DNA of 64,000 bases from Seohaeicola zhoushanensis (GTDB lineage: Bacteria > Pseudomonadota > Alphaproteobacteria > Rhodobacterales > Rhodobacteraceae), in assembly GCF_014656415.1 (NCBI RefSeq), contig NZ_BNCJ01000003.1, positions 172,075-236,074 on the forward strand, written 5' to 3'. The notes below the pieces were generated by a model, which worked only from the letters and a program-made list of their open reading frames with translations, searched no databases and was not told the origin of the DNA. Below, in pieces: positions 1 to 64,000 of this stretch (positions are counted from its first letter, which is position 1; each line of letters begins with the position of its first letter). The position numbers and the translations under genes are program-made.

Positions 1-1
1 A

Positions 2-54
2 TCAAAAGCACTCCCCTCTCCCCTCGGGGGAGAGGGCAAGGGTGAGGGGGCACC
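2..54. repeat. Palindromic intergenic repeat, copy 1
   Basis: This is the first of two copies of a 53-base unit (second copy at 83-135) that differ at a single base. The unit starts with TCAAAAGCACTCCCC, contains a C-rich/G-rich inverted repeat with a three-base loop, and ends in a G-rich tail. Here the last pair of the stem is broken by a C. I recognise this kind of element as a widespread REP-like intergenic repeat whose translation gives peptides such as SPLPSGERGRVRG, so open frames reading through it should not be taken as protein. Confidence 0.8.
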
Positions 55-82
55 CACCGCTCCATCCCACCCCCACCCCTAG

Positions 83-135
83 TCAAAAGCACTCCCCTCT
101 CCCCTCGGGGGAGAGGGGAAGGGTGAGGGGGCACC
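83..135. repeat. Palindromic intergenic repeat, copy 2
   Basis: Second copy of the unit seen at 2-54, offset by 81 bases. Its core is a perfect 11-base inverted repeat (94-104 with 108-118) around the loop TCG. Transcribed RNA would form a very stable hairpin. The stretch between the copies and on to about 275 holds nothing else I can recognise. The pair lies upstream of the RamA-like gene and could act as a transcription terminator for a gene to the left of the window. Confidence 0.8.
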
Positions 136-288
136 ACCCACCCCCAAACCACAGCCCTCCGGCAAAAGCCCCGCCGCCCCCCGCGCAAAACCCGTCAAAT
201 GCCGCTGGCCGACGCGAATATGCCGCGCCCCGCCTTTCGCCTCCCAACCCCGCGGCTATGGTCGAGGCGACGTCAAAGGATTCAACAG

Positions 289-2316
289 ATGAGCAACGAT
301 CCCCTCGTGGTCTTCACCCCCTCGGGCAAGCGCGGTCGCTTCGCCGTGGGCACCCCCGTCCTGACCGCCGCCCGCCAGCTCGGGGTCGACCTCGATTCGG
401 TCTGCGGCGGCCGCGGCATCTGCTCGCGCTGCCAGATCACCCCCTCCTACGGCGAGTTCCCGAAGCACGGCGTGACGGTAACAGAGGGCGCGCTCTCCGA
501 CTGGAACGCGGTGGAGGAACGCTACAAGTCCAAGCGCGGGCTGAAGGAAGGCCGCCGCCTCGGCTGCCAGGCCTGCGTCATGGGCGACGTGGTGATCGAC
601 GTGCCGCCCGAAAGCCAGGTCCACAAGCAGGTGGTGCGCAAGCGCGCCGAAGCCCGCCAGATCACCATGGACCCGGCGGTCAAGCTCTTCTACGTCGCCG
701 TCGCCGAACCCGACATGCACGACCCCTCGGGCGATCTCCAGCGCCTGCGCGACGCGCTCGCGGCGCAATGGCAGCTCGAGGATGTGCAGATCGACCTGAA
801 CATCCTGCAGGGTCTCCAGCCCAAGCTGCGCAAGGGCGCCTGGCAGGTCACCTGCGCCATCCACCTCGGCCAGGCCAGTACCCCGCCCCGCATTGTCGAG
901 GTCTGGCCCGGCTTCCACGAGGAGCCGATCTTCGGCCTGGCCGTCGATCTCGGCTCCACCACCATCGCCGCCCACCTCTGCGACCTGCAGTCGGGCGAGG
1001 TGGTGGCCTCCTCGGGCCTGATGAACCCGCAGATCCGCTTCGGCGAGGACCTGATGAGCCGGGTCTCCTACTCGATGATGAACCCCGGCGGCGCGGCAGA
1101 GATGACCGCGGCGGTGCGCGAGGGGATGAACAGCCTCTTCGGACAGATCTGCGCCGAGGCCGGCATCACCCGCGCCGACATCCTCGACCTGGTGGTGGTC
1201 TGCAACCCGGTGATGCACCACCTCTTCCTCGGCATCGACCCCTTCGAACTCGGCCAGGCCCCCTTCGCGCTGGCCACCTCGGACGCGCTCAACCTCACCA
1301 CCCGCGAGGTCGGGCTCGACCTGCATCCTTCGGCGCGGCTCTACATGCTGCCCTGCATCGCCGGCCACGTCGGCGCCGATGCCGCCGCCGTGGCGCTGTC
1401 CGAGGCGCCCGACAAGTCGAAGGAGCTGCTGCTGGTGGTCGATGTCGGCACCAATGCCGAGATCCTGCTCGGCAATACCGACAAGGTTCTGGCCTGCTCC
1501 TCGCCCACCGGCCCCGCCTTCGAGGGCGCCCAGATCAGCGCCGGCCAGCGCGCCGCCCCCGGCGCCATCGAACGGGTCGAGATCGACCCGGTGACAAAGG
1601 CCCCCCGTTTCAAGGTCATCGGCTCCGACCTCTGGTCCGACGATCCGGGCTTTGCCGCCGATACCGCCAGGACCGGCATCACCGGCATCTGCGGCTCGGG
1701 CATCATCGAGATGGTGGCCGAGATGCGCCTCGCCGGCCTGCTCGACGCCTCCGGCCTGATCGGCTCGCCCGAGCAGACCGGCAGCGACCGCTGCATCCTC
1801 GACGGGCGCACCTATTCCTACCTGGTCTGGGAGAGCGAGGACCGCCGCATCACCGTGACCAACCGCGACATCCGCGAGATCCAGATGGCCAAGGCCGCGC
1901 TCTACTCGGGCGCGCGGCTGCTGATGGACAAGTTCGGCGTCGATCACGTCGACCGCATCGTGCTGGCCGGGGCCTTCGGCGCGCATATCTCGCCGAAACA
2001 CGCGATGGTGCTGGGCATGATCCCCGACGCCCCGCTCGACCAGGTCACCTCCGCCGGCAATGCCGCCGGCACCGGCGCGCGCATCGCGCTCCTGAACCGC
2101 GAGGCCCGCGCGCTGATCGAGGCGACCGTGCGCGAGATCCACAAGGTCGAGACCGCGATCGAGCCGCGCTTCCAGGAGCATTTCGTCAACGCCTCGGCGA
2201 TCCCCAACGCGGTCGAACCCTTCCCGATCCTCAACAGCATTGTCACCCTGCCCGATGTCAGCTTCAATCAGGGCGGCGACAGCGGCGGTGGCGGACGCCG
2301 CCGCAGGAGGGGATAG
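289..2316 (+). CDS. RamA-like ferredoxin/ASKHA protein (corrinoid activation)
   Basis: A 675-residue cytoplasmic protein. Residues 1-100 form a [2Fe-2S] ferredoxin-like domain with C39-x5-C45-x2-C48 and a further cysteine at 93 (C96 nearby). From about 215 an ASKHA-type ATPase domain begins with VDLGSTT at 219-225. This is the layout of RamA-type proteins (COG3894, DUF4445), which use ATP to reduce the cobalt of corrinoid methyltransfer proteins back to Co(I). The ATG at 289 follows AAGGA; an ATG at 199 is in frame but has no ribosome site and would add a poor Arg-rich leader. A methyltransferase follows 11 bases downstream. The corrinoid partner is not in the window and may lie to the left. 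Family is clear; the partner is inferred. Confidence 0.88.
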   Translation: MSNDPLVVFTPSGKRGRFAVGTPVLTAARQLGVDLDSVCGGRGICSRCQITPSYGEFPKHGVTVTEGALSDWNAVEERYKSKRGLKEGRRLGCQACVMGDVVIDVPPESQVHKQVVRKRAEARQITMDPAVKLFYVAVAEPDMHDPSGDLQRLRDALAAQWQLEDVQIDLNILQGLQPKLRKGAWQVTCAIHLGQASTPPRIVEVWPGFHEEPIFGLAVDLGSTTIAAHLCDLQSGEVVASSGLMNPQIRFGEDLMSRVSYSMMNPGGAAEMTAAVREGMNSLFGQICAEAGITRADILDLVVVCNPVMHHLFLGIDPFELGQAPFALATSDALNLTTREVGLDLHPSARLYMLPCIAGHVGADAAAVALSEAPDKSKELLLVVDVGTNAEILLGNTDKVLACSSPTGPAFEGAQISAGQRAAPGAIERVEIDPVTKAPRFKVIGSDLWSDDPGFAADTARTGITGICGSGIIEMVAEMRLAGLLDASGLIGSPEQTGSDRCILDGRTYSYLVWESEDRRITVTNRDIREIQMAKAALYSGARLLMDKFGVDHVDRIVLAGAFGAHISPKHAMVLGMIPDAPLDQVTSAGNAAGTGARIALLNREARALIEATVREIHKVETAIEPRFQEHFVNASAIPNAVEPFPILNSIVTLPDVSFNQGGDSGGGGRRRRRG

Positions 2317-2327
2317 GAGGAACGGCG

Positions 2328-3179
2328 ATGACCGGGACGAATGCCGACCAGGCGGAATACTGGGGCCATTCCCCCGGCGGGCAGAAGTGGATCACCCTGC
2401 AGGACCAGCTCGACGCCGCCTTGCAGCCGGTCCTCGACCTCGTCCTCGACCGCGCCGCCCTGCGCCCCGGCCAGCGCGTGCTCGACATCGGCTGCGGCAC
2501 CGGCGCCAGCGTCCTGGCCGCCGCCGCGGCGGTGGGCCCAACAGGCCATGTCCTCGCCGCCGACATCTCCGAGCTGCTGCTCTCCCGCGCGCGCGAGCGC
2601 ACCGCTCACCTGCCCAATGTCGAGCTGGTGCCGGCCGACGCCCAGGTGCACCGCTTCGGCCCGGACGACCGCGACGCGGTGATCTCGCGCTTCGGCGTGA
2701 TGTTCTTCGAAGACACCACCGCCGCCTTAGCCAACATGGCCCGCACGCTGAAACCAGAGGGCGCGATGACCTTCGCCGCCTGGGGCGCACTCGACCGCAA
2801 CCCCTGGTTCACCGTGCCGCATATCGCGGCGATCAACCGGCTCGGCCGGCCGCCCCGCACCGACCGCAACGCGCCGGGGCCGCTGGCCTTCCACGATACC
2901 GACCGCGTGTTGGGGATGTTCCGCGACGCCGGGCTGAACGCCGAGGCGGAGGTGGTCGAGCTGGACCTCACCCTGCCCGGCGGCCCCGAGGGCGCCGCCG
3001 ACCTTGTGATGCAGGTCGGCCCGGCGGTGCGTACCATGGCCCATTTCAACGCCACCCCCGAGGACGCCGCCGCGATCCGCGCCGCCGTGCTGGAGGAATT
3101 CGCCGCCCGCGGCTCAGACGACCCCTTCCGTCTGCCCGCCCAGATCAATCTTTTCCGCGCCACCCGGCCCGCAGGCTGA
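2328..3179 (+). CDS. Class I SAM-dependent methyltransferase
   Basis: A 283-residue protein with the SAM-binding motif I VLDIGCGTG at 51-59, followed by an acidic motif II region (AADIS) and a motif around SRFGVMFFED, as in small-molecule methyltransferases of the UbiE/Methyltransf_11 type. The ATG at 2328 is preceded by GGAGG at 2316-2320, which overlaps the last base of the upstream stop codon, so the gene is almost certainly co-transcribed with the RamA-like gene. The same frame stays open far upstream to position 42, but that part lies antisense-like over the RamA gene and is not coding. Substrate unknown; the C-terminal half has no motif that would identify it. Confidence 0.85.
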   Translation: MTGTNADQAEYWGHSPGGQKWITLQDQLDAALQPVLDLVLDRAALRPGQRVLDIGCGTGASVLAAAAAVGPTGHVLAADISELLLSRARERTAHLPNVELVPADAQVHRFGPDDRDAVISRFGVMFFEDTTAALANMARTLKPEGAMTFAAWGALDRNPWFTVPHIAAINRLGRPPRTDRNAPGPLAFHDTDRVLGMFRDAGLNAEAEVVELDLTLPGGPEGAADLVMQVGPAVRTMAHFNATPEDAAAIRAAVLEEFAARGSDDPFRLPAQINLFRATRPAG

Positions 3180-3197
3180 CACCGCCGCATCGCGTAG

Positions 3198-3215
3198 GGC
3201 GGGGTTTACCCCGCC
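3198..3215. other. Short hairpin repeat between genes
   Basis: An inverted repeat GGCGGGG-TTTA-CCCCGCC lies between the methyltransferase and the DUF2235 gene. It has no T-run, so it is not a textbook terminator. It resembles common short GC-rich intergenic repeats of proteobacteria. No other element is visible between 3180 and the ribosome site at about 3273. Confidence 0.45.
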
Positions 3216-3284
3216 GCCCCACACGCGGGGGTTGAATTTCGCGCGCCGCACGTCATGCTGCCTCCGACCCATCGGAGAGCGCAC

Positions 3285-4595
3285 ATGCCCCGCAAGCTCG
3301 TGATCTGCATCGACGGCACTGGCAACGAGATCGGCGACCGCGAGACCAATGTCCTCAAGCTCTACAAGTGCCTCGCCCAGACCGAGACCCAGCGCATCCA
3401 CTACGTGATGGGCGTCGGCACCTATGACGGGCCGCAGTTCTTCGGCCGCGCCCGGCAGCTGGTCAAGGGCGTCTTCGGTCTCGCCTTCGGCCTCGGGCTC
3501 GAGGACGACGTGCTCAAGGCCTATTCGCATATCTGCCGCGAATACCGCGAGGATGACGACATCATCCTCGCAGGCTTCTCGCGCGGGGCCTATGCCGTCC
3601 GCGTGCTCGCCGGCTTCATCCACAACTTCGGGCTCGTCCGCCCCGAGGTGCTGCACCTGATCGCCCCGGTCTTCCGCGCCTATCGCGCCGTGACCGAGCA
3701 GACCGGGCGGGTCGACAACAACCGCCTGTTCCAGTCCCTGCGCGAATACGAACGCGTGCTGCGCCCCGAACCCGCGCCGATCCGTGCCTTGCTGCTCTTC
3801 GACACCGTCAGTTCGATCCTGCGCTTCACCCGGCCGCTCAGGAACCTCTGGAAATACCAGAGCCCCGCCGAACTCGGCACCCATGCCAGCGTCAATTCCA
3901 ACGTCTCGGTGCGCATCGTCCTGCACGCCCTGGCGCTCGACGAACGCCGCTCGCTGTTCCGCGCGCAGGCGTGGGAGCCCGCCGAGAATGACCGCGATGG
4001 CGACACGCCGCTCTATTTCGGCAACAACTTCCGCAACCCCTCCAGCCGCCGCCGCCAGATCGTCCGCCAGCGGTGGTTTCCCGGCTTTCACAGCGATATC
4101 GGCGGCAGCCCGCCCGAGGACCGTTCGGGCATCGGCAAGATCACCCTGCTCTGGATGCTCGACGCGCTGGAGGCCGCCGAACGCGAGGCCCACGCCGAGG
4201 ACACCGCCGAAGGCAAGCCGCCCCCGCCCGATGCGACCCCCGGCCTCGCGCTCCGGCGCAATGCCCGCCGCTACTACATCGAAGGCGAGCCCTCGGACCG
4301 GCGCACCCCCGGCGGCCTGCCCTATGCTGCGCCCGACCCGCTCGCGCCGCTGCACGACTCGATCTTCCCCGGCGGCGCCTCGCCCGCCTCGGCCTGGGCC
4401 CTGCTCGAAGTGCTACCCAAGTCGCTGAAACGCCGCGCCCCCGGCCCGCCCGCCTGGTATCGCCGCGGCCTCATCTGGTACCTGCCCCTGCAGGAGCCCC
4501 GCCCGGTGCCAGCCGGCCACGAGATCGACGACAGCCTGCGTACCCGTGTCCTTAAAGACCCGTACTACCGGCCTCCGAACTTGCCCCCTTCCTGA
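3285..4595 (+). CDS. DUF2235 alpha/beta-hydrolase-like protein
   Basis: A 436-residue protein matching the DUF2235 family. The N-terminus has CIDGTGNE at 8-15, followed by the nucleophile elbow G97-F-S-R-G101, and later the conserved GFHSDIGG block near residue 270, typical of this hydrolase fold. The family includes the Tle1 phospholipase effectors of type VI secretion, but most members, including stand-alone ones like this, have no proven role. No secretion genes, VgrG or immunity gene are visible nearby, so an effector role is not supported. The ATG at 3285 has CGGAGAG at 3272-3278; the in-frame ATG at 3255 has none. Confidence 0.8.
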   Translation: MPRKLVICIDGTGNEIGDRETNVLKLYKCLAQTETQRIHYVMGVGTYDGPQFFGRARQLVKGVFGLAFGLGLEDDVLKAYSHICREYREDDDIILAGFSRGAYAVRVLAGFIHNFGLVRPEVLHLIAPVFRAYRAVTEQTGRVDNNRLFQSLREYERVLRPEPAPIRALLLFDTVSSILRFTRPLRNLWKYQSPAELGTHASVNSNVSVRIVLHALALDERRSLFRAQAWEPAENDRDGDTPLYFGNNFRNPSSRRRQIVRQRWFPGFHSDIGGSPPEDRSGIGKITLLWMLDALEAAEREAHAEDTAEGKPPPPDATPGLALRRNARRYYIEGEPSDRRTPGGLPYAAPDPLAPLHDSIFPGGASPASAWALLEVLPKSLKRRAPGPPAWYRRGLIWYLPLQEPRPVPAGHEIDDSLRTRVLKDPYYRPPNLPPS

Positions 4596-4608
4596 AGGCT
4601 TGCGCGAC

Positions 4609-4633
4609 AAGCCCTGCCTCGTGCAGGGTTTTT
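4609..4633 (+). terminator. Rho-independent terminator after the DUF2235 gene
   Basis: The stem AAGCCCTGC (4609-4617) pairs with GCAGGGTTT (4623-4631, one G-U pair) around CTCGT and runs into five T. It sits 14 bases after the DUF2235 stop and ends three bases before the likely ATG of the methyltransferase gene, which makes its relation to that gene odd. Confidence 0.7.
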
Positions 4634-4635
4634 CC

Positions 4636-5835
4636 ATGAGTGACGCCAGCGCTGGGCCAGCCGAACTGTTGGAAGATCTGCGCGGTTTCTGCGGCTTCGG
4701 CCAACGGACCCAAACCGACACGGCCGATGGTATTCCTTATTTCGTTAACGAATACTGGACCTCCGCACAGCGCAAGTCGCATCCGATCCACGAGATTTCC
4801 TACCGTGCCTGCTTCAAGGCGCAACTGCCCGAGTTCTTCATCCAGCGCATGACCGGCAGCGGCGGCGCGGTGCTCGATCCCTTCATGGGCCGCGGCACCA
4901 CGCCGGTCCAGGCCGGGCTGATGGGCCGCCGCGCGCTTGGCAACGACATCAACCCGCTCTCGGCGATGCTGACCCGCCCGCGCCTGCGCGCGGTCACGCT
5001 CGACGATATCACCCGCGCGCTCGGCACCGTCGACTGGAAACGCGGCGAAATCACCCGCACCGACCTGCTCGCCTTCTACCACCCGGCCACGCTGGAACGG
5101 ATCGAGGCGCTGCGCCAATGGATCGCCCGGCGCGCGCCGCCCGATGGGCCGGCGCCCGACGCGGCCACCGACTGGATCCGCATGGTCGCGCTCAACCGCC
5201 TATCCGGCCATTCGCCCGGCTTCTTCTCGGGCCGCTCGATGCCGCCCAACCAGGCCGTCTCGGTGGCCACCCAGGAGAAGATCAACGCCCGCCTCGGCAT
5301 CACCCCGCCCGAACGCGACGTCGCCGAGTTGATCCTGCGCAAATCCGCCTCGCTCCTGCGCAACGGGCCCGCCCCCGAGGCGGATCACGCCCTCAGCACA
5401 GGCCCGGCCTGGGAAATTCCCCTGCCCGATGCCTGCGTCGACCTGGTGGTGACCTCGCCCCCCTTCCTCGACATCGTGCGCTATGCCGATGACAACTGGC
5501 TGCGCTGCTGGTTCGCAGGTATCGACGTCCGCTCCGTGGCCATCGACCAGCACCGCACCGAGGCCGCCTGGACCGCAATGGTAACCCGCGTGCTGGCCGA
5601 AATGGCCCGCCTGCTGCGCCCCGGCAGCATTGTCGCCTTCGAGGTGGGCGAAGTCCGACGGGGAAAGATCCTTCTGGAACGCGCGGTCTGGCAAGCCGCC
5701 GAAGGCCTGCCCTTCAACCGCCTCGGCGTCATGGTGAACGCGCAGAACTTCACCAAGACCGCGAATTGCTGGGGCGTCGAAAACGGCGCCAAGGGCACCA
5801 ACACCAACCGCATCGTGCTGCTGCGGCGGGAATAA
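4636..5835 (+). CDS. Site-specific DNA methyltransferase, apparently solitary
   Basis: A 399-residue amino-methyltransferase of DNA. The SAM motif DPFMGRGTT is at 81-89 and the catalytic motif TSPPF at 273-277. A serine before PP is commoner in N4-cytosine enzymes, but N6-adenine activity cannot be excluded. The SAM motif precedes the catalytic motif with about 190 residues between them that may hold target recognition. No restriction endonuclease or specificity subunit is visible on either side, so it looks like an orphan modification enzyme. The chosen ATG at 4636 directly follows a terminator hairpin and has no ribosome site; an in-frame ATG at 4546 overlaps the DUF2235 gene. Leaderless translation is possible. 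Confidence 0.8.
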   Translation: MSDASAGPAELLEDLRGFCGFGQRTQTDTADGIPYFVNEYWTSAQRKSHPIHEISYRACFKAQLPEFFIQRMTGSGGAVLDPFMGRGTTPVQAGLMGRRALGNDINPLSAMLTRPRLRAVTLDDITRALGTVDWKRGEITRTDLLAFYHPATLERIEALRQWIARRAPPDGPAPDAATDWIRMVALNRLSGHSPGFFSGRSMPPNQAVSVATQEKINARLGITPPERDVAELILRKSASLLRNGPAPEADHALSTGPAWEIPLPDACVDLVVTSPPFLDIVRYADDNWLRCWFAGIDVRSVAIDQHRTEAAWTAMVTRVLAEMARLLRPGSIVAFEVGEVRRGKILLERAVWQAAEGLPFNRLGVMVNAQNFTKTANCWGVENGAKGTNTNRIVLLRRE

Positions 5836-5850
5836 TCAAACCTGGAAGGC

Positions 5851-5924
5851 TGGAGCGGGTGAAGGGAATCGAACCCTCGTCTGGAGCTTGGGAAGCTCTC
5901 GCTCTACCATTGAGCTACACCCGC
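5851..5924 (-). tRNA. tRNA-Gly (anticodon CCC)
   Basis: Read on the minus strand, a 74-base cloverleaf starts with GCGGGTG and ends with CACCCGC-T-CCA, so the CCA end is encoded. The D arm is GCTC...GAGC, the anticodon loop TTCCCAA gives anticodon CCC for codon GGG, and the T arm contains TTCGATT. The anticodon stem has one A-C mismatch at its outer pair. The gene is convergent with the DNA methyltransferase 15 bases away. Confidence 0.95.
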
Positions 5925-5934
5925 GATGGAGGCT

Positions 5935-5963
5935 TTCATACCCAAAGGCGCGAAGCCTCGCAA
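5935..5963 (-). promoter_or_regulatory. Likely promoter of tRNA-Gly
   Basis: On the minus strand TTGCGA (5958-5963) is followed after exactly 17 bases by TATGAA (5935-5940), and the tRNA 5' end lies 10 bases further on. Spacing and position fit a sigma70-type promoter. The rest of the 282-base gap up to 6206 shows no other clear element. Confidence 0.5.
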
Positions 5964-6206
5964 CAGCAAAACCGGGCGTCCCACCCCCCGCGCCTGCATG
6001 GCCCCGAGCCTTCCGGAAACAGCTTTTTCGGATCCCGTCATGCCGGCAAATGGGCAAGCAATTCCCGTATTGCGATTTGCATCAAACGGGAAAGAATTGA
6101 CCGAAACAATTTATTCAGATGACGCCAATTGCCCATTTCCCGCCACTCTTATGACGCCATTCAGCGTCAGATGCGATTCATCTAAAATGAATGAAAAGGA
6201 TCGCAA

Positions 6207-6599
6207 ATGCGTTGTGTCATCACCCTGGCCATGGTCGGCAGCCTCACCCTCTCGGCCTGTGCCCAGGCGCCCGGCCAGGTCGAAGCCAGCTATGTCAGCC
6301 CCTCTACCTATGCAGGCCGCAACTGCAACCAACTGATGGAAGAGCGCAACGAGATCGTGAGCCGGGTCAACAGCCTGACCGCGCAACAGCAGAAATCGGC
6401 GGACAACGACGCGCTGGCCACCGGCGTGGCGCTAATCCTGTTCTGGCCCGCGGCCTTCGCTCTGGCCGCGACCAAGGACAACGCCACCGCGCTTTCGGCC
6501 GCCAAGGGCAATTATGACGCCGTGACCACCCGGATGCGGACCATGGGCTGCAAACTGCCTCCCGAGCCGGCGCCCGGAACCACTCCGACGAAGGCATGA
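6207..6599 (+). CDS. Small lipoprotein of unknown function
   Basis: A 130-residue protein with a lipoprotein signal peptide: a short hydrophobic stretch and the lipobox L15-S-A-C18, so the mature protein would start at Cys18 and be anchored to a membrane. The mature part has CNQLMEERNEI near residue 36, a hydrophobic, alanine-rich segment around 74-92 that could cross or lie on the membrane, a cysteine near the C-terminus and a Pro-rich tail. The ATG has AAGGA eight bases upstream. I do not recognise a functional family. The gene is monocistronic, facing the acyl-CoA ligase gene. Confidence 0.75.
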   Translation: MRCVITLAMVGSLTLSACAQAPGQVEASYVSPSTYAGRNCNQLMEERNEIVSRVNSLTAQQQKSADNDALATGVALILFWPAAFALAATKDNATALSAAKGNYDAVTTRMRTMGCKLPPEPAPGTTPTKA

Positions 6600-6617
6600 G
6601 GCACTGCGAAAAGAACT

Positions 6618-6644
6618 GATCGCGCCCGCTTGCCGGGCGCGATC
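6618..6644. terminator. Hairpin between convergent genes
   Basis: A perfect 11-base inverted repeat, GATCGCGCCCG with CGGGCGCGATC around CTTGC, lies just after the lipoprotein gene. It has no T-run, so it may act as a weak or Rho-assisted terminator, mainly for the rightward gene. Confidence 0.6.
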
Positions 6645-6659
6645 GACAATACTGCGTGT

Positions 6660-6681
6660 GGCGGGCCCCCGCAGGCCCGCC
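6660..6681 (-). terminator. Hairpin after the acyl-CoA ligase gene
   Basis: An eight-base inverted repeat GGCGGGCC with GGCCCGCC around CCCGCA lies 12 bases beyond the stop of the leftward acyl-CoA ligase gene. Together with the hairpin at 6618-6644 it separates two convergent genes. Confidence 0.5.
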
Positions 6682-6693
6682 GATCAAGGGCCT

Positions 6694-8313
6694 CTACCCC
6701 TTCAGCGCATCCGCGAACTGCAACTTCAGCTCGCGCTTCAGCACCTTGCCGGTGGCGCCCACAGGCAGGGTCTTCACGAAGACCACCTTGTCCGGGATCT
6801 GCCACTTGGCGATCTTGTCCTCGAAGTAGGCCAGCAGCTCGGCCTCGGTCGGCGCCTCGCCCTCGGCCTTCACCGCCACCAGCAGCGGCCGCTCGTCCCA
6901 CTTGGGATGCGGCACACCCACCACCGCCGCATTGGCGAGCTTGGGATGAGCCATGGCGATATTCTCCAGCTCCACCGACGAGATCCACTCGCCGCCCGAC
7001 TTGATGATGTCCTTCGACCGGTCGCGGATGGTGAGATAGCCGTCGGCGTCCAGCGTCGCCACGTCGCCGGTGGCGAACCAGCCATCGGCCAGCAGATCTT
7101 CGCCCTCCTGGCGGAAATAGCTCTCCAGCACCCAGGGCCCGCGCACCATTAGGTCGCCCTGTGTCACCCCGTCATGCGGCAGGTCGGCGCCGGCCTCGTC
7201 GACGATCTTCAGCTCGATCCCGAAGGGCGGCCGACCCTGGTTCAACCGCGTCGCCCGGCGCTCGGCCTCGGAGAGGTCGCGGTGCTTGGCGAGCGGGTGG
7301 TTCGACGACCCCAGCGGGCTCATCTCGGTCATACCCCAGGCGTGCACCGTGTCCACGCCATAGAGGTCGCGGAAGGTGTCGATCATCGACGGCGGGCAGG
7401 CCGAACCGCCGATCACCGTACGCTCCAGGCTCTCCAGCTTCGAGCCCATCTTCTTCGCAGCCCCCAGCAGCCCCAGCCAGATCGTCGGCACACCCATCGC
7501 CAGTGTCACGCCATGGGCGTCGATCAGCTTGACCAGGCTCTCGCCGTCCAGCCCCGGCCCCGGCATCGCCATCCGCGCACCGGACATGGCGCAGGCATAG
7601 GGCGCGCCCCAGGCGTTGACGTGGAACATCGGCACCACCGGCATCACCGTGTCCATCGCCGAATAGCCGATCACGTCGCGCGTGTTCGAGGCGAAGGCAT
7701 GCAGCATGGTCGAGCGGTGCGAATAGAGCACGCCCTTGGGGTGCCCCGTGGTGCCCGAGGTATAGCAGAGGCTCGATGCGGTATTCTCGTCGAACACCGG
7801 CCAGGCGAAATCGACGTCACCGCCGGCGACCACCTCGTCATAGAACAGCACGCCCGGAACCCCCTCGGCGACCTCGGCATCCGCCGGCCCCATGTAGACG
7901 AAATGGAGCACCGTCTTCAGCTCGCCCCGGATCGCCTTGACCAGCGGCAGGAAGGTGCGGTCGAAGAACAGCACCCGGTCCTCGGCGTGGTTGATGATAT
8001 AGACCAGCTGCTCGGGAAAGAGCCGCGGGTTCACCGTGTGGCAGACAAAACCCGCGCCCGAGACGCCATAGTAGATCTCAAGGTGCCGCCGGTTGTTCCA
8101 GGCCAGAGTGCCGCAGCGCGCCTGCGGCTCCAGGCCCATACCGGCCAGCGCCGAGGCCAGCCGCCGCGCGTTCTTGGCCACCTCGCCCCAGCTGGTCGTC
8201 TCGGTGCCCCCGGTGGTGTTCACCGACCAGATCTCGGTGCCGCCGTGATAGCGCTCGGCATGGTCGATCAGCGCCGAGATCAGCAGCGGTTGGGTCATCA
8301 TCTGTCCGAGCAT
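6694..8313 (-). CDS. Acyl-CoA ligase, DmdB-like AMP-binding enzyme
   Basis: A 539-residue AMP-forming ligase that activates a carboxylic acid to its CoA thioester. The P-loop-like motif YTSGTTGHPKG is at 184-194, AWGMTEMSPLG near 330, and the C-terminal catalytic lysine lies in TGK at about 523. The N-terminus (MLGQMM..PLLISALIDHAERYHG) resembles marine 3-methylmercaptopropionate CoA ligases (DmdB), but these overlap in sequence with medium-chain fatty-acid ligases and the substrate is not decided. No other dimethylsulfoniopropionate genes are near. The start at 8313 was chosen over 8325 because GGAGG stands six bases before it. Divergent from a thioesterase gene. Confidence 0.85.
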   Translation of the reverse strand: MLGQMMTQPLLISALIDHAERYHGGTEIWSVNTTGGTETTSWGEVAKNARRLASALAGMGLEPQARCGTLAWNNRRHLEIYYGVSGAGFVCHTVNPRLFPEQLVYIINHAEDRVLFFDRTFLPLVKAIRGELKTVLHFVYMGPADAEVAEGVPGVLFYDEVVAGGDVDFAWPVFDENTASSLCYTSGTTGHPKGVLYSHRSTMLHAFASNTRDVIGYSAMDTVMPVVPMFHVNAWGAPYACAMSGARMAMPGPGLDGESLVKLIDAHGVTLAMGVPTIWLGLLGAAKKMGSKLESLERTVIGGSACPPSMIDTFRDLYGVDTVHAWGMTEMSPLGSSNHPLAKHRDLSEAERRATRLNQGRPPFGIELKIVDEAGADLPHDGVTQGDLMVRGPWVLESYFRQEGEDLLADGWFATGDVATLDADGYLTIRDRSKDIIKSGGEWISSVELENIAMAHPKLANAAVVGVPHPKWDERPLLVAVKAEGEAPTEAELLAYFEDKIAKWQIPDKVVFVKTLPVGATGKVLKRELKLQFADALKG

Positions 8314-8410
8314 AAAGTCCTCCACTCAACTCGCGCGCACCCTGCCAAGTGACTGCCGGAATGGCAAGAATGCCCTTGCGAAACGCTACGTCGCCCATTA
8401 GCGCGGGATC

Positions 8411-8887
8411 ATGCAGCTGCGTTACCACACCCCGCTTCCGCCCGAGGAACAACTGGCCCAGGGCCTCGACGCCGCCCAGCCCATGGCGCTGGCCGACCGC
8501 GTCCGCTTCGCCGAGCTCGACAGCCAGAACCACGTCAACAACAAGGCCTATCTCGGCTGGTTCGAGACGGTCCGCGTGATCTATGGCGAAACCTTCCTGC
8601 TGCCGCATTTCGACCTGCGCCCGCGCATCCTCGTGCATTCGCTGAACCTGCGGTACCTCCGCGAGATGCTGCGCGACGAGGATTACATCTGCACCGCCCG
8701 CATCGCCGCCTTCCGCAATTCCTCCTACACGATGGACCAGCAGATCTGGTCCGCCGGCGCCCTGCGCGCCCGGATGAGCGTGATCGTCGTGCTCGGCCAC
8801 CCCGACGGCGAAGGCCGCCTCATCCTGCCTGACGCTCTCAAGGCGGAACTCATCGCCCGCGACAAGGCACTGGACGAGAGCGCCTGA
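8411..8887 (+). CDS. Hotdog-fold acyl-CoA thioesterase (4HBT family)
   Basis: A 158-residue protein with the 4HBT signature around D37-S-Q-N-H-V-N-N, where the aspartate is the usual catalytic acid, followed by YLGWFETVR. Such enzymes hydrolyse acyl-CoA thioesters in the cytoplasm. It is divergent from the acyl-CoA ligase, so the pair could form and remove the same kind of thioester. The ribosome site before 8411 is weak (GCGGGATC); an internal ATG start (residue 25) is possible but would shorten the N-terminal strand. Confidence 0.8.
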   Translation: MQLRYHTPLPPEEQLAQGLDAAQPMALADRVRFAELDSQNHVNNKAYLGWFETVRVIYGETFLLPHFDLRPRILVHSLNLRYLREMLRDEDYICTARIAAFRNSSYTMDQQIWSAGALRARMSVIVVLGHPDGEGRLILPDALKAELIARDKALDESA

Positions 8888-8982
8888 GGCGACGGCAGCC
8901 GCGCGGCAATTCCGCCCGGCCGCGCATTGCCCCTTCGCATTGCCTCGTAAATTCGGTCAGGATCCGCGCGGAGGCGCGAATC

Positions 8983-10137
8983 TTGAACATCCTCAGATCT
9001 CTCGGACCCGCCGTGGCCCATGCGTCGCCGGTCGAGGCGCTGCGCGCCGGTCTCGGCGCGCTGGTCGGTCTCGCACTCGCCGGAGCCTTCGTGTTTTCAC
9101 CGGGCATCGACCTTGCCACCGGCCTTTATCTCGTCGCCCCCTTCGGCGCGACGTCGGTGCTGCTCTTCGCCGTTCCGAACAGCCCTCTGGCGCAGCCCTG
9201 GTCCGCCATCGTCGGCAATAGCGTGGCCGCGCTCGTCGGTGTGGCGGCCTGCCTGACGGTGCCCGATCCGGCGCTTCGGATCGCCCTCGCCGTGGGTCTC
9301 GCGATCACGGCGACGATGCTCTGCCGGGCCGTGCATCCGCCCGCCGGTGCGGTCGCCATGACCGCCGCGATGAGCCCCGAGGCGGTCGACCACCTCGGCT
9401 TCTGGTTCGCCCTGACGCCGATTGCGGCGGGCACCGCGCTGCTGGTTGTGCTCGCCGCGCTCTACGCGCGGGCGACAGGTCGGCGCTATCCCTTCCGGCA
9501 GTTCGACGAACCCAGCCCTAACGGCACGGCCGACCGCAGCCCGCCCGAACGTCTCGGCCTGTCAGAGGCGGAATTGGCAGAGATTCTCGAACGCTATCGG
9601 CAGTCCTTCAACCTCGGGGTCGAAGATCTGGCCCGCCTCATCGGGGCGGCCGAGCTTCAGGCTGCAGCGCATCACGCGGGTCCGATGACCGCCGAAGACA
9701 TCATGTCCCGCAACCTTGTCACCGTCCGGCCCGAGACCGGAATCGCCGAAGTCGCCGACCTGTTCCGCCAGCACCATTTCACCTCGCTGCCGGTCACAGG
9801 CCCGAACAACGAGTTTCTGGGAGTCATCTTCCAGATCCACCTGATCAGCCGGGCCCGCGAGGATGCGCTGCGGCTCGATCGCGGCTTCGGACCGGCCTTC
9901 CGCCGCCTGCTCGACCGCAACCGCGAAAGCCCCGTGCGCGCCGAGGACATCATGCGCGTCGCCCTGCCACGCGCCACCACGCGCACCCCGATCGGCGCGC
10001 TCCTGCCGCTGATGGCCGATGGCGATACCGATGCGGTGCCCGTTCTCCAGCGCGGCCGCATCGTCGGCATCGTGACCCGCACCGACCTGATCGCCGCCCT
10101 TGCCCGCGCCTCGGCCCGCAAGGAGACCCTGCACTGA
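8983..10137 (+). CDS. HPP-family membrane protein with two CBS domains
   Basis: A 384-residue inner-membrane protein. Residues 15-155 carry about four to five hydrophobic segments with the family motif HPP at 118-120 (CRAVHPPAGA). After a linker, two CBS modules cover roughly 230-380 and each contains an EDIM box (EDIMSRNLVTVRP and EDIMRVALP). CBS pairs usually bind adenine nucleotides. HPP proteins have been linked to nitrite transport in plastids, but bacterial members are largely unstudied, so the cargo is unknown. The start is TTG at 8983, supported by GGAGG at 8970-8974; no in-frame ATG fits. Convergent with pgi. Confidence 0.8.
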   Translation: MNILRSLGPAVAHASPVEALRAGLGALVGLALAGAFVFSPGIDLATGLYLVAPFGATSVLLFAVPNSPLAQPWSAIVGNSVAALVGVAACLTVPDPALRIALAVGLAITATMLCRAVHPPAGAVAMTAAMSPEAVDHLGFWFALTPIAAGTALLVVLAALYARATGRRYPFRQFDEPSPNGTADRSPPERLGLSEAELAEILERYRQSFNLGVEDLARLIGAAELQAAAHHAGPMTAEDIMSRNLVTVRPETGIAEVADLFRQHHFTSLPVTGPNNEFLGVIFQIHLISRAREDALRLDRGFGPAFRRLLDRNRESPVRAEDIMRVALPRATTRTPIGALLPLMADGDTDAVPVLQRGRIVGIVTRTDLIAALARASARKETLH

Positions 10138-10287
10138 CCCGCAGGATCGGTGGCGATGCACCACGCGAACGCCGTAGCGCCTCCCGTGCAGTCATTGAAA
10201 CGGGTTCACAAACCTCGGGACATCACGCGCCGAAAACCACTCCCAGAGATAACAGCGCAAAATCAACAGGTTGACCCCCCGTCCCAG

Positions 10288-11913
10288 CTAGGACACCCCG
10301 GATCCGCCCCCGTGACGGTGCACGAAATCCACCAGCGCGGCGGTCGATCCGTCCTTGCCGGCGGCGCTCGCCGTGCCGTCCACCACCGGCCCCAGAGAGG
10401 TGGCCAGCTCCTTGCCCAGTTCCACGCCCCATTGATCGAAGGAGTTGATCCCCAGGATCACCCCCTCGACAAAGACCCGGTGCTCATAAAGCGCGATGAT
10501 CTGCCCGAGGATCTCGGGCGTGAGCTGCGGATAGATCAGCGTGACCGAAGGCCGGTTGCCCGGAAACACCCGGTGCGCCGCCTGCCGCTCCAATTCCGCA
10601 TCCTCGAAACGGCCGGCCACCTTCGCCCGCGCCTCCGCCAGCGACCGCCCCCGCATCAGCGCCTCGGACTGGGCGAGGCAGTTCGCCACCAGCAGCCGGT
10701 GATGATGCGCCAGCTCGGGTTCGTGCCCCGCGGCGGCCACCATGAACTCGCAGGGCACCACCGCCGTCCCCTGGTGGATCAGCTGGTAGAAGGCGTGCTG
10801 CCCGTTGGTGCCCGGCTCGCCCCAGACCACCGGCCCCGACGGCCCGTCCAGCGGCGCACCGTCCATCGCCACCGACTTGCCGTTGCTCTCCATCTCGAGC
10901 TGCTGGAGATAGGCCGGCAGCCGCCGCAGCCGCTGGTCGTAGGGCAACACCGCGCGGGTGCCATGGCCGCAGACCTGGTGGTGCCAGATTCCGGTCAGCG
11001 CCAGCAGCACCGGCATGTTCTCGCCCCACTCCGCCGCGCGGAAGTGCCGGTCCATCGCCTGCGCGCCACGCAGGAAAGCGTCGAAGGCCGCCGGGCCGAT
11101 GGCCAGCATCAGGCTCAGCCCGATCGGACCCCACATCGAATAGCGCCCGCCGACCCAGTCTTCGAAGCCGAAGACATGGGCCGCGTCGATGCCGAAGGCC
11201 GCCGTCTTCTCCTCGGCCGTCGAGACCGCCGCGAACTGCCGTGCCAGATCGCCGCCGCCCTCCTGCATCCAGGCCTTGGCGGTGCGCGCGTTGGTCATGG
11301 TCTCGATGGTGGTGAAGGTCTTCGAGGCAACGACCACTAGCGTCCGCGCCGGGTCGAGCCCGCGCAGCGTGTCGGCGATATCGGCCCCATCGACGTTCGA
11401 GACGAAATGGCAGCGCGGCCCGTCATGCCAGGGCGCCAGCGCCAGTACCGCCATGGCCGGCCCGAGATCCGAGCCGCCGATGCCGATGTTGACCACGTCG
11501 GTGATCGCCCCGCCCGCGCCCTGAACGGCGCCCGACCGGATCGCTTCGGCAAAGCCGCGCATCCTCGCCAGAGTTGCGCGCACCTCGGGCATCACGTCCT
11601 GCCCGTCGACCAGCACCGGCCCGCCGTCGAGATTGCGCAGCGCGGTGTGCAGCACCGCGCGGCCCTCGGTCTCGTTGATGGCGCGCCCCTCGAACATGGC
11701 CGCGCGCCGTTCCGCCAGGCCGGCGGAATCGCAGAGTCGGATCAGGGCCGCGCGCTGCGCGGCGTCGATGTTGGTCTTGGAATAGTCGAACCGCATGCCC
11801 AGCGTCTCGAGCGCGAATGCGTCGGCACGGCCCGGATCGGCCGCGAAAAGGTCGAGGATGTGGCGCTCAGCCGCGGCCGCCCGCAGGCGCTTCAGGTCGT
11901 CCCAGCGTGTCAT
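10288..11913 (-). CDS. pgi: Glucose-6-phosphate isomerase
   Basis: A 541-residue enzyme that interconverts glucose 6-phosphate and fructose 6-phosphate. [10 protein letters not shown] at 143-152, [13 protein letters not shown] and [12 protein letters not shown] are the classical PGI signatures. Length and end points match the long bacterial type. It is the third gene of zwf-pgl-pgi, starting four bases after the pgl stop, so the operon holds entry and recycling steps of the pentose phosphate and Entner-Doudoroff routes. The 150-base gap on its 3' side (10138-10287) shows no clear terminator. Confidence 0.97.
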
Positions 11914-11917
11914 GATC

Positions 11918-12589
11918 TCATTCTGCCCAGTGCACGGTCATGTCAGTCAACACCGCCTGCACTGGCGCGTCTTCCGGCGGCAAGGTCAAGGCCCGCTCGA
12001 GCGCCGCGCGCTTGCTTGCCCCGAAAATCACCAGGTGCTTGGACAGCGCCCCGTCGAGCACCGGCGCGGTCAGGGTCACGCGGGTCTCGGGCTGGGTCTC
12101 GGGCCGCACCACGGCGACCGGGCCGGCATCGGCGGCCAGTGCCTCGGCACTGCCCGGCGCGCCCGCAAAGATCGAGGCGGTGTGCATGTCCTCGCCCATG
12201 CCGAGCAGCAGCACCGAGAGCGGCAGGCAGGGGGCCAGCCGCTCGGCGATATCCGCCAGCGCCGCCTCGGGTTCGACGCCGCCGCGGTGGAACGGCACCA
12301 GCGTCGCCTTGGCGGCGCGCGAGGTCAGCAGACGCGAGCGGATCAGCCGCGCGTTCGAGCGGGCGTCATCCTCGGGCACCCAGCGTTCGTCCGTCGGGAT
12401 CACGCAGACCCGGCTCCAGTCAAGCGTCGCCGCACAGAGCGCATCGAAGATCGGCCCCGGCGTGGTGCCGCCCGGCACCGCGAGCGAGGCGTGCTCGTGG
12501 TTGAAGAGCACGGTCTCCAGTTGCCCCGCGATCAGCTGCGCGAGGTGAATCGCGAGCATGTCGCGGTCGGCGTAGTCGATGATGTTCAT
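11918..12589 (-). CDS. pgl: 6-phosphogluconolactonase
   Basis: A 223-residue enzyme hydrolysing 6-phosphogluconolactone to 6-phosphogluconate. PGGTTP at 39-44 and TDERWVP at 66-72 are family signatures. The usual G-x-G-x-D-G-H-T-A-S block reads [10 protein letters not shown] here, so one conserved glycine is methionine. The start at 12589 overlaps the zwf stop as ATGA, indicating coupled translation; an ATG 18 bases upstream (12607) lies inside zwf and is less likely. Confidence 0.94.
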
Positions 12590-14052
12590 GGCACGATCCC
12601 CCGCCATTCCCGTCCGTCGCGCTGCATCAGCAGGTCGGCGTCGCCCGGCCCGGTGCTGCCGCTGTCATAGGGCTTTGGCACCTCGCCCCGCCGCACCCAT
12701 CCGGCGATTATAGGGTCGGTCCAGGCCCAGGCCGCCTCCACTTCGTCGCCGCGCATGAACAGCGTCTGGTTGCCCCGGATCACGTCCATGATCAGCCGTT
12801 CATAGGCGTCCGGCGGGTCGCTGCCTTCCGGCCCCAGGGCCTCGGCGAATGTCATGTCGAGCGGTACGTCGACAAGACGCATTCCCCCCGGCCCCGGTTC
12901 CTTGATCGTCACCTGCAAAGTGATGCCCTCGTTGGGTTGAAGGCGGATGGTCAGCACATTGGCGTGCCGCCCGGCCTCGGCCCCGAAGATCGAATGCGGC
13001 GTCTCCTTGAACATAACCGAGATGACCGAGGAGCGCGCCTTCAGCCGCTTGCCGGTGCGCAGGTAGAAGGGCGTGCCGGCCCAACGCCAATTCGATACAT
13101 GGGTCTTGAGCGCGATATAGCTCTCGGTCTTCGAGCGCGGATTGCCCACCGCCTCGCGGTATGAGGGATGGGCGTTCTCGGCCCCCTGCTGGGCGTCATA
13201 CTGGCCGCGCACGATATGGTGCGGCAGCACGTCATCGAGCGCGCGGATCACCTTCAGTTTTTCATCCCGCACGGCGTCCGGTTCGAACCGGGCCGGCGGC
13301 TCCATGGCGATGAGGCAGAGCAGCTGCATCAGGTGGTTCTGCATCATGTCGCGCATCGCGCCGGCGGTATCGTAATATTCGCCGCGCCCGCCCACGCCCA
13401 CCGTCTCTGCCACGGTAATCTGGATGTGGTCGACGTATTGCGCATTCCAGAGTGGCTCGAACAGCATGTTGCCGAAGCGGACCGCCATCAGGTTCTGGAC
13501 CGTCTCCTTCCCGAGGTAATGGTCGATCCGGTAGATCTGGCTTTCCTGGAAATGCGCCGCCAGTGTCTGGTTCAGCTCGCGCGCGGTGGCAAGGTCGTGG
13601 CCAAAGGGCTTTTCCACCACGATGCGCGAATCGGGATCGGCCACGCCCCACTTGTGCAGCCGCTCTGCCAGGTCTCCGAAAAGGCCGGGGCCGACGGAGA
13701 AGTAGAAGGCCCGTACCCGCCCCTGCTGCAACCGCGCCGCCAGGTCGCCCCAGCCGGTATCGCCCCGCGCATCGAGAGTGACAAAGTCGAGCCGGTCGAG
13801 GAACTGCCCAAGCGTGCCGTCTTCGCAGGATCGCCCCGGCGCGAATTCGCGGATCGCCTCGGCGGCGAAGTCGCGATAGCCAGAGGCATCATAGTCGGCA
13901 CGGGCGGCGCCGATGATGACCGCCTCGGGCGGGATCTGGCCGGCACAATAGCGACGGAACAGGGCTGGCAGGATCTTGCGGCGGGCAAGGTCGCCGGTGC
14001 CGCCGAAAATGACGAGGTCGAACGGATCGACGGGAATGACGCGTGAAACCAT
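12586..14052 (-). CDS. zwf: Glucose-6-phosphate 1-dehydrogenase
   Basis: A 488-residue NADP-dependent dehydrogenase that oxidises glucose 6-phosphate to the lactone. The nucleotide-binding GGTGDLA is at 17-23, EKPFG at 147-151 and the active-site motif RIDHYLGKE at 175-183. First gene of the zwf-pgl-pgi operon. No edd or eda gene is in the window. The upstream 186 bases, shared with a divergent radical SAM gene, contain a LacI-family-like operator at 14112-14125, which suggests sugar control of the operon. Confidence 0.97.
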   Translation of the reverse strand: MVSRVIPVDPFDLVIFGGTGDLARRKILPALFRRYCAGQIPPEAVIIGAARADYDASGYRDFAAEAIREFAPGRSCEDGTLGQFLDRLDFVTLDARGDTGWGDLAARLQQGRVRAFYFSVGPGLFGDLAERLHKWGVADPDSRIVVEKPFGHDLATARELNQTLAAHFQESQIYRIDHYLGKETVQNLMAVRFGNMLFEPLWNAQYVDHIQITVAETVGVGGRGEYYDTAGAMRDMMQNHLMQLLCLIAMEPPARFEPDAVRDEKLKVIRALDDVLPHHIVRGQYDAQQGAENAHPSYREAVGNPRSKTESYIALKTHVSNWRWAGTPFYLRTGKRLKARSSVISVMFKETPHSIFGAEAGRHANVLTIRLQPNEGITLQVTIKEPGPGGMRLVDVPLDMTFAEALGPEGSDPPDAYERLIMDVIRGNQTLFMRGDEVEAAWAWTDPIIAGWVRRGEVPKPYDSGSTGPGDADLLMQRDGREWRGIVP

Positions 14053-14111
14053 ATCGTCCCTGTCCTTTCGGGGCCTCTTGATCGGGCCAAGGCGCCGCGT
14101 TTCGACGCGAC

Positions 14112-14125
14112 TGTTAGCGCAAACG
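14112..14125. promoter_or_regulatory. Candidate LacI-family operator upstream of zwf
   Basis: TGTTAGCGCAAACG resembles the symmetric LacI/GalR-family operator TGTTAGCGCTAACA, matching 12 of 14 positions around the invariant central CG. It lies 60 bases before the zwf start. No LacI-type regulator gene is in the window, so the assignment rests on the motif alone. Confidence 0.45.
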
Positions 14126-14238
14126 GAATGACCTGTCGAGCGCGCATCACATCTGCGTCACTCTTCGCAAGCGCCGCGTTTCCTTTGCGACAGGCATAGG
14201 GTAATTCGAAAGGACACGCCACCATTTGGAAGCCCGTG

Positions 14239-15192
14239 ATGAAGGATATCGCGCAACGACCCGCCAATGTCGGCAAGTTCGAGGACCCCTTCCTTACGGC
14301 GGACGGGTCGGCCCGCGCGTCCGTGCCGCTGAGCCGCCCCGAGACGCTATGGTTCAACACCGGCACACTTTGCAACATCGCCTGCACCCACTGCTATATC
14401 GAGAGCAGCCCGACCAATGACGCGCTGGTCTACCTGACGCTGGACGAGGTGCGCGGCTATCTCGACGAGGCCGAGGTCCTGGGCTGGCCGCTCTCCGAGA
14501 TCGGCTTCACCGGCGGCGAGCCCTTCATGAACCCCGAGATGGTGGCGATGGCGCGGCTGGCGCTGGAGCGGGGTTATCGGGTGCTGATCCTGACCAACGC
14601 GATGCAGCCGATGATGCGGCCCCGAGTGCGCGAGGGTCTGCGCGACCTGGTGGCCGAGTTCGGCGACCGGCTGGTGCTGCGTATCTCGCTCGACCACTTC
14701 GACGAGGAACGCCACGACGAGGAACGCGGCGCGGGCAGCTTTGCGCGCACCATCAAGGGGATGGAATGGCTACGCGACACCGGCATCCGCATGGCCGTGG
14801 CGGGGCGCAGCCTCTGGGGCGATGACATGGCCGAGCAACGCACGGGTTTTGCCCGGCTCTATGCCCGGCACGGCTTCGAGATCGACGCCGACAATCCCGG
14901 CGAGACGGTGATCTTCCCCGAGATGGACCTGGGCGCCGAGGTGCCCGAGATCACCACCGCCTGCTGGGGCATCCTGCACAAGGCGCCCGAGTCGGTGATG
15001 TGCGCCTCTTCCCGCATGGTGATCCGCCGCAAGGGTGCCGAGCGCGCCGCGGTGGTGGCCTGCACCCTGCTACCCTATTCCCCCGAGTTCGAGTTGGGCG
15101 AGACCCTGGCCGAAGCGGCCCGGCCGGTGCAGCTGAACCACCCCCATTGCGCCAAGTTCTGCGTGCTGGGCGGGGCCAGCTGCTCGGCCTAG
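14239..15192 (+). CDS. Radical SAM protein of unknown function
   Basis: A 317-residue protein with the radical SAM cluster motif C45-N-I-A-C49-T-H-C52 (CxxxCxxC), then GFTGGEPF, the usual SAM-contact motif. Several more cysteines near the C-terminus (TACWGIL, VMCASS, VACTLL, CAKFCVLGGASC) suggest a SPASM-like or second-cluster region, as in enzymes that modify peptides or assemble cofactors. No precursor peptide gene is visible beside it. GTG at 14236 and ATG at 14239 are both possible starts; GGA stands at 14228-14230. The stop shares CTAG with the stop of the convergent usg gene, a four-base overlap. Confidence 0.8.
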   Translation: MKDIAQRPANVGKFEDPFLTADGSARASVPLSRPETLWFNTGTLCNIACTHCYIESSPTNDALVYLTLDEVRGYLDEAEVLGWPLSEIGFTGGEPFMNPEMVAMARLALERGYRVLILTNAMQPMMRPRVREGLRDLVAEFGDRLVLRISLDHFDEERHDEERGAGSFARTIKGMEWLRDTGIRMAVAGRSLWGDDMAEQRTGFARLYARHGFEIDADNPGETVIFPEMDLGAEVPEITTACWGILHKAPESVMCASSRMVIRRKGAERAAVVACTLLPYSPEFELGETLAEAARPVQLNHPHCAKFCVLGGASCSA

Positions 15193-15458
15193 TGTAGCCG
15201 GAACTCGCCGACCTGGTTCTGCCATTCACCCGGCCCGATCAGCTTGCGATGCGTGAAGCGGACCGAATGCAGCGGCCCTTCGATCTCGCGTTGCCAGAAC
15301 TCGACAAACTCGAACAGTCTCGGGTGATCCGGCGCGAGGTCGTAGGTCTGCCAGACAAACGTGTTCAGCACGTGCTTGTAGTCTGGCATCCGATAAAAGA
15401 ACTCCGCCGTGGTCAGCCCATACCCCTTGAGCATCAGCTCGGTATCGCACTCAACCAT
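15189..15458 (-). CDS. usg: Usg family protein
   Basis: An 89-residue protein with the Usg pattern GYGLTTAEFFYRMPDY, FVWQTYDLAPDHP and FWQREIEGPLHSV and the typical end GEFRLH. Usg proteins are small, conserved in alphaproteobacteria and of unknown function (named for a gene upstream of trp genes in some species). I chose the ATG at 15458 because GAGGG stands just before it; the ATG at 15470, four codons upstream, is also possible. The gene overlaps the radical SAM stop tail to tail. Confidence 0.85.
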   Translation of the reverse strand: MVECDTELMLKGYGLTTAEFFYRMPDYKHVLNTFVWQTYDLAPDHPRLFEFVEFWQREIEGPLHSVRFTHRKLIGPGEWQNQVGEFRLH

Positions 15459-15591
15459 GAGAACCCTCATCTTGTTGCCTGTAGGAACAGCTTAACCCGG
15501 ATTTGTGGCACGGCGAGGGCAGAATTGATTTAGGTCAGTAAAAACAGCGTGTTATCACTTTAGGCGCGCGGCTGCCAAATCCGCTAACCTC

Positions 15592-15619
15592 TTGGCATTG
15601 CACCGCATGTTCGTAATCT
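15592..15619 (+). promoter_or_regulatory. Possible gyrA promoter
   Basis: TTGGCA (15592-15597) and TAATCT (15614-15619) are separated by 16 bases, about 50 bases before the gyrA start. The 200-base gap between usg and gyrA must hold both promoters. The hexamers are only moderately good, and no sharper alternative is visible. Confidence 0.3.
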
Positions 15620-15670
15620 GATAAGGTCGCCCCACTAGATATAGCAACGCACAAGAAATCGGCAGAGCAC

Positions 15671-18403
<2,733 letters not shown>

Positions 18404-18409
18404 GGGGAT

Positions 18410-18430
18410 CGCGGGGGCGCTGCCCCCGCG
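18410..18430 (+). terminator. Terminator-like hairpin after gyrA
   Basis: CGCGGGGGC and GCCCCCGCG form a nine-base perfect stem around GCT, seven bases after the gyrA stop. There is no T-run. It probably ends gyrA transcription before the transposase remnant. Confidence 0.6.
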
Positions 18431-18523
18431 CTTCCGATCCACTTTCGCGGCCTAGGATCTGGCCCCATAAGGGGGACTCCCTGCGGAGCCTTTAAGTGAT
18501 TCACTCCGGCATTGGAGGTGAGC

Positions 18524-19212
18524 ATGGCGCGGGCGGATGATCGGCGGAGGCTCAACGGGATCATCTTGGTACCCAGAAATGGCTCTCCCTGGAGGGACTT
18601 GCCCGAACGCTGCGGCCCCCACACAACCATATGAAACCGATCAAACCGCTGGGCCAAGGTGGGGGCCTGGGTGCAGGTCTTTGAAACCCTTGCGGAAAGT
18701 TCCCCCCGACTGCATTCAGTTAATCGATAGCTCGATCGTCCGCGCCCATCAGCATGCGGCCTCGAGAAAAAAGGGGCGAAGATCACGCCATCGGTCGCTC
18801 TCGTCTAGAATTGAGCACCAAGATCAACGCGATGGTCGATCATCGCGGCCTGCCTGTGGCAATTACCTTCTCTCCGCGCCAAGACTCCGACAAGGTGGCG
18901 GTTGTAGAGCGTCTGTCGGCTCATTCCGCACCGGGAGATGTCGTGGCCGACCGCGGATATGACGCCCGCCCATCCTCGACCTCATCGCAGCTCATGGCGG
19001 GCGGGGGCATATTCCCACAAAGCGCGAAGGTCCAGCGCTCGGTCGATGCGGCGCTCTATCGACAGCGCAACCTTGTCGAGCGGATCTTCAACAAACTCAG
19101 TTACTTCCGAAAAGTCGCACCCCGCTACGGGAAGACAGCTAGAAACGACCTCGCAGCTGTCCAACTCGCTTCGTCTCGCGTCTGGCTCAGGTTCTATGAG
19201 TCCCTTTCCTAG
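18524..19212 (+). pseudogene. Decayed IS5-family (IS427-like) transposase
   Basis: Fragments of one transposase are spread over three frames. Frame 1 from the ATG at 18524 (GGAGG at 18514) reads RRRLNGIILVPRNGSPWRDL..., hits TGA at about 18631, then continues with NRSNRWAKVGAWVQVF. A second frame gives DSSIVRAHQHAAS. A third (about 18754-19212) gives STKINAMVDHRGLPV, VVADRGYDARP and RNLVERIFNKLSYFRK. The DDE aspartates and glutamate are all recognisable but cannot be made as one protein. The N-terminal part also looks short. The stop shares CTAG with the lipA stop, so the element inserted at the very end of lipA. Possible imperfect ends are AAGGGGGACTC at about 18469 and GAGTCCCTTTC at 19198-19208. 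Confidence 0.85.
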
Positions 19213-20168
19213 GCGCGGGTGACCTTCTTCCGGCGCGCCTCGCGCAGGCGGGCGAAATCGTCGCCGGCGTGGTAGGAAGACCGCGTCAGAGGCGTCGCCG
19301 AGACCATCAGGAAGCCCTTGTTATAGGCCACCTTCTCGTAGCTGGCGAATTCCTCGGGCGTGACGAAGCGATCGACCCGGTGGTGTTTCGGCGTCGGCTG
19401 GAGATACTGTCCGATGGTCAGGAAGTCGATGTCGGCGGCGCGCATGTCCTCCATCACCTGGATCACCGCCTGACGGTCCTCGCCGAGGCCGACCATGATG
19501 CCCGACTTGGTGAACATCATCGGGTCGAGTTCCTTGACCCGTTGCAGCAGCCGCAGCGAATGGAAATAACGCGCGCCGGGGCGCACTTCGGGATAGAGGC
19601 CCGGAACGGTTTCCAGGTTGTGGTTGAACACATCGGGGCGCGCCTCGACCACCACTTCCAGCACCTTTGGGTCGCAGCGGATGAAGTCCGGCGTCAGGAT
19701 CTCGATGGTGGTCGCGGGGCTGCGGTGGCGGATCGCGCGGATGGTCTGGGCGAAATGCTCGGCCCCGCCGTCCTCGATGTCGTCACGGTCGACCGAGGTG
19801 ATGACAACGTGGTTCAGCCCCAGCTTCTCGACCGCATGGGCCACCCGGCCGGGCTCGAAGGCGTCGAGTGCCTCGGGCGGCTTGCCGGTGGCGATGTTGC
19901 AGAAGGTGCAGGCGCGGGTGCAGACCTCGCCCATGATCATCATGGTGGCGTGGCCCTGGCTCCAGCATTCGCCGACGTTGGGGCAGCCGGCCTCTTCGCA
20001 GACGGTGACCAGCTTGTTGTCACGCATGATCCGCGCGGTATCGGCATAGCCCTTGCCACCGGGCGCCTTGACCCGAATCCAGGCCGGCTTCTTCGGCTGG
20101 GCATTGTCGGGGAGATGCGCCTTCTCGGGGTGGCGCTGAGACGGAATCTTGAGGTCACGCACGGGCAT
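19209..20168 (-). CDS. lipA: Lipoyl synthase
   Basis: A 319-residue radical SAM enzyme that inserts two sulfurs into the octanoyl chain on lipoyl domains. It has the auxiliary-cluster cysteines C57-x4-C62-x5-C68 and the radical SAM cysteines C83-x3-C87-x2-C90. The chosen ATG at 20168 follows AAGGA; the frame stays open further upstream but without similarity. The 3' end abuts the transposase remnant (shared CTAG), which may have removed the native terminator while leaving the protein apparently full length. Confidence 0.96.
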
Positions 20169-20174
20169 CAATCC

Positions 20175-20203
20175 TTGGTTCGTGCTCAGGGATGCCCTAG
20201 CAT
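20175..20203 (+). promoter_or_regulatory. Possible promoter of the lysine-rich protein gene
   Basis: TTGGTT (20175-20180) and TAGCAT (20198-20203) are 17 bases apart, 80 bases before the start codon at 20283, in the gap shared with the divergent lipA gene. Moderate match only. Confidence 0.35.
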
Positions 20204-20282
20204 ACCGCTGCGGAACGGGAAGTGCCAGCGGTGCGAGGCCGCAGGCGCGGTCCCAGAGGACGAGTTGAGGGAGCATGTGACG

Positions 20283-21182
20283 ATGGGCAAGGAACTGGAC
20301 AAGCTGAAGACCGAGTTCAAGAAGCTGCAGCCCAAGTGCAAGCCCTACACCGAGAGCGCCGGGACCAAGATCAAGAAGAGCGTGATCGCCAAGGTCAACG
20401 TCGCCTGGGACATCGAGACCGAGGTGCGCGAGGCGATCCAGAAGGCGATTGAATCGGGCGAAAAGGGCAAGAAACTCGCCGATTTCGAAAGCAATTCCGA
20501 TTTTTCGAAAAGTTTCAAGGAATGGAAAAAGGCGACTGGCGAACACAAGTCCGAGATAAAGGCCTTGAGTGAATTCTGCGGCGAAGCCGAGAAACTGCGC
20601 GACACGCTGAAATCCCGTTTCGAGAAGGTCGAGAAGGAATTGAAGAAGGAAAAGCCCTCGGGCGGCGACAAGAAGGAGACCGACAAGTTCCTGGCTTCGG
20701 TCAAGGACGAGATCGAATCACTGACCGAAGCGGCCAATGTCTATGGCACGCTCAAGTTCGTGGAACTCTTCTATGCCGCCAAGGAGGACGCCACGATGCA
20801 GGTGATCCTCAAGAAGACGGTCTCCAAGTCCTCGGGCGGCGAACTACCCAAGGTGCTCGAGGCCGGGGCGCGCAAGAAGGGACAGAAGCAGGTCGAGAAG
20901 CTCGCCCATGCCACGGCGGATGCCTATGACGACGCCTACCAGAACGCCGAAAAGGATCCGAAGGACGCGGCGAAGAAGATCAAGCTGGGTGATGGTATGC
21001 TCGACAAGCTGACCAAGTTGAACAAGACCTATCAGGACGCGCTGAAGAAGCAGAAGAAGGAAATCGACGCCTCTGCCGAGAAGAAGGAGATCATGGCCCT
21101 GATCGAGCTGGTGGCCGATTTCCTGGGCTCCTGCAAGGAGCTGAAGTCGGAAGCCGAGAAGGCGCTGAAGAAGGCCGCCTGA
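20283..21182 (+). CDS. Lysine-rich helical protein of unknown function
   Basis: A 299-residue soluble protein, by my count with 61 lysines but only 4 arginines, very unusual for a GC-rich genome where arginine codons are favoured. It is nearly all charged Lys/Glu/Ala stretches predicted to be helical and probably coiled-coil, with three cysteines (C18, C99, and one near 284) and no signal peptide or membrane segment. I do not recognise a family. Lysine is read mostly by AAG. GAGGGAG at 20267-20273 could serve ATG 20283 or the in-frame GTG at 20277. Convergent with the quinone reductase gene; no operon partner. Confidence 0.72.
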
Positions 21183-21224
21183 CGCGGAAACGGGCCAGAG
21201 GCACAGCCCCCGGCCCGAGCGTAA

Positions 21225-22199
21225 TCAGAGCGTGATGATGGTTGAGCCGGTGGTCTGCCGCCCTTCCAGCGCGCGATGCGCGGCGGCGATCTCTTCCAGC
21301 GGGAAGGTCTGGCCGATGTTCACCTTTACGTCGCCCGAGACGACCTTCGAGAACAGGTGCTGCGCCATTTCCTGGCATTTGGCGTGGTCGGCAATATGGG
21401 TGAAGAGCGTCGCGCGCGTCAGCTTGAGCGATCCCTTCGCTGCGAGCGTCAGCAGGTTGACCGGCGGAACCGGGCCCGAGGCGTTGCCGAAGGAGATCAT
21501 CATCCCGAGCGGCTTCAGGCAGTCGAGCGAGCCCTCGAAGGTATCCTTGCCGACGCCGTCCATGACCACGTCGACCCCCTTGCCGCCGGTAATCTTCTTC
21601 ACCTCGGCGACGAAATCGGCGCTGCGATAGTTGATGACGTGATCGGCGCCCGCCGCCTTGGCCAGCGCGCATTTCTCGTCCGATCCGGCGGTGCCGATCA
21701 GCTCGATCCCCTCGGAGCGGGCCCATTGGCAGGCAAAGAGGCCGACACCCCCGGCCGCGGCGTGGAACAGCACACTGTCGCCCTTGCCGATCGGCGTGGT
21801 GCGGTGGAACAGGTATTCCACCGTCAGGCCCTGCAGCATGATCGCCGCCGCCTGCTCAAAGCTGATCGCATCGGGCAGCGGGCAGACCTGCGCTGCGGGC
21901 ATCACGCGCGCCTCGCTATAGGCTCCGGGAGGCATCGAGGCATAGGCCGCGCGGTCGCCCTCCTTGAGGTGGGTCACGCCGGGGCCGACCGCCTCGACAA
22001 TGCCGGCGGCTTCCATCCCCAGGGCATGGGGCAGTTTCATCGCATAAAGCCCGGTGCGCTGGTAGACGTCGATGAAGTTAAGACCGCAGGCCTTGTGCCG
22101 GATCCGGATCTCGCCCGGACCCGGATCGCCAACCGGCCAGTCGACCAACTTCATGTTCTCGGGACCGCCCACTTCCTCGATGATGATTGTGCGTGCCAT
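21225..22199 (-). CDS. Zinc-less quinone oxidoreductase (MDR family)
   Basis: A 324-residue NADPH:quinone reductase-like protein. The N-terminal GroES-like domain includes GPGEIRIRHKACGLNF, and the Rossmann domain has AAAGGVGLFACQWA near 150, as in QOR-type members without the zinc cysteines. Such enzymes reduce quinones or enones in the cytoplasm. ATG 22199 has AAGGAG upstream; the in-frame ATG at 22232 does not. It lies 45 bases after the FAH-family gene on the same strand and may be the last gene of the leftward block A operon. Confidence 0.87.
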   Translation of the reverse strand: MARTIIIEEVGGPENMKLVDWPVGDPGPGEIRIRHKACGLNFIDVYQRTGLYAMKLPHALGMEAAGIVEAVGPGVTHLKEGDRAAYASMPPGAYSEARVMPAAQVCPLPDAISFEQAAAIMLQGLTVEYLFHRTTPIGKGDSVLFHAAAGGVGLFACQWARSEGIELIGTAGSDEKCALAKAAGADHVINYRSADFVAEVKKITGGKGVDVVMDGVGKDTFEGSLDCLKPLGMMISFGNASGPVPPVNLLTLAAKGSLKLTRATLFTHIADHAKCQEMAQHLFSKVVSGDVKVNIGQTFPLEEIAAAHRALEGRQTTGSTIITL

Positions 22200-22244
22200 G
22201 TTCAGCTCCTTGCTTTCTGTTCGCTTGTGCAAGCTCTCGCAGGT

Positions 22245-23090
22245 TCAGCGGCCTTCGTCGACCACCCCGTTCACCAGCCGCCCAACGCCGGTGATCTCGA
22301 CCTCGACCGACATACCTGGTTCCAGGAAGAGCTGCGGCTTGCGATAGCGCCCGACGCCGCCCGGCGTGCCGGTGGCGATCACGTCGCCCGGTTTCAGCGT
22401 CAGCACGGTCGAGGCATAGGCGATCAGTTCCGGGATGCCGATGGCCAGGTCCGTGATCGGCGTATGCTGTTCGACATTGCCGTTCACCGTGGTCGTCAGT
22501 GTCTGCGCGGTGATGTCGCCGACCTCGTCCGGGGTGACGATCCACGGCCCCATCGAGCCGGACCGCTCAAAGCTCTTGCCGGGCCAGAACTGGGTCGTGT
22601 GGTTCTGATAGTCGCGGACCGATCCATCGTTGAAAACCGAGTAGCCGGCGATGTGATCCCATGCCCTCTCCACCGGGATATGCCGGCCGGCGGCGCCGAT
22701 GACGACGGCCAGTTCGCCTTCGTAATCCAGTTCGCGACTGGCGTTCGGCCGTTCGAGCGGGGTGCCGTGGCCGACGAGCGAGGACGGGTAGCGCGTGAAG
22801 ATCGAGGGATACTCGGGCTTGTCGCGGCCGGATTCCAGGATATGCGGCAGGTAGTTCAGGCCGATGCAGAGGATCTTCTCCGGCTCCGGGATCGGCGGCA
22901 GCAGCTTCACCGCATCAAGGGCGATCTCGGGCCCCTTGCCTGCCAGCGATGCCACCGCGCCAGCCTCGAGCACGACTCGCAAATCGGGCCAGGTGCCACC
23001 AAGTTCGGCCCCGGCATCGCGGATGGTTGCACCGTCTGTGGTGCCGTAGGAGCGGGTGCCGTCGGGACGTTCGAAGCTGACAAGCCGCAT
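22245..23090 (-). CDS. Fumarylacetoacetate hydrolase family protein
   Basis: A 281-residue enzyme of the FAH/HpaG fold. GLNYLPH is at 77-83 and the divalent-metal ligands are probably E124, E126 (DYEGE) and D155 (FNDGS). The C-terminus has KPGDVIATGTPGGVG, typical of the family. Members hydrolyse, isomerise or decarboxylate acylpyruvates and related ring-cleavage products. Its position below a TRAP transporter and in the same block as a dioxygenase supports a role in aromatic-compound breakdown, but the substrate is not known. Confidence 0.87.
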   Translation of the reverse strand: MRLVSFERPDGTRSYGTTDGATIRDAGAELGGTWPDLRVVLEAGAVASLAGKGPEIALDAVKLLPPIPEPEKILCIGLNYLPHILESGRDKPEYPSIFTRYPSSLVGHGTPLERPNASRELDYEGELAVVIGAAGRHIPVERAWDHIAGYSVFNDGSVRDYQNHTTQFWPGKSFERSGSMGPWIVTPDEVGDITAQTLTTTVNGNVEQHTPITDLAIGIPELIAYASTVLTLKPGDVIATGTPGGVGRYRKPQLFLEPGMSVEVEITGVGRLVNGVVDEGR

Positions 23091-23205
23091 GAAGGTCTTC
23101 CTTTACTGTTGTCGTTTCTGGTCTGGCTGCCGGTGAAGGCAGTGCGGATTTCGCTGCGAAAGTCAAACCCCTCGCGGGTCGTCTTGATGGAACAGACCTC
23201 CCGCT

Positions 23206-24519
23206 TCACGCACCGGCCAGCCATGTCGCGATCGGCGGGAATATCGCGATCATGGCCAGCGCGACCAGCATCGCGATGACAAAGGGAAAAGCCCCCCGGA
23301 ATATGTCGCCGACACGCAGATCGGGGTCGTCGATAGCGGATTTGATCGTATAGACCGACAGCCCGAAAGGTGGTGTCAGCAACCCCATCTCTACCGCCAC
23401 GACGGTCAGCACCCCGAACCAGATCAAGTCAAACCCGGCCGCGCTGGCCACTGGCAGCGCGATGGGCAGCAGGATCAGCATGATCGAGATCGAGTCGATC
23501 AGGCACCCGAGCAGGATGATAAGCAGCAGGTAGAAGACCAAGAAACCGTAGGGCCCCAGCGACCCGGAGAGCAGCACATGTGCCAGTTCGCGCGGCACAC
23601 CCGAGAGCGCCAGCATCCGGCTGAAGAAGGTCGCTGCCAGGATCAGGAAGAGCACCGAGACGGTGATCTGGCCGGTCTCCACCAGCAGGCTCCAGAAGGT
23701 CTTGCGGTCCAGCGACTGGCGCAGCAGCGCAATGACCAGCGCACCGAAAGCCCCCGCCGCCCCCGCCTCGGTCGGGTTGAAGAAGCCGCCATAGAGGCCC
23801 CCCAGCACGAGCAGCATCAGGATCAGGATCGGCACCGACTTGCGCAGCATCGCGGCAAGGCCGAGGTCTTCATAGGCCGCCGTGTTCTCGTCCGCCTCGA
23901 AGACGAAGTCGCGCCGCCTGCGGGCAAGGAGCACGATGGTCGCGGCGAAGATTAGCGACAGCAGGATGCCGGGGCCGATGCCCGCCAGGAACATGCGACC
24001 CACCGACTGCTCGGCGATCACCGCATAGACGATCATCAGCAGCGAGGGCGGGATGAGCATTCCCAGCACCGACGACCCAGCCACCACCCCGGTCGCAAAG
24101 CGCTTGGTGTAGCCGTGGCGCGTCATTTCGGGCACGGCGACACGGCTGAAAACGGTGGCCGAGGCGATGGAGATTCCGGTGATCGAGGCAAAGACGGCAT
24201 TGGCGAAGACGGTCGCGATGCCGAGCCCGGCCGTCAGCCGCCGAAGCAGCCGCTCGAAGACGTCGAAAGTGTCGCGCCCCACCCCGGATATGGTGACAAG
24301 CAACCCCATCAGCACGAAGAGAGGCACGACCGCGAAGAGGTATTCCTCCAGGCTGTCGTTGGCCACTTGCGCCATCATGCGGATGGCCACCGTATCGCTG
24401 CGGATGAACGAGACACCCACCAGCGAGACGGCAAGCATTCCGATCCCGATCGGCATACCGATGAAGATCAGCAGGATGAGGGCCGCAACGCAGAGGCTGC
24501 CGATTTCGACCGGGCTCAC
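23206..24519 (-). CDS. TRAP transporter large permease (DctM type)
   Basis: A 437-residue inner-membrane protein with about twelve hydrophobic segments, the conserved P-loop-like GVAGSSVLGMLIPPSLLMIVY and a GGLYGGFFNPTEAGAAGAFGA block typical of DctM. It is the sodium-coupled channel of a TRAP transporter. The start is GTG at 24519, overlapping the DctQ stop as GTGA with GGGAGG upstream. The frame continues upstream over dctQ but in a non-coding register, so this is not a DctQM fusion. Transporter one of three TRAP systems here. Confidence 0.92.
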   Translation of the reverse strand: MSPVEIGSLCVAALILLIFIGMPIGIGMLAVSLVGVSFIRSDTVAIRMMAQVANDSLEEYLFAVVPLFVLMGLLVTISGVGRDTFDVFERLLRRLTAGLGIATVFANAVFASITGISIASATVFSRVAVPEMTRHGYTKRFATGVVAGSSVLGMLIPPSLLMIVYAVIAEQSVGRMFLAGIGPGILLSLIFAATIVLLARRRRDFVFEADENTAAYEDLGLAAMLRKSVPILILMLLVLGGLYGGFFNPTEAGAAGAFGALVIALLRQSLDRKTFWSLLVETGQITVSVLFLILAATFFSRMLALSGVPRELAHVLLSGSLGPYGFLVFYLLLIILLGCLIDSISIMLILLPIALPVASAAGFDLIWFGVLTVVAVEMGLLTPPFGLSVYTIKSAIDDPDLRVGDIFRGAFPFVIAMLVALAMIAIFPPIATWLAGA

Positions 24520-25082
24520 GTCCTGACCCTCCCGAAGTTGCGAAGTTCGGCGATGCAGCGGACGGCGAATTCGATGGCGGCGACGGCAAAGCCCATGAGG
24601 ATCAGCAGGCGGAACGGCCAGGTCGGCATGGTCGCCATGCCGACGATGCCGATGAACTCGGACGAGGCGAGGTCCTTTTCCAGGATACGGATGGTCGCCC
24701 AGGCGACGATGCCCAGCACCGCCGCGCCGACGAGGTCGAATGCGGCGTTCAGGATGGCCCCCGCTCGGGGGAACCGCTGAGTGAAGGGCAGGATGAAGAT
24801 CTCGGTCCGCGCCAATCGTCGCGAGCGGACATTCGCGGCGAGTTGGAGGGCCACCAGCAGGACCACCAGCAAGGCGCCGGCCTCGGAGACCAGCGGCAGC
24901 GAGGCCCCGGCCGAGTTGCGCGCGACGATATCGGCGCAGACGATCAGCATGAGGATGCCGATCAGCACGGTGCCGGCGGCGGCAAAGCCTTCGACCACCC
25001 ACCGCCAGACCCGCGCCAGCCCGGCTTCGCGAAGGCGCGGCCCATCCGGGGCCGCGCCGATTGTCTGGTCATTTCCTGCCAC
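24516..25082 (-). CDS. TRAP transporter small permease (DctQ type)
   Basis: A 188-residue membrane protein with four hydrophobic segments (roughly residues 30-50, 62-82, 110-130, 150-170), as usual for DctQ, which links receptor and channel. It sits nine bases after dctP and overlaps dctM by four bases. Sequence of the small subunit is poorly conserved, so the call relies on topology and context as much as on similarity. Confidence 0.88.
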   Translation of the reverse strand: MAGNDQTIGAAPDGPRLREAGLARVWRWVVEGFAAAGTVLIGILMLIVCADIVARNSAGASLPLVSEAGALLVVLLVALQLAANVRSRRLARTEIFILPFTQRFPRAGAILNAAFDLVGAAVLGIVAWATIRILEKDLASSEFIGIVGMATMPTWPFRLLILMGFAVAAIEFAVRCIAELRNFGRVRT

Positions 25083-25091
25083 GGGCGCGCC

Positions 25092-26159
25092 CTACTGGTC
25101 CCAGTTACGGGCCGGCTTCTCGCCCTTTTCGCGCAGCCGGGTCATGTAGTCGGCCAGGAAGGCCTTGGCCGGGATGCCCCGCGCCTCGAGCGGTGCGGCC
25201 CAGTCACCCGCGATGTCGGGCAGCTTGGACACCCATTTGGCGGTCTCGCCCTCGGGCATCTGGATGATCTGCACAGCCGGGTTCTGGCCCGCGCCAAGCT
25301 CGACCATCTTGTTCAGTGCGAATTCGTGCCGGCTCACCAGGTCCTGTGCGTGCGAAACGGTATAGTATTTCCCGGCCTCGACCATAGCCGCCTGCACCTC
25401 CTCGGGCAGCGCATCCCACGAGTCGCGGTTGATCGCCACCGCGCCCGAGAAGACCGCCCCGCCATCGAACCGCGCGATATAGGGCGCAACCTCGTAAAGC
25501 TTGATCGGCAGCGCGCCCAGCGCGAGCGAGAGCACACCGTCCGACACGCCCGTCTGCACGTCGGTGTAATAGGTGGTCAGTGCGCCATCGACGGCATTCG
25601 CGCCCGTCCCCCGCAGCCAGTTGCCCAGCACGCCCGGCGCCGAGATCTTGCGCCCCGCGAGGTCGTCGATCCCCGCGATCGGCTCCTTGAGGTAGAAGTC
25701 ATAGAGGTCGGTCGCCGTCAGCCCGAGCACCTTGAGGTTGTGGCTTTCCCATTCGTTGCGGAAGGCTTCGTTGTTGTCGATCAGCTCCTGCATCGTTTCG
25801 AGCAGCGCCGGCGGGTTCGACGTGGCGAAAGGCGCGTTGGAAGAGGCCTGGCTCAACGGCAGCTTGGCCTGCTCCAGGAAGGAGAAGACCCAGCCGATAT
25901 CGGTCACCCCCTCCTCGACCGAGCTGAGCGTGGCGTTGGCCTTGTACAGCTGGCCGCCAAAGGCCTCGTTCCATTCGATCTTGTAGTTGCCGGTCTTCGC
26001 CAGCAACTCGTCCGTCTTCGCCATGAAGTGGGACTGGATGAACCCGACCCAGGGCACGACGGTGGGGTGGCTTGAGGCCACCGTCAGGTTGATGGTTTCC
26101 TGCGCGTGAACCGGCAGGGCGAGAACGCTTGCGAGAAGCGCGCCGCGAATGAAATTCAT
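25092..26159 (-). CDS. TRAP transporter substrate-binding protein (DctP type)
   Basis: A 355-residue periplasmic receptor. The start at 26159 gives a clean signal peptide (MNFIRGALLASVLALPVHAQ) with GGGAGG before it; the in-frame ATG at 26222 would not. The body has FLKEPIAGIDDLAGRKI and the LALGALPIKLYEVAPY region typical of the family. Ligands of TRAP systems are mostly organic acids; the neighbouring CoA-transferase and citryl-CoA lyase-like genes suggest a di- or tricarboxylate or an aromatic acid. Unlike the other transporters here, no hairpin follows this gene. Confidence 0.92.
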   Translation of the reverse strand: MNFIRGALLASVLALPVHAQETINLTVASSHPTVVPWVGFIQSHFMAKTDELLAKTGNYKIEWNEAFGGQLYKANATLSSVEEGVTDIGWVFSFLEQAKLPLSQASSNAPFATSNPPALLETMQELIDNNEAFRNEWESHNLKVLGLTATDLYDFYLKEPIAGIDDLAGRKISAPGVLGNWLRGTGANAVDGALTTYYTDVQTGVSDGVLSLALGALPIKLYEVAPYIARFDGGAVFSGAVAINRDSWDALPEEVQAAMVEAGKYYTVSHAQDLVSRHEFALNKMVELGAGQNPAVQIIQMPEGETAKWVSKLPDIAGDWAAPLEARGIPAKAFLADYMTRLREKGEKPARNWDQ

Positions 26160-26261
26160 GTCTTTCCTCCCTCTTGTGTCTGTCGCGCGGCCACGGCCGC
26201 CCTTTGCCTTGCTCACCTTCATCCCTGCCCGCCCTTGGCGTGCCGAGTGCAGAAGATGTCT

Positions 26262-26270
26262 TGTCCGACA
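26262..26270. promoter_or_regulatory. Short palindrome upstream of the TRAP receptor gene
   Basis: TGTCCGACA is a perfect nine-base palindrome in the 151-base gap between the CoA-transferase stop and the dctP start. The TGTCGG half also occurs upstream of the ThDP enzyme and SDR genes. It may be an operator for an internal promoter or chance. Confidence 0.25.
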
Positions 26271-26310
26271 GGTCTCCTCCCCGACCGGTCATTCCCAGGT
26301 CTCGGTCGCG

Positions 26311-27456
26311 TCACCCCGCCTTTCTACGTGCGAGTTCTGCGCGGATCTCGGCGCCGTGCTCGTCGAGCACGGGCGGCGGCAGCACCTCCAGTTCGGGTGC
26401 TCCGTCGAAATTGTAGGGGGCGCGGACCGTCGTGAACATCCCGAGTTCGGTCGAAGGCGCAGAAACCTTGAGCTGCAGGTGTTGCGCCTGCGGGTCTTCA
26501 AGCGCCTCGTCCGAGTCGTAGGCCGGTGAATGCGGCACCTCGTTCGCCAGCAACAGCGCGCACCAGTCGTCGCGGGTCCGGCCCCGGAAGATCGGCGTGA
26601 AATGCGCGATCAGCTCGTCCTGATGGCGGATACGCTCCAGCCGCTCGCTGAACCGGGGATCCTCGGCCAGCTGTTCCTGGCCGGTCGCCGTCAGCAGACC
26701 CTGCCAGAACTTGGTCGGCGAGGAGAGGTGGATGGCCACCCATTTCCCGTCCGCGCATTCGAAGGTGTAGGACTGCGACACCACCGGACGGGACAGCGGA
26801 CCCATCACCTCGCCCACCGAGTAGTAATGCGTGAAGCTGTCGAGGTTGAAATGCGCCATGGCTTCAAGCATCGAAATGTCGATCCGCCGTCCCTTGCCGG
26901 TCTTCGACCGCTCCAGCAACGCAGCCAGGCAGGCCATCGCGGCATATTGCCCGGTGACAGAATCGGCGATGGCCGGTCCGATCACCCGCGGATTGGTGGG
27001 CGGAGTCAGCAGCCGCAGGTAACCGCTCGCGGCCTGCGCGACGGTATCGAAGGCGGGCCGGTCCCGCGACGGCCCGGAAGTGCCGAACCCCGAGATCGCG
27101 CAATAGATCAGGTCGGGCCGCATCCTGCGCAGATCCGCCTCGCCCGCGCCCAGCTTCTCGGCCACGCCGGGGCGGAAGTTCTGGATGAAGACATCGGCCG
27201 TCGCCACGAGGTCATGCAGGATGGCCAAATCGTCGGGCTGCTTGGTGTCCAGAGCGATGGACCGCTTGTTGCGGTTGTAGGTCTGGTAGTGCGGCGAATA
27301 GAGCCCGCCCTTGAAGGCGCGGAAAGGATCGCCCTCGCCCGGCCGCTCGACCTTGATCACATCGGCGCCTAGGTCGGCAAGATGCATCCCGGCGGCAGGC
27401 CCGGTGATATAGGTTCCCAGTTCGACGACGCGGAAGCCTTCCAATATCCGGACCAT
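26311..27456 (-). CDS. Class III (CaiB/BaiF) CoA-transferase
   Basis: A 381-residue CoA-transferase moving CoA between carboxylic acids. The N-terminus has the family pattern RVVELGTYITGPAAGMHLADLGADVIKVE; the catalytic aspartate is probably D165 in IADSVTG. It starts three bases after the stop-side neighbour citryl-CoA lyase-like gene, so the two are surely co-expressed. Together they could activate a hydroxy-polycarboxylic acid as CoA ester and split it. Length is normal and the protein looks intact. Confidence 0.9.
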   Translation of the reverse strand: MVRILEGFRVVELGTYITGPAAGMHLADLGADVIKVERPGEGDPFRAFKGGLYSPHYQTYNRNKRSIALDTKQPDDLAILHDLVATADVFIQNFRPGVAEKLGAGEADLRRMRPDLIYCAISGFGTSGPSRDRPAFDTVAQAASGYLRLLTPPTNPRVIGPAIADSVTGQYAAMACLAALLERSKTGKGRRIDISMLEAMAHFNLDSFTHYYSVGEVMGPLSRPVVSQSYTFECADGKWVAIHLSSPTKFWQGLLTATGQEQLAEDPRFSERLERIRHQDELIAHFTPIFRGRTRDDWCALLLANEVPHSPAYDSDEALEDPQAQHLQLKVSAPSTELGMFTTVRAPYNFDGAPELEVLPPPVLDEHGAEIRAELARRKAG

Positions 27457-27459
27457 GGC

Positions 27460-28269
27460 CTATTCCGCCGCGCTTTTGTGCCGCGACGGCTTGCCGTCGT
27501 AAGCGATGGCAAGATCCGCCTGATGCGACATGATGAACCCGATCGACCGCTGCGCCTCTTCGAAGAGATGGGCCGAAAGGCCCGCGGCCCGCGCCAGCAG
27601 CGGCACCGCCTTGACCGCCTGCACCGGCCAGCCCGCATCGAGGATGCAGGCGGGGATCGCGCCCGAGACGTTGATCGGCAGGGGCCGCCCGACGATGCCG
27701 GTCGCGTGCTTGCCCAGGATCCGCAGGGTTTCGATATAGGTGCCCGAGATCCCGAGATCGTCGGCGATGGCCAGCAGCCTGTCCGCACGCGGGTCTCCGC
27801 CCGAATGCTGCGGATGCCCAAGCCCTGCCACCTTGCGCCGGCTGGCCTTGTGCTCTTCCAGGCTGGCGATCGCGGCGGCCTCGATGTCGGTCCCTTCGGC
27901 CCTTGCCTTCTCGACGACCTCGACAAGGTAGAGGCCCGCCGCCTCGGAACTGCCCGCTACGACGCTGCCCATGCCAAGCAGCCCGGCCGCCATCGCGCCC
28001 TGCCAGGCGTCCGGCCCGGCGGCAAGCGTCATGCGGGCCGCCTGCACCGACGGCACCAACCCATGTTCCGCAATCGCCACCAGGCAGGCGTCCATCATCT
28101 GCCGCTGCGCCTCGGACGGTTTCTCGCCCAGCACCAGCAGCCAGAAATAGTCGGTGAAGCCGATCCTGCCGATCAGCTCGTCGCACAGATCAAGGCCGCG
28201 CACCGTGATGCTCTCGGCATCCGAGGTCGCAATCGCGGTATAGGCCTGCTCCTGTTTTCCGATGCGCAT
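27460..28269 (-). CDS. Citryl-CoA lyase-like protein (citrate synthase fold)
   Basis: A 269-residue protein of the short citrate-synthase-like type, about two-thirds the length of true citrate synthase. AGLGHPQHSGGDPRA (148-162) corresponds to the active-site motif with H152, H155 and D159, and AEHGLVPS (67-74) supplies another histidine. Such short forms cleave citryl-CoA-like thioesters into acetyl-CoA and an oxo acid. The ATG at 28269 follows GGAG; the open frame extends upstream through the operator region but is not needed. First gene of the leftward block A operon, divergent from the dioxygenase gene. Confidence 0.85.
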   Translation of the reverse strand: MRIGKQEQAYTAIATSDAESITVRGLDLCDELIGRIGFTDYFWLLVLGEKPSEAQRQMMDACLVAIAEHGLVPSVQAARMTLAAGPDAWQGAMAAGLLGMGSVVAGSSEAAGLYLVEVVEKARAEGTDIEAAAIASLEEHKASRRKVAGLGHPQHSGGDPRADRLLAIADDLGISGTYIETLRILGKHATGIVGRPLPINVSGAIPACILDAGWPVQAVKAVPLLARAAGLSAHLFEEAQRSIGFIMSHQADLAIAYDGKPSRHKSAAE

Positions 28270-28300
28270 TTTTCGCTCCAATATTTTCGCTGTGCGAAAA
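28270..28300. promoter_or_regulatory. Candidate IclR-type operator, three half-sites
   Basis: TTTTCGC-TGT-GCGAAAA (28284-28300) is a perfect seven-base inverted repeat. A third half-site TTTTCGC stands 14 bases to the left at 28270-28276. It lies in the 125-base gap between the citryl-CoA lyase-like gene and the divergent dioxygenase gene, whose next neighbour encodes an IclR regulator, the obvious candidate to bind it. Confidence 0.55.
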
Positions 28301-28394
28301 AGTTTTCTCTTGCCGAAGATATTGACACGCACTACCGTCAAGTCAAGCCGCAATGTCGCAGGAGGCCGGGGACGGGCCAGCGGGAGGGAAACAG

Positions 28395-29258
28395 ATGCGC
28401 GATATCAACCAGTTCACCATCACCGAAGCGGTGAAGCAGTCGTTCAAGACCGAGCCGGGGAGCCGCTTTGAACAGCTGCTGCGCGGGCTGATCGACCACC
28501 TTCATGACTACACGCGTGAGCACAACCTGACCCATGAGGAATGGATCGGCGTGCTGAACTTCCTCTACGATTGCGGGCAGATCTCGACGCCGGAACGGCA
28601 TGAGTTCATCCTGCTGTCGGATGTCCTGGGCTTCTCGGCCCTTGTCGACATGATCAACACCAAGGGCGGCGCCACAGAGGGCTCGAACCTCGGCCCCTTC
28701 TACCTCGACAACGCACCGCGCAAGGCGCTGGGCTCCGATATCTCGGACGGCCGCGACGGGGTGACGGTGCTGGTCCACGGCAAGGTGACCGACTCGCTGC
28801 ACAACCCGCTGCCGGGCGCAATCCTCGACACCTGGCAGGCCGATGCCGCCGGCACCTACCCGATCCAGGAACAGGACCAGGGGCAGGACAAGTTCGACCT
28901 GCGCGGGGTCTTCGAGGCCGATGCCAATGGCCGCTACTATTACACCACCGTCCTGCCCAAGCCCTATACGGTGCCCTACGACGGCCCCGTCGGACGGCTG
29001 CTGCGCGCCGGCAACCGCCACGCCTGGCGGCCGCTGCACCTGCACTACATCGTCCGCGCGCCAGGCATGAGCTCGATCACCACCGAAGTCTTCATGGAGA
29101 ACACGGAATACATCGACAACGATGCCGTCTTCGGGGTACGCCGCTCGCTCATCGCCAAGCTGAAGCCGGCCAAGGACGTGGAGGCGCTTGGCTACAAGCT
29201 CGACAAGAAACCGGATGCGATCTGCGAATTCGACTTCGTGCTTGCACCCGAAGGGTGA
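28395..29258 (+). CDS. Intradiol ring-cleavage dioxygenase, hydroxyquinol type
   Basis: A 287-residue Fe(III) dioxygenase that splits the ring of a catechol-like substrate between its hydroxyls. After a helical N-terminal dimerisation region, the catalytic beta-barrel has likely iron ligands Y155 (GTYPIQ), Y191 (PKPYTVPYDGP), H215 and H217 (PLHLH). The GTYPIQEQDQGQ stretch fits hydroxyquinol 1,2-dioxygenases better than catechol enzymes. ATG 28395 has GGAGGG before it. No maleylacetate reductase, the usual next enzyme, is in the window, so the later steps may differ from the known route. Confidence 0.88.
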   Translation: MRDINQFTITEAVKQSFKTEPGSRFEQLLRGLIDHLHDYTREHNLTHEEWIGVLNFLYDCGQISTPERHEFILLSDVLGFSALVDMINTKGGATEGSNLGPFYLDNAPRKALGSDISDGRDGVTVLVHGKVTDSLHNPLPGAILDTWQADAAGTYPIQEQDQGQDKFDLRGVFEADANGRYYYTTVLPKPYTVPYDGPVGRLLRAGNRHAWRPLHLHYIVRAPGMSSITTEVFMENTEYIDNDAVFGVRRSLIAKLKPAKDVEALGYKLDKKPDAICEFDFVLAPEG

Positions 29259-29264
29259 CATGCG

Positions 29265-30068
29265 TTGGAAAAGACCTCTAGCAGACCTGCCGAATTCGTC
29301 GAGGCGCTGGCCAAGGGCATCGCCATCCTCGAATCCTTCGACGTCGCCCATCCGGCGATGACGCTGTCCGAGGTGGCGCGCCGGGCCAGTCTCAGCCCGG
29401 CGGCAGCGCGGCGGTCTCTGCTGACCCTGATGGAACTGGGCTATGTCGGCCAGAAGGACAAGCAGTTCCACCTCAAGCCCAAGATCATGGCGCTGGGCTC
29501 GGCCTTCTACTTCTCGGCGCGGCTGGACGAGGTGCTGCAGGATGACCTGCGCGAGATCGTCGGTCGCTTCGGCGATGCCTCGTCTGTCGGCACCCTCGAC
29601 GGCGAGGATGTGATCTACGTCGCGCATTACTCGGTTCAGCGCGCGCGCCGCGCGGCCGCCGTGGCCGGCGCGCGCTATCCGGCCTATGCCACATCGATGG
29701 GGCGCGTCCTGCTGGCCGCCCTGCCCGATGACCGTCTCGACGCCTACCTCGAAAGCTACACACCCGAGCGGCTGACCTCGAAGACCTGCACGAACCGCCA
29801 GGCGCTGCGGGCCGAGATCCAGGTCGTGCGGCGCGACGGCTATGCGACCACGGTGGACCAACTCGATTACGGCATCACCGCCCTTGCCGTCCCGATCCGC
29901 GACATGGAGGGCAACACGATCGCGGCGCTGAACACCTCGGGCTATACCGGCATCGTGACGCCGGAAAGCCTGGTCAGCGAACGCCTGCCCGCGTTGCACG
30001 AGGCTGCCTCGCATATCGCCCATGCCATATCCCGCTATCCGGTGCTGCAATCCGTGTTGCGAGGCTGA
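29265..30068 (+). CDS. IclR family regulator, PcaR/PobR type
   Basis: A 267-residue transcription factor with an N-terminal winged helix (LSEVARRASLSPAAARRSLLTLMELGYV, about 34-61) and a C-terminal effector domain. The sequence style FVEALAKGIAILESF and YVGQKDKQFHLKPKIMALGSAFYFS is that of the PcaR/PcaU branch, which controls aromatic catabolism. The start is TTG at 29265, seven bases after the dioxygenase stop, the only start that keeps the full N-terminus. It probably binds the palindrome at 28284-28300 and controls both divergent operons. Confidence 0.9.
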   Translation: MEKTSSRPAEFVEALAKGIAILESFDVAHPAMTLSEVARRASLSPAAARRSLLTLMELGYVGQKDKQFHLKPKIMALGSAFYFSARLDEVLQDDLREIVGRFGDASSVGTLDGEDVIYVAHYSVQRARRAAAVAGARYPAYATSMGRVLLAALPDDRLDAYLESYTPERLTSKTCTNRQALRAEIQVVRRDGYATTVDQLDYGITALAVPIRDMEGNTIAALNTSGYTGIVTPESLVSERLPALHEAASHIAHAISRYPVLQSVLRG

Positions 30069-30099
30069 TGAGAACCGTCTTTCGGGGAGGAGAGACACC

Positions 30100-31581
30100 A
30101 TGTGCAGGTTCTGCAATTCGACCGCCGGGGCCATGTCGCCGGCCCGCGCGCCGCATCCGTTCCGGGCCATGGCCGACGCCCCCGGCAGCTCGGGCCTCGG
30201 CACCGCAACCGGGGCCATGCCCCGCAACAGCGGGCGGGGCGGCACGCGGATCCTGATCCGCGGCGGGTCGGTGCTGTCGATGGATAACGCCGTCGGCAAT
30301 TTCGCACAGGGCGACGTGCTGATCGAAGGGGCGCGGATCCTGGAGGTCGCCGCCCGTATCGATGCCGGCGACGCGCAGGTGATCGACGCCGCGGGCAAGA
30401 TCGTCATGCCGGGCTTCATCGACACCCATCACCATCAGTTCGAGACCGGGCTGAGGTCGAGCCTGGCGGATGCGATCGTCGTCAACGACGGACGCCCCGA
30501 GAATGCCCGCAATTACTATGAAACCATGCTGCTGAACTTCTCGCACCACTACCGGCCCGAGGACGTCTATATCAACGAGCTCTACGGCGGCCTTGCCCAG
30601 CTCGACGCGGGCGTGACCACGGTGATGGATGTCAGCCAGATCCACCATTCGCCGGAACATTCCGACGCGGTGGTCAAGGGCCTGGCCGACGCCGGGCGGC
30701 GCGGGGTGTTCGGCTATTTCGAGGGCTGGTGGGAGGGCAAGAAATACCCGCAGGATGCGCGCCGCCTGAGAGAGCAGTATTTCTCCTCGGACGATGGCCT
30801 GCTGACCATGGTGATGGGCGGCGAGATCTACATCGAGGGCTACGAGGAGGCCTGGAAGATCGGGCGCGAGTTGGACCTGCAAATCGCGCTGCACGTTGTG
30901 ACCACCTTCGGCATGACGCCGACCTTCGATGCGCTTGCCAGGCAGGGCGTCTTCGGCCCCGACAACATCTTCATCCACATGACGGGCATGACCGACGACG
31001 CCTGGAAGGCCGCGGCGGATGCCGGGGCGCATGTGTCGCTTTCGGTGCCGATCGAGATGCACATGCGCCACGGGATGCCGCCGATCCAGAAGGCACTCGA
31101 TCTGGGCATGTCGGTGTCGCTCTCCTCTGATGTCGAATGCACCATGTCGGCCGATTTCTTTACCCAGATGCGCGGCCTGCTCACGCTGCAGCGGATGCTC
31201 GCCAATGAATCCGCCCTGTCGGGCGCGGCCGAGTTCCCGCCGCTCATGCGCTGCGTGGACGCCATCCGCCATGCGACGCTGGAAGGGGCCAAGGGGCTGC
31301 GGCTCGACCACAAGACCGGCTCGCTGACGCCGGGCAAGGAGGCCGATATCCTGCTGCTCGACGCCGAGGCGATCAACGTCGCGCCGCTCAACAACGTGCC
31401 CGGCGCGGTGGTGACGCTGATGGACCGTTCGAACGTCGACACCGTCATGGTCGCCGGCCAGATCCGCAAATGGCGCGGGCGCCTGCTGGGCCACGACCTC
31501 GACAAGCTGCGCCGCGAACTGGAACAGAGCCGCGACCATATCTACGCAAAGGCGGGCGTGGCCCACGATCTGTTCGCCTGA
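30100..31581 (+). CDS. Amidohydrolase, AtzA/TrzN-like
   Basis: A 493-residue metal-dependent hydrolase. DTHHHQFE at 109-116 supplies the HxH pair (H110, H112); further candidate ligands are H in QIALHVV, H in IFIHMTG and D in SLSSDVEC. This is the arrangement of the amidohydrolase branch holding chlorohydrolases and deaminases of N-heterocycles. The ATG at 30100 has GGAGGAGAG upstream and gives an unusual N-terminus MCRFCNSTAG with a CxxC pair plus about 45 loosely structured residues. Beside the dioxygenase it could remove an amino or other group from the ring before cleavage; this is inference. Confidence 0.85.
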   Translation: MCRFCNSTAGAMSPARAPHPFRAMADAPGSSGLGTATGAMPRNSGRGGTRILIRGGSVLSMDNAVGNFAQGDVLIEGARILEVAARIDAGDAQVIDAAGKIVMPGFIDTHHHQFETGLRSSLADAIVVNDGRPENARNYYETMLLNFSHHYRPEDVYINELYGGLAQLDAGVTTVMDVSQIHHSPEHSDAVVKGLADAGRRGVFGYFEGWWEGKKYPQDARRLREQYFSSDDGLLTMVMGGEIYIEGYEEAWKIGRELDLQIALHVVTTFGMTPTFDALARQGVFGPDNIFIHMTGMTDDAWKAAADAGAHVSLSVPIEMHMRHGMPPIQKALDLGMSVSLSSDVECTMSADFFTQMRGLLTLQRMLANESALSGAAEFPPLMRCVDAIRHATLEGAKGLRLDHKTGSLTPGKEADILLLDAEAINVAPLNNVPGAVVTLMDRSNVDTVMVAGQIRKWRGRLLGHDLDKLRRELEQSRDHIYAKAGVAHDLFA

Positions 31582-31633
31582 TCGCCGGAAATCTGGCGGC
31601 CCGCCGGGCTCCGCCTGCAACTGGAGAAATTCG

Positions 31634-32656
31634 ATGCTGTTTCCCACATCCCTCGTCGGCAGCTACTGCCAGCCCGACTGGCTCATCGACCGTGAAAAGC
31701 TCAAGGGCCAGTTCCCGCCGCGCACCCGCGCCAAGGAGCTGTGGCGCATTCCCGAACCGCTGCTGGCCGAGGCCCAGGACGACGCCACCCGCATCGCGAT
31801 CCGCGAACAGGAAGAGGCCGGGCTCGACATCATCACCGACGGCGAGATCCGGCGCGAGAGCTATTCCAACCGCTTCGCAACCGCGCTCGACGGGCTGGAC
31901 CTGGACAATTACGGCACCGTCATCACGCGCTCGGGCCAGCCGGTGCCGGTGCCGCGCATCATCGGGCCGATCCGCCGGACCCGGCCGGTCGAGGTGGAAG
32001 ACCTCAAGTTCCTCAAGGCCCACACCGACCGCAAGGTGAAGATCACCCTGCCCGGCCCCTTTACCCTCAGCCAGCAGGCCCAGAACGACCACTACGCCGA
32101 CGTGCGGTCGGTGGCGATGGATTACGCCCGCGCCGTGCGCGAAGAGATGGCCGACCTCTTTGCCGCCGGGGCCGATGTGGTTCAGCTTGACGAGCCCTGG
32201 ATGCAGGCCAAGCCGGAGCTGGCCGAGGAATACGGCCTCGAAGCACTGAACGCCGCGCTCGAGGGGGCGGCGGGCACCACGGCGGTGCACATCTGCTTTG
32301 GCTACGCCGCGATGACCAAGAGCCGGCCGGACGGCTATTCCTTCCTGCCGCAGCTCAAGGATTGCCTCTGCGACCAGGTGTCGATCGAGACTGCGCAGGC
32401 GAACCTCGATACCTCGGTGCTGGAACAGATCCGGGGCAAGACCGTGATCCTCGGGGTGCTGAACCTGGCCGACATGACCGTCGAAACGCCCGAGATCATC
32501 GCCGCCCGCATCCGACGCGCCCTGCCCCATGTCGATGCCGCGAAGATCGTCGTGGCGCCGGACTGCGGCCTCAAATACCTGCCGCGCGACGTGGCCTTCG
32601 GCAAGATGAAGGCCATGGCCCAGGGCGCGGCCATCGTGCGGGCCGAACTCGGGTAG
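31634..32656 (+). CDS. MetE-like stand-alone catalytic domain
   Basis: A 340-residue protein equal to only the C-terminal half of cobalamin-independent methionine synthase. The zinc ligands of MetE are all kept: H219-x-C221 (HIC), E252 (SIETAQ) and C311 (APDCG). The N-terminal folate-side half is absent. Such short homologues act on other thiols or methyl donors (for example epoxyalkane coenzyme M transferases) and many are uncharacterised. Located 52 bases after the amidohydrolase gene in the same direction, so a role in the block A pathway, perhaps methyl-group removal, is plausible but unproven. Confidence 0.85.
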   Translation: MLFPTSLVGSYCQPDWLIDREKLKGQFPPRTRAKELWRIPEPLLAEAQDDATRIAIREQEEAGLDIITDGEIRRESYSNRFATALDGLDLDNYGTVITRSGQPVPVPRIIGPIRRTRPVEVEDLKFLKAHTDRKVKITLPGPFTLSQQAQNDHYADVRSVAMDYARAVREEMADLFAAGADVVQLDEPWMQAKPELAEEYGLEALNAALEGAAGTTAVHICFGYAAMTKSRPDGYSFLPQLKDCLCDQVSIETAQANLDTSVLEQIRGKTVILGVLNLADMTVETPEIIAARIRRALPHVDAAKIVVAPDCGLKYLPRDVAFGKMKAMAQGAAIVRAELG

Positions 32657-32728
32657 AGCCCGCCCGCGCGGCCTGCCGCTCGGCATCGGCGTTTCGCAAG
32701 ACACCATGCGCGGCCTGCTTCGGCCATA

Positions 32729-32762
32729 AACTGGGGCAGGCTGTTTCCTTTGCGCCCCAGTT
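32729..32762 (+). terminator. Hairpin after the MetE-like gene
   Basis: AACTGGGGC (32729-32737) pairs perfectly with GCCCCAGTT (32754-32762) across a 16-base loop, 72 bases after the stop. No T-run; probable end of the rightward block A operon. Confidence 0.45.
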
Positions 32763-32862
32763 CCCGGCGGTTCCCCAACCGTCCGGGACCAGCGCGCGGC
32801 GCTCGCAGTCGCATGGCCGCCAGCCTGCGCCCCCACCCTCGAAAATGAACGGTGTCCCGCAC

Positions 32863-32892
32863 CCCACGCGCTCCGCTTGCGGCGCGCGTGGG
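32863..32892 (+). terminator. Second hairpin in the same gap
   Basis: CCCACGCGC (32863-32871) pairs with GCGCGTGGG (32884-32892), and the loop itself contains CCGC/GCGG. The stem is very stable, and transcription through this gap is probably blocked before the promoter at about 32940. Confidence 0.45.
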
Positions 32893-32930
32893 TGGCATCC
32901 GCGCGTTCATCGCTCCACACAAAATGCGTA

Positions 32931-32964
32931 TATCGGTATATAATTGCACTTGTCGGAATTATTG
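32931..32964 (+). promoter_or_regulatory. Promoter and operator region of the ThDP enzyme gene
   Basis: TATCGGTATATAAT contains a perfect -10 hexamer TATAAT (32939-32944), but no good -35 lies 16-18 bases upstream, which suggests an activator. TGTCGGAATTATTG (32951-32964) closely matches TGTCGGTATTATGT at 38711 in front of the SDR gene. The IclR encoded directly downstream of the ThDP gene is a candidate regulator. Confidence 0.4.
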
Positions 32965-33004
32965 ACCGGCAGTAGGGTGCCCGCAAGGATGAGAGGAGGA
33001 CTCC

Positions 33005-34714
33005 ATGAAAACCAACGAAGGCGTCATCAAGACGTTCATCGAAGCCGGCATCACCCGCGGCTTCACCCTGCCCGGTCTCGGCATCACCTGGTCGCTGCCG
33101 GCCTTCTTCGACCGCAAGGACGAGTTCGAACTGGTCCTGGCCCGCTCCGAGCAATGCGCCTCGGTCATGGCCCAGGTCGCCGGCAAACTGACCGGCAAGC
33201 CGGGGCTGCTGATGGCCCAGGGTCCTTTCGCCACCTCCACCGGCGCCTTCGGCATTCTCGAGGCCTATTTCTCCTCGACGCCCATGGTCATCATGACCGA
33301 CACCTCCTGCTATGACGGGTTCGCGCAATACGGCGTTTACCAGACGATGACCGGCGATTACGGCGCGGGCGACGCCTTTGCCGTGCTCAAGACGATGACC
33401 AAATACGCCACCTACGCCACCACCCCGGCCGAGGCGATCTATGGCACGCAGCTCGCCATCAAGCACGCCATGACCCCCCGCCAGGGCCCGGCCGCCATGC
33501 TGATGCGCACCAACATCATCAAGCAGGAGGTGCCCGAGGCCACCCGCGCCACGCTCTACCCGACCGAAGGCTACCTGCGCAGCACGCCGATGGTGCCGAA
33601 CCGCGCCGCGCTGGAACAAATCGCCACCTCGCTGAAGGGCGCGAAGAATCCGGTCATCATTGCCGGCAACGGCGTCTACATGAGCCGCTCGGGCGCGAAA
33701 CTGCAGCAGCTGGCCGAGCGTGACGGCATCGCCGTCGCCTCCAGCTATCACGGCAAGGGCACCATCGACGAAACCAGCGCCATCGCCGTCGGCATGATGG
33801 GCACCTGGGCTTCGGCCGCCGCCAACCGCATGGTGCAGTCGGCCGACGTGATCCTCGTGCTCGGATGCAGCCTCGGGCCGGAATACACCCGCTTCCGCGA
33901 CGCCCAGATGATGCGGCCCGGCGACCAGACCATCATCCAGGTCGACATCGACCCGCTGAACGCCGGCTGGGTCCTGCCGGTGGATCAGGCGGTGACGGCC
34001 GATGTCGCCGATGTCGTCGACTTCCTGCTGACCACCGAAGCCGCGCCCGCCAACACCCGCGACCAGCGCATCCAGCACATCGCCGCGCTGAAGACCGGCA
34101 ACGACTATGGCGTGCTGCCCCACTACGACACCCGCCCCGGCACCGTCCATTACGCCGACATCATGCGCGCGGTGGGCGATTTCCTCGGCCCGCAGGATCT
34201 GCTGACGCTCGACGCCGGCACCAACCGCATCTGGGCCACCTCGCGCCTGCCGCTGCGCCACCCGCACCAGCTGGTGGCCCCCGGCGGCATCGGCGGCATG
34301 GGCTGGAGCACGCCGGCCGCGACCGGCGCCAAGATCACCTGCCCCGACCGCCGCGTAACCGGCGTCATCGGCGACGGCGGTTTCGTGATGACGATGGACG
34401 CGGTGGCGACCGCCGCCGAACAGGGGATCGACGTCGTCTACCTGGTGGCCAACAACGCCGGCCTCGGCATGGTGCGCGACAACCTTGGCAACCAGGCCAT
34501 CGGGGTCGACTTCAACGACCACGACTTCACCAAGGTGGCCGAGGGCCTGGGCGGTTCTGGCATCACCGTCACCGAAGCCGACCAGATCGGCGATGCGATC
34601 CGCGAGGGCCACGCCCGCGGCGGTCCGGTGGTGATCGACGTCAAGGTCGATCCGGCTGCAAGTCACCGGGATTGCTCGGATTACGGAGACCTGTCGCCCT
34701 CGTCACTGAAGTGA
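33005..34714 (+). CDS. ThDP-dependent enzyme, acetolactate synthase-like
   Basis: A 569-residue thiamine diphosphate enzyme with the three-domain layout of the acetolactate synthase/benzoylformate decarboxylase family. The cofactor-activating glutamate is E49 (ARSEQCASVMAQVAGKL), and the ThDP-metal motif GDGGFVM...VANN is near 457-485. It decarboxylates or carboligates a 2-oxo acid. No small regulatory subunit (IlvH) follows, so it is probably catabolic rather than biosynthetic; the true substrate cannot be told. ATG 33005 has AGAGGAGGA upstream. It precedes an IclR gene by 63 bases and probably depends on it. Confidence 0.87.
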   Translation: MKTNEGVIKTFIEAGITRGFTLPGLGITWSLPAFFDRKDEFELVLARSEQCASVMAQVAGKLTGKPGLLMAQGPFATSTGAFGILEAYFSSTPMVIMTDTSCYDGFAQYGVYQTMTGDYGAGDAFAVLKTMTKYATYATTPAEAIYGTQLAIKHAMTPRQGPAAMLMRTNIIKQEVPEATRATLYPTEGYLRSTPMVPNRAALEQIATSLKGAKNPVIIAGNGVYMSRSGAKLQQLAERDGIAVASSYHGKGTIDETSAIAVGMMGTWASAAANRMVQSADVILVLGCSLGPEYTRFRDAQMMRPGDQTIIQVDIDPLNAGWVLPVDQAVTADVADVVDFLLTTEAAPANTRDQRIQHIAALKTGNDYGVLPHYDTRPGTVHYADIMRAVGDFLGPQDLLTLDAGTNRIWATSRLPLRHPHQLVAPGGIGGMGWSTPAATGAKITCPDRRVTGVIGDGGFVMTMDAVATAAEQGIDVVYLVANNAGLGMVRDNLGNQAIGVDFNDHDFTKVAEGLGGSGITVTEADQIGDAIREGHARGGPVVIDVKVDPAASHRDCSDYGDLSPSSLK

Positions 34715-34777
34715 CGGGAGCGCGGGCGCGACGGATTGGACAAAGACAGTCGAATCCGGATCGTCTATGATCGCGCC

Positions 34778-35623
34778 ATGAACGATACAAACGACGAACC
34801 GCCGGTCGCCAAGCGACGCGGCCGCCCGCGGCAGGACATCGGAAGTGCGGCACTCAACGACGACAGACCCTTCGTCACATCGCTGGCGAGGGGGCTGTCG
34901 ATCCTGCGCGCCTTCCGGGCCGAGGACATGGTCCTCGGCACCCAGGCCATCGCCGAGCGCACCGGGTTGCACAAGACCACCGTCTCGCGTCTGCTCGGAA
35001 CGCTGACCAAGCTCGGCTACCTGCGCTACATGCCGGAATACGGCAAATACGCCGTCTCGAACCAGGTGCTGACCCTGGGCTTCGCCGCCATCGGCCGCTT
35101 CGGCTTTTCCGAGATCGTGCGCAGTCATCTCGAGGAAATGGCGGCGGGCGGCGACTGCGTGGTCGCGCTCAGCGTGCGGGACGGCATCGACATGATGTTC
35201 GTCGAGCTGATCCGCAAGCCCACCGCCGTAGCACTGAACCTCAACGTCGGCTCGCGGATCCCGCTGGCGCTTTCGGCGCCGGGGCGGGCCTATCTCGCCG
35301 CGACGGACGAGGAGGAGCGGGCAGAGCTCTACGCCCGCCTCGCCAAGCTCTACCGCTCGGAATGGCCGGCCCGGAAAGCCGCCCTCGACGAGGCGCTGCA
35401 GCGGGTGGCGGTCCAGGGCTATTCCGACAGCATCGGCGAGTGGAACCCGCAGCACAATGCCATAGGCGTCGCCGTGCGCGATCCGCTGACGGGTGACCTC
35501 TACACCATCAGCCTTGGCGGCAATGCGGCGCGCCTGCCGCGCGAGGTTCTGATCGAAACCCACCTGCCCCGCCTGCTGAAGGCGGCGCAGGCGATCACGG
35601 CGCTGGGGGCCGGGCTGCGCTGA
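34778..35623 (+). CDS. IclR family transcriptional regulator
   Basis: A 281-residue regulator. The N-terminus has a basic KRRGRPRQ stretch resembling an AT-hook, then a winged helix (IAERTGLHKTTVSRLLGTLTKLGYL) and the IclR effector domain. I favour ATG 34778; a TTG at 34736 would add 14 residues. The ribosome site is poor for both. The stop TGA and the stop of the convergent tctA-like gene meet head on in TGATCA with no base between them. It probably controls the upstream ThDP gene. Confidence 0.87.
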   Translation: MNDTNDEPPVAKRRGRPRQDIGSAALNDDRPFVTSLARGLSILRAFRAEDMVLGTQAIAERTGLHKTTVSRLLGTLTKLGYLRYMPEYGKYAVSNQVLTLGFAAIGRFGFSEIVRSHLEEMAAGGDCVVALSVRDGIDMMFVELIRKPTAVALNLNVGSRIPLALSAPGRAYLAATDEEERAELYARLAKLYRSEWPARKAALDEALQRVAVQGYSDSIGEWNPQHNAIGVAVRDPLTGDLYTISLGGNAARLPREVLIETHLPRLLKAAQAITALGAGLR

Positions 35624-37105
35624 TCACCCTCTCCGCGCCTTCCGGGCGCGGAGCGCGGGCCAGCACAGCATCGCCAGGGTCAGCAGGAACAGCGCCGAAG
35701 CGATCGGGTGCAGGAAGAATTCCAGGATGTTGCCGTCGCTCAGGATCAGCCCCTGGCGCAGCGACATCTCGATGGTCGGCCCCAAAACCATGCCGATCAC
35801 GATAGGCGCCAGCGGATAGCTGAAATAGCGCAGCACCGCGCCCGCGATTCCGGCACAGAAGGCGATCCAGATGTCGAAGATGCTGCCACTGACCCCATAG
35901 GCACCCACGGTCGATACGATCAGGATCAGCCCGATCAGGATCGGCTCGGGAATGCGCAGGACGCGGGTAAAGACCGATGCCCCCAGCGCCCCGGCCGCGA
36001 ACATCACCAGGTTCACCACGATCAGGCAGAGGAAGATGCCATAGACCAGGTCGAGGTTCTGCTGGAAAAGCTGCGGCCCCGGCGCGACGCCCTGGATCAC
36101 CAGCGCGCCCAGCATCACGGCCGTCACCGGATCGCCCGGAATACCAAGCGCCAGCGTCGGCACCAGCGCGCTGCCGGTCACCGCGTTGTTGGCGCTCTCG
36201 CAGGCCACCAGCCCATCGGGTTCGCCCTTGCCGAAGTTCTCGCGCCGCTTCGACGTGCGATGCGCCTCGGAATAGGCGATGAAGGCCGCCGTGGCCGCGC
36301 CTGTCCCCGGCAGCGCCCCGACGAATGAGCCCAGCACCGAACCGCGCAGCAGCATCCCCAGCCTCAGCCGCCATTCCCGCCAGGGCGGCATCCGGAAGCC
36401 GACCCGAAAATGCGAGGCTGCGGGCTTTTCATCGTCGATCTCGAGCACCCGCAGGAACATCTCGGAATAGGCGAACAGCCCCACGATCACCGGGATCAGC
36501 CCGATCCCTGCTGACAGCTGGAAGCTGCCGAAGGTATAGCGCATGTCGCCCGTCACCGGGTCGACGCCGATGCAGGCCAGCATCAGCCCGATCCCGCCGG
36601 CCACCAGCCCCTTGACCAGATGCCCCGAGGAAACGCCCGCGATGCAGGTCATCGCAAACAGGCCCAACGCGAAATACTCGACTGGCGTGAACTGCAGCGA
36701 GAACCGGGCAAGCCACGGCCCGGCCAGCACGAAGACCAGGACCGAGAACAGCCCGCCCAGCGTCGAGGCGGTCGTCACCCAGCCGATGGCAAGATCGGCA
36801 TTGCCGGCCTTGGCCATGGGGAAGCCTTCCAGCGCCGTCGCCGCCGACTGTGGCGTGCCCGGCGTGTTGAGGATGATCGCGGTGATCGACCCGCCATAGA
36901 CCGAACCGCAATAGACGCCCAGCATCAGGGCGATCGACGGGAACTGATCAAGCGAGAAGGTGAAGGGCAGCACCATGGTCAGCCCGATGACCGAACCGAG
37001 ACCGGGCAGCACACCGATGATGACGCCAAAGACGGTGCCCAGCACGATGCAGAGCACGGTCATGGGCGTCGCGATCTGTGAAGCGGCGCTGAGCAGAAGA
37101 TCCAT
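35624..37105 (-). CDS. Tripartite tricarboxylate transporter large permease (TctA type)
   Basis: A 493-residue inner-membrane protein with about twelve hydrophobic segments and the TctA signatures GVLPGLGSVIGLTMVLPFTF near 33-52 and GALPGTGAATAAFIAYSEAH near 263. It forms the cation-coupled channel for a carboxylate delivered by the TctC-like receptor. Third gene of the leftward receptor-small-large operon. The stop codon directly abuts that of the IclR gene. Confidence 0.92.
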   Translation of the reverse strand: MDLLLSAASQIATPMTVLCIVLGTVFGVIIGVLPGLGSVIGLTMVLPFTFSLDQFPSIALMLGVYCGSVYGGSITAIILNTPGTPQSAATALEGFPMAKAGNADLAIGWVTTASTLGGLFSVLVFVLAGPWLARFSLQFTPVEYFALGLFAMTCIAGVSSGHLVKGLVAGGIGLMLACIGVDPVTGDMRYTFGSFQLSAGIGLIPVIVGLFAYSEMFLRVLEIDDEKPAASHFRVGFRMPPWREWRLRLGMLLRGSVLGSFVGALPGTGAATAAFIAYSEAHRTSKRRENFGKGEPDGLVACESANNAVTGSALVPTLALGIPGDPVTAVMLGALVIQGVAPGPQLFQQNLDLVYGIFLCLIVVNLVMFAAGALGASVFTRVLRIPEPILIGLILIVSTVGAYGVSGSIFDIWIAFCAGIAGAVLRYFSYPLAPIVIGMVLGPTIEMSLRQGLILSDGNILEFFLHPIASALFLLTLAMLCWPALRARKARRG

Positions 37106-37126
37106 GCGCGTCGTCCTTGCCGAGTG

Positions 37127-37606
37127 TCAGAAGCCGATGTCGAAAGGGCTGGCCGGCAAGATGATGAGGAACACCCGCTCGAACAGCATCCACAGCGCCA
37201 CGCTGTAGACCAGGCTGACCACCGCCAGCAGGATCACGTCGCGCCGCCCCAGCAGGAGCGGCACCGCCAGACCATAGAGCGCGCTCGCGATCAGAAACCC
37301 CGCCCAGGGGATCAGCGCGCAATAGCCCGCCGTCGCCAGCACCAGCCCGGCGAACTTCCACGTCACGGGCCGCCGTTCCTCGTTCTCACCACGCGCGAAG
37401 GCCGACCACAGCAGGAAGCATTCGGCCAGCACGAGGCCGATCAGCACGATGCGCGGAAAGAAATACGGGCCGCGCCCGGCGCTCTGGCGCGCAAAGGCGC
37501 TGACCTCGCCAAAGGTCAAGGACAGGAACAGCGCAGTCGTCAGCACGATCACCAGCGCCACGACCCGTTCGCCCGTCGATCCCGGAATAATGCCTGCCCG
37601 GCTCAT
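37127..37606 (-). CDS. Tripartite tricarboxylate transporter small permease (TctB type)
   Basis: A 159-residue membrane protein with four hydrophobic segments and the TctB-like AGRGPYFFPRIVLIGL stretch. The ATG at 37606 was chosen because GGGGAGGGGGAG precedes it; the longer frame from 37666 runs through a hairpin. Subunit sequence is weakly conserved, but context between receptor and large permease makes the call secure. Confidence 0.86.
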   Translation of the reverse strand: MSRAGIIPGSTGERVVALVIVLTTALFLSLTFGEVSAFARQSAGRGPYFFPRIVLIGLVLAECFLLWSAFARGENEERRPVTWKFAGLVLATAGYCALIPWAGFLIASALYGLAVPLLLGRRDVILLAVVSLVYSVALWMLFERVFLIILPASPFDIGF

Positions 37607-37621
37607 CCGCTCCCCCTCCCC

Positions 37622-37658
37622 GATGCGCGCCGCCATGGATCGACCATAGCGGCGCATC
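37622..37658 (-). other. Hairpin between receptor and small permease genes
   Basis: GATGCG-CG-CCGC with inner ATGG pairs with CCAT and GCGG-CGCATC, a long imperfect stem with a two-base bulge, immediately after the TctC-like gene stop. It matches the hairpins found after three other binding-protein genes in this window and may limit read-through into the permease genes or protect receptor mRNA. Confidence 0.55.
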
Positions 37659-37662
37659 ATTG

Positions 37663-38637
37663 TCACTTCGAGAGCAGACCCGCTTTTTCAAGCAGCTTGC
37701 GGTTGGTGTCGTATTTGTCCTGCACGAAGGCCGCGAAATCGGCCGCGCCCAGATAGGCCGAGGGCTGCTTGACCGCCTTCATGCGCTCCTGGAACGGTTC
37801 AGACTCGACCGCCGCCTTGCAGCCAGTCTCAAGCCGCGTGAGGTCTTCCGCAGATGTGCCTTTCGGCGTCACCAGCCCGCCCCAGATCGGGAAGTCGAGC
37901 GCATAGCCCTGCTCGGCCGCGGTCACGAGATCTGGCTGCTCGGCAAGGCGGCCCTTCTGCAGCAGGGCCAGCGAATTCAGCTGGTCGGCATTGCTCGTGT
38001 AGAAGGACACGTGCGGGATGAAGACGTCGGCGGTGCCGTCCAGCAGGGCCTTCAGCGCGGGACCGTCGCCGTTCACCGGCAGATAGGTCATCTCGATCCC
38101 AGCCGCATCCGCCAGCGCAAGCCCGGCGATATGCGGGATCGAGCCAATGGCCTGCACCGCGAAGGTGACCTTGCCCGGGTTTGCCTTGGCAAATGCGATG
38201 AGATCGTCCAGCGTCTGGTATTCGCTGTCCTTTCTCACCGCGATCACAGTTGGCGCCGAATAGGCGAGGCAGACATAATCGAAGCTGTCGATGTCATAGG
38301 GCAGCTGGCGAAGGTGCGGTTGCGTGGTCAGCGGCCCCACCGGAGCCATCGCCAGCGTGCGCCCATCCGGACGGGCCCGGGCCGCCTCGCCGACACCCAG
38401 AGTGCCGCCTGCCCCGTCGGTGTTCTTGACGATGATATTGGCGTCGAGCGACTCCGACAGACCCTGCTGCATCGCGCGCGTCGTGATATCGGTGCCGCCG
38501 CCGGCGGCGAAGGGCACGATCACGGTGACCGGCCGGTTCGATTGCGCCATCGCGCCGCCCGCTGCCACGGCCAGCGCGGCCGCCGCGACCAGGGCCTTTG
38601 CTCCGCGTTTCGCTGCGCCGTACTTCCTGATTTCCAT
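37663..38637 (-). CDS. Tripartite tricarboxylate transporter receptor (TctC type)
   Basis: A 324-residue periplasmic binding protein. ATG 38637 has GGGAGGAA before it and gives a long signal peptide ending at AMAQ. The mature start RPVTVIVPFAAGGGTDITTRAM is diagnostic of TctC/Bug receptors, which bind carboxylates with two loops. First gene of the leftward tctCBA-like operon and divergent from the SDR gene, with which it shares a 150-base promoter region. Confidence 0.92.
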   Translation of the reverse strand: MEIRKYGAAKRGAKALVAAAALAVAAGGAMAQSNRPVTVIVPFAAGGGTDITTRAMQQGLSESLDANIIVKNTDGAGGTLGVGEAARARPDGRTLAMAPVGPLTTQPHLRQLPYDIDSFDYVCLAYSAPTVIAVRKDSEYQTLDDLIAFAKANPGKVTFAVQAIGSIPHIAGLALADAAGIEMTYLPVNGDGPALKALLDGTADVFIPHVSFYTSNADQLNSLALLQKGRLAEQPDLVTAAEQGYALDFPIWGGLVTPKGTSAEDLTRLETGCKAAVESEPFQERMKAVKQPSAYLGAADFAAFVQDKYDTNRKLLEKAGLLSK

Positions 38638-38705
38638 GTATTCCTCCCGTTTGAGCCAAGCGTTCCGATCCGCGCCCACTTTCCTCCAGCCACAGATCTT
38701 AAGTT

Positions 38706-38734
38706 TTGCCTGTCGGTATTATGTCGTCTATAAT
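38706..38734 (+). promoter_or_regulatory. Promoter of the SDR-epimerase operon
   Basis: TTGCCT (38706-38711) and a perfect TATAAT (38729-38734) are 17 bases apart, the best sigma70-type promoter in the window. ATTAT (38719-38723) and ATAAT form a short inverted repeat overlapping the -10, and TGTCGGTATTATGT (38711-38724) matches a site upstream of the ThDP gene. A repressor bound here would block the promoter. Confidence 0.65.
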
Positions 38735-38787
38735 GGAATAACACAAGGATCTTTTGAGGAGTCGGCCACCGCCGACAGGGAGGACTG

Positions 38788-39549
38788 ATGAAACGAGTGG
38801 AAGGGCGCACCGCGCTCGTGACCGGCGCCGCCGAGGGGCTGGGCAAGGCCATCGCGGCCCGGCTGGCCAGCGAGGGCGCAAGGGTGGTCGTTACCGACCG
38901 CGATCCCGCGGCGATCGAACGGGCGCAGGCCGAACTGCCCCACGTGACGTTCCACCAGGTCGACATGATGGACGAGTCTAGCCTCGCCACCGCGCTTGGC
39001 GGCCTGATCGACGAGGGTTTCGCCTTTGATATCCTGGTCAACAATGCCGGCGGCTCGCTGCACACCCCGCGCGACTTCTTCGAAGAAACCGAAGAGGACT
39101 GGGCAAGGGTGATGGGTCTCAACGTCACCGCCGCCGTGCGCACCATGCGCGCCGTCCTGCCCGGCATGGTCCAGCGGCGTTATGGCCGCGTCATCAACCT
39201 CGGCTCGAAGGCCGGGCGCTATGGCAGCCTGTTCACCGGCTGCAACTATGTCGCCGCCAAGGGCGCGATGCAGTCGATGACCCTGCAACTTGCGCAGGAA
39301 TTCGGCCCCCACGGGATCACCTGCAACGCGGTCTGCCCCGGCGCGATCCACACGCCGCGCGTCATCAGCCTGCTGAACCAGCGCATGAGCGCCGAGGAAC
39401 AACAGGCCGTGCTCGACTCGATCCCGGTGCGGCGCGCCGGCCGGGTCGAGGACGTGGCTGCCGCCGTCCTGTTCTTCGCGGCGGACGAGGCGGGCTTCGT
39501 CACCGGCCAGCTGCTCGACGTCAACGGCGGACAGGGAATGGCATCGTGA
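38788..39549 (+). CDS. Short-chain dehydrogenase/reductase
   Basis: A 253-residue classical SDR. The cofactor motif TGAAEGLG is at 12-19, NNAGG at 85-89 and the catalytic set S140, Y154, K158 is complete. D37 after the second strand favours NAD(H). It ends with the usual GQLLDVNGGQGM. It overlaps the epimerase gene by GTGA, so both are made together. Likely oxidises a hydroxyl of a sugar acid or polyol, given the lactonase and sugar-acid context, but this is inferred. Confidence 0.9.
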   Translation: MKRVEGRTALVTGAAEGLGKAIAARLASEGARVVVTDRDPAAIERAQAELPHVTFHQVDMMDESSLATALGGLIDEGFAFDILVNNAGGSLHTPRDFFEETEEDWARVMGLNVTAAVRTMRAVLPGMVQRRYGRVINLGSKAGRYGSLFTGCNYVAAKGAMQSMTLQLAQEFGPHGITCNAVCPGAIHTPRVISLLNQRMSAEEQQAVLDSIPVRRAGRVEDVAAAVLFFAADEAGFVTGQLLDVNGGQGMAS

Positions 39550-40451
39550 CCGCCCTGCCCTTCAAGCCCGCCGCGCCGCTCGGCCCGGTCCTCGTCACCG
39601 GCGGGTCCGGCTTCCTGGGCCGCGCGCTGGTCCGCGCCCTCGTGGAACTAGGCGAAAGCGTCGTCGTCTTCGACCTGCGCGCGCCCGCCCCCGAGGCGCG
39701 CATCGCCGGGGCCGCCTATGTCGAGGGCGATATCCGCCAGCAGCAGGACCTGCACCGCGTCGCAGCCGACCACGGCGTCGCCTCTATCGTCCATCTCGCC
39801 GCGCTGGTGATCCCGGCCTGCCGCGCCAACCCGGTTCTGGGCGCCGAGGTCAACGTGATCGGCCACCTCAACGCGCTCGACGTCGCCCGCGCGCTGGGGA
39901 TCTCGCGCTTTGTCTACACCAGCTCGCTGGCCGCCCGCCCGCGCGGGCCGCTGAACAGCCCCGCCAACCTCTACGGCGTCTACAAGGCCGCCTGCGAGGA
40001 CATCTCCAAGGTTCATTTTCTCGACCACGGCCTGGCGTCCATCGGGTTGCGCCCGAACGTGGTCTATGGCCCCGAGCGTGTCGAGGGCGAGACCGCCGCC
40101 ATCAGCCTGGCGATGCGCGCCGCCGCGCGGGGCGAGGCCTACGAGATCCCCTTCACCGGCGCGATGTGCTTCCAGCACGTCGACGAGGTGGTCGAGATCT
40201 TCCTGCGCTGCCTTGCCGCGACGCCGGACCGGCCGGTGGTCAGCGACCTGACCACCGCGATCGACAGCATCGACGACGTGCTGGCCGCCATCCGCGCCGT
40301 GCGCCCCGAGGCTCAGGTCAGCGCCGCCCCGATCCATCGCGCCGCGCCCGAGGGCATCGACAATGCGCCGCTTCGGGCCTTGCTGGGCAGCTGGCAAGCC
40401 GTTCCGCTCGCCGAGGGCGCCCGGCGCACCATCGAAGCATTCGGCGCCTGA
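39546..40451 (+). CDS. NAD-dependent epimerase/dehydratase family protein
   Basis: A 301-residue extended SDR. TGGSGFLG is at 18-25, the active site has S126/S127 (YTSS) and Y143-x3-K147. The family changes nucleotide sugars or oxidises uronates (uronate dehydrogenase is a member). The start is GTG at 39546, inside GTGA shared with the SDR stop. Convergent with a TRAP operon 18 bases away. With the SMP-30 lactonase and TRAP genes nearby it could oxidise an aldose or uronate to a lactone. Confidence 0.87.
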   Translation: MTALPFKPAAPLGPVLVTGGSGFLGRALVRALVELGESVVVFDLRAPAPEARIAGAAYVEGDIRQQQDLHRVAADHGVASIVHLAALVIPACRANPVLGAEVNVIGHLNALDVARALGISRFVYTSSLAARPRGPLNSPANLYGVYKAACEDISKVHFLDHGLASIGLRPNVVYGPERVEGETAAISLAMRAAARGEAYEIPFTGAMCFQHVDEVVEIFLRCLAATPDRPVVSDLTTAIDSIDDVLAAIRAVRPEAQVSAAPIHRAAPEGIDNAPLRALLGSWQAVPLAEGARRTIEAFGA

Positions 40452-40469
40452 GCCCCCGCCTGGTGCCGG

Positions 40470-41738
40470 TCAGCGTTTGAGCTCGACCAGCACCAGGCTG
40501 ATCTGCGGGAACCAGATCAGCACCAGAAGCCCCACGATGATCGTAAGGATGAACGGCATCACCCGCCGCGCCACGTCCTCGATCCGCATCTTGGCGATGC
40601 TGCTCGCCACGAAGAGGTTGACCCCCAGCGGCGGCGTCAAGAAACCGATCTCGCTCGTCACCACCAGGATGATGCCGAAATGGATCGGGTCGATGCCCAA
40701 TTGCTTGACCAGCGGCAGTAGGATCGGCGTCAGGATGATGATGGTCGACAGCGTCTCCATGAACATCCCGAGGATGATCAGGATCACGCTGATGAGCAGC
40801 AGCATCAGGATCGGATCGTCGGTCACTGTCAGCAGCACCGAAGCCACCTTCTGCGGGATCTGGTTCAGCGCCAGGAATTCGCCGAAAAAGACCGCCGTGC
40901 CCATGATGACGACCAGCCCGCCGCAGACCGTGCTGGCCTCGCCCAGCGCCTGCCAGAAGTCTGCAAAGCCCATGTTGCGCTTGACCACCACCGCCACCAG
41001 TGCGGCATAGACCACCGCGACCACCGAGGCCTCGACCGGCGTGAATATGCCGCCGTAGATCCCGCCCAGCACCACGAAGGGCGTGGCGAGCGAGAACTTG
41101 CCCTGCCAGAGCGAGCGCAGGAAGGCCTGCCGGTCGAAGGGCACGGGGTTACCCCGATAGCCGTTGCGCCGCGACAGGAACCAGGTCGTCCCGATCAGCA
41201 GCGCCCCCATCAAGATCCCCGGCACCAGCCCTGCCAGGAACAGATCGCCGATCGAGACGCTGGCAAGCACCCCGTAGACGATCATCGGATTCGAGGGCGG
41301 CAGCAGGATGCCCAGCGTCCCCCCCGATGAGGCGACGGCGGCGGCAAAGTCGCGCGGATAGCCGTCGCGCTGCATTGCCGGTATCAGCAGCGTGCCGATG
41401 GCCGCCACGGTCCCGGGGCCCGAGCCCGAGATCGCCGCGAAGAACATGCAGCTCAGGATCGTGACGATGGCCAGCCCGCCCCAGGCCTTGCCGACCAGGG
41501 CCCGCATGACGTTGACGATGTCATCCGTGATCCCGGCCCGCGCCATCACCGCCCCGGCCAGCACGAAACAGGGGATCGCCAGCAGCGGGAAATTGTCGAC
41601 CCCGTCGAACAGGCTGTGCGCCAGCGACGCGAGCGGGATCGGCGACATCAGCAGCTCGACCAGCGCCGGCACGCCCAGCGCTGCAAAGATCGGCACGCCG
41701 ATCAACAGGCAGACCACGAAGACCAGGGCGAAGAGCAT
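40470..41738 (-). CDS. TRAP transporter large permease (DctM type)
   Basis: A 422-residue inner-membrane protein with about twelve hydrophobic segments, SGGTLGILLPPSNPMIVYG and GGIYGGIFTPVEASVVAVVYA, the DctM signatures. It shares one base with the dctQ-type gene upstream (TGATG). Large subunit of the second TRAP system, fed by the receptor at 42328-43371. Confidence 0.93.
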   Translation of the reverse strand: MLFALVFVVCLLIGVPIFAALGVPALVELLMSPIPLASLAHSLFDGVDNFPLLAIPCFVLAGAVMARAGITDDIVNVMRALVGKAWGGLAIVTILSCMFFAAISGSGPGTVAAIGTLLIPAMQRDGYPRDFAAAVASSGGTLGILLPPSNPMIVYGVLASVSIGDLFLAGLVPGILMGALLIGTTWFLSRRNGYRGNPVPFDRQAFLRSLWQGKFSLATPFVVLGGIYGGIFTPVEASVVAVVYAALVAVVVKRNMGFADFWQALGEASTVCGGLVVIMGTAVFFGEFLALNQIPQKVASVLLTVTDDPILMLLLISVILIILGMFMETLSTIIILTPILLPLVKQLGIDPIHFGIILVVTSEIGFLTPPLGVNLFVASSIAKMRIEDVARRVMPFILTIIVGLLVLIWFPQISLVLVELKR

Positions 41739-42241
41739 CAGACCTCCTCCCCCTCGCCTGCGATCACCGGGATGCCATGCCGCCAGGCCGCCACCTGCCG
41801 CTGCACAATCCGCAGGATCATCAGCGCATGGGCCACCGGGATGATGGTATAGACAAAGGCAAGCGGCAGGAACAGCGAGGTCGAATAGGACGGGTATTTC
41901 AGCATCCGCTGCAACAGCAGGACGCCCGCCACCACGACGCAGGCGTTGAAGGCCACCCAGACCGCATCCGCCAGCAGCAGCGATACCCGCTGCCCGCCCG
42001 GCACCCAGCGCGTCGCCACAGTCACGCGGATATGCGTGCCCCGCTGCGCCGCCAGGCTCGCCGAGATATAGACGAACCAGACGAAGGCAAAGCGCGAGAC
42101 TTCCTCGCTCCAGGCCAACCCGATGCCCAGCCCGTAGCGGAAGACCACCTGCGCGGCGAGCACGAGGACAAGCACGATCAGGCTCAGGTTCGCCACAACC
42201 AGCTCCAGCCGGTTGAAGCCGAACGACAGTCGGTCAAGCAT
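41738..42241 (-). CDS. TRAP transporter small permease (DctQ type)
   Basis: A 167-residue membrane protein with four hydrophobic segments and the DctQ-like QVVFRYGLGIGLAWSEEVSRFAFVW stretch near 30-54, which is better conserved than in the first TRAP system. Lies 86 bases after the receptor gene, across a strong hairpin, and overlaps the large permease by one base. Confidence 0.92.
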   Translation of the reverse strand: MLDRLSFGFNRLELVVANLSLIVLVLVLAAQVVFRYGLGIGLAWSEEVSRFAFVWFVYISASLAAQRGTHIRVTVATRWVPGGQRVSLLLADAVWVAFNACVVVAGVLLLQRMLKYPSYSTSLFLPLAFVYTIIPVAHALMILRIVQRQVAAWRHGIPVIAGEGEEV

Positions 42242-42288
42242 TCAAGAAATTCTCCGCCCGCAAAATATGCTGCGACAACGTTCGGCAC

Positions 42289-42319
42289 CGCCCCGCCCGG
42301 CGTCAAGCCGGACGGGGCG
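42289..42319 (-). other. GC-rich hairpin between TRAP receptor and permease genes
   Basis: CGCCCCG-C-CCGGC pairs with GCCGG-A-CGGGGCG around GTCAA: twelve pairs with one mismatch, just after the receptor stop. No T-run follows on the minus strand. It probably stops most transcripts or protects receptor mRNA, giving more receptor than permease. Confidence 0.6.
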
Positions 42320-42327
42320 CGCGCCGC

Positions 42328-43371
42328 TCAGTTCAGCGTGCCGGTTTCCTTGTAGTGCTTGGTCTCCTCGACCCAGGCCTCGCCGCCGCCGACCAGTTCG
42401 AACAGCTTCGGCCAGGCGCCCTGTGCCTTTTCCTTCCAGACCTCCGGGTCCTTCAACTCGCAGAAGGTCACGCCGTGGTTCTCGCTCAGCTCCTTGCGAA
42501 CGCGCTCGGCATTCGCCGCGACATGGGCCGCGTGCGACTGGTCGACCTCGTCGGCCGATTTCAGCAGCACCGCCTGGTCGGCCTCGCTCAGCCCGCTGAA
42601 TATATCGTTGTTGACGATCACGACGCCCGCCATCGGCAGATAGCTGGCCTCGGTCACGTATTTGATGTGCTCGTGAAAACCCATGTCGAGCACGACGTCG
42701 GTGGGGCTGTCAAAGCTGTCCACCACGCCCGTCGCCACCGCGCCGAATGTCTCGCCCCAGGCGATGGGATAGGTCGACACGCCCCAGCTGTCCCACATCG
42801 CCGTCATCACCGGGTTCTTCGGCGCGCGGATCTTCAGCCCCTGCAGGTCGTCGATCGTGTCGATGCACTGGTTCTTCGCCAGGATCGACCGGAACGAGTT
42901 GGTAAAGCCGCCGACCACGCGCAGGCTGCCGCTTTCGGCCAGCACCCGCTCGTTCAGCGCGTCGCGATAGGCGCCGGCCCGCAGCAGGCCGCCGTCACCG
43001 GTCAGGTCATCGACCCCGTCGAACATGTAGGGCAGCACCAGCACGTTCAGCGCCGGCGCCAGCTGTGCCACGTTGTTCGAGGTGATACCGGCCAGGGCGA
43101 CCACGCCCAGCTGGACCTTCTGCGCGATCGCCTGCTCGCTGCCCAGCACACCGCCGTCCAGCACCTCGATGGCAATCTCGCCGCCGGAGTTCTCGGCTAC
43201 GCGGTCCGCGAACTGGTGGGCATAAACCCCGAACGTGTGTTCCGCCGGGCAGCAATGCGCGAATTGCAGGGTGACGCGCGGCTCGGCCGACACCATCTGC
43301 GCCAGCCCGGCCAGCATGACCAGCGCGGCTATCAGCGCCATGCCAAGGCTTCCAAGTCTCTCGATCTTCAT
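42328..43371 (-). CDS. TRAP transporter substrate-binding protein (DctP type)
   Basis: A 347-residue periplasmic receptor. ATG 43371 has GGGAGGAACAGGA upstream and starts a signal peptide ending near VSA-EPR. The body has KIRAPKNPVMTAMWDSWGVSTYPIAWGE, the family pattern containing the conserved arginine for ligand carboxylate binding. Two cysteines (HCC) near the mature N-terminus, plus C at NQCID and TFCEL, are unusual. Beside an SMP-30 lactonase, so a sugar acid is a reasonable guess for the ligand. Confidence 0.92.
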   Translation of the reverse strand: MKIERLGSLGMALIAALVMLAGLAQMVSAEPRVTLQFAHCCPAEHTFGVYAHQFADRVAENSGGEIAIEVLDGGVLGSEQAIAQKVQLGVVALAGITSNNVAQLAPALNVLVLPYMFDGVDDLTGDGGLLRAGAYRDALNERVLAESGSLRVVGGFTNSFRSILAKNQCIDTIDDLQGLKIRAPKNPVMTAMWDSWGVSTYPIAWGETFGAVATGVVDSFDSPTDVVLDMGFHEHIKYVTEASYLPMAGVVIVNNDIFSGLSEADQAVLLKSADEVDQSHAAHVAANAERVRKELSENHGVTFCELKDPEVWKEKAQGAWPKLFELVGGGEAWVEETKHYKETGTLN

Positions 43372-43403
43372 TCCTGTTCCTCCCAAATGGTCGTCTGTCC
43401 CGC

Positions 43404-44330
43404 TCAGGGGACGTTCCCGGCGCCGCTCTCCCCGGCACCGAATTCCGGTTCGGGCAGGCCGTGCGTGCCCAGCCCGGTAATCTCGAACAACGCGCCCGCC
43501 AGAGGCTGCGTTGCATATTCCGCCTCGTCGAGCAGGAAGGTCGCCGAGGTGACGTAGAGACGGTCAAGTGCCGGCCCGCCCCAGGCGCACATGGTCGGGC
43601 AACGCACCGGCAGCCCGATCCTGCGCAGCAACTGGCCTTGAGCATCGAAACATCCAACCGCCCAGCCATCGAACAGGGCGCCCCAGTAGTTGCCGTCCCG
43701 GTCGACGGTCGTACCGTCGATCCGCCCATTGTAGACACTGGTATCGACGAAGGGACGCCTGTTGCGGATCGTCCCCTCGGCAAGATCGAAGTCATAGACG
43801 AAGGATCGGTCCGAACGGCTGTCGGAGAAATAGAACCGGCCGGGGGCGAATGCGATGCCGTTGGACACCACGAAACCCTCGTCCATCTTCACCCAGGTGA
43901 AGTCCGTCTCGAAGCGATAGAGCGCGGCGGTGGGCGCGTCGAACGCGGTGTTCATCGTGCCGCACCAGTAGCGCCCGGCCCGGTCGACCTTGCCGTCGTT
44001 CAGGCGCAGGCCCTCGGCCAGGGGGATCGGCGCGCTTCGGGCCGTGAATGCCCCGGTCCGCGTATCGACCAGCCCGATCCGATTGCCAATAGCCGCGACC
44101 AGCCCACCAACGCGGCTCAGCCCGATGCTGCCGATCGTTCCGGGAAGATCCCAACCGCCGAACTCGCCGTTTGCCTCGGCGCGGAACCAGATCCTCTGGC
44201 CCAGGCTGTCGATCCAGTAAAGGCGTCCACTGCGGGCATCCCACAGCGGGCTCTCACCCAGCGCGGCGGGGCCAGGCCAGATGCAGCGGACGGAAACGTC
44301 GGACGCAAATGAGCTTTGTGTTCCGATCAC
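43404..44330 (-). CDS. SMP-30/gluconolactonase family protein
   Basis: A 308-residue six-bladed beta-propeller hydrolase. Likely metal ligands are E26 in LGESPLWD, N in VSNGIAFAP and D in FSDSRSD; RIDGTTVDRDGNYW is a family hallmark. Such enzymes open sugar lactones. The start is GTG at 44330 with GGGGAGGAGGGG upstream. It is first in the leftward SMP-30-TRAP cluster, 32 bases ahead of the receptor gene, and divergent from a LysR gene. Confidence 0.9.
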   Translation of the reverse strand: MIGTQSSFASDVSVRCIWPGPAALGESPLWDARSGRLYWIDSLGQRIWFRAEANGEFGGWDLPGTIGSIGLSRVGGLVAAIGNRIGLVDTRTGAFTARSAPIPLAEGLRLNDGKVDRAGRYWCGTMNTAFDAPTAALYRFETDFTWVKMDEGFVVSNGIAFAPGRFYFSDSRSDRSFVYDFDLAEGTIRNRRPFVDTSVYNGRIDGTTVDRDGNYWGALFDGWAVGCFDAQGQLLRRIGLPVRCPTMCAWGGPALDRLYVTSATFLLDEAEYATQPLAGALFEITGLGTHGLPEPEFGAGESGAGNVP

Positions 44331-44422
44331 ACGCCCCTCCTCCCCACGGCCGCAATCTATTGGTCGAGTCGAATGTACGGGCGCGCCAAAAGAACATAAA
44401 TTGCTATTTTTGAGTAACGCAT

Positions 44423-44437
44423 ATACATCCATTGTAT
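44423..44437. promoter_or_regulatory. LysR-type T-N11-A site over the lysR start codon
   Basis: ATAC-N7-GTAT (44423-44437) is a palindrome of the T-N11-A kind bound by LysR regulators. It covers the first bases of the ATG at 44436. It lies in the 105-base gap shared with the SMP-30 gene, so the regulator could repress itself and activate the divergent operon. Confidence 0.5.
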
Positions 44438-45383
44438 GAATATTTCCCTGCGCCAGCTCGAATATCTCCTCGCCGCCGCCCGTGCCGGTTCGGTCTCGGG
44501 CGCGGCGCGGAGCATGAACGTGTCCTCCTCCTCGATCTTCATGGCGATCGACAAGTTCGAAGAGGAATTCGCAATCCAGGTCTTCGTGCGTCAGCGCGCG
44601 AGTGGCCTCATGCTGACAACCGAGGGCAAGCGCGCCATCGAGCGCACGATCCGGCTGCTTGACGAGGTACGGGCGTTCCAGGGCGATCTGACCACCGAAG
44701 GCGACCGGCTTGAGGGCAATGTCGACGTCGCCTGCTTCAGTTCGCTCTCGCCGAACATTCTGCCGCAGGTCATCCGCACCATGCAGGACCAGCATCCCGG
44801 CGTCGTGGTGAACCTGGTCGAGGGCGACATGATCACGATCCAGGATCACCTCAGGTCAGGGCTGGTTGACCTGCTGCTGTCCTACGACAACGGGATGCCC
44901 GCCGACTTCGAACTGGAATTCCTGGCCGAGGCCCCGCCGCACGCGGTGATTGCCGCAAACGACCCGCTTGCGCAGAACGAAAGCATTTCGCTGGAGGAAT
45001 TGATCGACCGGCCGCTGCTGCTGCTGAACCTGCCGCAGTCCAGCCGCTATGCCATTGGCCTGTTCGAGCGCGCCGGGTTGCGCCCGCGCAATATCCGCAG
45101 GGTCGCCTCCTTCGAGATGGTGCGCAGCGCGGCGGCCGCGAACCTCGGCGTGGCGGTGCTCAACATCAAGCCCGCCACCGACACGACCTATTCCGGCCTC
45201 GAAGTGGTCTGCCGCCCGATCCTGCCGCAGCACTACGTGCCCCGGATCGTGCTGGCGACGCGCAAGGGCGGCCGGCTGGGTCGCAATGCCGAAACCTTCG
45301 CGCGCTGCTGCTCCGACTTCTTCCGGACCGATGCGGCGAAAAGCCTGTTCGTCCATGCGCCGAAACGGGACGACGGGGCCTGA
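44436..45383 (+). CDS. LysR family transcriptional regulator
   Basis: A 315-residue LysR protein. The N-terminal helix-turn-helix (about 1-60) begins MNISLRQLEYLLAAARAGSV and includes FVRQRASGLMLTTEGK. The effector domain (about 90-300) is complete. It is transcribed away from the SMP-30-TRAP operon, the typical arrangement for a LysR and its target. No good ribosome site precedes 44436, and the start is AT-rich with a palindrome across it; leaderless translation is possible. Confidence 0.9.
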   Translation: MNISLRQLEYLLAAARAGSVSGAARSMNVSSSSIFMAIDKFEEEFAIQVFVRQRASGLMLTTEGKRAIERTIRLLDEVRAFQGDLTTEGDRLEGNVDVACFSSLSPNILPQVIRTMQDQHPGVVVNLVEGDMITIQDHLRSGLVDLLLSYDNGMPADFELEFLAEAPPHAVIAANDPLAQNESISLEELIDRPLLLLNLPQSSRYAIGLFERAGLRPRNIRRVASFEMVRSAAAANLGVAVLNIKPATDTTYSGLEVVCRPILPQHYVPRIVLATRKGGRLGRNAETFARCCSDFFRTDAAKSLFVHAPKRDDGA

Positions 45384-45390
45384 TCCGCAT

Positions 45391-46167
45391 TCACCCCGCC
45401 GACCAGCCCTTCCGCATGGCCGCAAGCCCCGCCCGCGCTGCCTGCGCCATCAGCGCCTGGTCGCTGCCGTGGACGAAAAGCGTCACGCCCCGCGCCCGCC
45501 AGTGCGCGGCCGAGGCCGGGTCGCCGATGAACAGGCCCGCGGCCTTGCCCTGCGCGGCGGCGGCCCTCGCGGTCGTCTCGGACATCTGCGCGACCGAAGG
45601 ATTCTGCGGATCGCTCAGCCCGGCGGCAACCGCAAGGTCGACCGGGCCGACCAGCAGCCCGTCCACCCCGTCGACCGCCGCAATGGCTTCCGCACGGGCC
45701 ACGGCCTCGGGGTCTTCGATCTGGCAGATCAGCACCGTCTCCAGCGGGTGCTGCGCCAGATGCCCTGCGACGCCCCGCGCGCCATAGTCGGCACCGGGCA
45801 CCGAGGGCGAGAACCCCAGCCCCCCGGCGCCATGGCGCACCGCGCGGACCAGCCGCGCGGCAGTGTCGGTGTCACCCACCTGCGGCACCATCACCCCCGC
45901 CGCCCCCGCATCCAGCGCGGTGGCGATCCAGGGGCCGCCGGCCTCGGGCACGCGCACCACCAGCGGCAGCCGCGCCGCCCGCGAAGCCACGGCCATCGCC
46001 GCGATATCGGCACGGCCAAAGGCCACGTGCTCGGCGTCAAGCACCGCGAAGTCATAGCCGGCATGGCCCAGGATCTCCACCACCGCCGGATCCCGCGATT
46101 TCACGAAGGTCCCGGCCAGCGGCTCGCGCGCCCGCAGCCGCCGGGCGAAATCGGCGCGAAAGCTCAT
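45391..46167 (-). CDS. HpcH/HpaI family aldolase
   Basis: A 258-residue class II aldolase-like enzyme. DYDFAVLDAEH-type block at 38-47 (D44, E46, H47), then ICQIEDPEAV with a metal-binding glutamate and the GLLVGPVDLAVAAG segment, match HpcH/HpaI. Members split 2-oxo-3-deoxy acids to pyruvate and an aldehyde. It overlaps hydantoinase B as ATGA and is the last gene of the eight-gene leftward operon of block C. Convergent with the LysR gene, seven bases apart. Confidence 0.88.
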   Translation of the reverse strand: MSFRADFARRLRAREPLAGTFVKSRDPAVVEILGHAGYDFAVLDAEHVAFGRADIAAMAVASRAARLPLVVRVPEAGGPWIATALDAGAAGVMVPQVGDTDTAARLVRAVRHGAGGLGFSPSVPGADYGARGVAGHLAQHPLETVLICQIEDPEAVARAEAIAAVDGVDGLLVGPVDLAVAAGLSDPQNPSVAQMSETTARAAAAQGKAAGLFIGDPASAAHWRARGVTLFVHGSDQALMAQAARAGLAAMRKGWSAG

Positions 46168-47714
46168 CCCGCCGCCCCGTAACCGCCGCCGCCCGGCGTT
46201 ATCATGAAGACCTCGTCATCGGGCTGCATCTCGCGCTTGCGGGTATCCTCGACCGCCTCGCCGTTGATCTGGAACACGCCGGGCTTGCCGTCGCCGCCGC
46301 CGAGCAGCCCCTCCGGCCCCGCCACCAGCCGCGAAGGGATGGTGTTCAGCAACCAGGTCCGCCCCGTCCGCATCTTGTAGCCGATCCGCTGGCCATCGCC
46401 GCCCGGCTGCTTGCCTGCCCCGCCGGTGCCATGCGCCAGCTCCTTGCAGGTGAAGGCGATGGGATAGGAGGCCTCGAGCACCTCGACCGGCACCGCCGAA
46501 ACCCCGGTGGGATAGCAGACCGCCGAGATGCCGGGCTTGGTCGCCCGCGCACCCATGCCGCCCGAATAGTTGAACATCGACGAGGTGAAGGGCCGCCCGT
46601 CGCGGTCCTTGCCCTGTATCTGGATGGTCCAGACCGCGCCCGAGCCTTCGGCCACCACGCTCTCGGGCACCACCTGCGCCAGCGCCTTGAGGATCGGGAA
46701 GGGCACATACATGCCCACCACATGCCGCGCGTTCACCGGCGAGGGATACTTGGCGTTGACCACGCAGTCCTCGGGCAGCTTCAGCCGAATCGGCGCCAGG
46801 CTGCCGGCGTTGTTGGGCAGCTCCGGGTTCAGCGAGGAGCGCACCGCGAAGGTCGCATAGGCATGAGTATAGGCCGGCACCACGTTGATCCCCATGGACG
46901 AGGGGCCCGAGGATCCCTCGAAATCGATCAGAATCTCGCCCTTGTCGCTGTCGACCGTCACTGCCGTCTGCAGCGTGATGACCTGCCCGCCCGGCACGTC
47001 GAAGGTCGAACTGCCATGATAGGTGCCGCCCGGCAGCTTGCGGATCGCGTCCCGCGTCGCCTTTTCCGATCGGGTGATGATCTCTTCCGACAGCTCCGAG
47101 ATATCGTCGAGGCCGTAGCGGTCGCAGAGCGCGTTCAGCCGCTCCGAGGCGATCATGCCGGACGAGACCTGCGCCCCGAGGTCACCCATCAGCGCATCGG
47201 GCGTGCGCACGTTGCGGCGGATGATCTGGAACAGCGTCTCGTTCGGGCGGCCTTCCTCGTAAAGCTTCATGGTCGGGATCCAGAGGCCCTCTTCGTGGAT
47301 GTCCCGCGCGCCCGAGCCGATGCCATAGCCGCCGATGTCGGAATGGTGGATGGTCGATCCGGCATAGCCGATGATCCGCTCTCCCCGGAAGATGGGCGAA
47401 AGCACTGTGATGTCGAAGAAATGGCCTGCCGACATCCAGGGATCGTTGGTGATCAGCACGTCGCCGGGCTTCAGGTTCTCGGCGTCGCAATTGTCGAGCA
47501 GGTTGCGCGCGGCGGCGGCAAGCGAGTTGATGTGACCGGGCGTGCCGGTCACCGCCTGAGCCACCATGCGGGCCTTTTCATCGAAAAGCCCGTTCGCCAG
47601 GTCGCCCGCCTCGCGGACGATGGGGCTGAAGGCGATGCGCTGGAGCGCGCGGGCCTGTTCGCTGACGATCCCGATCAGGTTGCTCCAGAGGATTTGCAGT
47701 TCGACGCCGTCCAT
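46164..47714 (-). CDS. Hydantoinase B/oxoprolinase family protein
   Basis: A 516-residue HyuB-type subunit. It contains ITNDPWMSAGHFFDI near 90-104, GPSSMGINVVPAYTHAYATF and GGDGQRIGYKMR, all family hallmarks. With HyuA it forms an ATP-dependent amide hydrolase for hydantoins, 5-oxoproline, N-methylhydantoin or, in acetone/acetophenone carboxylases, a carboxylase. The ATG at 47714 overlaps the hyuA stop in TGATG; GTG at 47717 is an alternative. Which reaction applies cannot be decided from sequence. Confidence 0.9.
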   Translation of the reverse strand: MDGVELQILWSNLIGIVSEQARALQRIAFSPIVREAGDLANGLFDEKARMVAQAVTGTPGHINSLAAAARNLLDNCDAENLKPGDVLITNDPWMSAGHFFDITVLSPIFRGERIIGYAGSTIHHSDIGGYGIGSGARDIHEEGLWIPTMKLYEEGRPNETLFQIIRRNVRTPDALMGDLGAQVSSGMIASERLNALCDRYGLDDISELSEEIITRSEKATRDAIRKLPGGTYHGSSTFDVPGGQVITLQTAVTVDSDKGEILIDFEGSSGPSSMGINVVPAYTHAYATFAVRSSLNPELPNNAGSLAPIRLKLPEDCVVNAKYPSPVNARHVVGMYVPFPILKALAQVVPESVVAEGSGAVWTIQIQGKDRDGRPFTSSMFNYSGGMGARATKPGISAVCYPTGVSAVPVEVLEASYPIAFTCKELAHGTGGAGKQPGGDGQRIGYKMRTGRTWLLNTIPSRLVAGPEGLLGGGDGKPGVFQINGEAVEDTRKREMQPDDEVFMITPGGGGYGAAG

Positions 47715-49789
47715 CACTTCTCTCCCGTCTTTTCGGCCACAAGGCTGCCGCTCTCGTGCTTTGTCACAACCCAGCCCTCCAGGACGAAGATCGTCGTTTC
47801 GCGTTCCTCGATGATCACCGGTCCCATGATGCGGTCGCGGTCGGTGATCGCATTGCGCTGCCAGACCGCGACATCCTGCGCGACGCCCCGGATGTAGACC
47901 GGGCGCGTTTCCTCGCCCCGGCCGCCCTGCCCGCCCTCGCTGCGCGAGGCGGACCGATCCGGCTGCCGCCCCGAGGCGGTGACCAGCCAGTTGACCACCT
48001 CGATCGCCATTCCGTCGAGCTTGAGGCCGTACTGTCGGTGGTATTCCGCTTCGAACAGGCTGGTGATCTCTTCGATGCAGCGGGTCTTGCGCGGGTCCTC
48101 GGGCAGGTCGATGCGCACTTCGGACTGCTGGCCGAGATAGCGCATCTCGACCGCATGGGCGAAGGTATAGTCCTCCTCGCGAATACCGGCCTCGCCCAGC
48201 GCGGTCGAGCCTTCCTCGATCATGCTGTCGAGCATCCGGCCCACCGCGTCCCAGTCGAGGCCCTCCAGCGTCGAGACATGGCTGCGCACCAGGTCCATCT
48301 GCGCCGGGGTCACCAAGGTTCCAAAGGCCGAGAGCACCGAGGCCAACGGCGGATAGATCACCTTGGGGCTCTCGGTCAGTTCGCCGACCATGCAGGCATG
48401 CACCGGCCCGGCGCCGCCGAAGGCCAGCAGCGGCAACCCGCGATAGTCGATGCCGCGCTCGGTGGCATGGGTCCGGGTCGCCCCGGCCATCTGTTCGCAG
48501 ACCACCTCGAAGACCCCCCAGGCCGCCTGTTCGCGCGGCAGGCCGAGTTCCTTGCCCAGCCTGTCATAGGCCGCCTGCGCCCCGGCCAGGTCGAGCTTCA
48601 TGTCGCCGCCCAGGAAGCGATCCGCCGCCAGAACGCCCAGCACAAGGTCGGCGTCGGTGACGCAGGGGTCGGTGCCACCGCGCCCATAGCTGACCGGGCC
48701 GGGCATCGAGCCCGCGCTCTCGGGGCCGATCTTGAGCAGGCCCAGACTGTCGACAGAGGCAATCGAGCCGCCCCCTGCGCCGATCTCGATCATGTCGATC
48801 GAGGGCACGGTGATCGGCATGCCCGACCCCGGCTTGAAGCGATAGCGGCGGTCGACCTCGAAGGTGCCGGTGACCAGCGGTTCATGGTTCTGCACCATGC
48901 AGGCCTTGGCGGTGGTGCCGCCCATGTCGAAGGAAATCAGGTCCGGAATGCCGAAGATGCGCGAGAAGTAGCAGGCCACCAGCGCCCCCGCCGCGGGCCC
49001 GCTCTCGATCATGCGCACCGGCATGGTGCTGGCGCGCTCGGCCCCGATCACCCCGCCGTTGGACAGCATGATCAGCGGCTGTTGCTTGAAGCCGCGCGCC
49101 TTCAGTTCCTCGATCAGCGCGGTCAGGTAGGGCCGCGTGATCGGCACGGTATAGGCGTTGATCGCCACGGTGGAGGCGCGAAGGTATTCGCGCATCTGCG
49201 GCGCGATCACCGACGAGAGCGAGACATAGATCTCGGGCGCCTCCTCGGCGAAGATGCGGCGCACCTCCTCCTCGTTGGCGCCGTTGCGATAGGCGTTCAG
49301 GAAGCAGACCGCCACCGAAACCACGCCCTTGGCGCGGCACTGGGCGATGACCTCGAGCACCTCGTCCCGGTCGACGCCCTTGCCCACGGTGCCGTCGGCG
49401 AAGGTGCGCTCGGCAAGGGTGAAGGTACGTTCCGCCGGGATCAGCGGCTCGGCGAACTCGATCTGCGGGTCATACATGTCGTAACGGTGCTCGTCCCGGA
49501 TGTAGAGCACGTCGCGGAACCCCTCGGTCAGCAGCAGCGCCACCGGCGGGCCTTTGCGCTCGATCAGGGCGTTGGTCACCACCGTGGTGGCATGGACGAC
49601 AACGTCATCGACATCCTGCGGCGCGATGCCGGCGCGGCCGGTGACAAGGTCGACGCCGCGGAAGAACCCTTCGAGCAGGTTGTTGTGCGTCGTCAGCGTC
49701 TTGTCGACATAGCTGCGCCCATCCGAGGCGAGCAGGACGGCATCCGTGAAGGTGCCTCCGATGTCGATGGCTAGGGAATATCGGGTCAT
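47714..49789 (-). CDS. Hydantoinase A/oxoprolinase family protein
   Basis: A 691-residue HyuA-type ATPase subunit. The N-terminal phosphate-binding motif DIGGTFTDAVL is at 9-19, HATTVVTNALIERKG near 66-80, and the ASKHA-like SFDMGGTTAKACMV near 293. It pairs with HyuB to hydrolyse a cyclic amide or related bond at the cost of ATP. The start overlaps the IclR stop as ATGA. No third small subunit, as found in acetone carboxylase, is present. Confidence 0.9.
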   Translation of the reverse strand: MTRYSLAIDIGGTFTDAVLLASDGRSYVDKTLTTHNNLLEGFFRGVDLVTGRAGIAPQDVDDVVVHATTVVTNALIERKGPPVALLLTEGFRDVLYIRDEHRYDMYDPQIEFAEPLIPAERTFTLAERTFADGTVGKGVDRDEVLEVIAQCRAKGVVSVAVCFLNAYRNGANEEEVRRIFAEEAPEIYVSLSSVIAPQMREYLRASTVAINAYTVPITRPYLTALIEELKARGFKQQPLIMLSNGGVIGAERASTMPVRMIESGPAAGALVACYFSRIFGIPDLISFDMGGTTAKACMVQNHEPLVTGTFEVDRRYRFKPGSGMPITVPSIDMIEIGAGGGSIASVDSLGLLKIGPESAGSMPGPVSYGRGGTDPCVTDADLVLGVLAADRFLGGDMKLDLAGAQAAYDRLGKELGLPREQAAWGVFEVVCEQMAGATRTHATERGIDYRGLPLLAFGGAGPVHACMVGELTESPKVIYPPLASVLSAFGTLVTPAQMDLVRSHVSTLEGLDWDAVGRMLDSMIEEGSTALGEAGIREEDYTFAHAVEMRYLGQQSEVRIDLPEDPRKTRCIEEITSLFEAEYHRQYGLKLDGMAIEVVNWLVTASGRQPDRSASRSEGGQGGRGEETRPVYIRGVAQDVAVWQRNAITDRDRIMGPVIIEERETTIFVLEGWVVTKHESGSLVAEKTGEK

Positions 49790-50541
49790 ACGGGGTACTC
49801 CATGCAGCCGAGGTCGGCGGTGATCTCGCGTGCCGCCCTCGTGACGGCGGCCACGAAGGCCTCCGCCGGTTCCGGTTTGATGTCCTGGACCGAGCCGACG
49901 ATGGTGATCGTGGCGGCAAAACGGCCCTCTATGTCGAAGATCGGCGCGGAAATCGCGTTCACGCCGGGCAAGGCTTCCTCCGGCGCCACCGCCCAGCCGG
50001 TCTCGCGCGCCTTGGCGACCTCCTGCGCAAGGCGCTCGGGCAACTCGCCCACGTCGACCTGGGCCAGCAGCTCGGGCCGGCCGAAGGCCAACGCCAGCTT
50101 GCCCTGGGCCGAGGTGCGGAACGGCAGCAGCGCGCCGGGCCGGGTCACGATCTGCACCGGCGTCTCGATGCGCACGATATCCATCACGCGCATGCCCTCG
50201 GGTTCCGGCAGCGACAGCGTCACCGTCTGCCCGATGGCATCGCGCAGCGCCGCCATGATCGGCCGTGCCACGCTGGTCAGTTGCGTCGCATCCGCGATGG
50301 CCTGCCCAAGGTGGAACAGTTTCAGCGTCAGACGGTAGCGTTCGGTCACCGGGTCCTGCCGGACATAGCCCAGCGACACCAGCGTCTGGAGATAGCGGTA
50401 GATCCGCGCCCGCGGCATCTCCAGCGCATTGGCAAGGTCCGTCACCCGCGACGGCTCGGCATGGGTCGCCATTTCCTCGAGGATCCGGAAGGCCGCCACG
50501 GTCGACTGGTTGGTGGTGTTGGAATTGCTCGTGTCGTTCAT
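49786..50541 (-). CDS. IclR family transcriptional regulator inside the operon
   Basis: A 251-residue regulator with a winged helix (VTDLANALEMPRARIYRYLQTLVSLGYVRQD, about 38-68) and an IclR effector domain. It lies between the TRAP permease and hydantoinase genes, one base after the dctM stop, with GGAGG of its ribosome site inside the dctM end. It is thus expressed with its probable targets, giving feedback control. A candidate operator with GTTTCA/TGAAAC arms lies upstream of the operon at 53900-53942. Confidence 0.9.
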   Translation of the reverse strand: MNDTSNSNTTNQSTVAAFRILEEMATHAEPSRVTDLANALEMPRARIYRYLQTLVSLGYVRQDPVTERYRLTLKLFHLGQAIADATQLTSVARPIMAALRDAIGQTVTLSLPEPEGMRVMDIVRIETPVQIVTRPGALLPFRTSAQGKLALAFGRPELLAQVDVGELPERLAQEVAKARETGWAVAPEEALPGVNAISAPIFDIEGRFAATITIVGSVQDIKPEPAEAFVAAVTRAAREITADLGCMEYPV

Positions 50542-50542
50542 G

Positions 50543-51820
50543 TCAGCCTCCGAGAATTGCGGGAAGGGTCAGGGTCAGCGCCGGCACGAAGGCCACCAGC
50601 AGCAGCACCACAAGGCAGATCCCGATCATCGGCAGGATGGCGAGGGCGACGCGCTCGAGCGGTTCCTTGCTGATCGCCGCGACGATGAACAGGCAGAGAC
50701 CGACAGGCGGCGTGATCATCCCGATCATCAGGTTCAGCACCACCATCACCCCGAAATGGACCGAGTTCATTTCCAGCAGCGGATAGACCTCGTTCAGGAT
50801 CGGCATGGCCAGAACCAGCGCCGCCAGCGGTTCGAGGAACAGCCCCAGCACCAGCAGCACGAGGTTCAGCAGGATGATCAGCACCCAGGGCTGTTCGCTG
50901 ATCCCGCGCAGGCCAGCGGCGATCGAGCGCGGAATGTTCTCGATCCCCAAGATGAAGGCCGTCATCGAGGCCATGGCGACAATCAGCATCACCCCGGCGG
51001 TCATGGTGGCGGTGTCGTAGAAGGCCCGCGCGATCTTGCGCCGGTCCAGCGTGCGGTAAAGCAGCCAACCGATCACCAGCGCATAGAGCGCGGCGACGGC
51101 GGCGGCCTCGGTCGGCGTGAAGACCCCGGTGCGGATGCCGCCGACGATGATGACCGGCAGGAACAGCGCGGGCAGCGCCTTGAGCGCCACCTCGCCCCGC
51201 TCCTCGCGCGGCACCATCGGCGGCAGCGGGTGGTCCTCGACGCGGGCGCGCCACAGCGCATAGACGATCAGCAGCCCGCACAGCGCGAAGGCGGGCACGA
51301 TACCGGCCAGGAACAGGTCGGCAATCGAGGTGCTGGTCAGCACACCATACAGGATCAGCGACAGAGAAGGCGGCACCAGCGGCCCGAGGATCGAGCCGGC
51401 GGCGGTCAGCGCGGCGGCATAGGCCGCGCTGTAGCCATCGCGCCGCATCGCCGGGATCATCACCGACCCGATGGCCGAGGCCTCGGCGGTGGCCGCGCCT
51501 GAGACGCCCGAGAACATCATCGAGGCCACCACGTTGACCACGGCCAGCCCGCCGCGCACCCGCCCCACCACCATCTGCGCCAGGCGCACGATCTGGCGCG
51601 TCAGGTCGGCCGAGTTCATCAGGTTCCCGGCAAGGATGAAGAAGGGGATCGTCAGCAGCACGAAGTTGTCGATCCCGGCCAGCATCTTCTGCGGAAAGCC
51701 GATCATCAGGTGCCACTGGTCGTTGACGAAGAGATAGGCGACCGAGGCCAGGCCCAGCGAGAAGGCGACCGGTATGCCGAGGATCAGGCAGAGCACGAAG
51801 GCGACGAGATAGAGCGTCAT
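50543..51820 (-). CDS. TRAP transporter large permease (DctM type)
   Basis: A 425-residue inner-membrane channel protein with about twelve hydrophobic segments, AAGSILGPLVPPSLSLILYG and GGIRTGVFTPTEAAAVAALYA, the DctM signatures. Overlaps the small permease gene as ATGA. Large subunit of the third TRAP system, in the same operon as the hydantoinase genes, so the transported substrate is probably the hydantoinase substrate or its precursor. Confidence 0.93.
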   Translation of the reverse strand: MTLYLVAFVLCLILGIPVAFSLGLASVAYLFVNDQWHLMIGFPQKMLAGIDNFVLLTIPFFILAGNLMNSADLTRQIVRLAQMVVGRVRGGLAVVNVVASMMFSGVSGAATAEASAIGSVMIPAMRRDGYSAAYAAALTAAGSILGPLVPPSLSLILYGVLTSTSIADLFLAGIVPAFALCGLLIVYALWRARVEDHPLPPMVPREERGEVALKALPALFLPVIIVGGIRTGVFTPTEAAAVAALYALVIGWLLYRTLDRRKIARAFYDTATMTAGVMLIVAMASMTAFILGIENIPRSIAAGLRGISEQPWVLIILLNLVLLVLGLFLEPLAALVLAMPILNEVYPLLEMNSVHFGVMVVLNLMIGMITPPVGLCLFIVAAISKEPLERVALAILPMIGICLVVLLLVAFVPALTLTLPAILGG

Positions 51821-52389
51821 TCCACCATCTCCGTGATAACTCGGGCAAAGACCTCGCCCAGCGAGCGGCCGCTGCCGATGGCCACCAGGCAGTTGACGAT
51901 GTCCCCGGCCAGGCGCAGCGACAGCAGCACCATGCCCACGGGCAGCGCGACATAGACCCAGAACCGCCCCGGCGTCGGCGGCGCCTCGGCCCCGAACAGG
52001 CTTTCGAGAATGAACCCCGCCGCCGGAATCGGCGCATTTCCCGCGCGCTCGGCATAGATCCAGCCATACCAGGCGAGCAGCAGGCAGAGCATCAGCGACA
52101 GCCCTGCCCCGAAGATCGCCAGCAACAGGCCCGGCACCCGCGGCAGCGCCTCGGCGAGGAAGCCCAGCGCCGCGATCTCGCCCCGCTCGAAGGCCATGAC
52201 CAGCGCCAGGAAGGCCAGCCAGATCAGCATGTAGCGGCAGACTTCCTCGGCCCAGAGCAGCGAGGCGTTGAAACCGTAGCGCAGCACGATCTGCGTCGTC
52301 ATCAGGACCAGCAGCGCGCCGACCAGCGTGGTCAGAAACCAGCGCAGCACCAGCCGGAAGGGCCTTTGTAGAGACATGGCGGTCGTCAT
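51817..52389 (-). CDS. TRAP transporter small permease (DctQ type)
   Basis: A 190-residue membrane protein with four hydrophobic segments and TTQIVLRYGFNASLLWAEEVCRYMLIWLAF near 30-60, the DctQ signature. ATG 52389 follows AAGGAAC; the in-frame ATG at 52434 lies in a spacer without similarity. A 135-base gap with a GC-rich hairpin separates it from the cupin gene. Confidence 0.92.
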   Translation of the reverse strand: MTTAMSLQRPFRLVLRWFLTTLVGALLVLMTTQIVLRYGFNASLLWAEEVCRYMLIWLAFLALVMAFERGEIAALGFLAEALPRVPGLLLAIFGAGLSLMLCLLLAWYGWIYAERAGNAPIPAAGFILESLFGAEAPPTPGRFWVYVALPVGMVLLSLRLAGDIVNCLVAIGSGRSLGEVFARVITEMVE

Positions 52390-52446
52390 GTCGGGTTCCT
52401 TGCTTCCGCGCCCGGCGCGGAGTTTGGGCCGCAACTCACCCGTGGC

Positions 52447-52464
52447 CCGGCGCTGATACGCCGG
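52447..52464 (-). other. GC-rich hairpin before the third TRAP small permease
   Basis: CCGGCG (52447-52452) pairs with CGCCGG (52459-52464) around CTGATA in the gap between the receptor-cupin pair and the permease genes. Flanking GC pairs can extend the stem. Equivalent in place to hairpins at 37622, 42289 and 57258. Confidence 0.5.
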
Positions 52465-52524
52465 CGCCTGGGCGCTGCGGTTGCAGAAGGGGGAGCGGCA
52501 CGCCCGAAGGATGCCGCCACGGCG

Positions 52525-52893
52525 TCAGGAGAAGTCGTTTTCCTGGTAGGCCGTCAGATGCAGGTAGTCGGCGCGCGGCGGGCCGAAGACGTCGAGGTTC
52601 ACCGCCGTCTCGTCGCCCACCACTTCGCCGCAGTGGACGACGTCCGGAGGAATGCGCACGACCTCGCCTGGCCCGACCTCGACGACATCGTCGCCGATCT
52701 CGAAGCGGACACGCCCCTGCAGGATATAGGCGAGCTGCTCGAAGGGATGGGAATGGGGCTTCTTCTCCATTCCCGGTTCCAGCCAGTTCATCACCATCAG
52801 CGCCCCGTCGCCCCGGAAGGCGGTGCGCGACACGCCCGGCCGCACATCCTCTCGTGGCAGTTCGGTCCAGCGGTAGACGTTGGTCGAGCCCAT
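52525..52893 (-). CDS. Small cupin protein in the TRAP operon
   Basis: A 122-residue single-domain cupin. The metal-binding motif H47-S-H49-P-F-E52 and a second histidine H87 (VVHCGE) are complete. It starts two bases after the receptor gene stop, so it is part of the operon. Small cupins of this kind serve as isomerases, dioxygenases or ligand sensors. Placement directly after a TRAP receptor is unusual. No function can be fixed. Confidence 0.82.
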   Translation of the reverse strand: MGSTNVYRWTELPREDVRPGVSRTAFRGDGALMVMNWLEPGMEKKPHSHPFEQLAYILQGRVRFEIGDDVVEVGPGEVVRIPPDVVHCGEVVGDETAVNLDVFGPPRADYLHLTAYQENDFS

Positions 52894-52895
52894 GC

Positions 52896-53876
52896 TCAGC
52901 CCCCCGTTCCGAAGGCGGCTACGAACTCGGCGATCAGCGGGTCCTTGGCGGTCCACTCGGTGACCACGCCAGCGGTCTTTTCCTTCATCGCGTCCAGATC
53001 CTGCAGGGTGGAGATGGTCACGCCCTTCTCCTTCAGGAAAGCCGCGGTATCGGCTTCCTGCTTGGCCGCCAGCGCATAGGCCTCGGCGGTCGTTTCCTGC
53101 CCGGCGGCGGCAACGGCGGCGCGGTCTTCTTCCGACAGCTTGTCCCAGGCCGCGCCCGACATCATGATGACCCCCGGCCAGAAGTAATGCCCGGTCATCG
53201 TCACCTGCTTGGCCGCGTCGAAAAGGCTTTCCGACTGGATCGACGAGAGGTTGATCTCGACCGCGTCGATGGTCTTGGTCTCGAGCGCCGAATAGACCTC
53301 GCCATAGGCCATGCCAACCGGGTTGACCCCGATGGCCGTCCAGATCGCCTTGTGCAGCGGGATCGGCACGATCCGCGTCTTCAGACCGGCGAAATCGGCG
53401 GTCTTCTCGACCGCGCTGCCCGCCGCCAGGAAGTGGCGCTGACCGGCCTCGACAAAGCCCAGACCCTTGATCGACTTGTCATCCAGCGTCGCCAGCAGGC
53501 GGTTGCCCAGATCCGAGGTCAGCACGCCCGAGAGCTGCTCATAGCTGCTCACCACGAAGGGCAGCTGCAGCGCATCGAAGCCCGCCGCACCCAGCACCAG
53601 CGGCAACGTCGGCGACGAGACCAGCGCGCCGTCGATCAGGCCGATCTGCAGCCCTTCAAGCAGTTCCTTGTCGTCGCCCAGCTGACGGTCGCCATAAACC
53701 TCGATCGCAACGCGCCCGCCGGTCTTCTCGGCAACCTTGCCCGCGAAGATCTCCAGCCCCTGCTGGAAGATGTGCTTGGAAGAGGCCGCGTGGCCCATCT
53801 TGATCGTCACGTCCTGGGCCATGCCGGCAACCGGCAGAACGCAGGCCAGGGCCGCGCTCAGCAGAATTCTTTTCAT
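52896..53876 (-). CDS. TRAP transporter substrate-binding protein (DctP type)
   Basis: A 326-residue periplasmic receptor of the DctP/SiaP branch. ATG 53876 has GGGGAGGATG upstream; signal peptide MKRILLSAALACVLPVAGMA ends before QDVTIKMGHA. The body shows GFVEAGQRHFLA, LKTRIVPIPLHKAIW with the conserved arginine, and AYGEVYSALETKTIDAVE, a strong family signature. First gene of the eight-gene leftward block C operon. Confidence 0.93.
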   Translation of the reverse strand: MKRILLSAALACVLPVAGMAQDVTIKMGHAASSKHIFQQGLEIFAGKVAEKTGGRVAIEVYGDRQLGDDKELLEGLQIGLIDGALVSSPTLPLVLGAAGFDALQLPFVVSSYEQLSGVLTSDLGNRLLATLDDKSIKGLGFVEAGQRHFLAAGSAVEKTADFAGLKTRIVPIPLHKAIWTAIGVNPVGMAYGEVYSALETKTIDAVEINLSSIQSESLFDAAKQVTMTGHYFWPGVIMMSGAAWDKLSEEDRAAVAAAGQETTAEAYALAAKQEADTAAFLKEKGVTISTLQDLDAMKEKTAGVVTEWTAKDPLIAEFVAAFGTGG

Positions 53877-53899
53877 CAGGTCATCCTCCCCGGATTTTT

Positions 53900-53942
53900 C
53901 TTGTTTCACTCTCGATAACAAGTGATACAATATTGAAACAAG
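53900..53942. promoter_or_regulatory. Candidate operator upstream of the third TRAP operon
   Basis: CTTGTTTCA (53900-53908) and TGAAACAAG (53934-53942) are a perfect nine-base inverted repeat 25 bases apart, in an AT-rich patch before the receptor gene. The arms resemble sites bound by some IclR-family proteins, and an IclR gene is in the operon. The rest of the 293-base gap to 54169 shows only an imperfect GC hairpin at about 53970-53995. Confidence 0.45.
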
Positions 53943-54169
53943 GTATTGCGACGAGTCAACAGGACTCTGCCCGGGCGCGTGAAAACGCCGGGCCGCAAGG
54001 CCGTGGAATTCTTCCCGGATGGCACGCGGACAGGGCCTTCCCCGCAGGAAAAGCTGCATGAACGCGGGTATTTCAGGATTTTCGGGCGTCAGAACCGGAC
54101 AGAGCCACGGGGCCAGAACGGCCACAGCGGCACTGGAACTGCGAGAATCAGGAGGCCGAAAACCGCCCT

Positions 54170-54832
54170 TCAGCCGTCCTGATCGGCGCGCAACCGCGGC
54201 CGCGCGGCGAGCACCTGGTCGACACTGGGCGTCGGCAGGTCGAAATAATCGAGCGTCCCGGCATAGCCGTTCCCGCCCATCCGCCCGATTGCGTCGAGCT
54301 TGGCATGGTCGGAATAATACGTCCCGAGGTCGATGACATCCTCGCGAACGTGCGCCATGACGATCCGCCCCAGGATGATCTCGCGCGCCGAGCTGACCGC
54401 GATACCGAGGTAGCGGCGGCACTCGAAAGCCACCGGGGCCTCGGCGATCCTCGGGCAGATCACCCGCTCGCCCGGCGCCGCGGTCAGGCCCGCCATCTCC
54501 AGCTCGTCGACCCCGCGCGGAAAGGCTGCGGCGGTGGCGGCCATCGCCTCGACATTGGCCCGGTCAACGATGTTCACGGTGAAGCACTCGGTCATCCGGA
54601 TGTTGTAGGCAGTGTCCTTGAAGCTGCGGTCCGGCTTGTTCTCGACCCCCAGCGCCAGGATCGGCGGATCGGCCGAGAGGCAATTGAAGAAGGAATAGGG
54701 TGCGGCGTTCACCACGCCTTCGGGCGACACTGTCGTCACCCAGGCGATCGGGCGCGGCACGATGGTGCCGATCATCACCTTGTAAGCCTCACGCGGCGTG
54801 ATCGCCTCGAAATCCAGCGCGTGATGGCTCAT
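54170..54832 (-). CDS. Flavin reductase-like, FMN-binding split barrel protein
   Basis: A 220-residue flavin-binding protein. IGTIVPRPIAWVTTVSPEGVVNAAPYSFFN (21-50) is the signature of the flavin reductase-like family. Members reduce flavin for a partner monooxygenase or act as small oxidoreductases. No monooxygenase gene is in the window, so the partner is either beyond 64,000 or elsewhere. It overlaps the GntR gene as ATGA, so the two form one leftward operon. Confidence 0.87.
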   Translation of the reverse strand: MSHHALDFEAITPREAYKVMIGTIVPRPIAWVTTVSPEGVVNAAPYSFFNCLSADPPILALGVENKPDRSFKDTAYNIRMTECFTVNIVDRANVEAMAATAAAFPRGVDELEMAGLTAAPGERVICPRIAEAPVAFECRRYLGIAVSSAREIILGRIVMAHVREDVIDLGTYYSDHAKLDAIGRMGGNGYAGTLDYFDLPTPSVDQVLAARPRLRADQDG

Positions 54833-55518
54833 TGGACAAGTTCCCTTCCGTAGTGCGACAGGATGGCGCGAATGCTGTCGGGCTGCGCGGCCAGTTCCGC
54901 CCTGCCCTGCACCGCGCCCAGGTGATGCGTCATGATCCCGATGGCCCGCTCTGCCTCGCCGGCCTCGATGGCGTCGATGATCTGCGAGTGCTCGTCCACC
55001 GCGCAGTCCGAGGAATGGCTGCGCGCGTAAAGCGACATGATGAGCGAGCAACGCAGCACCACCTCGGCCACGTAGCGGGCAAGCACCTCGTTCCCGGTCA
55101 ACTCGGCCAGCAGGATGTGGAACTCGCCGGCGAGCCGGATCGAAACCGGCCCGTCGCGGCCCAGGACGCCCTGCTCTTTTTGCACATGAGCGCGCAGCTG
55201 ATCGTATCCACTTTGCGGGATCCGGTCGCAGAGAATCCGGATCACCTCCATCTCGAGAATGCGGCGAACCTCGAAAATCTGCTGTGCTTCTTCCTTGGAA
55301 GGCTCGGCCACAAAGGCCCCCCGGTTGCGTCGGGTGACCACCAAACCCTCGTTCTCGAGCCGCACCAGGGCCTGCCGCACGATGGTCCGACTCACTCCGA
55401 ACTGCTCGCCCACGGTGTCCTCCGGCAGCCGCATTCCCGGCTTAAGAGCCTGTTCTATAATGGCTTTTCGAAGAAGATCGTAGACCGCGGAGGTCAGCGT
55501 GCTCTTGCTGTCGCTCAT
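54829..55518 (-). CDS. GntR family regulator with FCD domain
   Basis: A 229-residue regulator. The winged helix (about 10-70) has LPEDTVGEQFGVSRTIVRQALVRLENEGLV, and the C-terminal all-helical FCD domain contains the metal-type ligands expected around EFHILLAELTGNEVL and the late HHL. I chose ATG 55518 for protein similarity; its ribosome site is weak (CAGGCG). It is divergent from the ABC transporter operon, and two palindromes in the shared gap (55574 and 55625) look like its operators. Confidence 0.9.
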   Translation of the reverse strand: MSDSKSTLTSAVYDLLRKAIIEQALKPGMRLPEDTVGEQFGVSRTIVRQALVRLENEGLVVTRRNRGAFVAEPSKEEAQQIFEVRRILEMEVIRILCDRIPQSGYDQLRAHVQKEQGVLGRDGPVSIRLAGEFHILLAELTGNEVLARYVAEVVLRCSLIMSLYARSHSSDCAVDEHSQIIDAIEAGEAERAIGIMTHHLGAVQGRAELAAQPDSIRAILSHYGRELVQ

Positions 55519-55573
55519 ATCTATTCGCCTGATTTCATTGCACCCCTCATATCGCACGCAGTTTTTTCCGTCA

Positions 55574-55636
55574 ATCGTATACAATTTTGTTGCAACTATG
55601 TATCCGACTCTGCATCCCTATCGCATCGCATACGAT
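55574..55636. promoter_or_regulatory. Two palindromic GntR/FCD-type operator candidates
   Basis: ATCGTATACAAT (55574-55585) and ATCGCATACGAT (55625-55636) are near-perfect 12-base palindromes of the same design, 51 bases apart centre to centre, with an additional half-site TACGAT at 55653-55658. They lie in the 163-base gap between the GntR gene and the binding-protein gene. The spacing would allow DNA looping or control of both promoters. Confidence 0.6.
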
Positions 55637-55681
55637 CCACGTGATTCTGAGATACGATCAAACTGGACAGGGAAGAACGAC

Positions 55682-57250
55682 ATGAACCTACGCAAGATAC
55701 TCTTCGCCTCCGCGGCCCTGGCTGCCCTGGCCGGCGCCGCCCATGCGGAGAACCTGCTCAAATGGGGCGCCAACCGCGATATCGGATCGCTCGACCCCTA
55801 TTCCTACGGCGACAGCTTCACGATCAACGTGCTGAACCACGTCTACGAAGGCCTGGTGCGCTATAACCGCGACCTCAAGATCGAGCCGGCGCTGGCCACC
55901 AGCTGGGAAATCCTCGATGACAAGATCACCTGGCGCTTCAAGCTGCGCGAGGGCGTCAAGTTCCACAACGGCAACCCCTTCACCGCCGATGACGTCGTCG
56001 CCTCGCTGACCCGGGTGAGCGATCCCGCCTCGCCGCTGAAAGGCAACCTGCCGGCCTATGTCTCCTCGAAGGTGGTCGACGATCATACCGTCGACATCAC
56101 GCTGAACGGCACCTATCCACTGCTGCTGAACGACCTCACCAACATCCATATCTTCGACAAGGAATGGATGACCGAACACGACGCGCTGAAGCCGACCGAC
56201 ATCGGCGCCAACGTCGAAGGCTATGCGACCTACAACGCCAACGGCACCGGCCCGTTCAGCGTGGTCAGCCGCCAGCCCGACGCCAAGACTGTCTTCGCCA
56301 GGAACCCCGACTGGTGGGACACGCCGCAGCACAACCTCGACGGGTTCGAGCTGCTGCCGGTGAACTCGGCCGCCACCCGCGTCGCGGCGCTGCTCTCGGG
56401 CGAGATCAGCTTTACCAACGACGCCCCAGTGCAGGACCTGCCGCGCCTCGAGGCCGCGCCAAACGTCAACGTGCTCGAAGGCGTCGACCTGCGCACCGTG
56501 ATGGTCGGCTTCCCCTTCCGCGACAAACTCTCGACCGGTGCTGACAACCCCTTCGGCAACGTCAAGGTGCGCGAGGCGCTCTACAAGGCGATCGACCTCG
56601 AACTGATCCACAAGAAGGTGATGCGCGGCAAGAGCCGCATTGCCGGCGCGACCGTGGCCCCGGCCATCCCTGGCTATGTGCCGGAACTGGACGAGCTGCC
56701 CAAGTATGACCCCGAAGCCGCCAAGGCGATGCTGGCCGAGGCCGGCGTGCCCGAAGGGCTGGAGTTCGAGCTGAACTGTCTCTCCGACGGACTAGTCAAC
56801 GAGGAACAGTTCTGCCAGGCCATCGCCTCGATGTGGGCGCGGATCGGCCTCAAGCCCAAGCTCGACGTGGCGCCGCGCGCGGTGCAGACTCCGAAGCGGA
56901 CCGGCGGCACCACCGATATCTACATCCTCGGCTGGGCGACCCTGCCGATGCTCGACGCCTATTCGCCGCTGCTGCAGATCTTCCACACCAAGGAAGGAAA
57001 CTCGGGCGTGTTCAACTGGGGCGGCTGGTCCTTCCCCGAGCTGGACAAGCTGGTGCAGGCCGCGGGCAGCGAACTCGACACCGCCAAGCGCCTGGCGCTT
57101 GAGACCGAGGCACTGGGCATCGTCAAGAAAGAGCACATCATGGTCCCGCTGCACCAGCAGCCGATGGCCTGGGCGGTGACGGATGCGGTGTCCGAGATGC
57201 CGCTCTTCCCCGACAACAAGCCGCGCCTGTGGTTTGCCAGGATGAAGTAA
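55682..57250 (+). CDS. ABC transporter substrate-binding protein, family 5
   Basis: A 522-residue periplasmic binding protein of the oligopeptide/nickel type (SBP_bac_5). Signal peptide MNLRKILFASAALAALAGAAHA precedes ENLLKWG. WRFKLREGVKFHNGNPFTADDVVASL and GNVKVREALYKAIDLE are family hallmarks. Ligands are peptides, opines, nickel chelates or other large polar molecules; the downstream amidohydrolases suggest a nitrogen heterocycle or its conjugate. ATG 55682 has AGGGAAG upstream. A strong hairpin follows its stop. Confidence 0.92.
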   Translation: MNLRKILFASAALAALAGAAHAENLLKWGANRDIGSLDPYSYGDSFTINVLNHVYEGLVRYNRDLKIEPALATSWEILDDKITWRFKLREGVKFHNGNPFTADDVVASLTRVSDPASPLKGNLPAYVSSKVVDDHTVDITLNGTYPLLLNDLTNIHIFDKEWMTEHDALKPTDIGANVEGYATYNANGTGPFSVVSRQPDAKTVFARNPDWWDTPQHNLDGFELLPVNSAATRVAALLSGEISFTNDAPVQDLPRLEAAPNVNVLEGVDLRTVMVGFPFRDKLSTGADNPFGNVKVREALYKAIDLELIHKKVMRGKSRIAGATVAPAIPGYVPELDELPKYDPEAAKAMLAEAGVPEGLEFELNCLSDGLVNEEQFCQAIASMWARIGLKPKLDVAPRAVQTPKRTGGTTDIYILGWATLPMLDAYSPLLQIFHTKEGNSGVFNWGGWSFPELDKLVQAAGSELDTAKRLALETEALGIVKKEHIMVPLHQQPMAWAVTDAVSEMPLFPDNKPRLWFARMK

Positions 57251-57257
57251 GCAAGAC

Positions 57258-57280
57258 GGCCGGGCCCTCGCGGCCCGGCC
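57258..57280 (+). other. GC-rich hairpin between binding-protein and permease genes
   Basis: GGCCGGGCC (57258-57266) pairs perfectly with GGCCCGGCC (57272-57280) around CTCGC, eight bases after the binding-protein stop, with no T-run. It is the strongest of the four hairpins placed after transporter receptor genes here. Confidence 0.65.
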
Positions 57281-57304
57281 TCAGCCAACCCGCCGGAGAG
57301 TCCC

Positions 57305-58297
57305 ATGCTCGCCTTTCTCATCAAGCGCACCGCCAACGCCATCTTCGTGATGCTGGCGGTCGCATTCCTTGCCTTCGTCATCTTCCGCTTTTTCGGCGAC
57401 CCGGTCGAGATGATGGTCAACGAACAGGCGACCCAGGCCGACCGCGCGGAACTGCGGGAAAGGCTGGGGCTGAACGACGGGTTCCTGACCCAATACGCCC
57501 GCTTCGTGACCAATGCCGCCCAGGGCGATTTCGGGATTTCCTACCGCAACCAGCAGGACGTGATGGTGCTGCTCAAGGAACGCTTCCCGGCGACCTTCGA
57601 ATTGGTGCTGGTGGCGACGGTGATCTCGCTGGTGGTGGGCATTCCGCTGGGCGTGGTGACAGCGGTGCATCGCAATTCGCGGCTGGCGAATATGCTGCAG
57701 ATAAGCTCGATCATCGGGATTTCGCTGCCGAGTTTCGTGGTCGGGATCATGCTGATCCTGCTGTTCTCGGTCTCGCTCGGCTGGCTGCCGGCCTTCGGGC
57801 GGGGTGACACCGTGAACATCGGCTGGTGGTCCACCGGCCTGCTGACCCCCTCGGGGCGCATGGCGCTGATCCTGCCGGGCATTGCGCTCTCGATTTTCCA
57901 GATCACCATGGTCATGCGGCTGGTCCGCGCCGAAATGCTGGAGACCCTGCGCACCGATTACGTCAAGTTCGCCCGAGCGCGCGGCATTCCCGCCGCCCGC
58001 GTCCACTGGCGCCACGCGCTGCGCAACTGCCTGATGCCGGTCATCACCCTGACGGGGATGCAGATCGGCAACCTGATCGCCTTCGCGCTGGTGACCGAGA
58101 CGGTGTTCCAGTGGCCCGGCATGGGGATGCTGTTCATCCAGGCGGTGACCTTCGTCGATATCCCGGTGATGGCCGCCTACCTGATGCTGGTCTCGCTGAT
58201 CTTCGTGGTGCTGAACACGATCGTCGACTTCACCTATGCCTGGGTCGATCCGCGCCTGCGCGACGACACCGCCCGTGCCGGTGGTGCAAATGGCTGA
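57305..58297 (+). CDS. ABC transporter permease, DppB type
   Basis: A 330-residue inner-membrane protein with six hydrophobic segments. The N-terminus LAFLIKRTANAIFVMLAVAFLAFVIFRFFGDP and the EAA loop FARARGIPAARVHWRHALRN near 220-240 are typical of DppB. It pairs with the DppC-type permease encoded directly after it, whose start lies near or just before this stop. GGAGAG precedes ATG 57305. Confidence 0.93.
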   Translation: MLAFLIKRTANAIFVMLAVAFLAFVIFRFFGDPVEMMVNEQATQADRAELRERLGLNDGFLTQYARFVTNAAQGDFGISYRNQQDVMVLLKERFPATFELVLVATVISLVVGIPLGVVTAVHRNSRLANMLQISSIIGISLPSFVVGIMLILLFSVSLGWLPAFGRGDTVNIGWWSTGLLTPSGRMALILPGIALSIFQITMVMRLVRAEMLETLRTDYVKFARARGIPAARVHWRHALRNCLMPVITLTGMQIGNLIAFALVTETVFQWPGMGMLFIQAVTFVDIPVMAAYLMLVSLIFVVLNTIVDFTYAWVDPRLRDDTARAGGANG

Positions 58298-58313
58298 GGC
58301 CGAGGAGCAACCG

Positions 58314-59270
58314 ATGGAAAAGACCCTCTCCGCCCCCGCAATGGCCGAACCCGCCCGCCCCTCGCGGCTGGCCCGGATCCGCCAGAGCGACCTGTGGTAT
58401 TCCTTCCGCAGCCATCGCTCGGCCGTGATCGCCGCCGCGCTGCTGGCGCTGATCGTGGTGACCGCCTTCCTTGCGCCGCTCATCACGCCGCAGAACCCCT
58501 ACGACCTCGCCTCGCTGGAGCTCTGGAACGCCGAGATCCCGCCGATCTGGAACGCCGAGGGGCAATGGCCCTTCATCCTCGGCACTGACACGCAGGGGCG
58601 CGACATCCTCTCGGCCATCCTCTATGGCTCGCGCATCTCGCTCATCATCGGCTTTGCCTCGGTGGTGCTGGCGCTGATCGTCGGGCTGGCGCTGGGGTTG
58701 ATCGCCGGCTTCTTCGGCGGATGGGCGGACAATGTCATCATGCGCTTCGGCGATGTGCTGCTGTCGATGCCCTTCATCCTGATCGCAATCCTGATCTCGG
58801 CCATCGCGACCGCCTCCCTGCCGACCGGCCTCAAGGACATCCTGGCCGCGCCGATCCTGATCGTCGCCATCGCGGTGCCCTCCTGGGTGCAATACGCCCG
58901 CACGGTGCGCGCCTCGGCGATGGTGGAGAGCCGCAAGGAATACGTGCAGGCGGCGAGGCTGATCCGGGTGAAGGCCTGGCGCATCATGCTGCACCACATC
59001 CTGCCCAACTGCATGACGCCGATCATGGTGGCCGCGACGCTGAACTTCGGCCTGGCCATCCTGTCCGAGGCAACGCTCTCCTTCCTCGGCGTCGGTATGC
59101 CCCCCGATCAGCCCTCGCTCGGCACGCTGATCCGGATCGGCAACCAATATCTCTTCTCGGGCCTGTGGTGGATCGTGGTCTTCCCGTCGATCCAGCTCTG
59201 CCTGATCGTGCTGTCTGTCAACATGATCGGCGACTGGCTGCGTGACGCGCTCAACCCCAAACTTCGGTGA
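58314..59270 (+). CDS. ABC transporter permease, DppC type
   Basis: A 318-residue inner-membrane protein with five to six hydrophobic segments, GTDTQGRDILSAILYGSRISL near 90 and the EAA loop QAARLIRVKAWRIMLHHILPN. ATG 58314 has GAGGAG seven bases before it; an earlier ATG at 58290 overlaps the dppB-type gene by eight bases and is also possible. It ends in GTGA shared with the first amidohydrolase gene. Confidence 0.92.
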   Translation: MEKTLSAPAMAEPARPSRLARIRQSDLWYSFRSHRSAVIAAALLALIVVTAFLAPLITPQNPYDLASLELWNAEIPPIWNAEGQWPFILGTDTQGRDILSAILYGSRISLIIGFASVVLALIVGLALGLIAGFFGGWADNVIMRFGDVLLSMPFILIAILISAIATASLPTGLKDILAAPILIVAIAVPSWVQYARTVRASAMVESRKEYVQAARLIRVKAWRIMLHHILPNCMTPIMVAATLNFGLAILSEATLSFLGVGMPPDQPSLGTLIRIGNQYLFSGLWWIVVFPSIQLCLIVLSVNMIGDWLRDALNPKLR

Positions 59271-60457
59271 CCAATATGAAGACCAAGACTCTCAAGAACG
59301 TCCGCCCGATGGGCGCCGCCGCAACCGACCTGCATATCGTCGACGGGCGGTTCACGGCCAGCGCCGGAGCGGATGCCGAGGTCATCGATTGTGGCGGCCG
59401 CATCCTGATCCCCGGTCTGGTCGAGGCGCATACTCACCTCGACAAGTCGCTCCTGGGCCTGCCTTGGTATCGCAACGAGGTCGGTCCGCGCCTGATCGAC
59501 AAGATCAACAACGAGCGCGAGGTGAAGGTCTCGCTGGGCCTCGACCCGCAGGTGCAGTCCGAACGGCACGCGATCCTCGCCATGTCGCATGGCTGCACCC
59601 ATATCCGGTCGCACGTCGACGTCGACACGCACCACGGGCTGGCCGGTATCGAGGGCGTCATGGCCACCCGCGAGAAGCTGAAAGGCATGATCGACATCGA
59701 GATCGTCGCCTTCCCGCAATCCGGCATGATGACCCGTCCCGGCACCGCCGAACTGATGGGCGAGGCACTCGCCATGGGCGCGGAACTTGTCGGCGGGATC
59801 GACCCCTGCGGGATGGAGCATGACCCCAAGGGCCATCTCGACACAATCTTCGCCCTGGCCGAGAAGCACGGCAAGCCGATCGACATACACCTGCACGAAC
59901 GCGACTCGCTCGGCTGGTTCTCGATGGAAGAGATCATCGCGCGCACCGAGGCGCTGGGGATGCAGGGCAAGGTGGCGATTTCCCACGCCTTCTGCCTCGG
60001 CGCTGTGGACCGGGCCTATGTCGCGGGCCTGCACGAGAAGCTGGCCGAGAACCGCATCCACATCCTGACCACCGCCCCTGCTTCTGCCCCGGTGCCGGCA
60101 GTGAAGGAGCTGAACGCCATGGGCATTCTCGTGGGCGCCGGTTGCGACGGCATCCGCGACACCTGGGGGCCCTACGGCAATTCCGACATGCTGGAGCGCG
60201 CCATGTTCGTCGGGATGCGCAACAACTTCCGCCGCGACGACGAAGTCGAACTCGCGCTTGAGGTCTGCACCTATGGCGGCGCGGCGATCATGGAAGCCGA
60301 GGGCTACGGTCTCGACATCGGCTGCAACGCTGACTGCGTGCTGGTCGAGGGCGAAACCCTGGCCGAAGCCGTCGCCACCCACGCCCCGCGCAAGCTGGTG
60401 CTGAAAGGCGGCGAAGTCACCGCGCGTGACGGCAAATGCGTGGTGGAGGCGCCGTGA
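59267..60457 (+). CDS. Cytosine deaminase-like amidohydrolase
   Basis: A 396-residue metal hydrolase of the CodA type. HTHLDKSLLGLPWYRNE (55-71) gives H55 and H57; THIRSHVDVD, LKGMIDIEIVAFPQSG, IDIHLHERD and GCDGIRDTWGPYGNSDM line up with the CodA active-site blocks, including the late catalytic aspartate. CodA enzymes deaminate cytosine and related rings. The ABC genes around it suggest an imported substrate. GTG 59267 is inside GTGA; ATG at 59276 is an alternative start. Confidence 0.88.
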   Translation: MTNMKTKTLKNVRPMGAAATDLHIVDGRFTASAGADAEVIDCGGRILIPGLVEAHTHLDKSLLGLPWYRNEVGPRLIDKINNEREVKVSLGLDPQVQSERHAILAMSHGCTHIRSHVDVDTHHGLAGIEGVMATREKLKGMIDIEIVAFPQSGMMTRPGTAELMGEALAMGAELVGGIDPCGMEHDPKGHLDTIFALAEKHGKPIDIHLHERDSLGWFSMEEIIARTEALGMQGKVAISHAFCLGAVDRAYVAGLHEKLAENRIHILTTAPASAPVPAVKELNAMGILVGAGCDGIRDTWGPYGNSDMLERAMFVGMRNNFRRDDEVELALEVCTYGGAAIMEAEGYGLDIGCNADCVLVEGETLAEAVATHAPRKLVLKGGEVTARDGKCVVEAP

Positions 60458-61896
60458 GCGGGCGTATCCTCCTCTCCGCCCGCTGGGTGATCGGCCACCG
60501 CGACGGCCGCCACGTCGTTCACGAGAACGGCGTGGTGGTGATCGAGCGCGATACCGTGCTCCATGTCGGCGCCTCCTTTGACGGCGAGGTGGCGCAGCGG
60601 ATCGACTACGGCCAGGCGGTCATCTCGCCGGGTTTCATCGACCTCGACGCGCTCTCCGACCTCGACACCACGATCCTCGGCTATGACAACACCCCCGCCT
60701 GGAAGAAGGGCCGCGTCTGGCCCGAGAGCTACATCGCCGCCGGCCCGCGCGAGATGTATTCGCCCGAGGAACTGGCCTTCCAGAAACGCCACGCCTTCGC
60801 GCAGCTGATCCGCAACGGGATCACCACCGCCCTGCCCATCGCCTCGCTGTTCTACCGCGAATGGGGCGAGACGGTCGCCGAGTTCGACGCCGCCGCCACT
60901 GCCGCCGAGGAACTTGGTTTGCGCGTCTATCTCGGCCCGGCCTATCGCACCGGCGGCCAGGTCACGGATACCGCCGGCAACATCCGCCCGGTCTATGACG
61001 AGATGCGCGGCTTGCGGGGGCTGGAAGACGCCGCCGCCTTTGCCCGCCGGATCGACGGCACCGCCAATGGCCTGGTGCGCGCGATGTTCGCGCCCGACCG
61101 GATCGAGACCTGCACCGAGACGCTGTTGCAGCGCACAGCCCTGATCGCCGCCGAAATGGGCGCCCCGGTGCGCCAGCACTGCGCGCAATCCCCCGTCGAG
61201 CTGCGGCTGGTGGCCGACCAGCACGGCTGCGGCCCGATCGAATGGCTCCAGCGCATCGGCGCGTTGCAGGACAACTGGCTGCTGCCGCATGGCACCCATG
61301 CCACCGAGGCCGAATTCGCGCTGATCGCCCAGGCCGGGGCGACGCTGGTGCATTGCCCGCTGGTTTCGGCACGTCATGGCGGGATGCTGAAGAGCTTCCC
61401 CAAATGCCGTGCGATGGGCATCAACGTCGGCCTCGGCACCGACACCTTCCCGCCCGACATGGTCCTGAACATGCAGATCGGCATGATGACCGCCCGCCTG
61501 AGCGACGGGATGGAGGCGATCCGGTCCGAAGCCATGTTCGACGCCGCGACACTCGGCGGGGCACGCGCCCTGAAGCGCGACGACCTCGGCCGCCTCGCCC
61601 CCGGCGCGAAGGCGGATATCGCCGTCATCGACCTCTCGCGCGTCCTGCAGGGCCCGGACCCGGTGCAAAGCCTGATGACCTCGGCCTTTGGCCGCGACGT
61701 GCGCGAAGTCTGGATCGACGGGCGGCGGGTGATGGAGAACGGCCGCATCCCCGGCATCGACGAAGATGCCGACGCCGCCCGCGCCCAGGCCCAGTTCGAC
61801 CGCGTCATCGCACAATATCCCGACCGGACGGTGAACCACCCGCCTGTGCGCGAGATCTTCACCCCGAGCTATGAAAGGATTGGCGCCGATGAGTGA
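60454..61896 (+). CDS. Amidohydrolase-like protein lacking the HxH motif
   Basis: A 480-residue amidohydrolase-fold protein. Where the family has GF-[IV]-D-x-H-x-H, this one reads GFIDLDALSDL, so the two metal histidines expected at 65 and 67 are Asp and Leu. Later candidate ligands remain: H in VRQHCAQSP, H in LLPHGTHATE and D in GLGTDTFPPDM. It may bind metal differently or have another reaction. Otherwise full length with the usual C-terminal KADIAVIDL. GTG 60454 is inside GTGA with GGAGG close before it. Confidence 0.8.
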   Translation: MSGRILLSARWVIGHRDGRHVVHENGVVVIERDTVLHVGASFDGEVAQRIDYGQAVISPGFIDLDALSDLDTTILGYDNTPAWKKGRVWPESYIAAGPREMYSPEELAFQKRHAFAQLIRNGITTALPIASLFYREWGETVAEFDAAATAAEELGLRVYLGPAYRTGGQVTDTAGNIRPVYDEMRGLRGLEDAAAFARRIDGTANGLVRAMFAPDRIETCTETLLQRTALIAAEMGAPVRQHCAQSPVELRLVADQHGCGPIEWLQRIGALQDNWLLPHGTHATEAEFALIAQAGATLVHCPLVSARHGGMLKSFPKCRAMGINVGLGTDTFPPDMVLNMQIGMMTARLSDGMEAIRSEAMFDAATLGGARALKRDDLGRLAPGAKADIAVIDLSRVLQGPDPVQSLMTSAFGRDVREVWIDGRRVMENGRIPGIDEDADAARAQAQFDRVIAQYPDRTVNHPPVREIFTPSYERIGADE

Positions 61897-62857
61897 CATC
61901 GTGCTCGACGTCCGCAACCTGCGGGTCGATTTTCCCACTCGCAGGGGCATCCTGACCGCCGTGGACGACGTCTCTCTGACCATCCGCAAGGGTGAGATCC
62001 TCGGCATGGTCGGCGAAAGCGGCGCCGGCAAGTCGATGACCGGCATGGCCATCCTCGGGCTGCTCGAACCGCCGGGGCGCATCGCGGCGGGGTCGATCCA
62101 CCTCTCGGGCGACCGGATCGACCAGCTCTCGGACCGCGAGATGCAGGACGTGCGGGGCCGCCGGATCGGGGCGATCTTCCAGGACCCTCTCACCTCGCTC
62201 AACCCGCTGTTCCGGGTCGGCGACCAGCTGGTCGAGACCATCCGCCTGCACACCGACCTGACCCGCGCCCAGGCGCGCGAGCGCGCCAAGGCGCTGATGC
62301 GCGAGGTCGGCATCCCGGCGGTCGAGGAGCGCATCGACAATTACCCCCACCAGTTCTCGGGCGGGATGCGGCAGCGCATCGTCATCGCACTCGCGCTCTG
62401 CGCCGAGCCCGAGCTGATCGTGGCCGACGAGCCGACTACCGCGCTCGACGTCTCGATCCAGGCGCAAATCACCGCGCTGCTCAAGCGGCTCTGCCGCGAG
62501 CGCGGCACCGCGGTGATGCTGGTAACGCACGACATGGGGGTGATCGCCGAAACCGCCGACCGGGTCGCGGTGATGTATGCTGGCCGCCTCGCCGAAGTGG
62601 GCCGCGTCGAGGACGTCGTGCAGCGTCCGCGGCACCCCTATACCGTCGGCCTCATGGGCTCGATCCCAAGCCTGCGGTCGGACGCCGAGGAACTGCAGAT
62701 GATCCCCGGCGCCATGCCGCGCCTCGACGCCATCCCGCCGGGCTGCGCCTTCAACCCGCGCTGCGCCCATGCCGGCCCGAAATGCCGCCAGGACGTTCCG
62801 CGCATCGACGGCCCCGGCGCCGCCTGCTGGCTTGCCATGGAAGGAGCAACCGCATGA
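61889..62857 (+). CDS. ABC transporter ATPase, DppD type
   Basis: A 322-residue ATPase. Walker A GESGAGKS is at 43-50, the Q-loop in [11 protein letters not shown], the signature FSGGMRQR and Walker [13 protein letters not shown]. The C-terminal [14 protein letters not shown] block is the cysteine-rich oligopeptide-transporter tail that can hold an iron-sulfur cluster. It overlaps the preceding gene by eight bases; AAGGA stands before ATG 61889. Confidence 0.94.
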
Positions 62858-63810
62858 CCGCAATCCTCGAGGTCGACGCGCTGGAGCGCCGCTTCGACGT
62901 CTCTGCCCCCTGGCTGAACCGCGTGATCGAGCGCAAGCCACGCCGTACCCTGCGCGCCGTCGATGGCGTCGACTTCACCATAGAACGCGGGCAGACCCTG
63001 GCGCTGGTAGGTGAATCCGGCTGCGGCAAGAGCACCATCGCACGGCTGGTGACGGGGCTGCATTCGCCGTCCGGCGGGTCGATCACCTTCCACGGCGACC
63101 GGGACCGGATGCAGATGATCTTCCAGGACCCCTACGCCAGCCTCAACCCGCGCTGGCGGGTCGGGCGCATCGTCGCCGAGCCGCTGCGCACGCTGCGCCC
63201 CGACACGCCGGACAGCATGGTCTCGGCCCGCGTCGACGAGCTGCTGCGCACCGTGGGCCTCTCGCCCTCGGACGCGTCCAAGTTCCCGCACGAATTCTCG
63301 GGCGGTCAGCGGCAACGTATCTCCATCGCCCGCGCGCTGGCGGGCGAGCCCGAGTTCCTGGTCTGCGACGAACCCACCTCGGCGCTCGACGTCTCGGTTC
63401 AGGCTCAAGTGCTGAACCTGATGAAACGGCTGCAACGCGAGATGGGTCTCAGCTATCTGTTCATCAGCCACGACCTTAGCGTGGTGCGGCACATGGCCGA
63501 TGTCATCGCCGTGATGTACCTGGGCCGCATCGTCGAGATTCAGCCAACCGCCGATCTATTCGCCAATCCGCTGCATCCCTACACGCGGCTGTTGCTCGAA
63601 ACGATCCCCGATCTCGAAGCGCCCAAACGCGACCGCGCCCCGATGGGCGGCGAAGTCCCCTCGCCCGTCTCACCGCCGTCGGGCTGCAGTTTCCACCCGC
63701 GCTGCCCGCTCGCCTTCGACCGCTGCAAGGCCGAGCGCCCGCTACGCCGCGCCGAGGTGCACGACCGCCGCGTCGCCTGTTTCGCCTGCGAGGAGAAGGC
63801 CCATGTATGA
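62854..63810 (+). CDS. ABC transporter ATPase, DppF type
   Basis: A 318-residue ATPase. Walker A GESGCGKS is at 53-60, Q-loop [11 protein letters not shown], signature FSGGQRQR and Walker [13 protein letters not shown], ending with the cysteine-rich tail ([17 protein letters not shown]). It overlaps the DppD-type gene as ATGA with AAGGAG upstream and completes the five-part transporter. The next gene starts inside its last codons. Confidence 0.94.
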
Positions 63811-64000
63811 AGAGCGCTTCATGCGCCGCGCCATCGAGATCTCGGCACAGGCGCTCGAAACCCCCGGCACCGAGCCGTTCGGCTCGGTCGTGGTCAAGGG
63901 CGGCAGGATCGTCGGCGAAGGGATTAACCGCTCGGTGATGAACCACGACCCGACCTCGCATGGCGAGACCGAGGCCATCCGCGACGCCTGCCGCAACCTG
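63803..64000 (+). CDS. Nucleoside/base deaminase, N-terminal part, cut by window end
   Basis: The first 66 codons of a zinc deaminase of the CMP/dCMP or guanine deaminase family. EPFGSVVVKGGRIVGEG and the zinc and proton-transfer motif SHGETEAIRDACR (H-x-E, usually HAE) are visible; the PCxxC half lies beyond 64,000. ATG 63803 has GAGGAGAAGG upstream and overlaps the DppF-type stop by eight bases, so it is the eighth gene of the ABC operon. It supports a role of this operon in removing amino groups from an imported ring or nucleoside. Confidence 0.8.
   Translation, partial: MYEERFMRRAIEISAQALETPGTEPFGSVVVKGGRIVGEGINRSVMNHDPTSHGETEAIRDACRNL

Follow-up and report, generated by a model that had tools for sequence, protein, structure and literature searches.

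What becomes of an aromatic ring once it has been opened, when the maleylacetate reductase expected beside a hydroxyquinol-type dioxygenase is absent? This question is raised by a 64,000-nucleotide stretch of the Seohaeicola zhoushanensis genome (the window), where a citryl-CoA lyase-like gene (CCL) and a CoA-transferase gene lie beside such a dioxygenase. An initial annotation had proposed that the pair activates a branched hydroxy acid formed after ring cleavage and then splits it, a lower pathway unlike the standard one. We compared the window with the best 80 of 166 relatives, giving 81 loci, a sample that leans to close relatives because of this choice; gene presence was scored by identity thresholds set in this analysis.

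The gene pair and its neighbourhood

The CoA-transferase (26311-27456, minus strand, 381 aa) and CCL (27460-28269, minus strand, 269 aa from its ATG) are separated by a 3-base gap (27457-27459), and both the reading frames and the family matches (PF02515 and NF004868) agree with the annotated pair of genes three bases apart. They head an operon on the minus strand, divergent from a dioxygenase gene (DOX, 28395-29258, plus strand) in which Dioxygenase_N and Dioxygenase_C were found (PF00775, PF04444) and whose ATG at 28395 is preceded by a purine-rich stretch, so that this part of the initial annotation is confirmed as well.

On the 3' side of the pair, and on the same strand, follow in order DctP, a TRAP substrate-binding protein (25092-26159; PF03480; 63 of 81 loci), DctQ, the probable TRAP small permease (24516-25082), DctM, the TRAP large permease (23206-24519, start approximate; TIGR00786, 325 bits; PF06808), an FAA-hydrolase family protein that is a candidate acylpyruvate or diketo-acid hydrolase (22245-23090; PF01557, 220 bits), and a Zn-type NADPH:quinone reductase of uncertain membership (21225-22199; NF008024, 373 bits; only 4 of 81 loci). 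DctQ is a 188-aa ORF between DctP and DctM, and its counterpart in related loci, a family of median length 189 aa, occupies the same place. The FAA-hydrolase protein is present in 13 of the 47 loci with DOX, against none of the 28 with an extradiol LigAB-type enzyme.

On the plus strand lies AMH, an amidohydrolase-superfamily hydrolase (start uncertain, 30169 or 30217, end 31581; NF006056, 429 bits, cut-off 391; 62 of 81 loci). In the TRZ/ATZ amidohydrolase deaminases the Glu of HxxE is catalytic; it is replaced by Gly or Thr in all 62 AMH proteins (HVVG 48, HVVT 13, HIVG 1), and a deaminase role was rejected on this ground. Next to it, a MetE-core-like protein (31634-32656, plus strand; PF01717, below NCBIfam cut-offs; 28 of 81 loci) may provide a methyl-transfer step, and is found in 24 of 47 loci with DOX versus 4 of 28 with LigAB. 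A TPP enzyme (33005-34714) was left out of the pathway because no other locus among the 81 carries it.

Conservation of the pair

CCL has the CoA-transferase as its neighbour in 79 of 81 loci, on the same strand in all 79, and the gap estimated from the matches runs from -7 to 29 bases; this association is beyond chance. Ring-cleavage genes accompany the pair in 75 of 81 loci. More distant CCL relatives, in Neorhizobium, Aminobacter, Cupriavidus, Burkholderia glumae and Variovorax, are also clustered with genes for CoA activation and ring cleavage, and one such cluster is held by the megaplasmid of Cupriavidus metallidurans CH34. For the FAD hydroxylase of B. glumae, neither the NCBIfam scan nor the PDB search named a clear substrate. 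The CCL paralogue of the window's own genome adjoins an AMP-forming CoA ligase, as read by eye.

The CoA-transferase belongs to class III (CaiB/BaiF): it matches PF02515 over its full length (353.9 bits; residues 5-367 on positions 1-365 of 366). The Asp of the AIAD motif, which carries the acyl group in this class, is present in the window (AIADSVTG) and in the six commonest variants, which make up 75 of the 78 aligned sequences. Its best PDB match is 9br6, a succinate-hydroxymethylglutarate CoA-transferase (185.4 bits), in a near tie with the formyl-CoA transferase 10uh (184.9 bits). It scores 220 bits for the nearest equivalog, succinate--glutarate CoA-transferase, whose cut-off is 750, so the substrate is probably another one.

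A shared operator

Between CCL and DOX lies a palindromic operator, TTTTCGCTGTGCGAAAA (28284-28300), the probable site of an IclR-type regulator. An exact copy of its core, TTTCGnnnnnCGAAA, lies no more than 80 bp in front of CCL in 68 of 81 loci, where 0.003 would be expected; with up to two mismatches it is present in 76 of 81, compared with a mean of 2.6 and a maximum of 7 in 50 letter shuffles. The A/T-flanked exact form has a single site in the genome, the one between CCL and DOX, which makes their co-regulation probable. The possibility of another locus under this control elsewhere in the genome was accordingly rejected, for sites with A/T end bases. In the 149 genomes of the family, the operator pattern had at least one match in 102, but the reversed pattern also matched in many, and the pattern is therefore not specific by itself. 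Extra copies of the operator are found at or just before the AMH start (12 other loci), a DesA-like demethylase gene (5) and LigB (2). The operator is probably bound by the IclR/PcaR-type regulator encoded at 29265-30068 (plus strand, TTG start; TIGR02431, 256 bits, below the cut-off of 284.75), a relative of which is present in 77 of 81 loci.

Two unrelated ring-cleavage enzymes

The nearest solved relatives of DOX are 8r2v, 3n9t (PnpC), 8r2w and 1tmx (E-values of 2e-63 to 1e-57). Both 8r2w and 1tmx are hydroxyquinol 1,2-dioxygenases, PnpC is presumably one also, and 8r2v is named merely as an intradiol dioxygenase. Together with its two domains, this predicts a hydroxyquinol 1,2-dioxygenase-like enzyme, although DOX falls below all NCBIfam equivalog cut-offs. 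The His-x-His motif is present in 46 of 46 aligned DOX sequences.

The intradiol DOX accounts for 47 of the 81 loci and an unrelated LigAB-type extradiol enzyme for 28, no locus containing both, and at least six switches between them are required on the tree of CCL and the CoA-transferase. Since the two enzymes replace each other, a 1,2,3-trioxygenated ring is favoured as substrate. Hydroxyquinol as the sole substrate is rejected: LigAB, being extradiol, should not make maleylacetate from it, and the presence of an extradiol enzyme in the place of DOX would be left unexplained. The nearest solved relative of LigB is gallate dioxygenase, and five DOX loci contain a DesA/LigM-like O-demethylase, below threshold in both families (527.7 bits, cut-off 800; 469.8 bits, cut-off 580). 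The window's genome has three LigB matches of its own; two of the three sequences were read by eye.

An altered citrate-synthase active site

CCL has the size (about 260 aa) and the citrate-synthase C-terminal domain of a citryl-CoA lyase (NF004868, 301.3 bits, cut-off 193; PF00285, 73.5 bits). Its best match is 6hxp, both by sequence in the PDB (E-value 6e-27) and by its AF2 model (Z 21.1; model confidence moderate, pLDDT 79.5). In citrate synthase, the His of xHGG and the Asp of NVD handle the acetyl-CoA enolate. At these columns CCL has Val104 and Ser202, and Val and Ser are found in 81 of 81 loci (HGG to VAG, NVD to NVS). His and Asp are kept in 6hxp, in both citrate synthases of the same genome and in loci L009-L014; the lyase-like ORF of L008 has NAT where NVD is expected. 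The oxaloacetate-side residues are retained in the alignment of the loci. Because both enolate residues are missing throughout, the reaction name citryl-CoA lyase is doubtful and lyase activity is not assured. We take the Asp replaced by Ser to be the same as D1026 of human ATP citrate lyase (ACLY). For the D1026A variant, PMC10115795 reports no time-dependent acetyl-CoA formation, and it argues that the residue acts allosterically. If our reading is right, CCL, as a stand-alone module lacking the disputed Asp, would bear on the debate over the role of the citrate-synthase module in ATP citrate lyase.

Proposed pathway and alternatives

The operator common to the pair and DOX, and the ring-cleavage association, make a CoA-dependent lower pathway the best reading. 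We hold it somewhat probable that the pair serves as the final stage in the catabolism of aromatic compounds, tagging a ring-cleavage product with CoA and then splitting it. An aromatic acid would enter via the TRAP carrier, and the dioxygenase, intradiol here and LigAB-type in other genomes, would open its 1,2,3-trioxygenated ring. A lactone or ester of the product may then be opened by the metal hydrolase, after which the CoA-transferase, as its family suggests, would place CoA, perhaps from succinyl-CoA, on the carboxyl next to a carbonyl or carbinol carbon. Finally CCL, if its fold is a guide, would cleave the C-C bond that lies beta to the thioester; the products would be acetyl-CoA plus either a keto acid or a dicarboxylic acid. 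Such a route would bypass both maleylacetate reductase and thiolase. The idea of an unusual lower pathway is thus retained from the initial annotation, whereas its branched hydroxy acid becomes one of two fitting chemistries.

The chemistry that we prefer, because CCL keeps the oxaloacetate-side residues and loses those for the enolate, would be the hydrolytic split of a maleylacetyl- or 2,4-dioxoadipyl-type 3-oxoacyl-CoA into acetyl-CoA and maleate or oxaloacetate. The broader proposal, that a widespread citrate-synthase-fold class so altered consists of hydrolytic retro-Claisen lyases acting on such esters of ring-cleavage acids (maleylacetyl-CoA or 2,4-dioxoadipyl-CoA) to give these products, is speculative and, as it stands, unlikely. 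A product acid closer to the branched hydroxy acid is possible, if on the doubtful side. The dioxygenase swap fits a pyrogallol-type ring, as do the resemblance of LigB to gallate dioxygenase and the O-demethylase genes, which have the same operator; a LeuCD-type hydratase lies inside the CCL clusters of L113 and L117 and, at a greater distance, also in L108 and L114; and the retained oxaloacetate-side residues suit this acid too. However, both enolate residues expected for such a cleavage are missing, and the ordinary gallate route requires no CoA. Moreover, the growth table of PMC8879955 records no growth of CH34 on gallate or hydroxyquinol, which speaks against gallate here and also against the CoA-dependent reading in general.

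Other observations weigh against that reading. Two of the 81 loci have no CoA-transferase nearby, five have no operator even at two mismatches, six have neither dioxygenase (one of them, L082, being a short contig that holds LigA), and in 14 both AMH and the MBL protein are missing. Nor need three unrelated hydrolases all catalyse a single step. With the queries used, neither CoA-transferase nor dioxygenase was matched in the distant relatives L109, L118 and L119. The clusters of certain CCL relatives contain no ring-cleavage gene. This would agree with a pair acting on an imported branched acid (citramalate or citrate-like), unrelated to DOX and in an incidental neighbourhood, as would the adjoining TRAP carrier and the aliphatic dicarboxylates used by the best solved match of the CoA-transferase. 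We consider this quite improbable, given the common operator, the steady company of ring-cleavage genes and the repeated changes of dioxygenase type.

If the standard hydroxyquinol pathway operated here, its maleylacetate reductase would be encoded away from DOX and the pair would do something else; this reading would fit the hydroxyquinol-type relatives of DOX. The absence of this reductase, pointed out in the initial annotation, is borne out: no PF00465 place was found within the window, and of three iron-ADH places in the genome none is clearly a maleylacetate reductase. One of them, at C13:66959, is ambiguous (its best solved match bears the name MAR1, 113.7 bits; the maleylacetate reductase 3hl0, 80.2 bits), and thus in favour of the standard pathway, but it is surrounded by P450-like and ABC-transporter ORFs, as read by eye. 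A co-regulated reductase elsewhere, which would have spoken against the annotated lower pathway, was sought and not found, the genome having no second A/T-flanked operator site; the C13 gene remains ambiguous. On these grounds, and as LigAB should be chemically unable to replace a hydroxyquinol dioxygenase, we regard the standard pathway as highly improbable.

Taken together, the pair and a ring-opening enzyme under one control site in many alphaproteobacteria point to an uncharacterised finish of aromatic breakdown. If so, marine and soil alphaproteobacteria would have a further exit from ring cleavage, and the common annotation citryl-CoA lyase would conceal a class of enzymes whose active site is altered. 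Were the retro-Claisen proposal true, hydroxylated or methoxylated aromatics would have a lower pathway that does without maleylacetate reductase and thiolase and can take the products of two unrelated dioxygenases. Since intradiol and extradiol enzymes exclude each other beside the same pair, the candidate substrates are few and the pathway is directly testable. Among the titles and abstract openings listed in searches of openly accessible journal papers, none described it.

Comparison with known systems

CCL resembles the citryl-CoA lyase 6hxp of Hydrogenobacter thermophilus and the citrate-synthase-homology module of ATP citrate lyase in size and fold, and shares with them the His of the (E/D)HG motif, the His of GxGH and the Arg of DPR; it differs in the loss of HGG and NVD, and in the position of its gene, beside a CoA-transferase in an aromatic catabolic cluster. 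The CoA-transferase is related, through PF02515 and 9br6, to the class III enzymes that use succinyl-CoA with glutarate, hydroxymethylglutarate or mesaconate, but is far below the nearest equivalog cut-off. DOX has both domains and the His-x-His iron-ligand motif of the hydroxyquinol 1,2-dioxygenases (PnpC, 1tmx, 8r2w); in contrast to their systems, the window is without maleylacetate reductase and LigAB substitutes in related clusters. Likeness to the gallate and 3-O-methylgallate pathway (DesA, LigM, DesB) is seen in LigB and in the below-cut-off demethylases of five clusters, whereas CoA activation and CCL accompany ring cleavage here. Finally, the beta-ketoadipate pathway ends with PcaIJ and a thiolase. 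The order of events would be the same in our locus, a CoA-transferase followed by release of acetyl-CoA, but the actors are a class III transferase and a protein of the citrate-synthase fold.

Gene layout and conservation

The gene pair proposed in the initial annotation is borne out: on the minus strand, a class III CoA-transferase gene (26311-27456) lies three bases from that of a citrate-synthase-fold protein named citryl-CoA lyase (27460-28269; the citryl-CoA-lyase-like protein, CCL). The intradiol dioxygenase annotated beside it was also found: this hydroxyquinol-type enzyme (DOX) starts at an ATG at 28395 on the plus strand, and is followed by an IclR regulator, an amidohydrolase-superfamily hydrolase (AMH) and a MetE-core-like gene. 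Downstream of the pair come, in order, DctP, DctQ, DctM, an FAA hydrolase and a quinone reductase.

A contig scan of genomes yielded 166 CCL relatives. We retained the 80 best, each with as much as 10 kb of flanking sequence per side (less at contig ends). In these loci and the window (81 loci), gene presence was scored by tblastn, with identity thresholds of our own choosing. The CoA-transferase is found in 79 loci (missing in L088 and L095), always on the CCL strand (79/79), with an intervening gap of -7 to 29 bases, as judged from the matches. An IclR relative is present in 77 loci, DctP in 63, AMH in 62, a YciI-like protein in 49, an FMN reductase in 47, a MetE-like gene in 28 and the FAA hydrolase in 13. 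Past the window's cluster come the gene of a TPP-dependent enzyme and another IclR gene (33005-35623); the TPP gene was found in none of the 80 other loci (stretches of up to 10 kb each side). At 19209-20546, a minus-strand ORF that strongly matches lipoyl synthase lies over a long plus-strand ORF for which Pfam gives no match, and gene borders there are uncertain.

A probable shared operator

Between CCL and DOX, upstream of CCL, lies the palindrome TTTTCGnnnnnCGAAAA (28284-28300), whose core we define as TTTCG, five bases, CGAAA. The exact core occurs within 80 bp upstream of CCL in 68 of 81 loci, for an expectation of 0.003. With up to two mismatches it occurs in 76 (50 letter shuffles: mean 2.6, maximum 7), and even so it was not found within these 80 bp in L070, L076, L078, L082 and L095. 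Requiring A or T at both ends leaves a single occurrence across the genome's 5.5 Mb; searched for by itself in other members of the family, the pattern is less specific. A second copy with two mismatches (28303-28319) adjoins the perfect one, and 24 of 100 shuffled versions of the window contain two or more matches at this tolerance.

The 81 loci contain 32 more exact sites elsewhere, a few of which seem unrelated. Some sit at a gene start or immediately before it: that of AMH in 12 loci, of a DesA/LigM-like O-demethylase in 5 and of the class III extradiol dioxygenase LigB in 2. Given the copies before CCL, AMH and the demethylase, and the site between CCL and DOX, sequence suggests that the pair is controlled together with DOX, AMH and the demethylase as a single regulon. 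IclR is the likely binder of the operator. In L073, L079, L080, L081 and L094, the places of AMH and DctPQM are taken by an MBL-fold hydrolase, a TAXI-type TRAP carrier and the demethylase, which has an operator copy at its start.

The initial annotation also held that the expected maleylacetate reductase is absent. This stands locally, as none of the genome's three iron-ADH places is in the window; genome-wide the enzyme is probably missing, without certainty. By eye, the first place is an aroB-like protein and the second a plain iron-ADH. The third (C13:66959) is ambiguous: its best solved match is an entry named MAR1 (113.7 bits), and the maleylacetate reductase 3hl0 scores 80.2 bits. It is surrounded by P450-like and ABC-transporter ORFs, and the genome search for the A/T-flanked operator found no site there.

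Exchange of ring-cleavage enzymes

By tblastn, DOX is present in 47 of 81 loci and LigB, with LigA, in 28, never both together (0/81). Six loci have neither DOX nor LigB (L070, L074, L082, L088, L095, L102); L082 is a short contig where LigA is present. A maximum-likelihood tree of CCL plus CoA-transferase (79 rows, built with a quick method) requires six or more changes between DOX and LigB; the AMH tree requires five or more and the IclR tree four or more. The nearest solved relatives of DOX are 8r2v, PnpC and hydroxyquinol dioxygenases; that of LigB is gallate dioxygenase. For intradiol and extradiol enzymes to give the same acid, oxygen is required on three neighbouring ring carbons, and the exchange therefore points to a pyrogallol-type ring. 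Alternatively, the two branches may converge at a later step.

Relatedness being ignored, DOX and LigB loci differ in MetE-like genes (24/47 versus 4/28, p 0.0015), FAA hydrolase (13/47 versus 0/28, p 0.0013) and YciI (21/47 versus 27/28, p 3e-6), and not significantly in FMN reductase (32/47 versus 15/28) or AMH (36/47 versus 26/28). Two more pairs of intradiol dioxygenase places (PF00775; C10:134579-135766 and C7:32890-33811) in the genome are probably protocatechuate 3,4-dioxygenase subunits.

CCL relatives in other contexts

CCL matches on plasmids amount to 135 records. We examined 20 plasmid regions, the early ones, including eight without annotated genes, being mapped by tblastn with chosen queries. 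Several regions group CCL with a dioxygenase and a CoA-activating enzyme, either a CoA-transferase or a CoA ligase: Aminobacter MSH1, which also has a CocE hydrolase and a MetE/URO-D protein besides LigB and LigA; Neorhizobium galegae, again with LigB and LigA; Variovorax, with DOX; Burkholderia glumae, with DOX, an FAD hydroxylase and a LeuCD-type hydratase; and Cupriavidus necator and C. metallidurans, with DOX, a ligase and, at a greater distance, LeuCD. In the regions examined, no ring-cleavage gene was found near CCL in Caballeronia, where LeuCD, CCL and CoA-transferase stand together, nor in Paraburkholderia, Bosea, Marinovum, Rhizorhabdus, Rhodococcus opacus and Nitratireductor; the CCL-like genes of Marinovum, Rhizorhabdus and Nitratireductor are near acyl-CoA genes. 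With the chosen tblastn queries, L109, L118 and L119 matched neither CoA-transferase nor dioxygenase, and Niveispirillum has the CoA-transferase with only a weak LigB-like match. In Rhodococcus rhodochrous, CoA-transferase and CCL lie amid aromatic-type oxygenase genes. CCL-like genes of the 36-37 percent class in L111 and L139 stand among HMG-CoA-lyase-like, carboxylase and acyl-CoA dehydrogenase genes, in clusters resembling isoprenoid degradation.

C. metallidurans CH34 is reported not to grow on gallate or on hydroxyquinol (PMC8879955), which argues against these as the simple substrates of its cluster.

A candidate pathway

The most likely order is ring cleavage, hydrolysis of the cleavage product, CoA transfer onto the hydrolysed product by the class III CoA-transferase, and C-C cleavage, which would yield acetyl-CoA and a keto or dicarboxylic acid. 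The hydrolase slot, held by AMH in 62 loci, is held by an MBL-fold protein in 5 of 81 and by neither in 14; in Aminobacter, the CocE-type hydrolase occupies it. Lactone or ester opening fits this slot. Deamination is rejected, all 62 AMH proteins being without the deaminase HxxE Glu. The best solved match of the CoA-transferase is a succinate-hydroxymethylglutarate enzyme, formyl-CoA transferase being nearly tied.

A probably altered active site in CCL

Hydrogenobacter citryl-CoA lyase (6hxp) is the best solved match of CCL by sequence and also for its AlphaFold model (pLDDT 79.5; Z 21.1 across 227 residues). In all 81 loci, the HGG-motif His is replaced by Val (GSVVAG 68, GTVVAG 13) and the NVD Asp by Ser (NVSGAI 81), while EHG, GHPQH and DPR are each retained in 81/81. 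The Ser recurs in Burkholderia, Paraburkholderia, Cupriavidus, Agrobacterium and Bosea CCL-like proteins, with Thr in that of Marinovum. The genome encodes another CCL that also has the Ser (C2:75750-76499; L133:7742-8668); it shares 48 percent identity with the first and, by eye, has a PaaK-like CoA ligase and a permease of the TRAP type as neighbours.

Since the residues are lost, yet their replacements strictly conserved, the pattern suggests changed chemistry rather than decay. Sequence is compatible with two chemistries. One is the splitting of a tertiary 3-hydroxyacyl-CoA, as in citryl-CoA. The other, which we prefer, is hydrolytic splitting of a 3-oxoacyl-CoA, because CCL retains the oxaloacetate side and has lost the enolate side, and because the LeuCD-type proteins in the B. 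glumae cluster, LeuC/LeuD by NCBIfam, could by homology be a maleate hydratase. The two altered columns are, we assume, those of pig His274 and Asp375. In human ATP citrate lyase, the Asp mutant D1026A is reported to show no time-dependent acetyl-CoA formation, the authors arguing for an allosteric rather than catalytic role of the module (PMC10115795). Unlike in CCL, with its Val and Ser, both the His and the Asp are present in 6hxp, in the two citrate synthases that the genome encodes and in six canonical lyase-like proteins from relatives (L009-L014).
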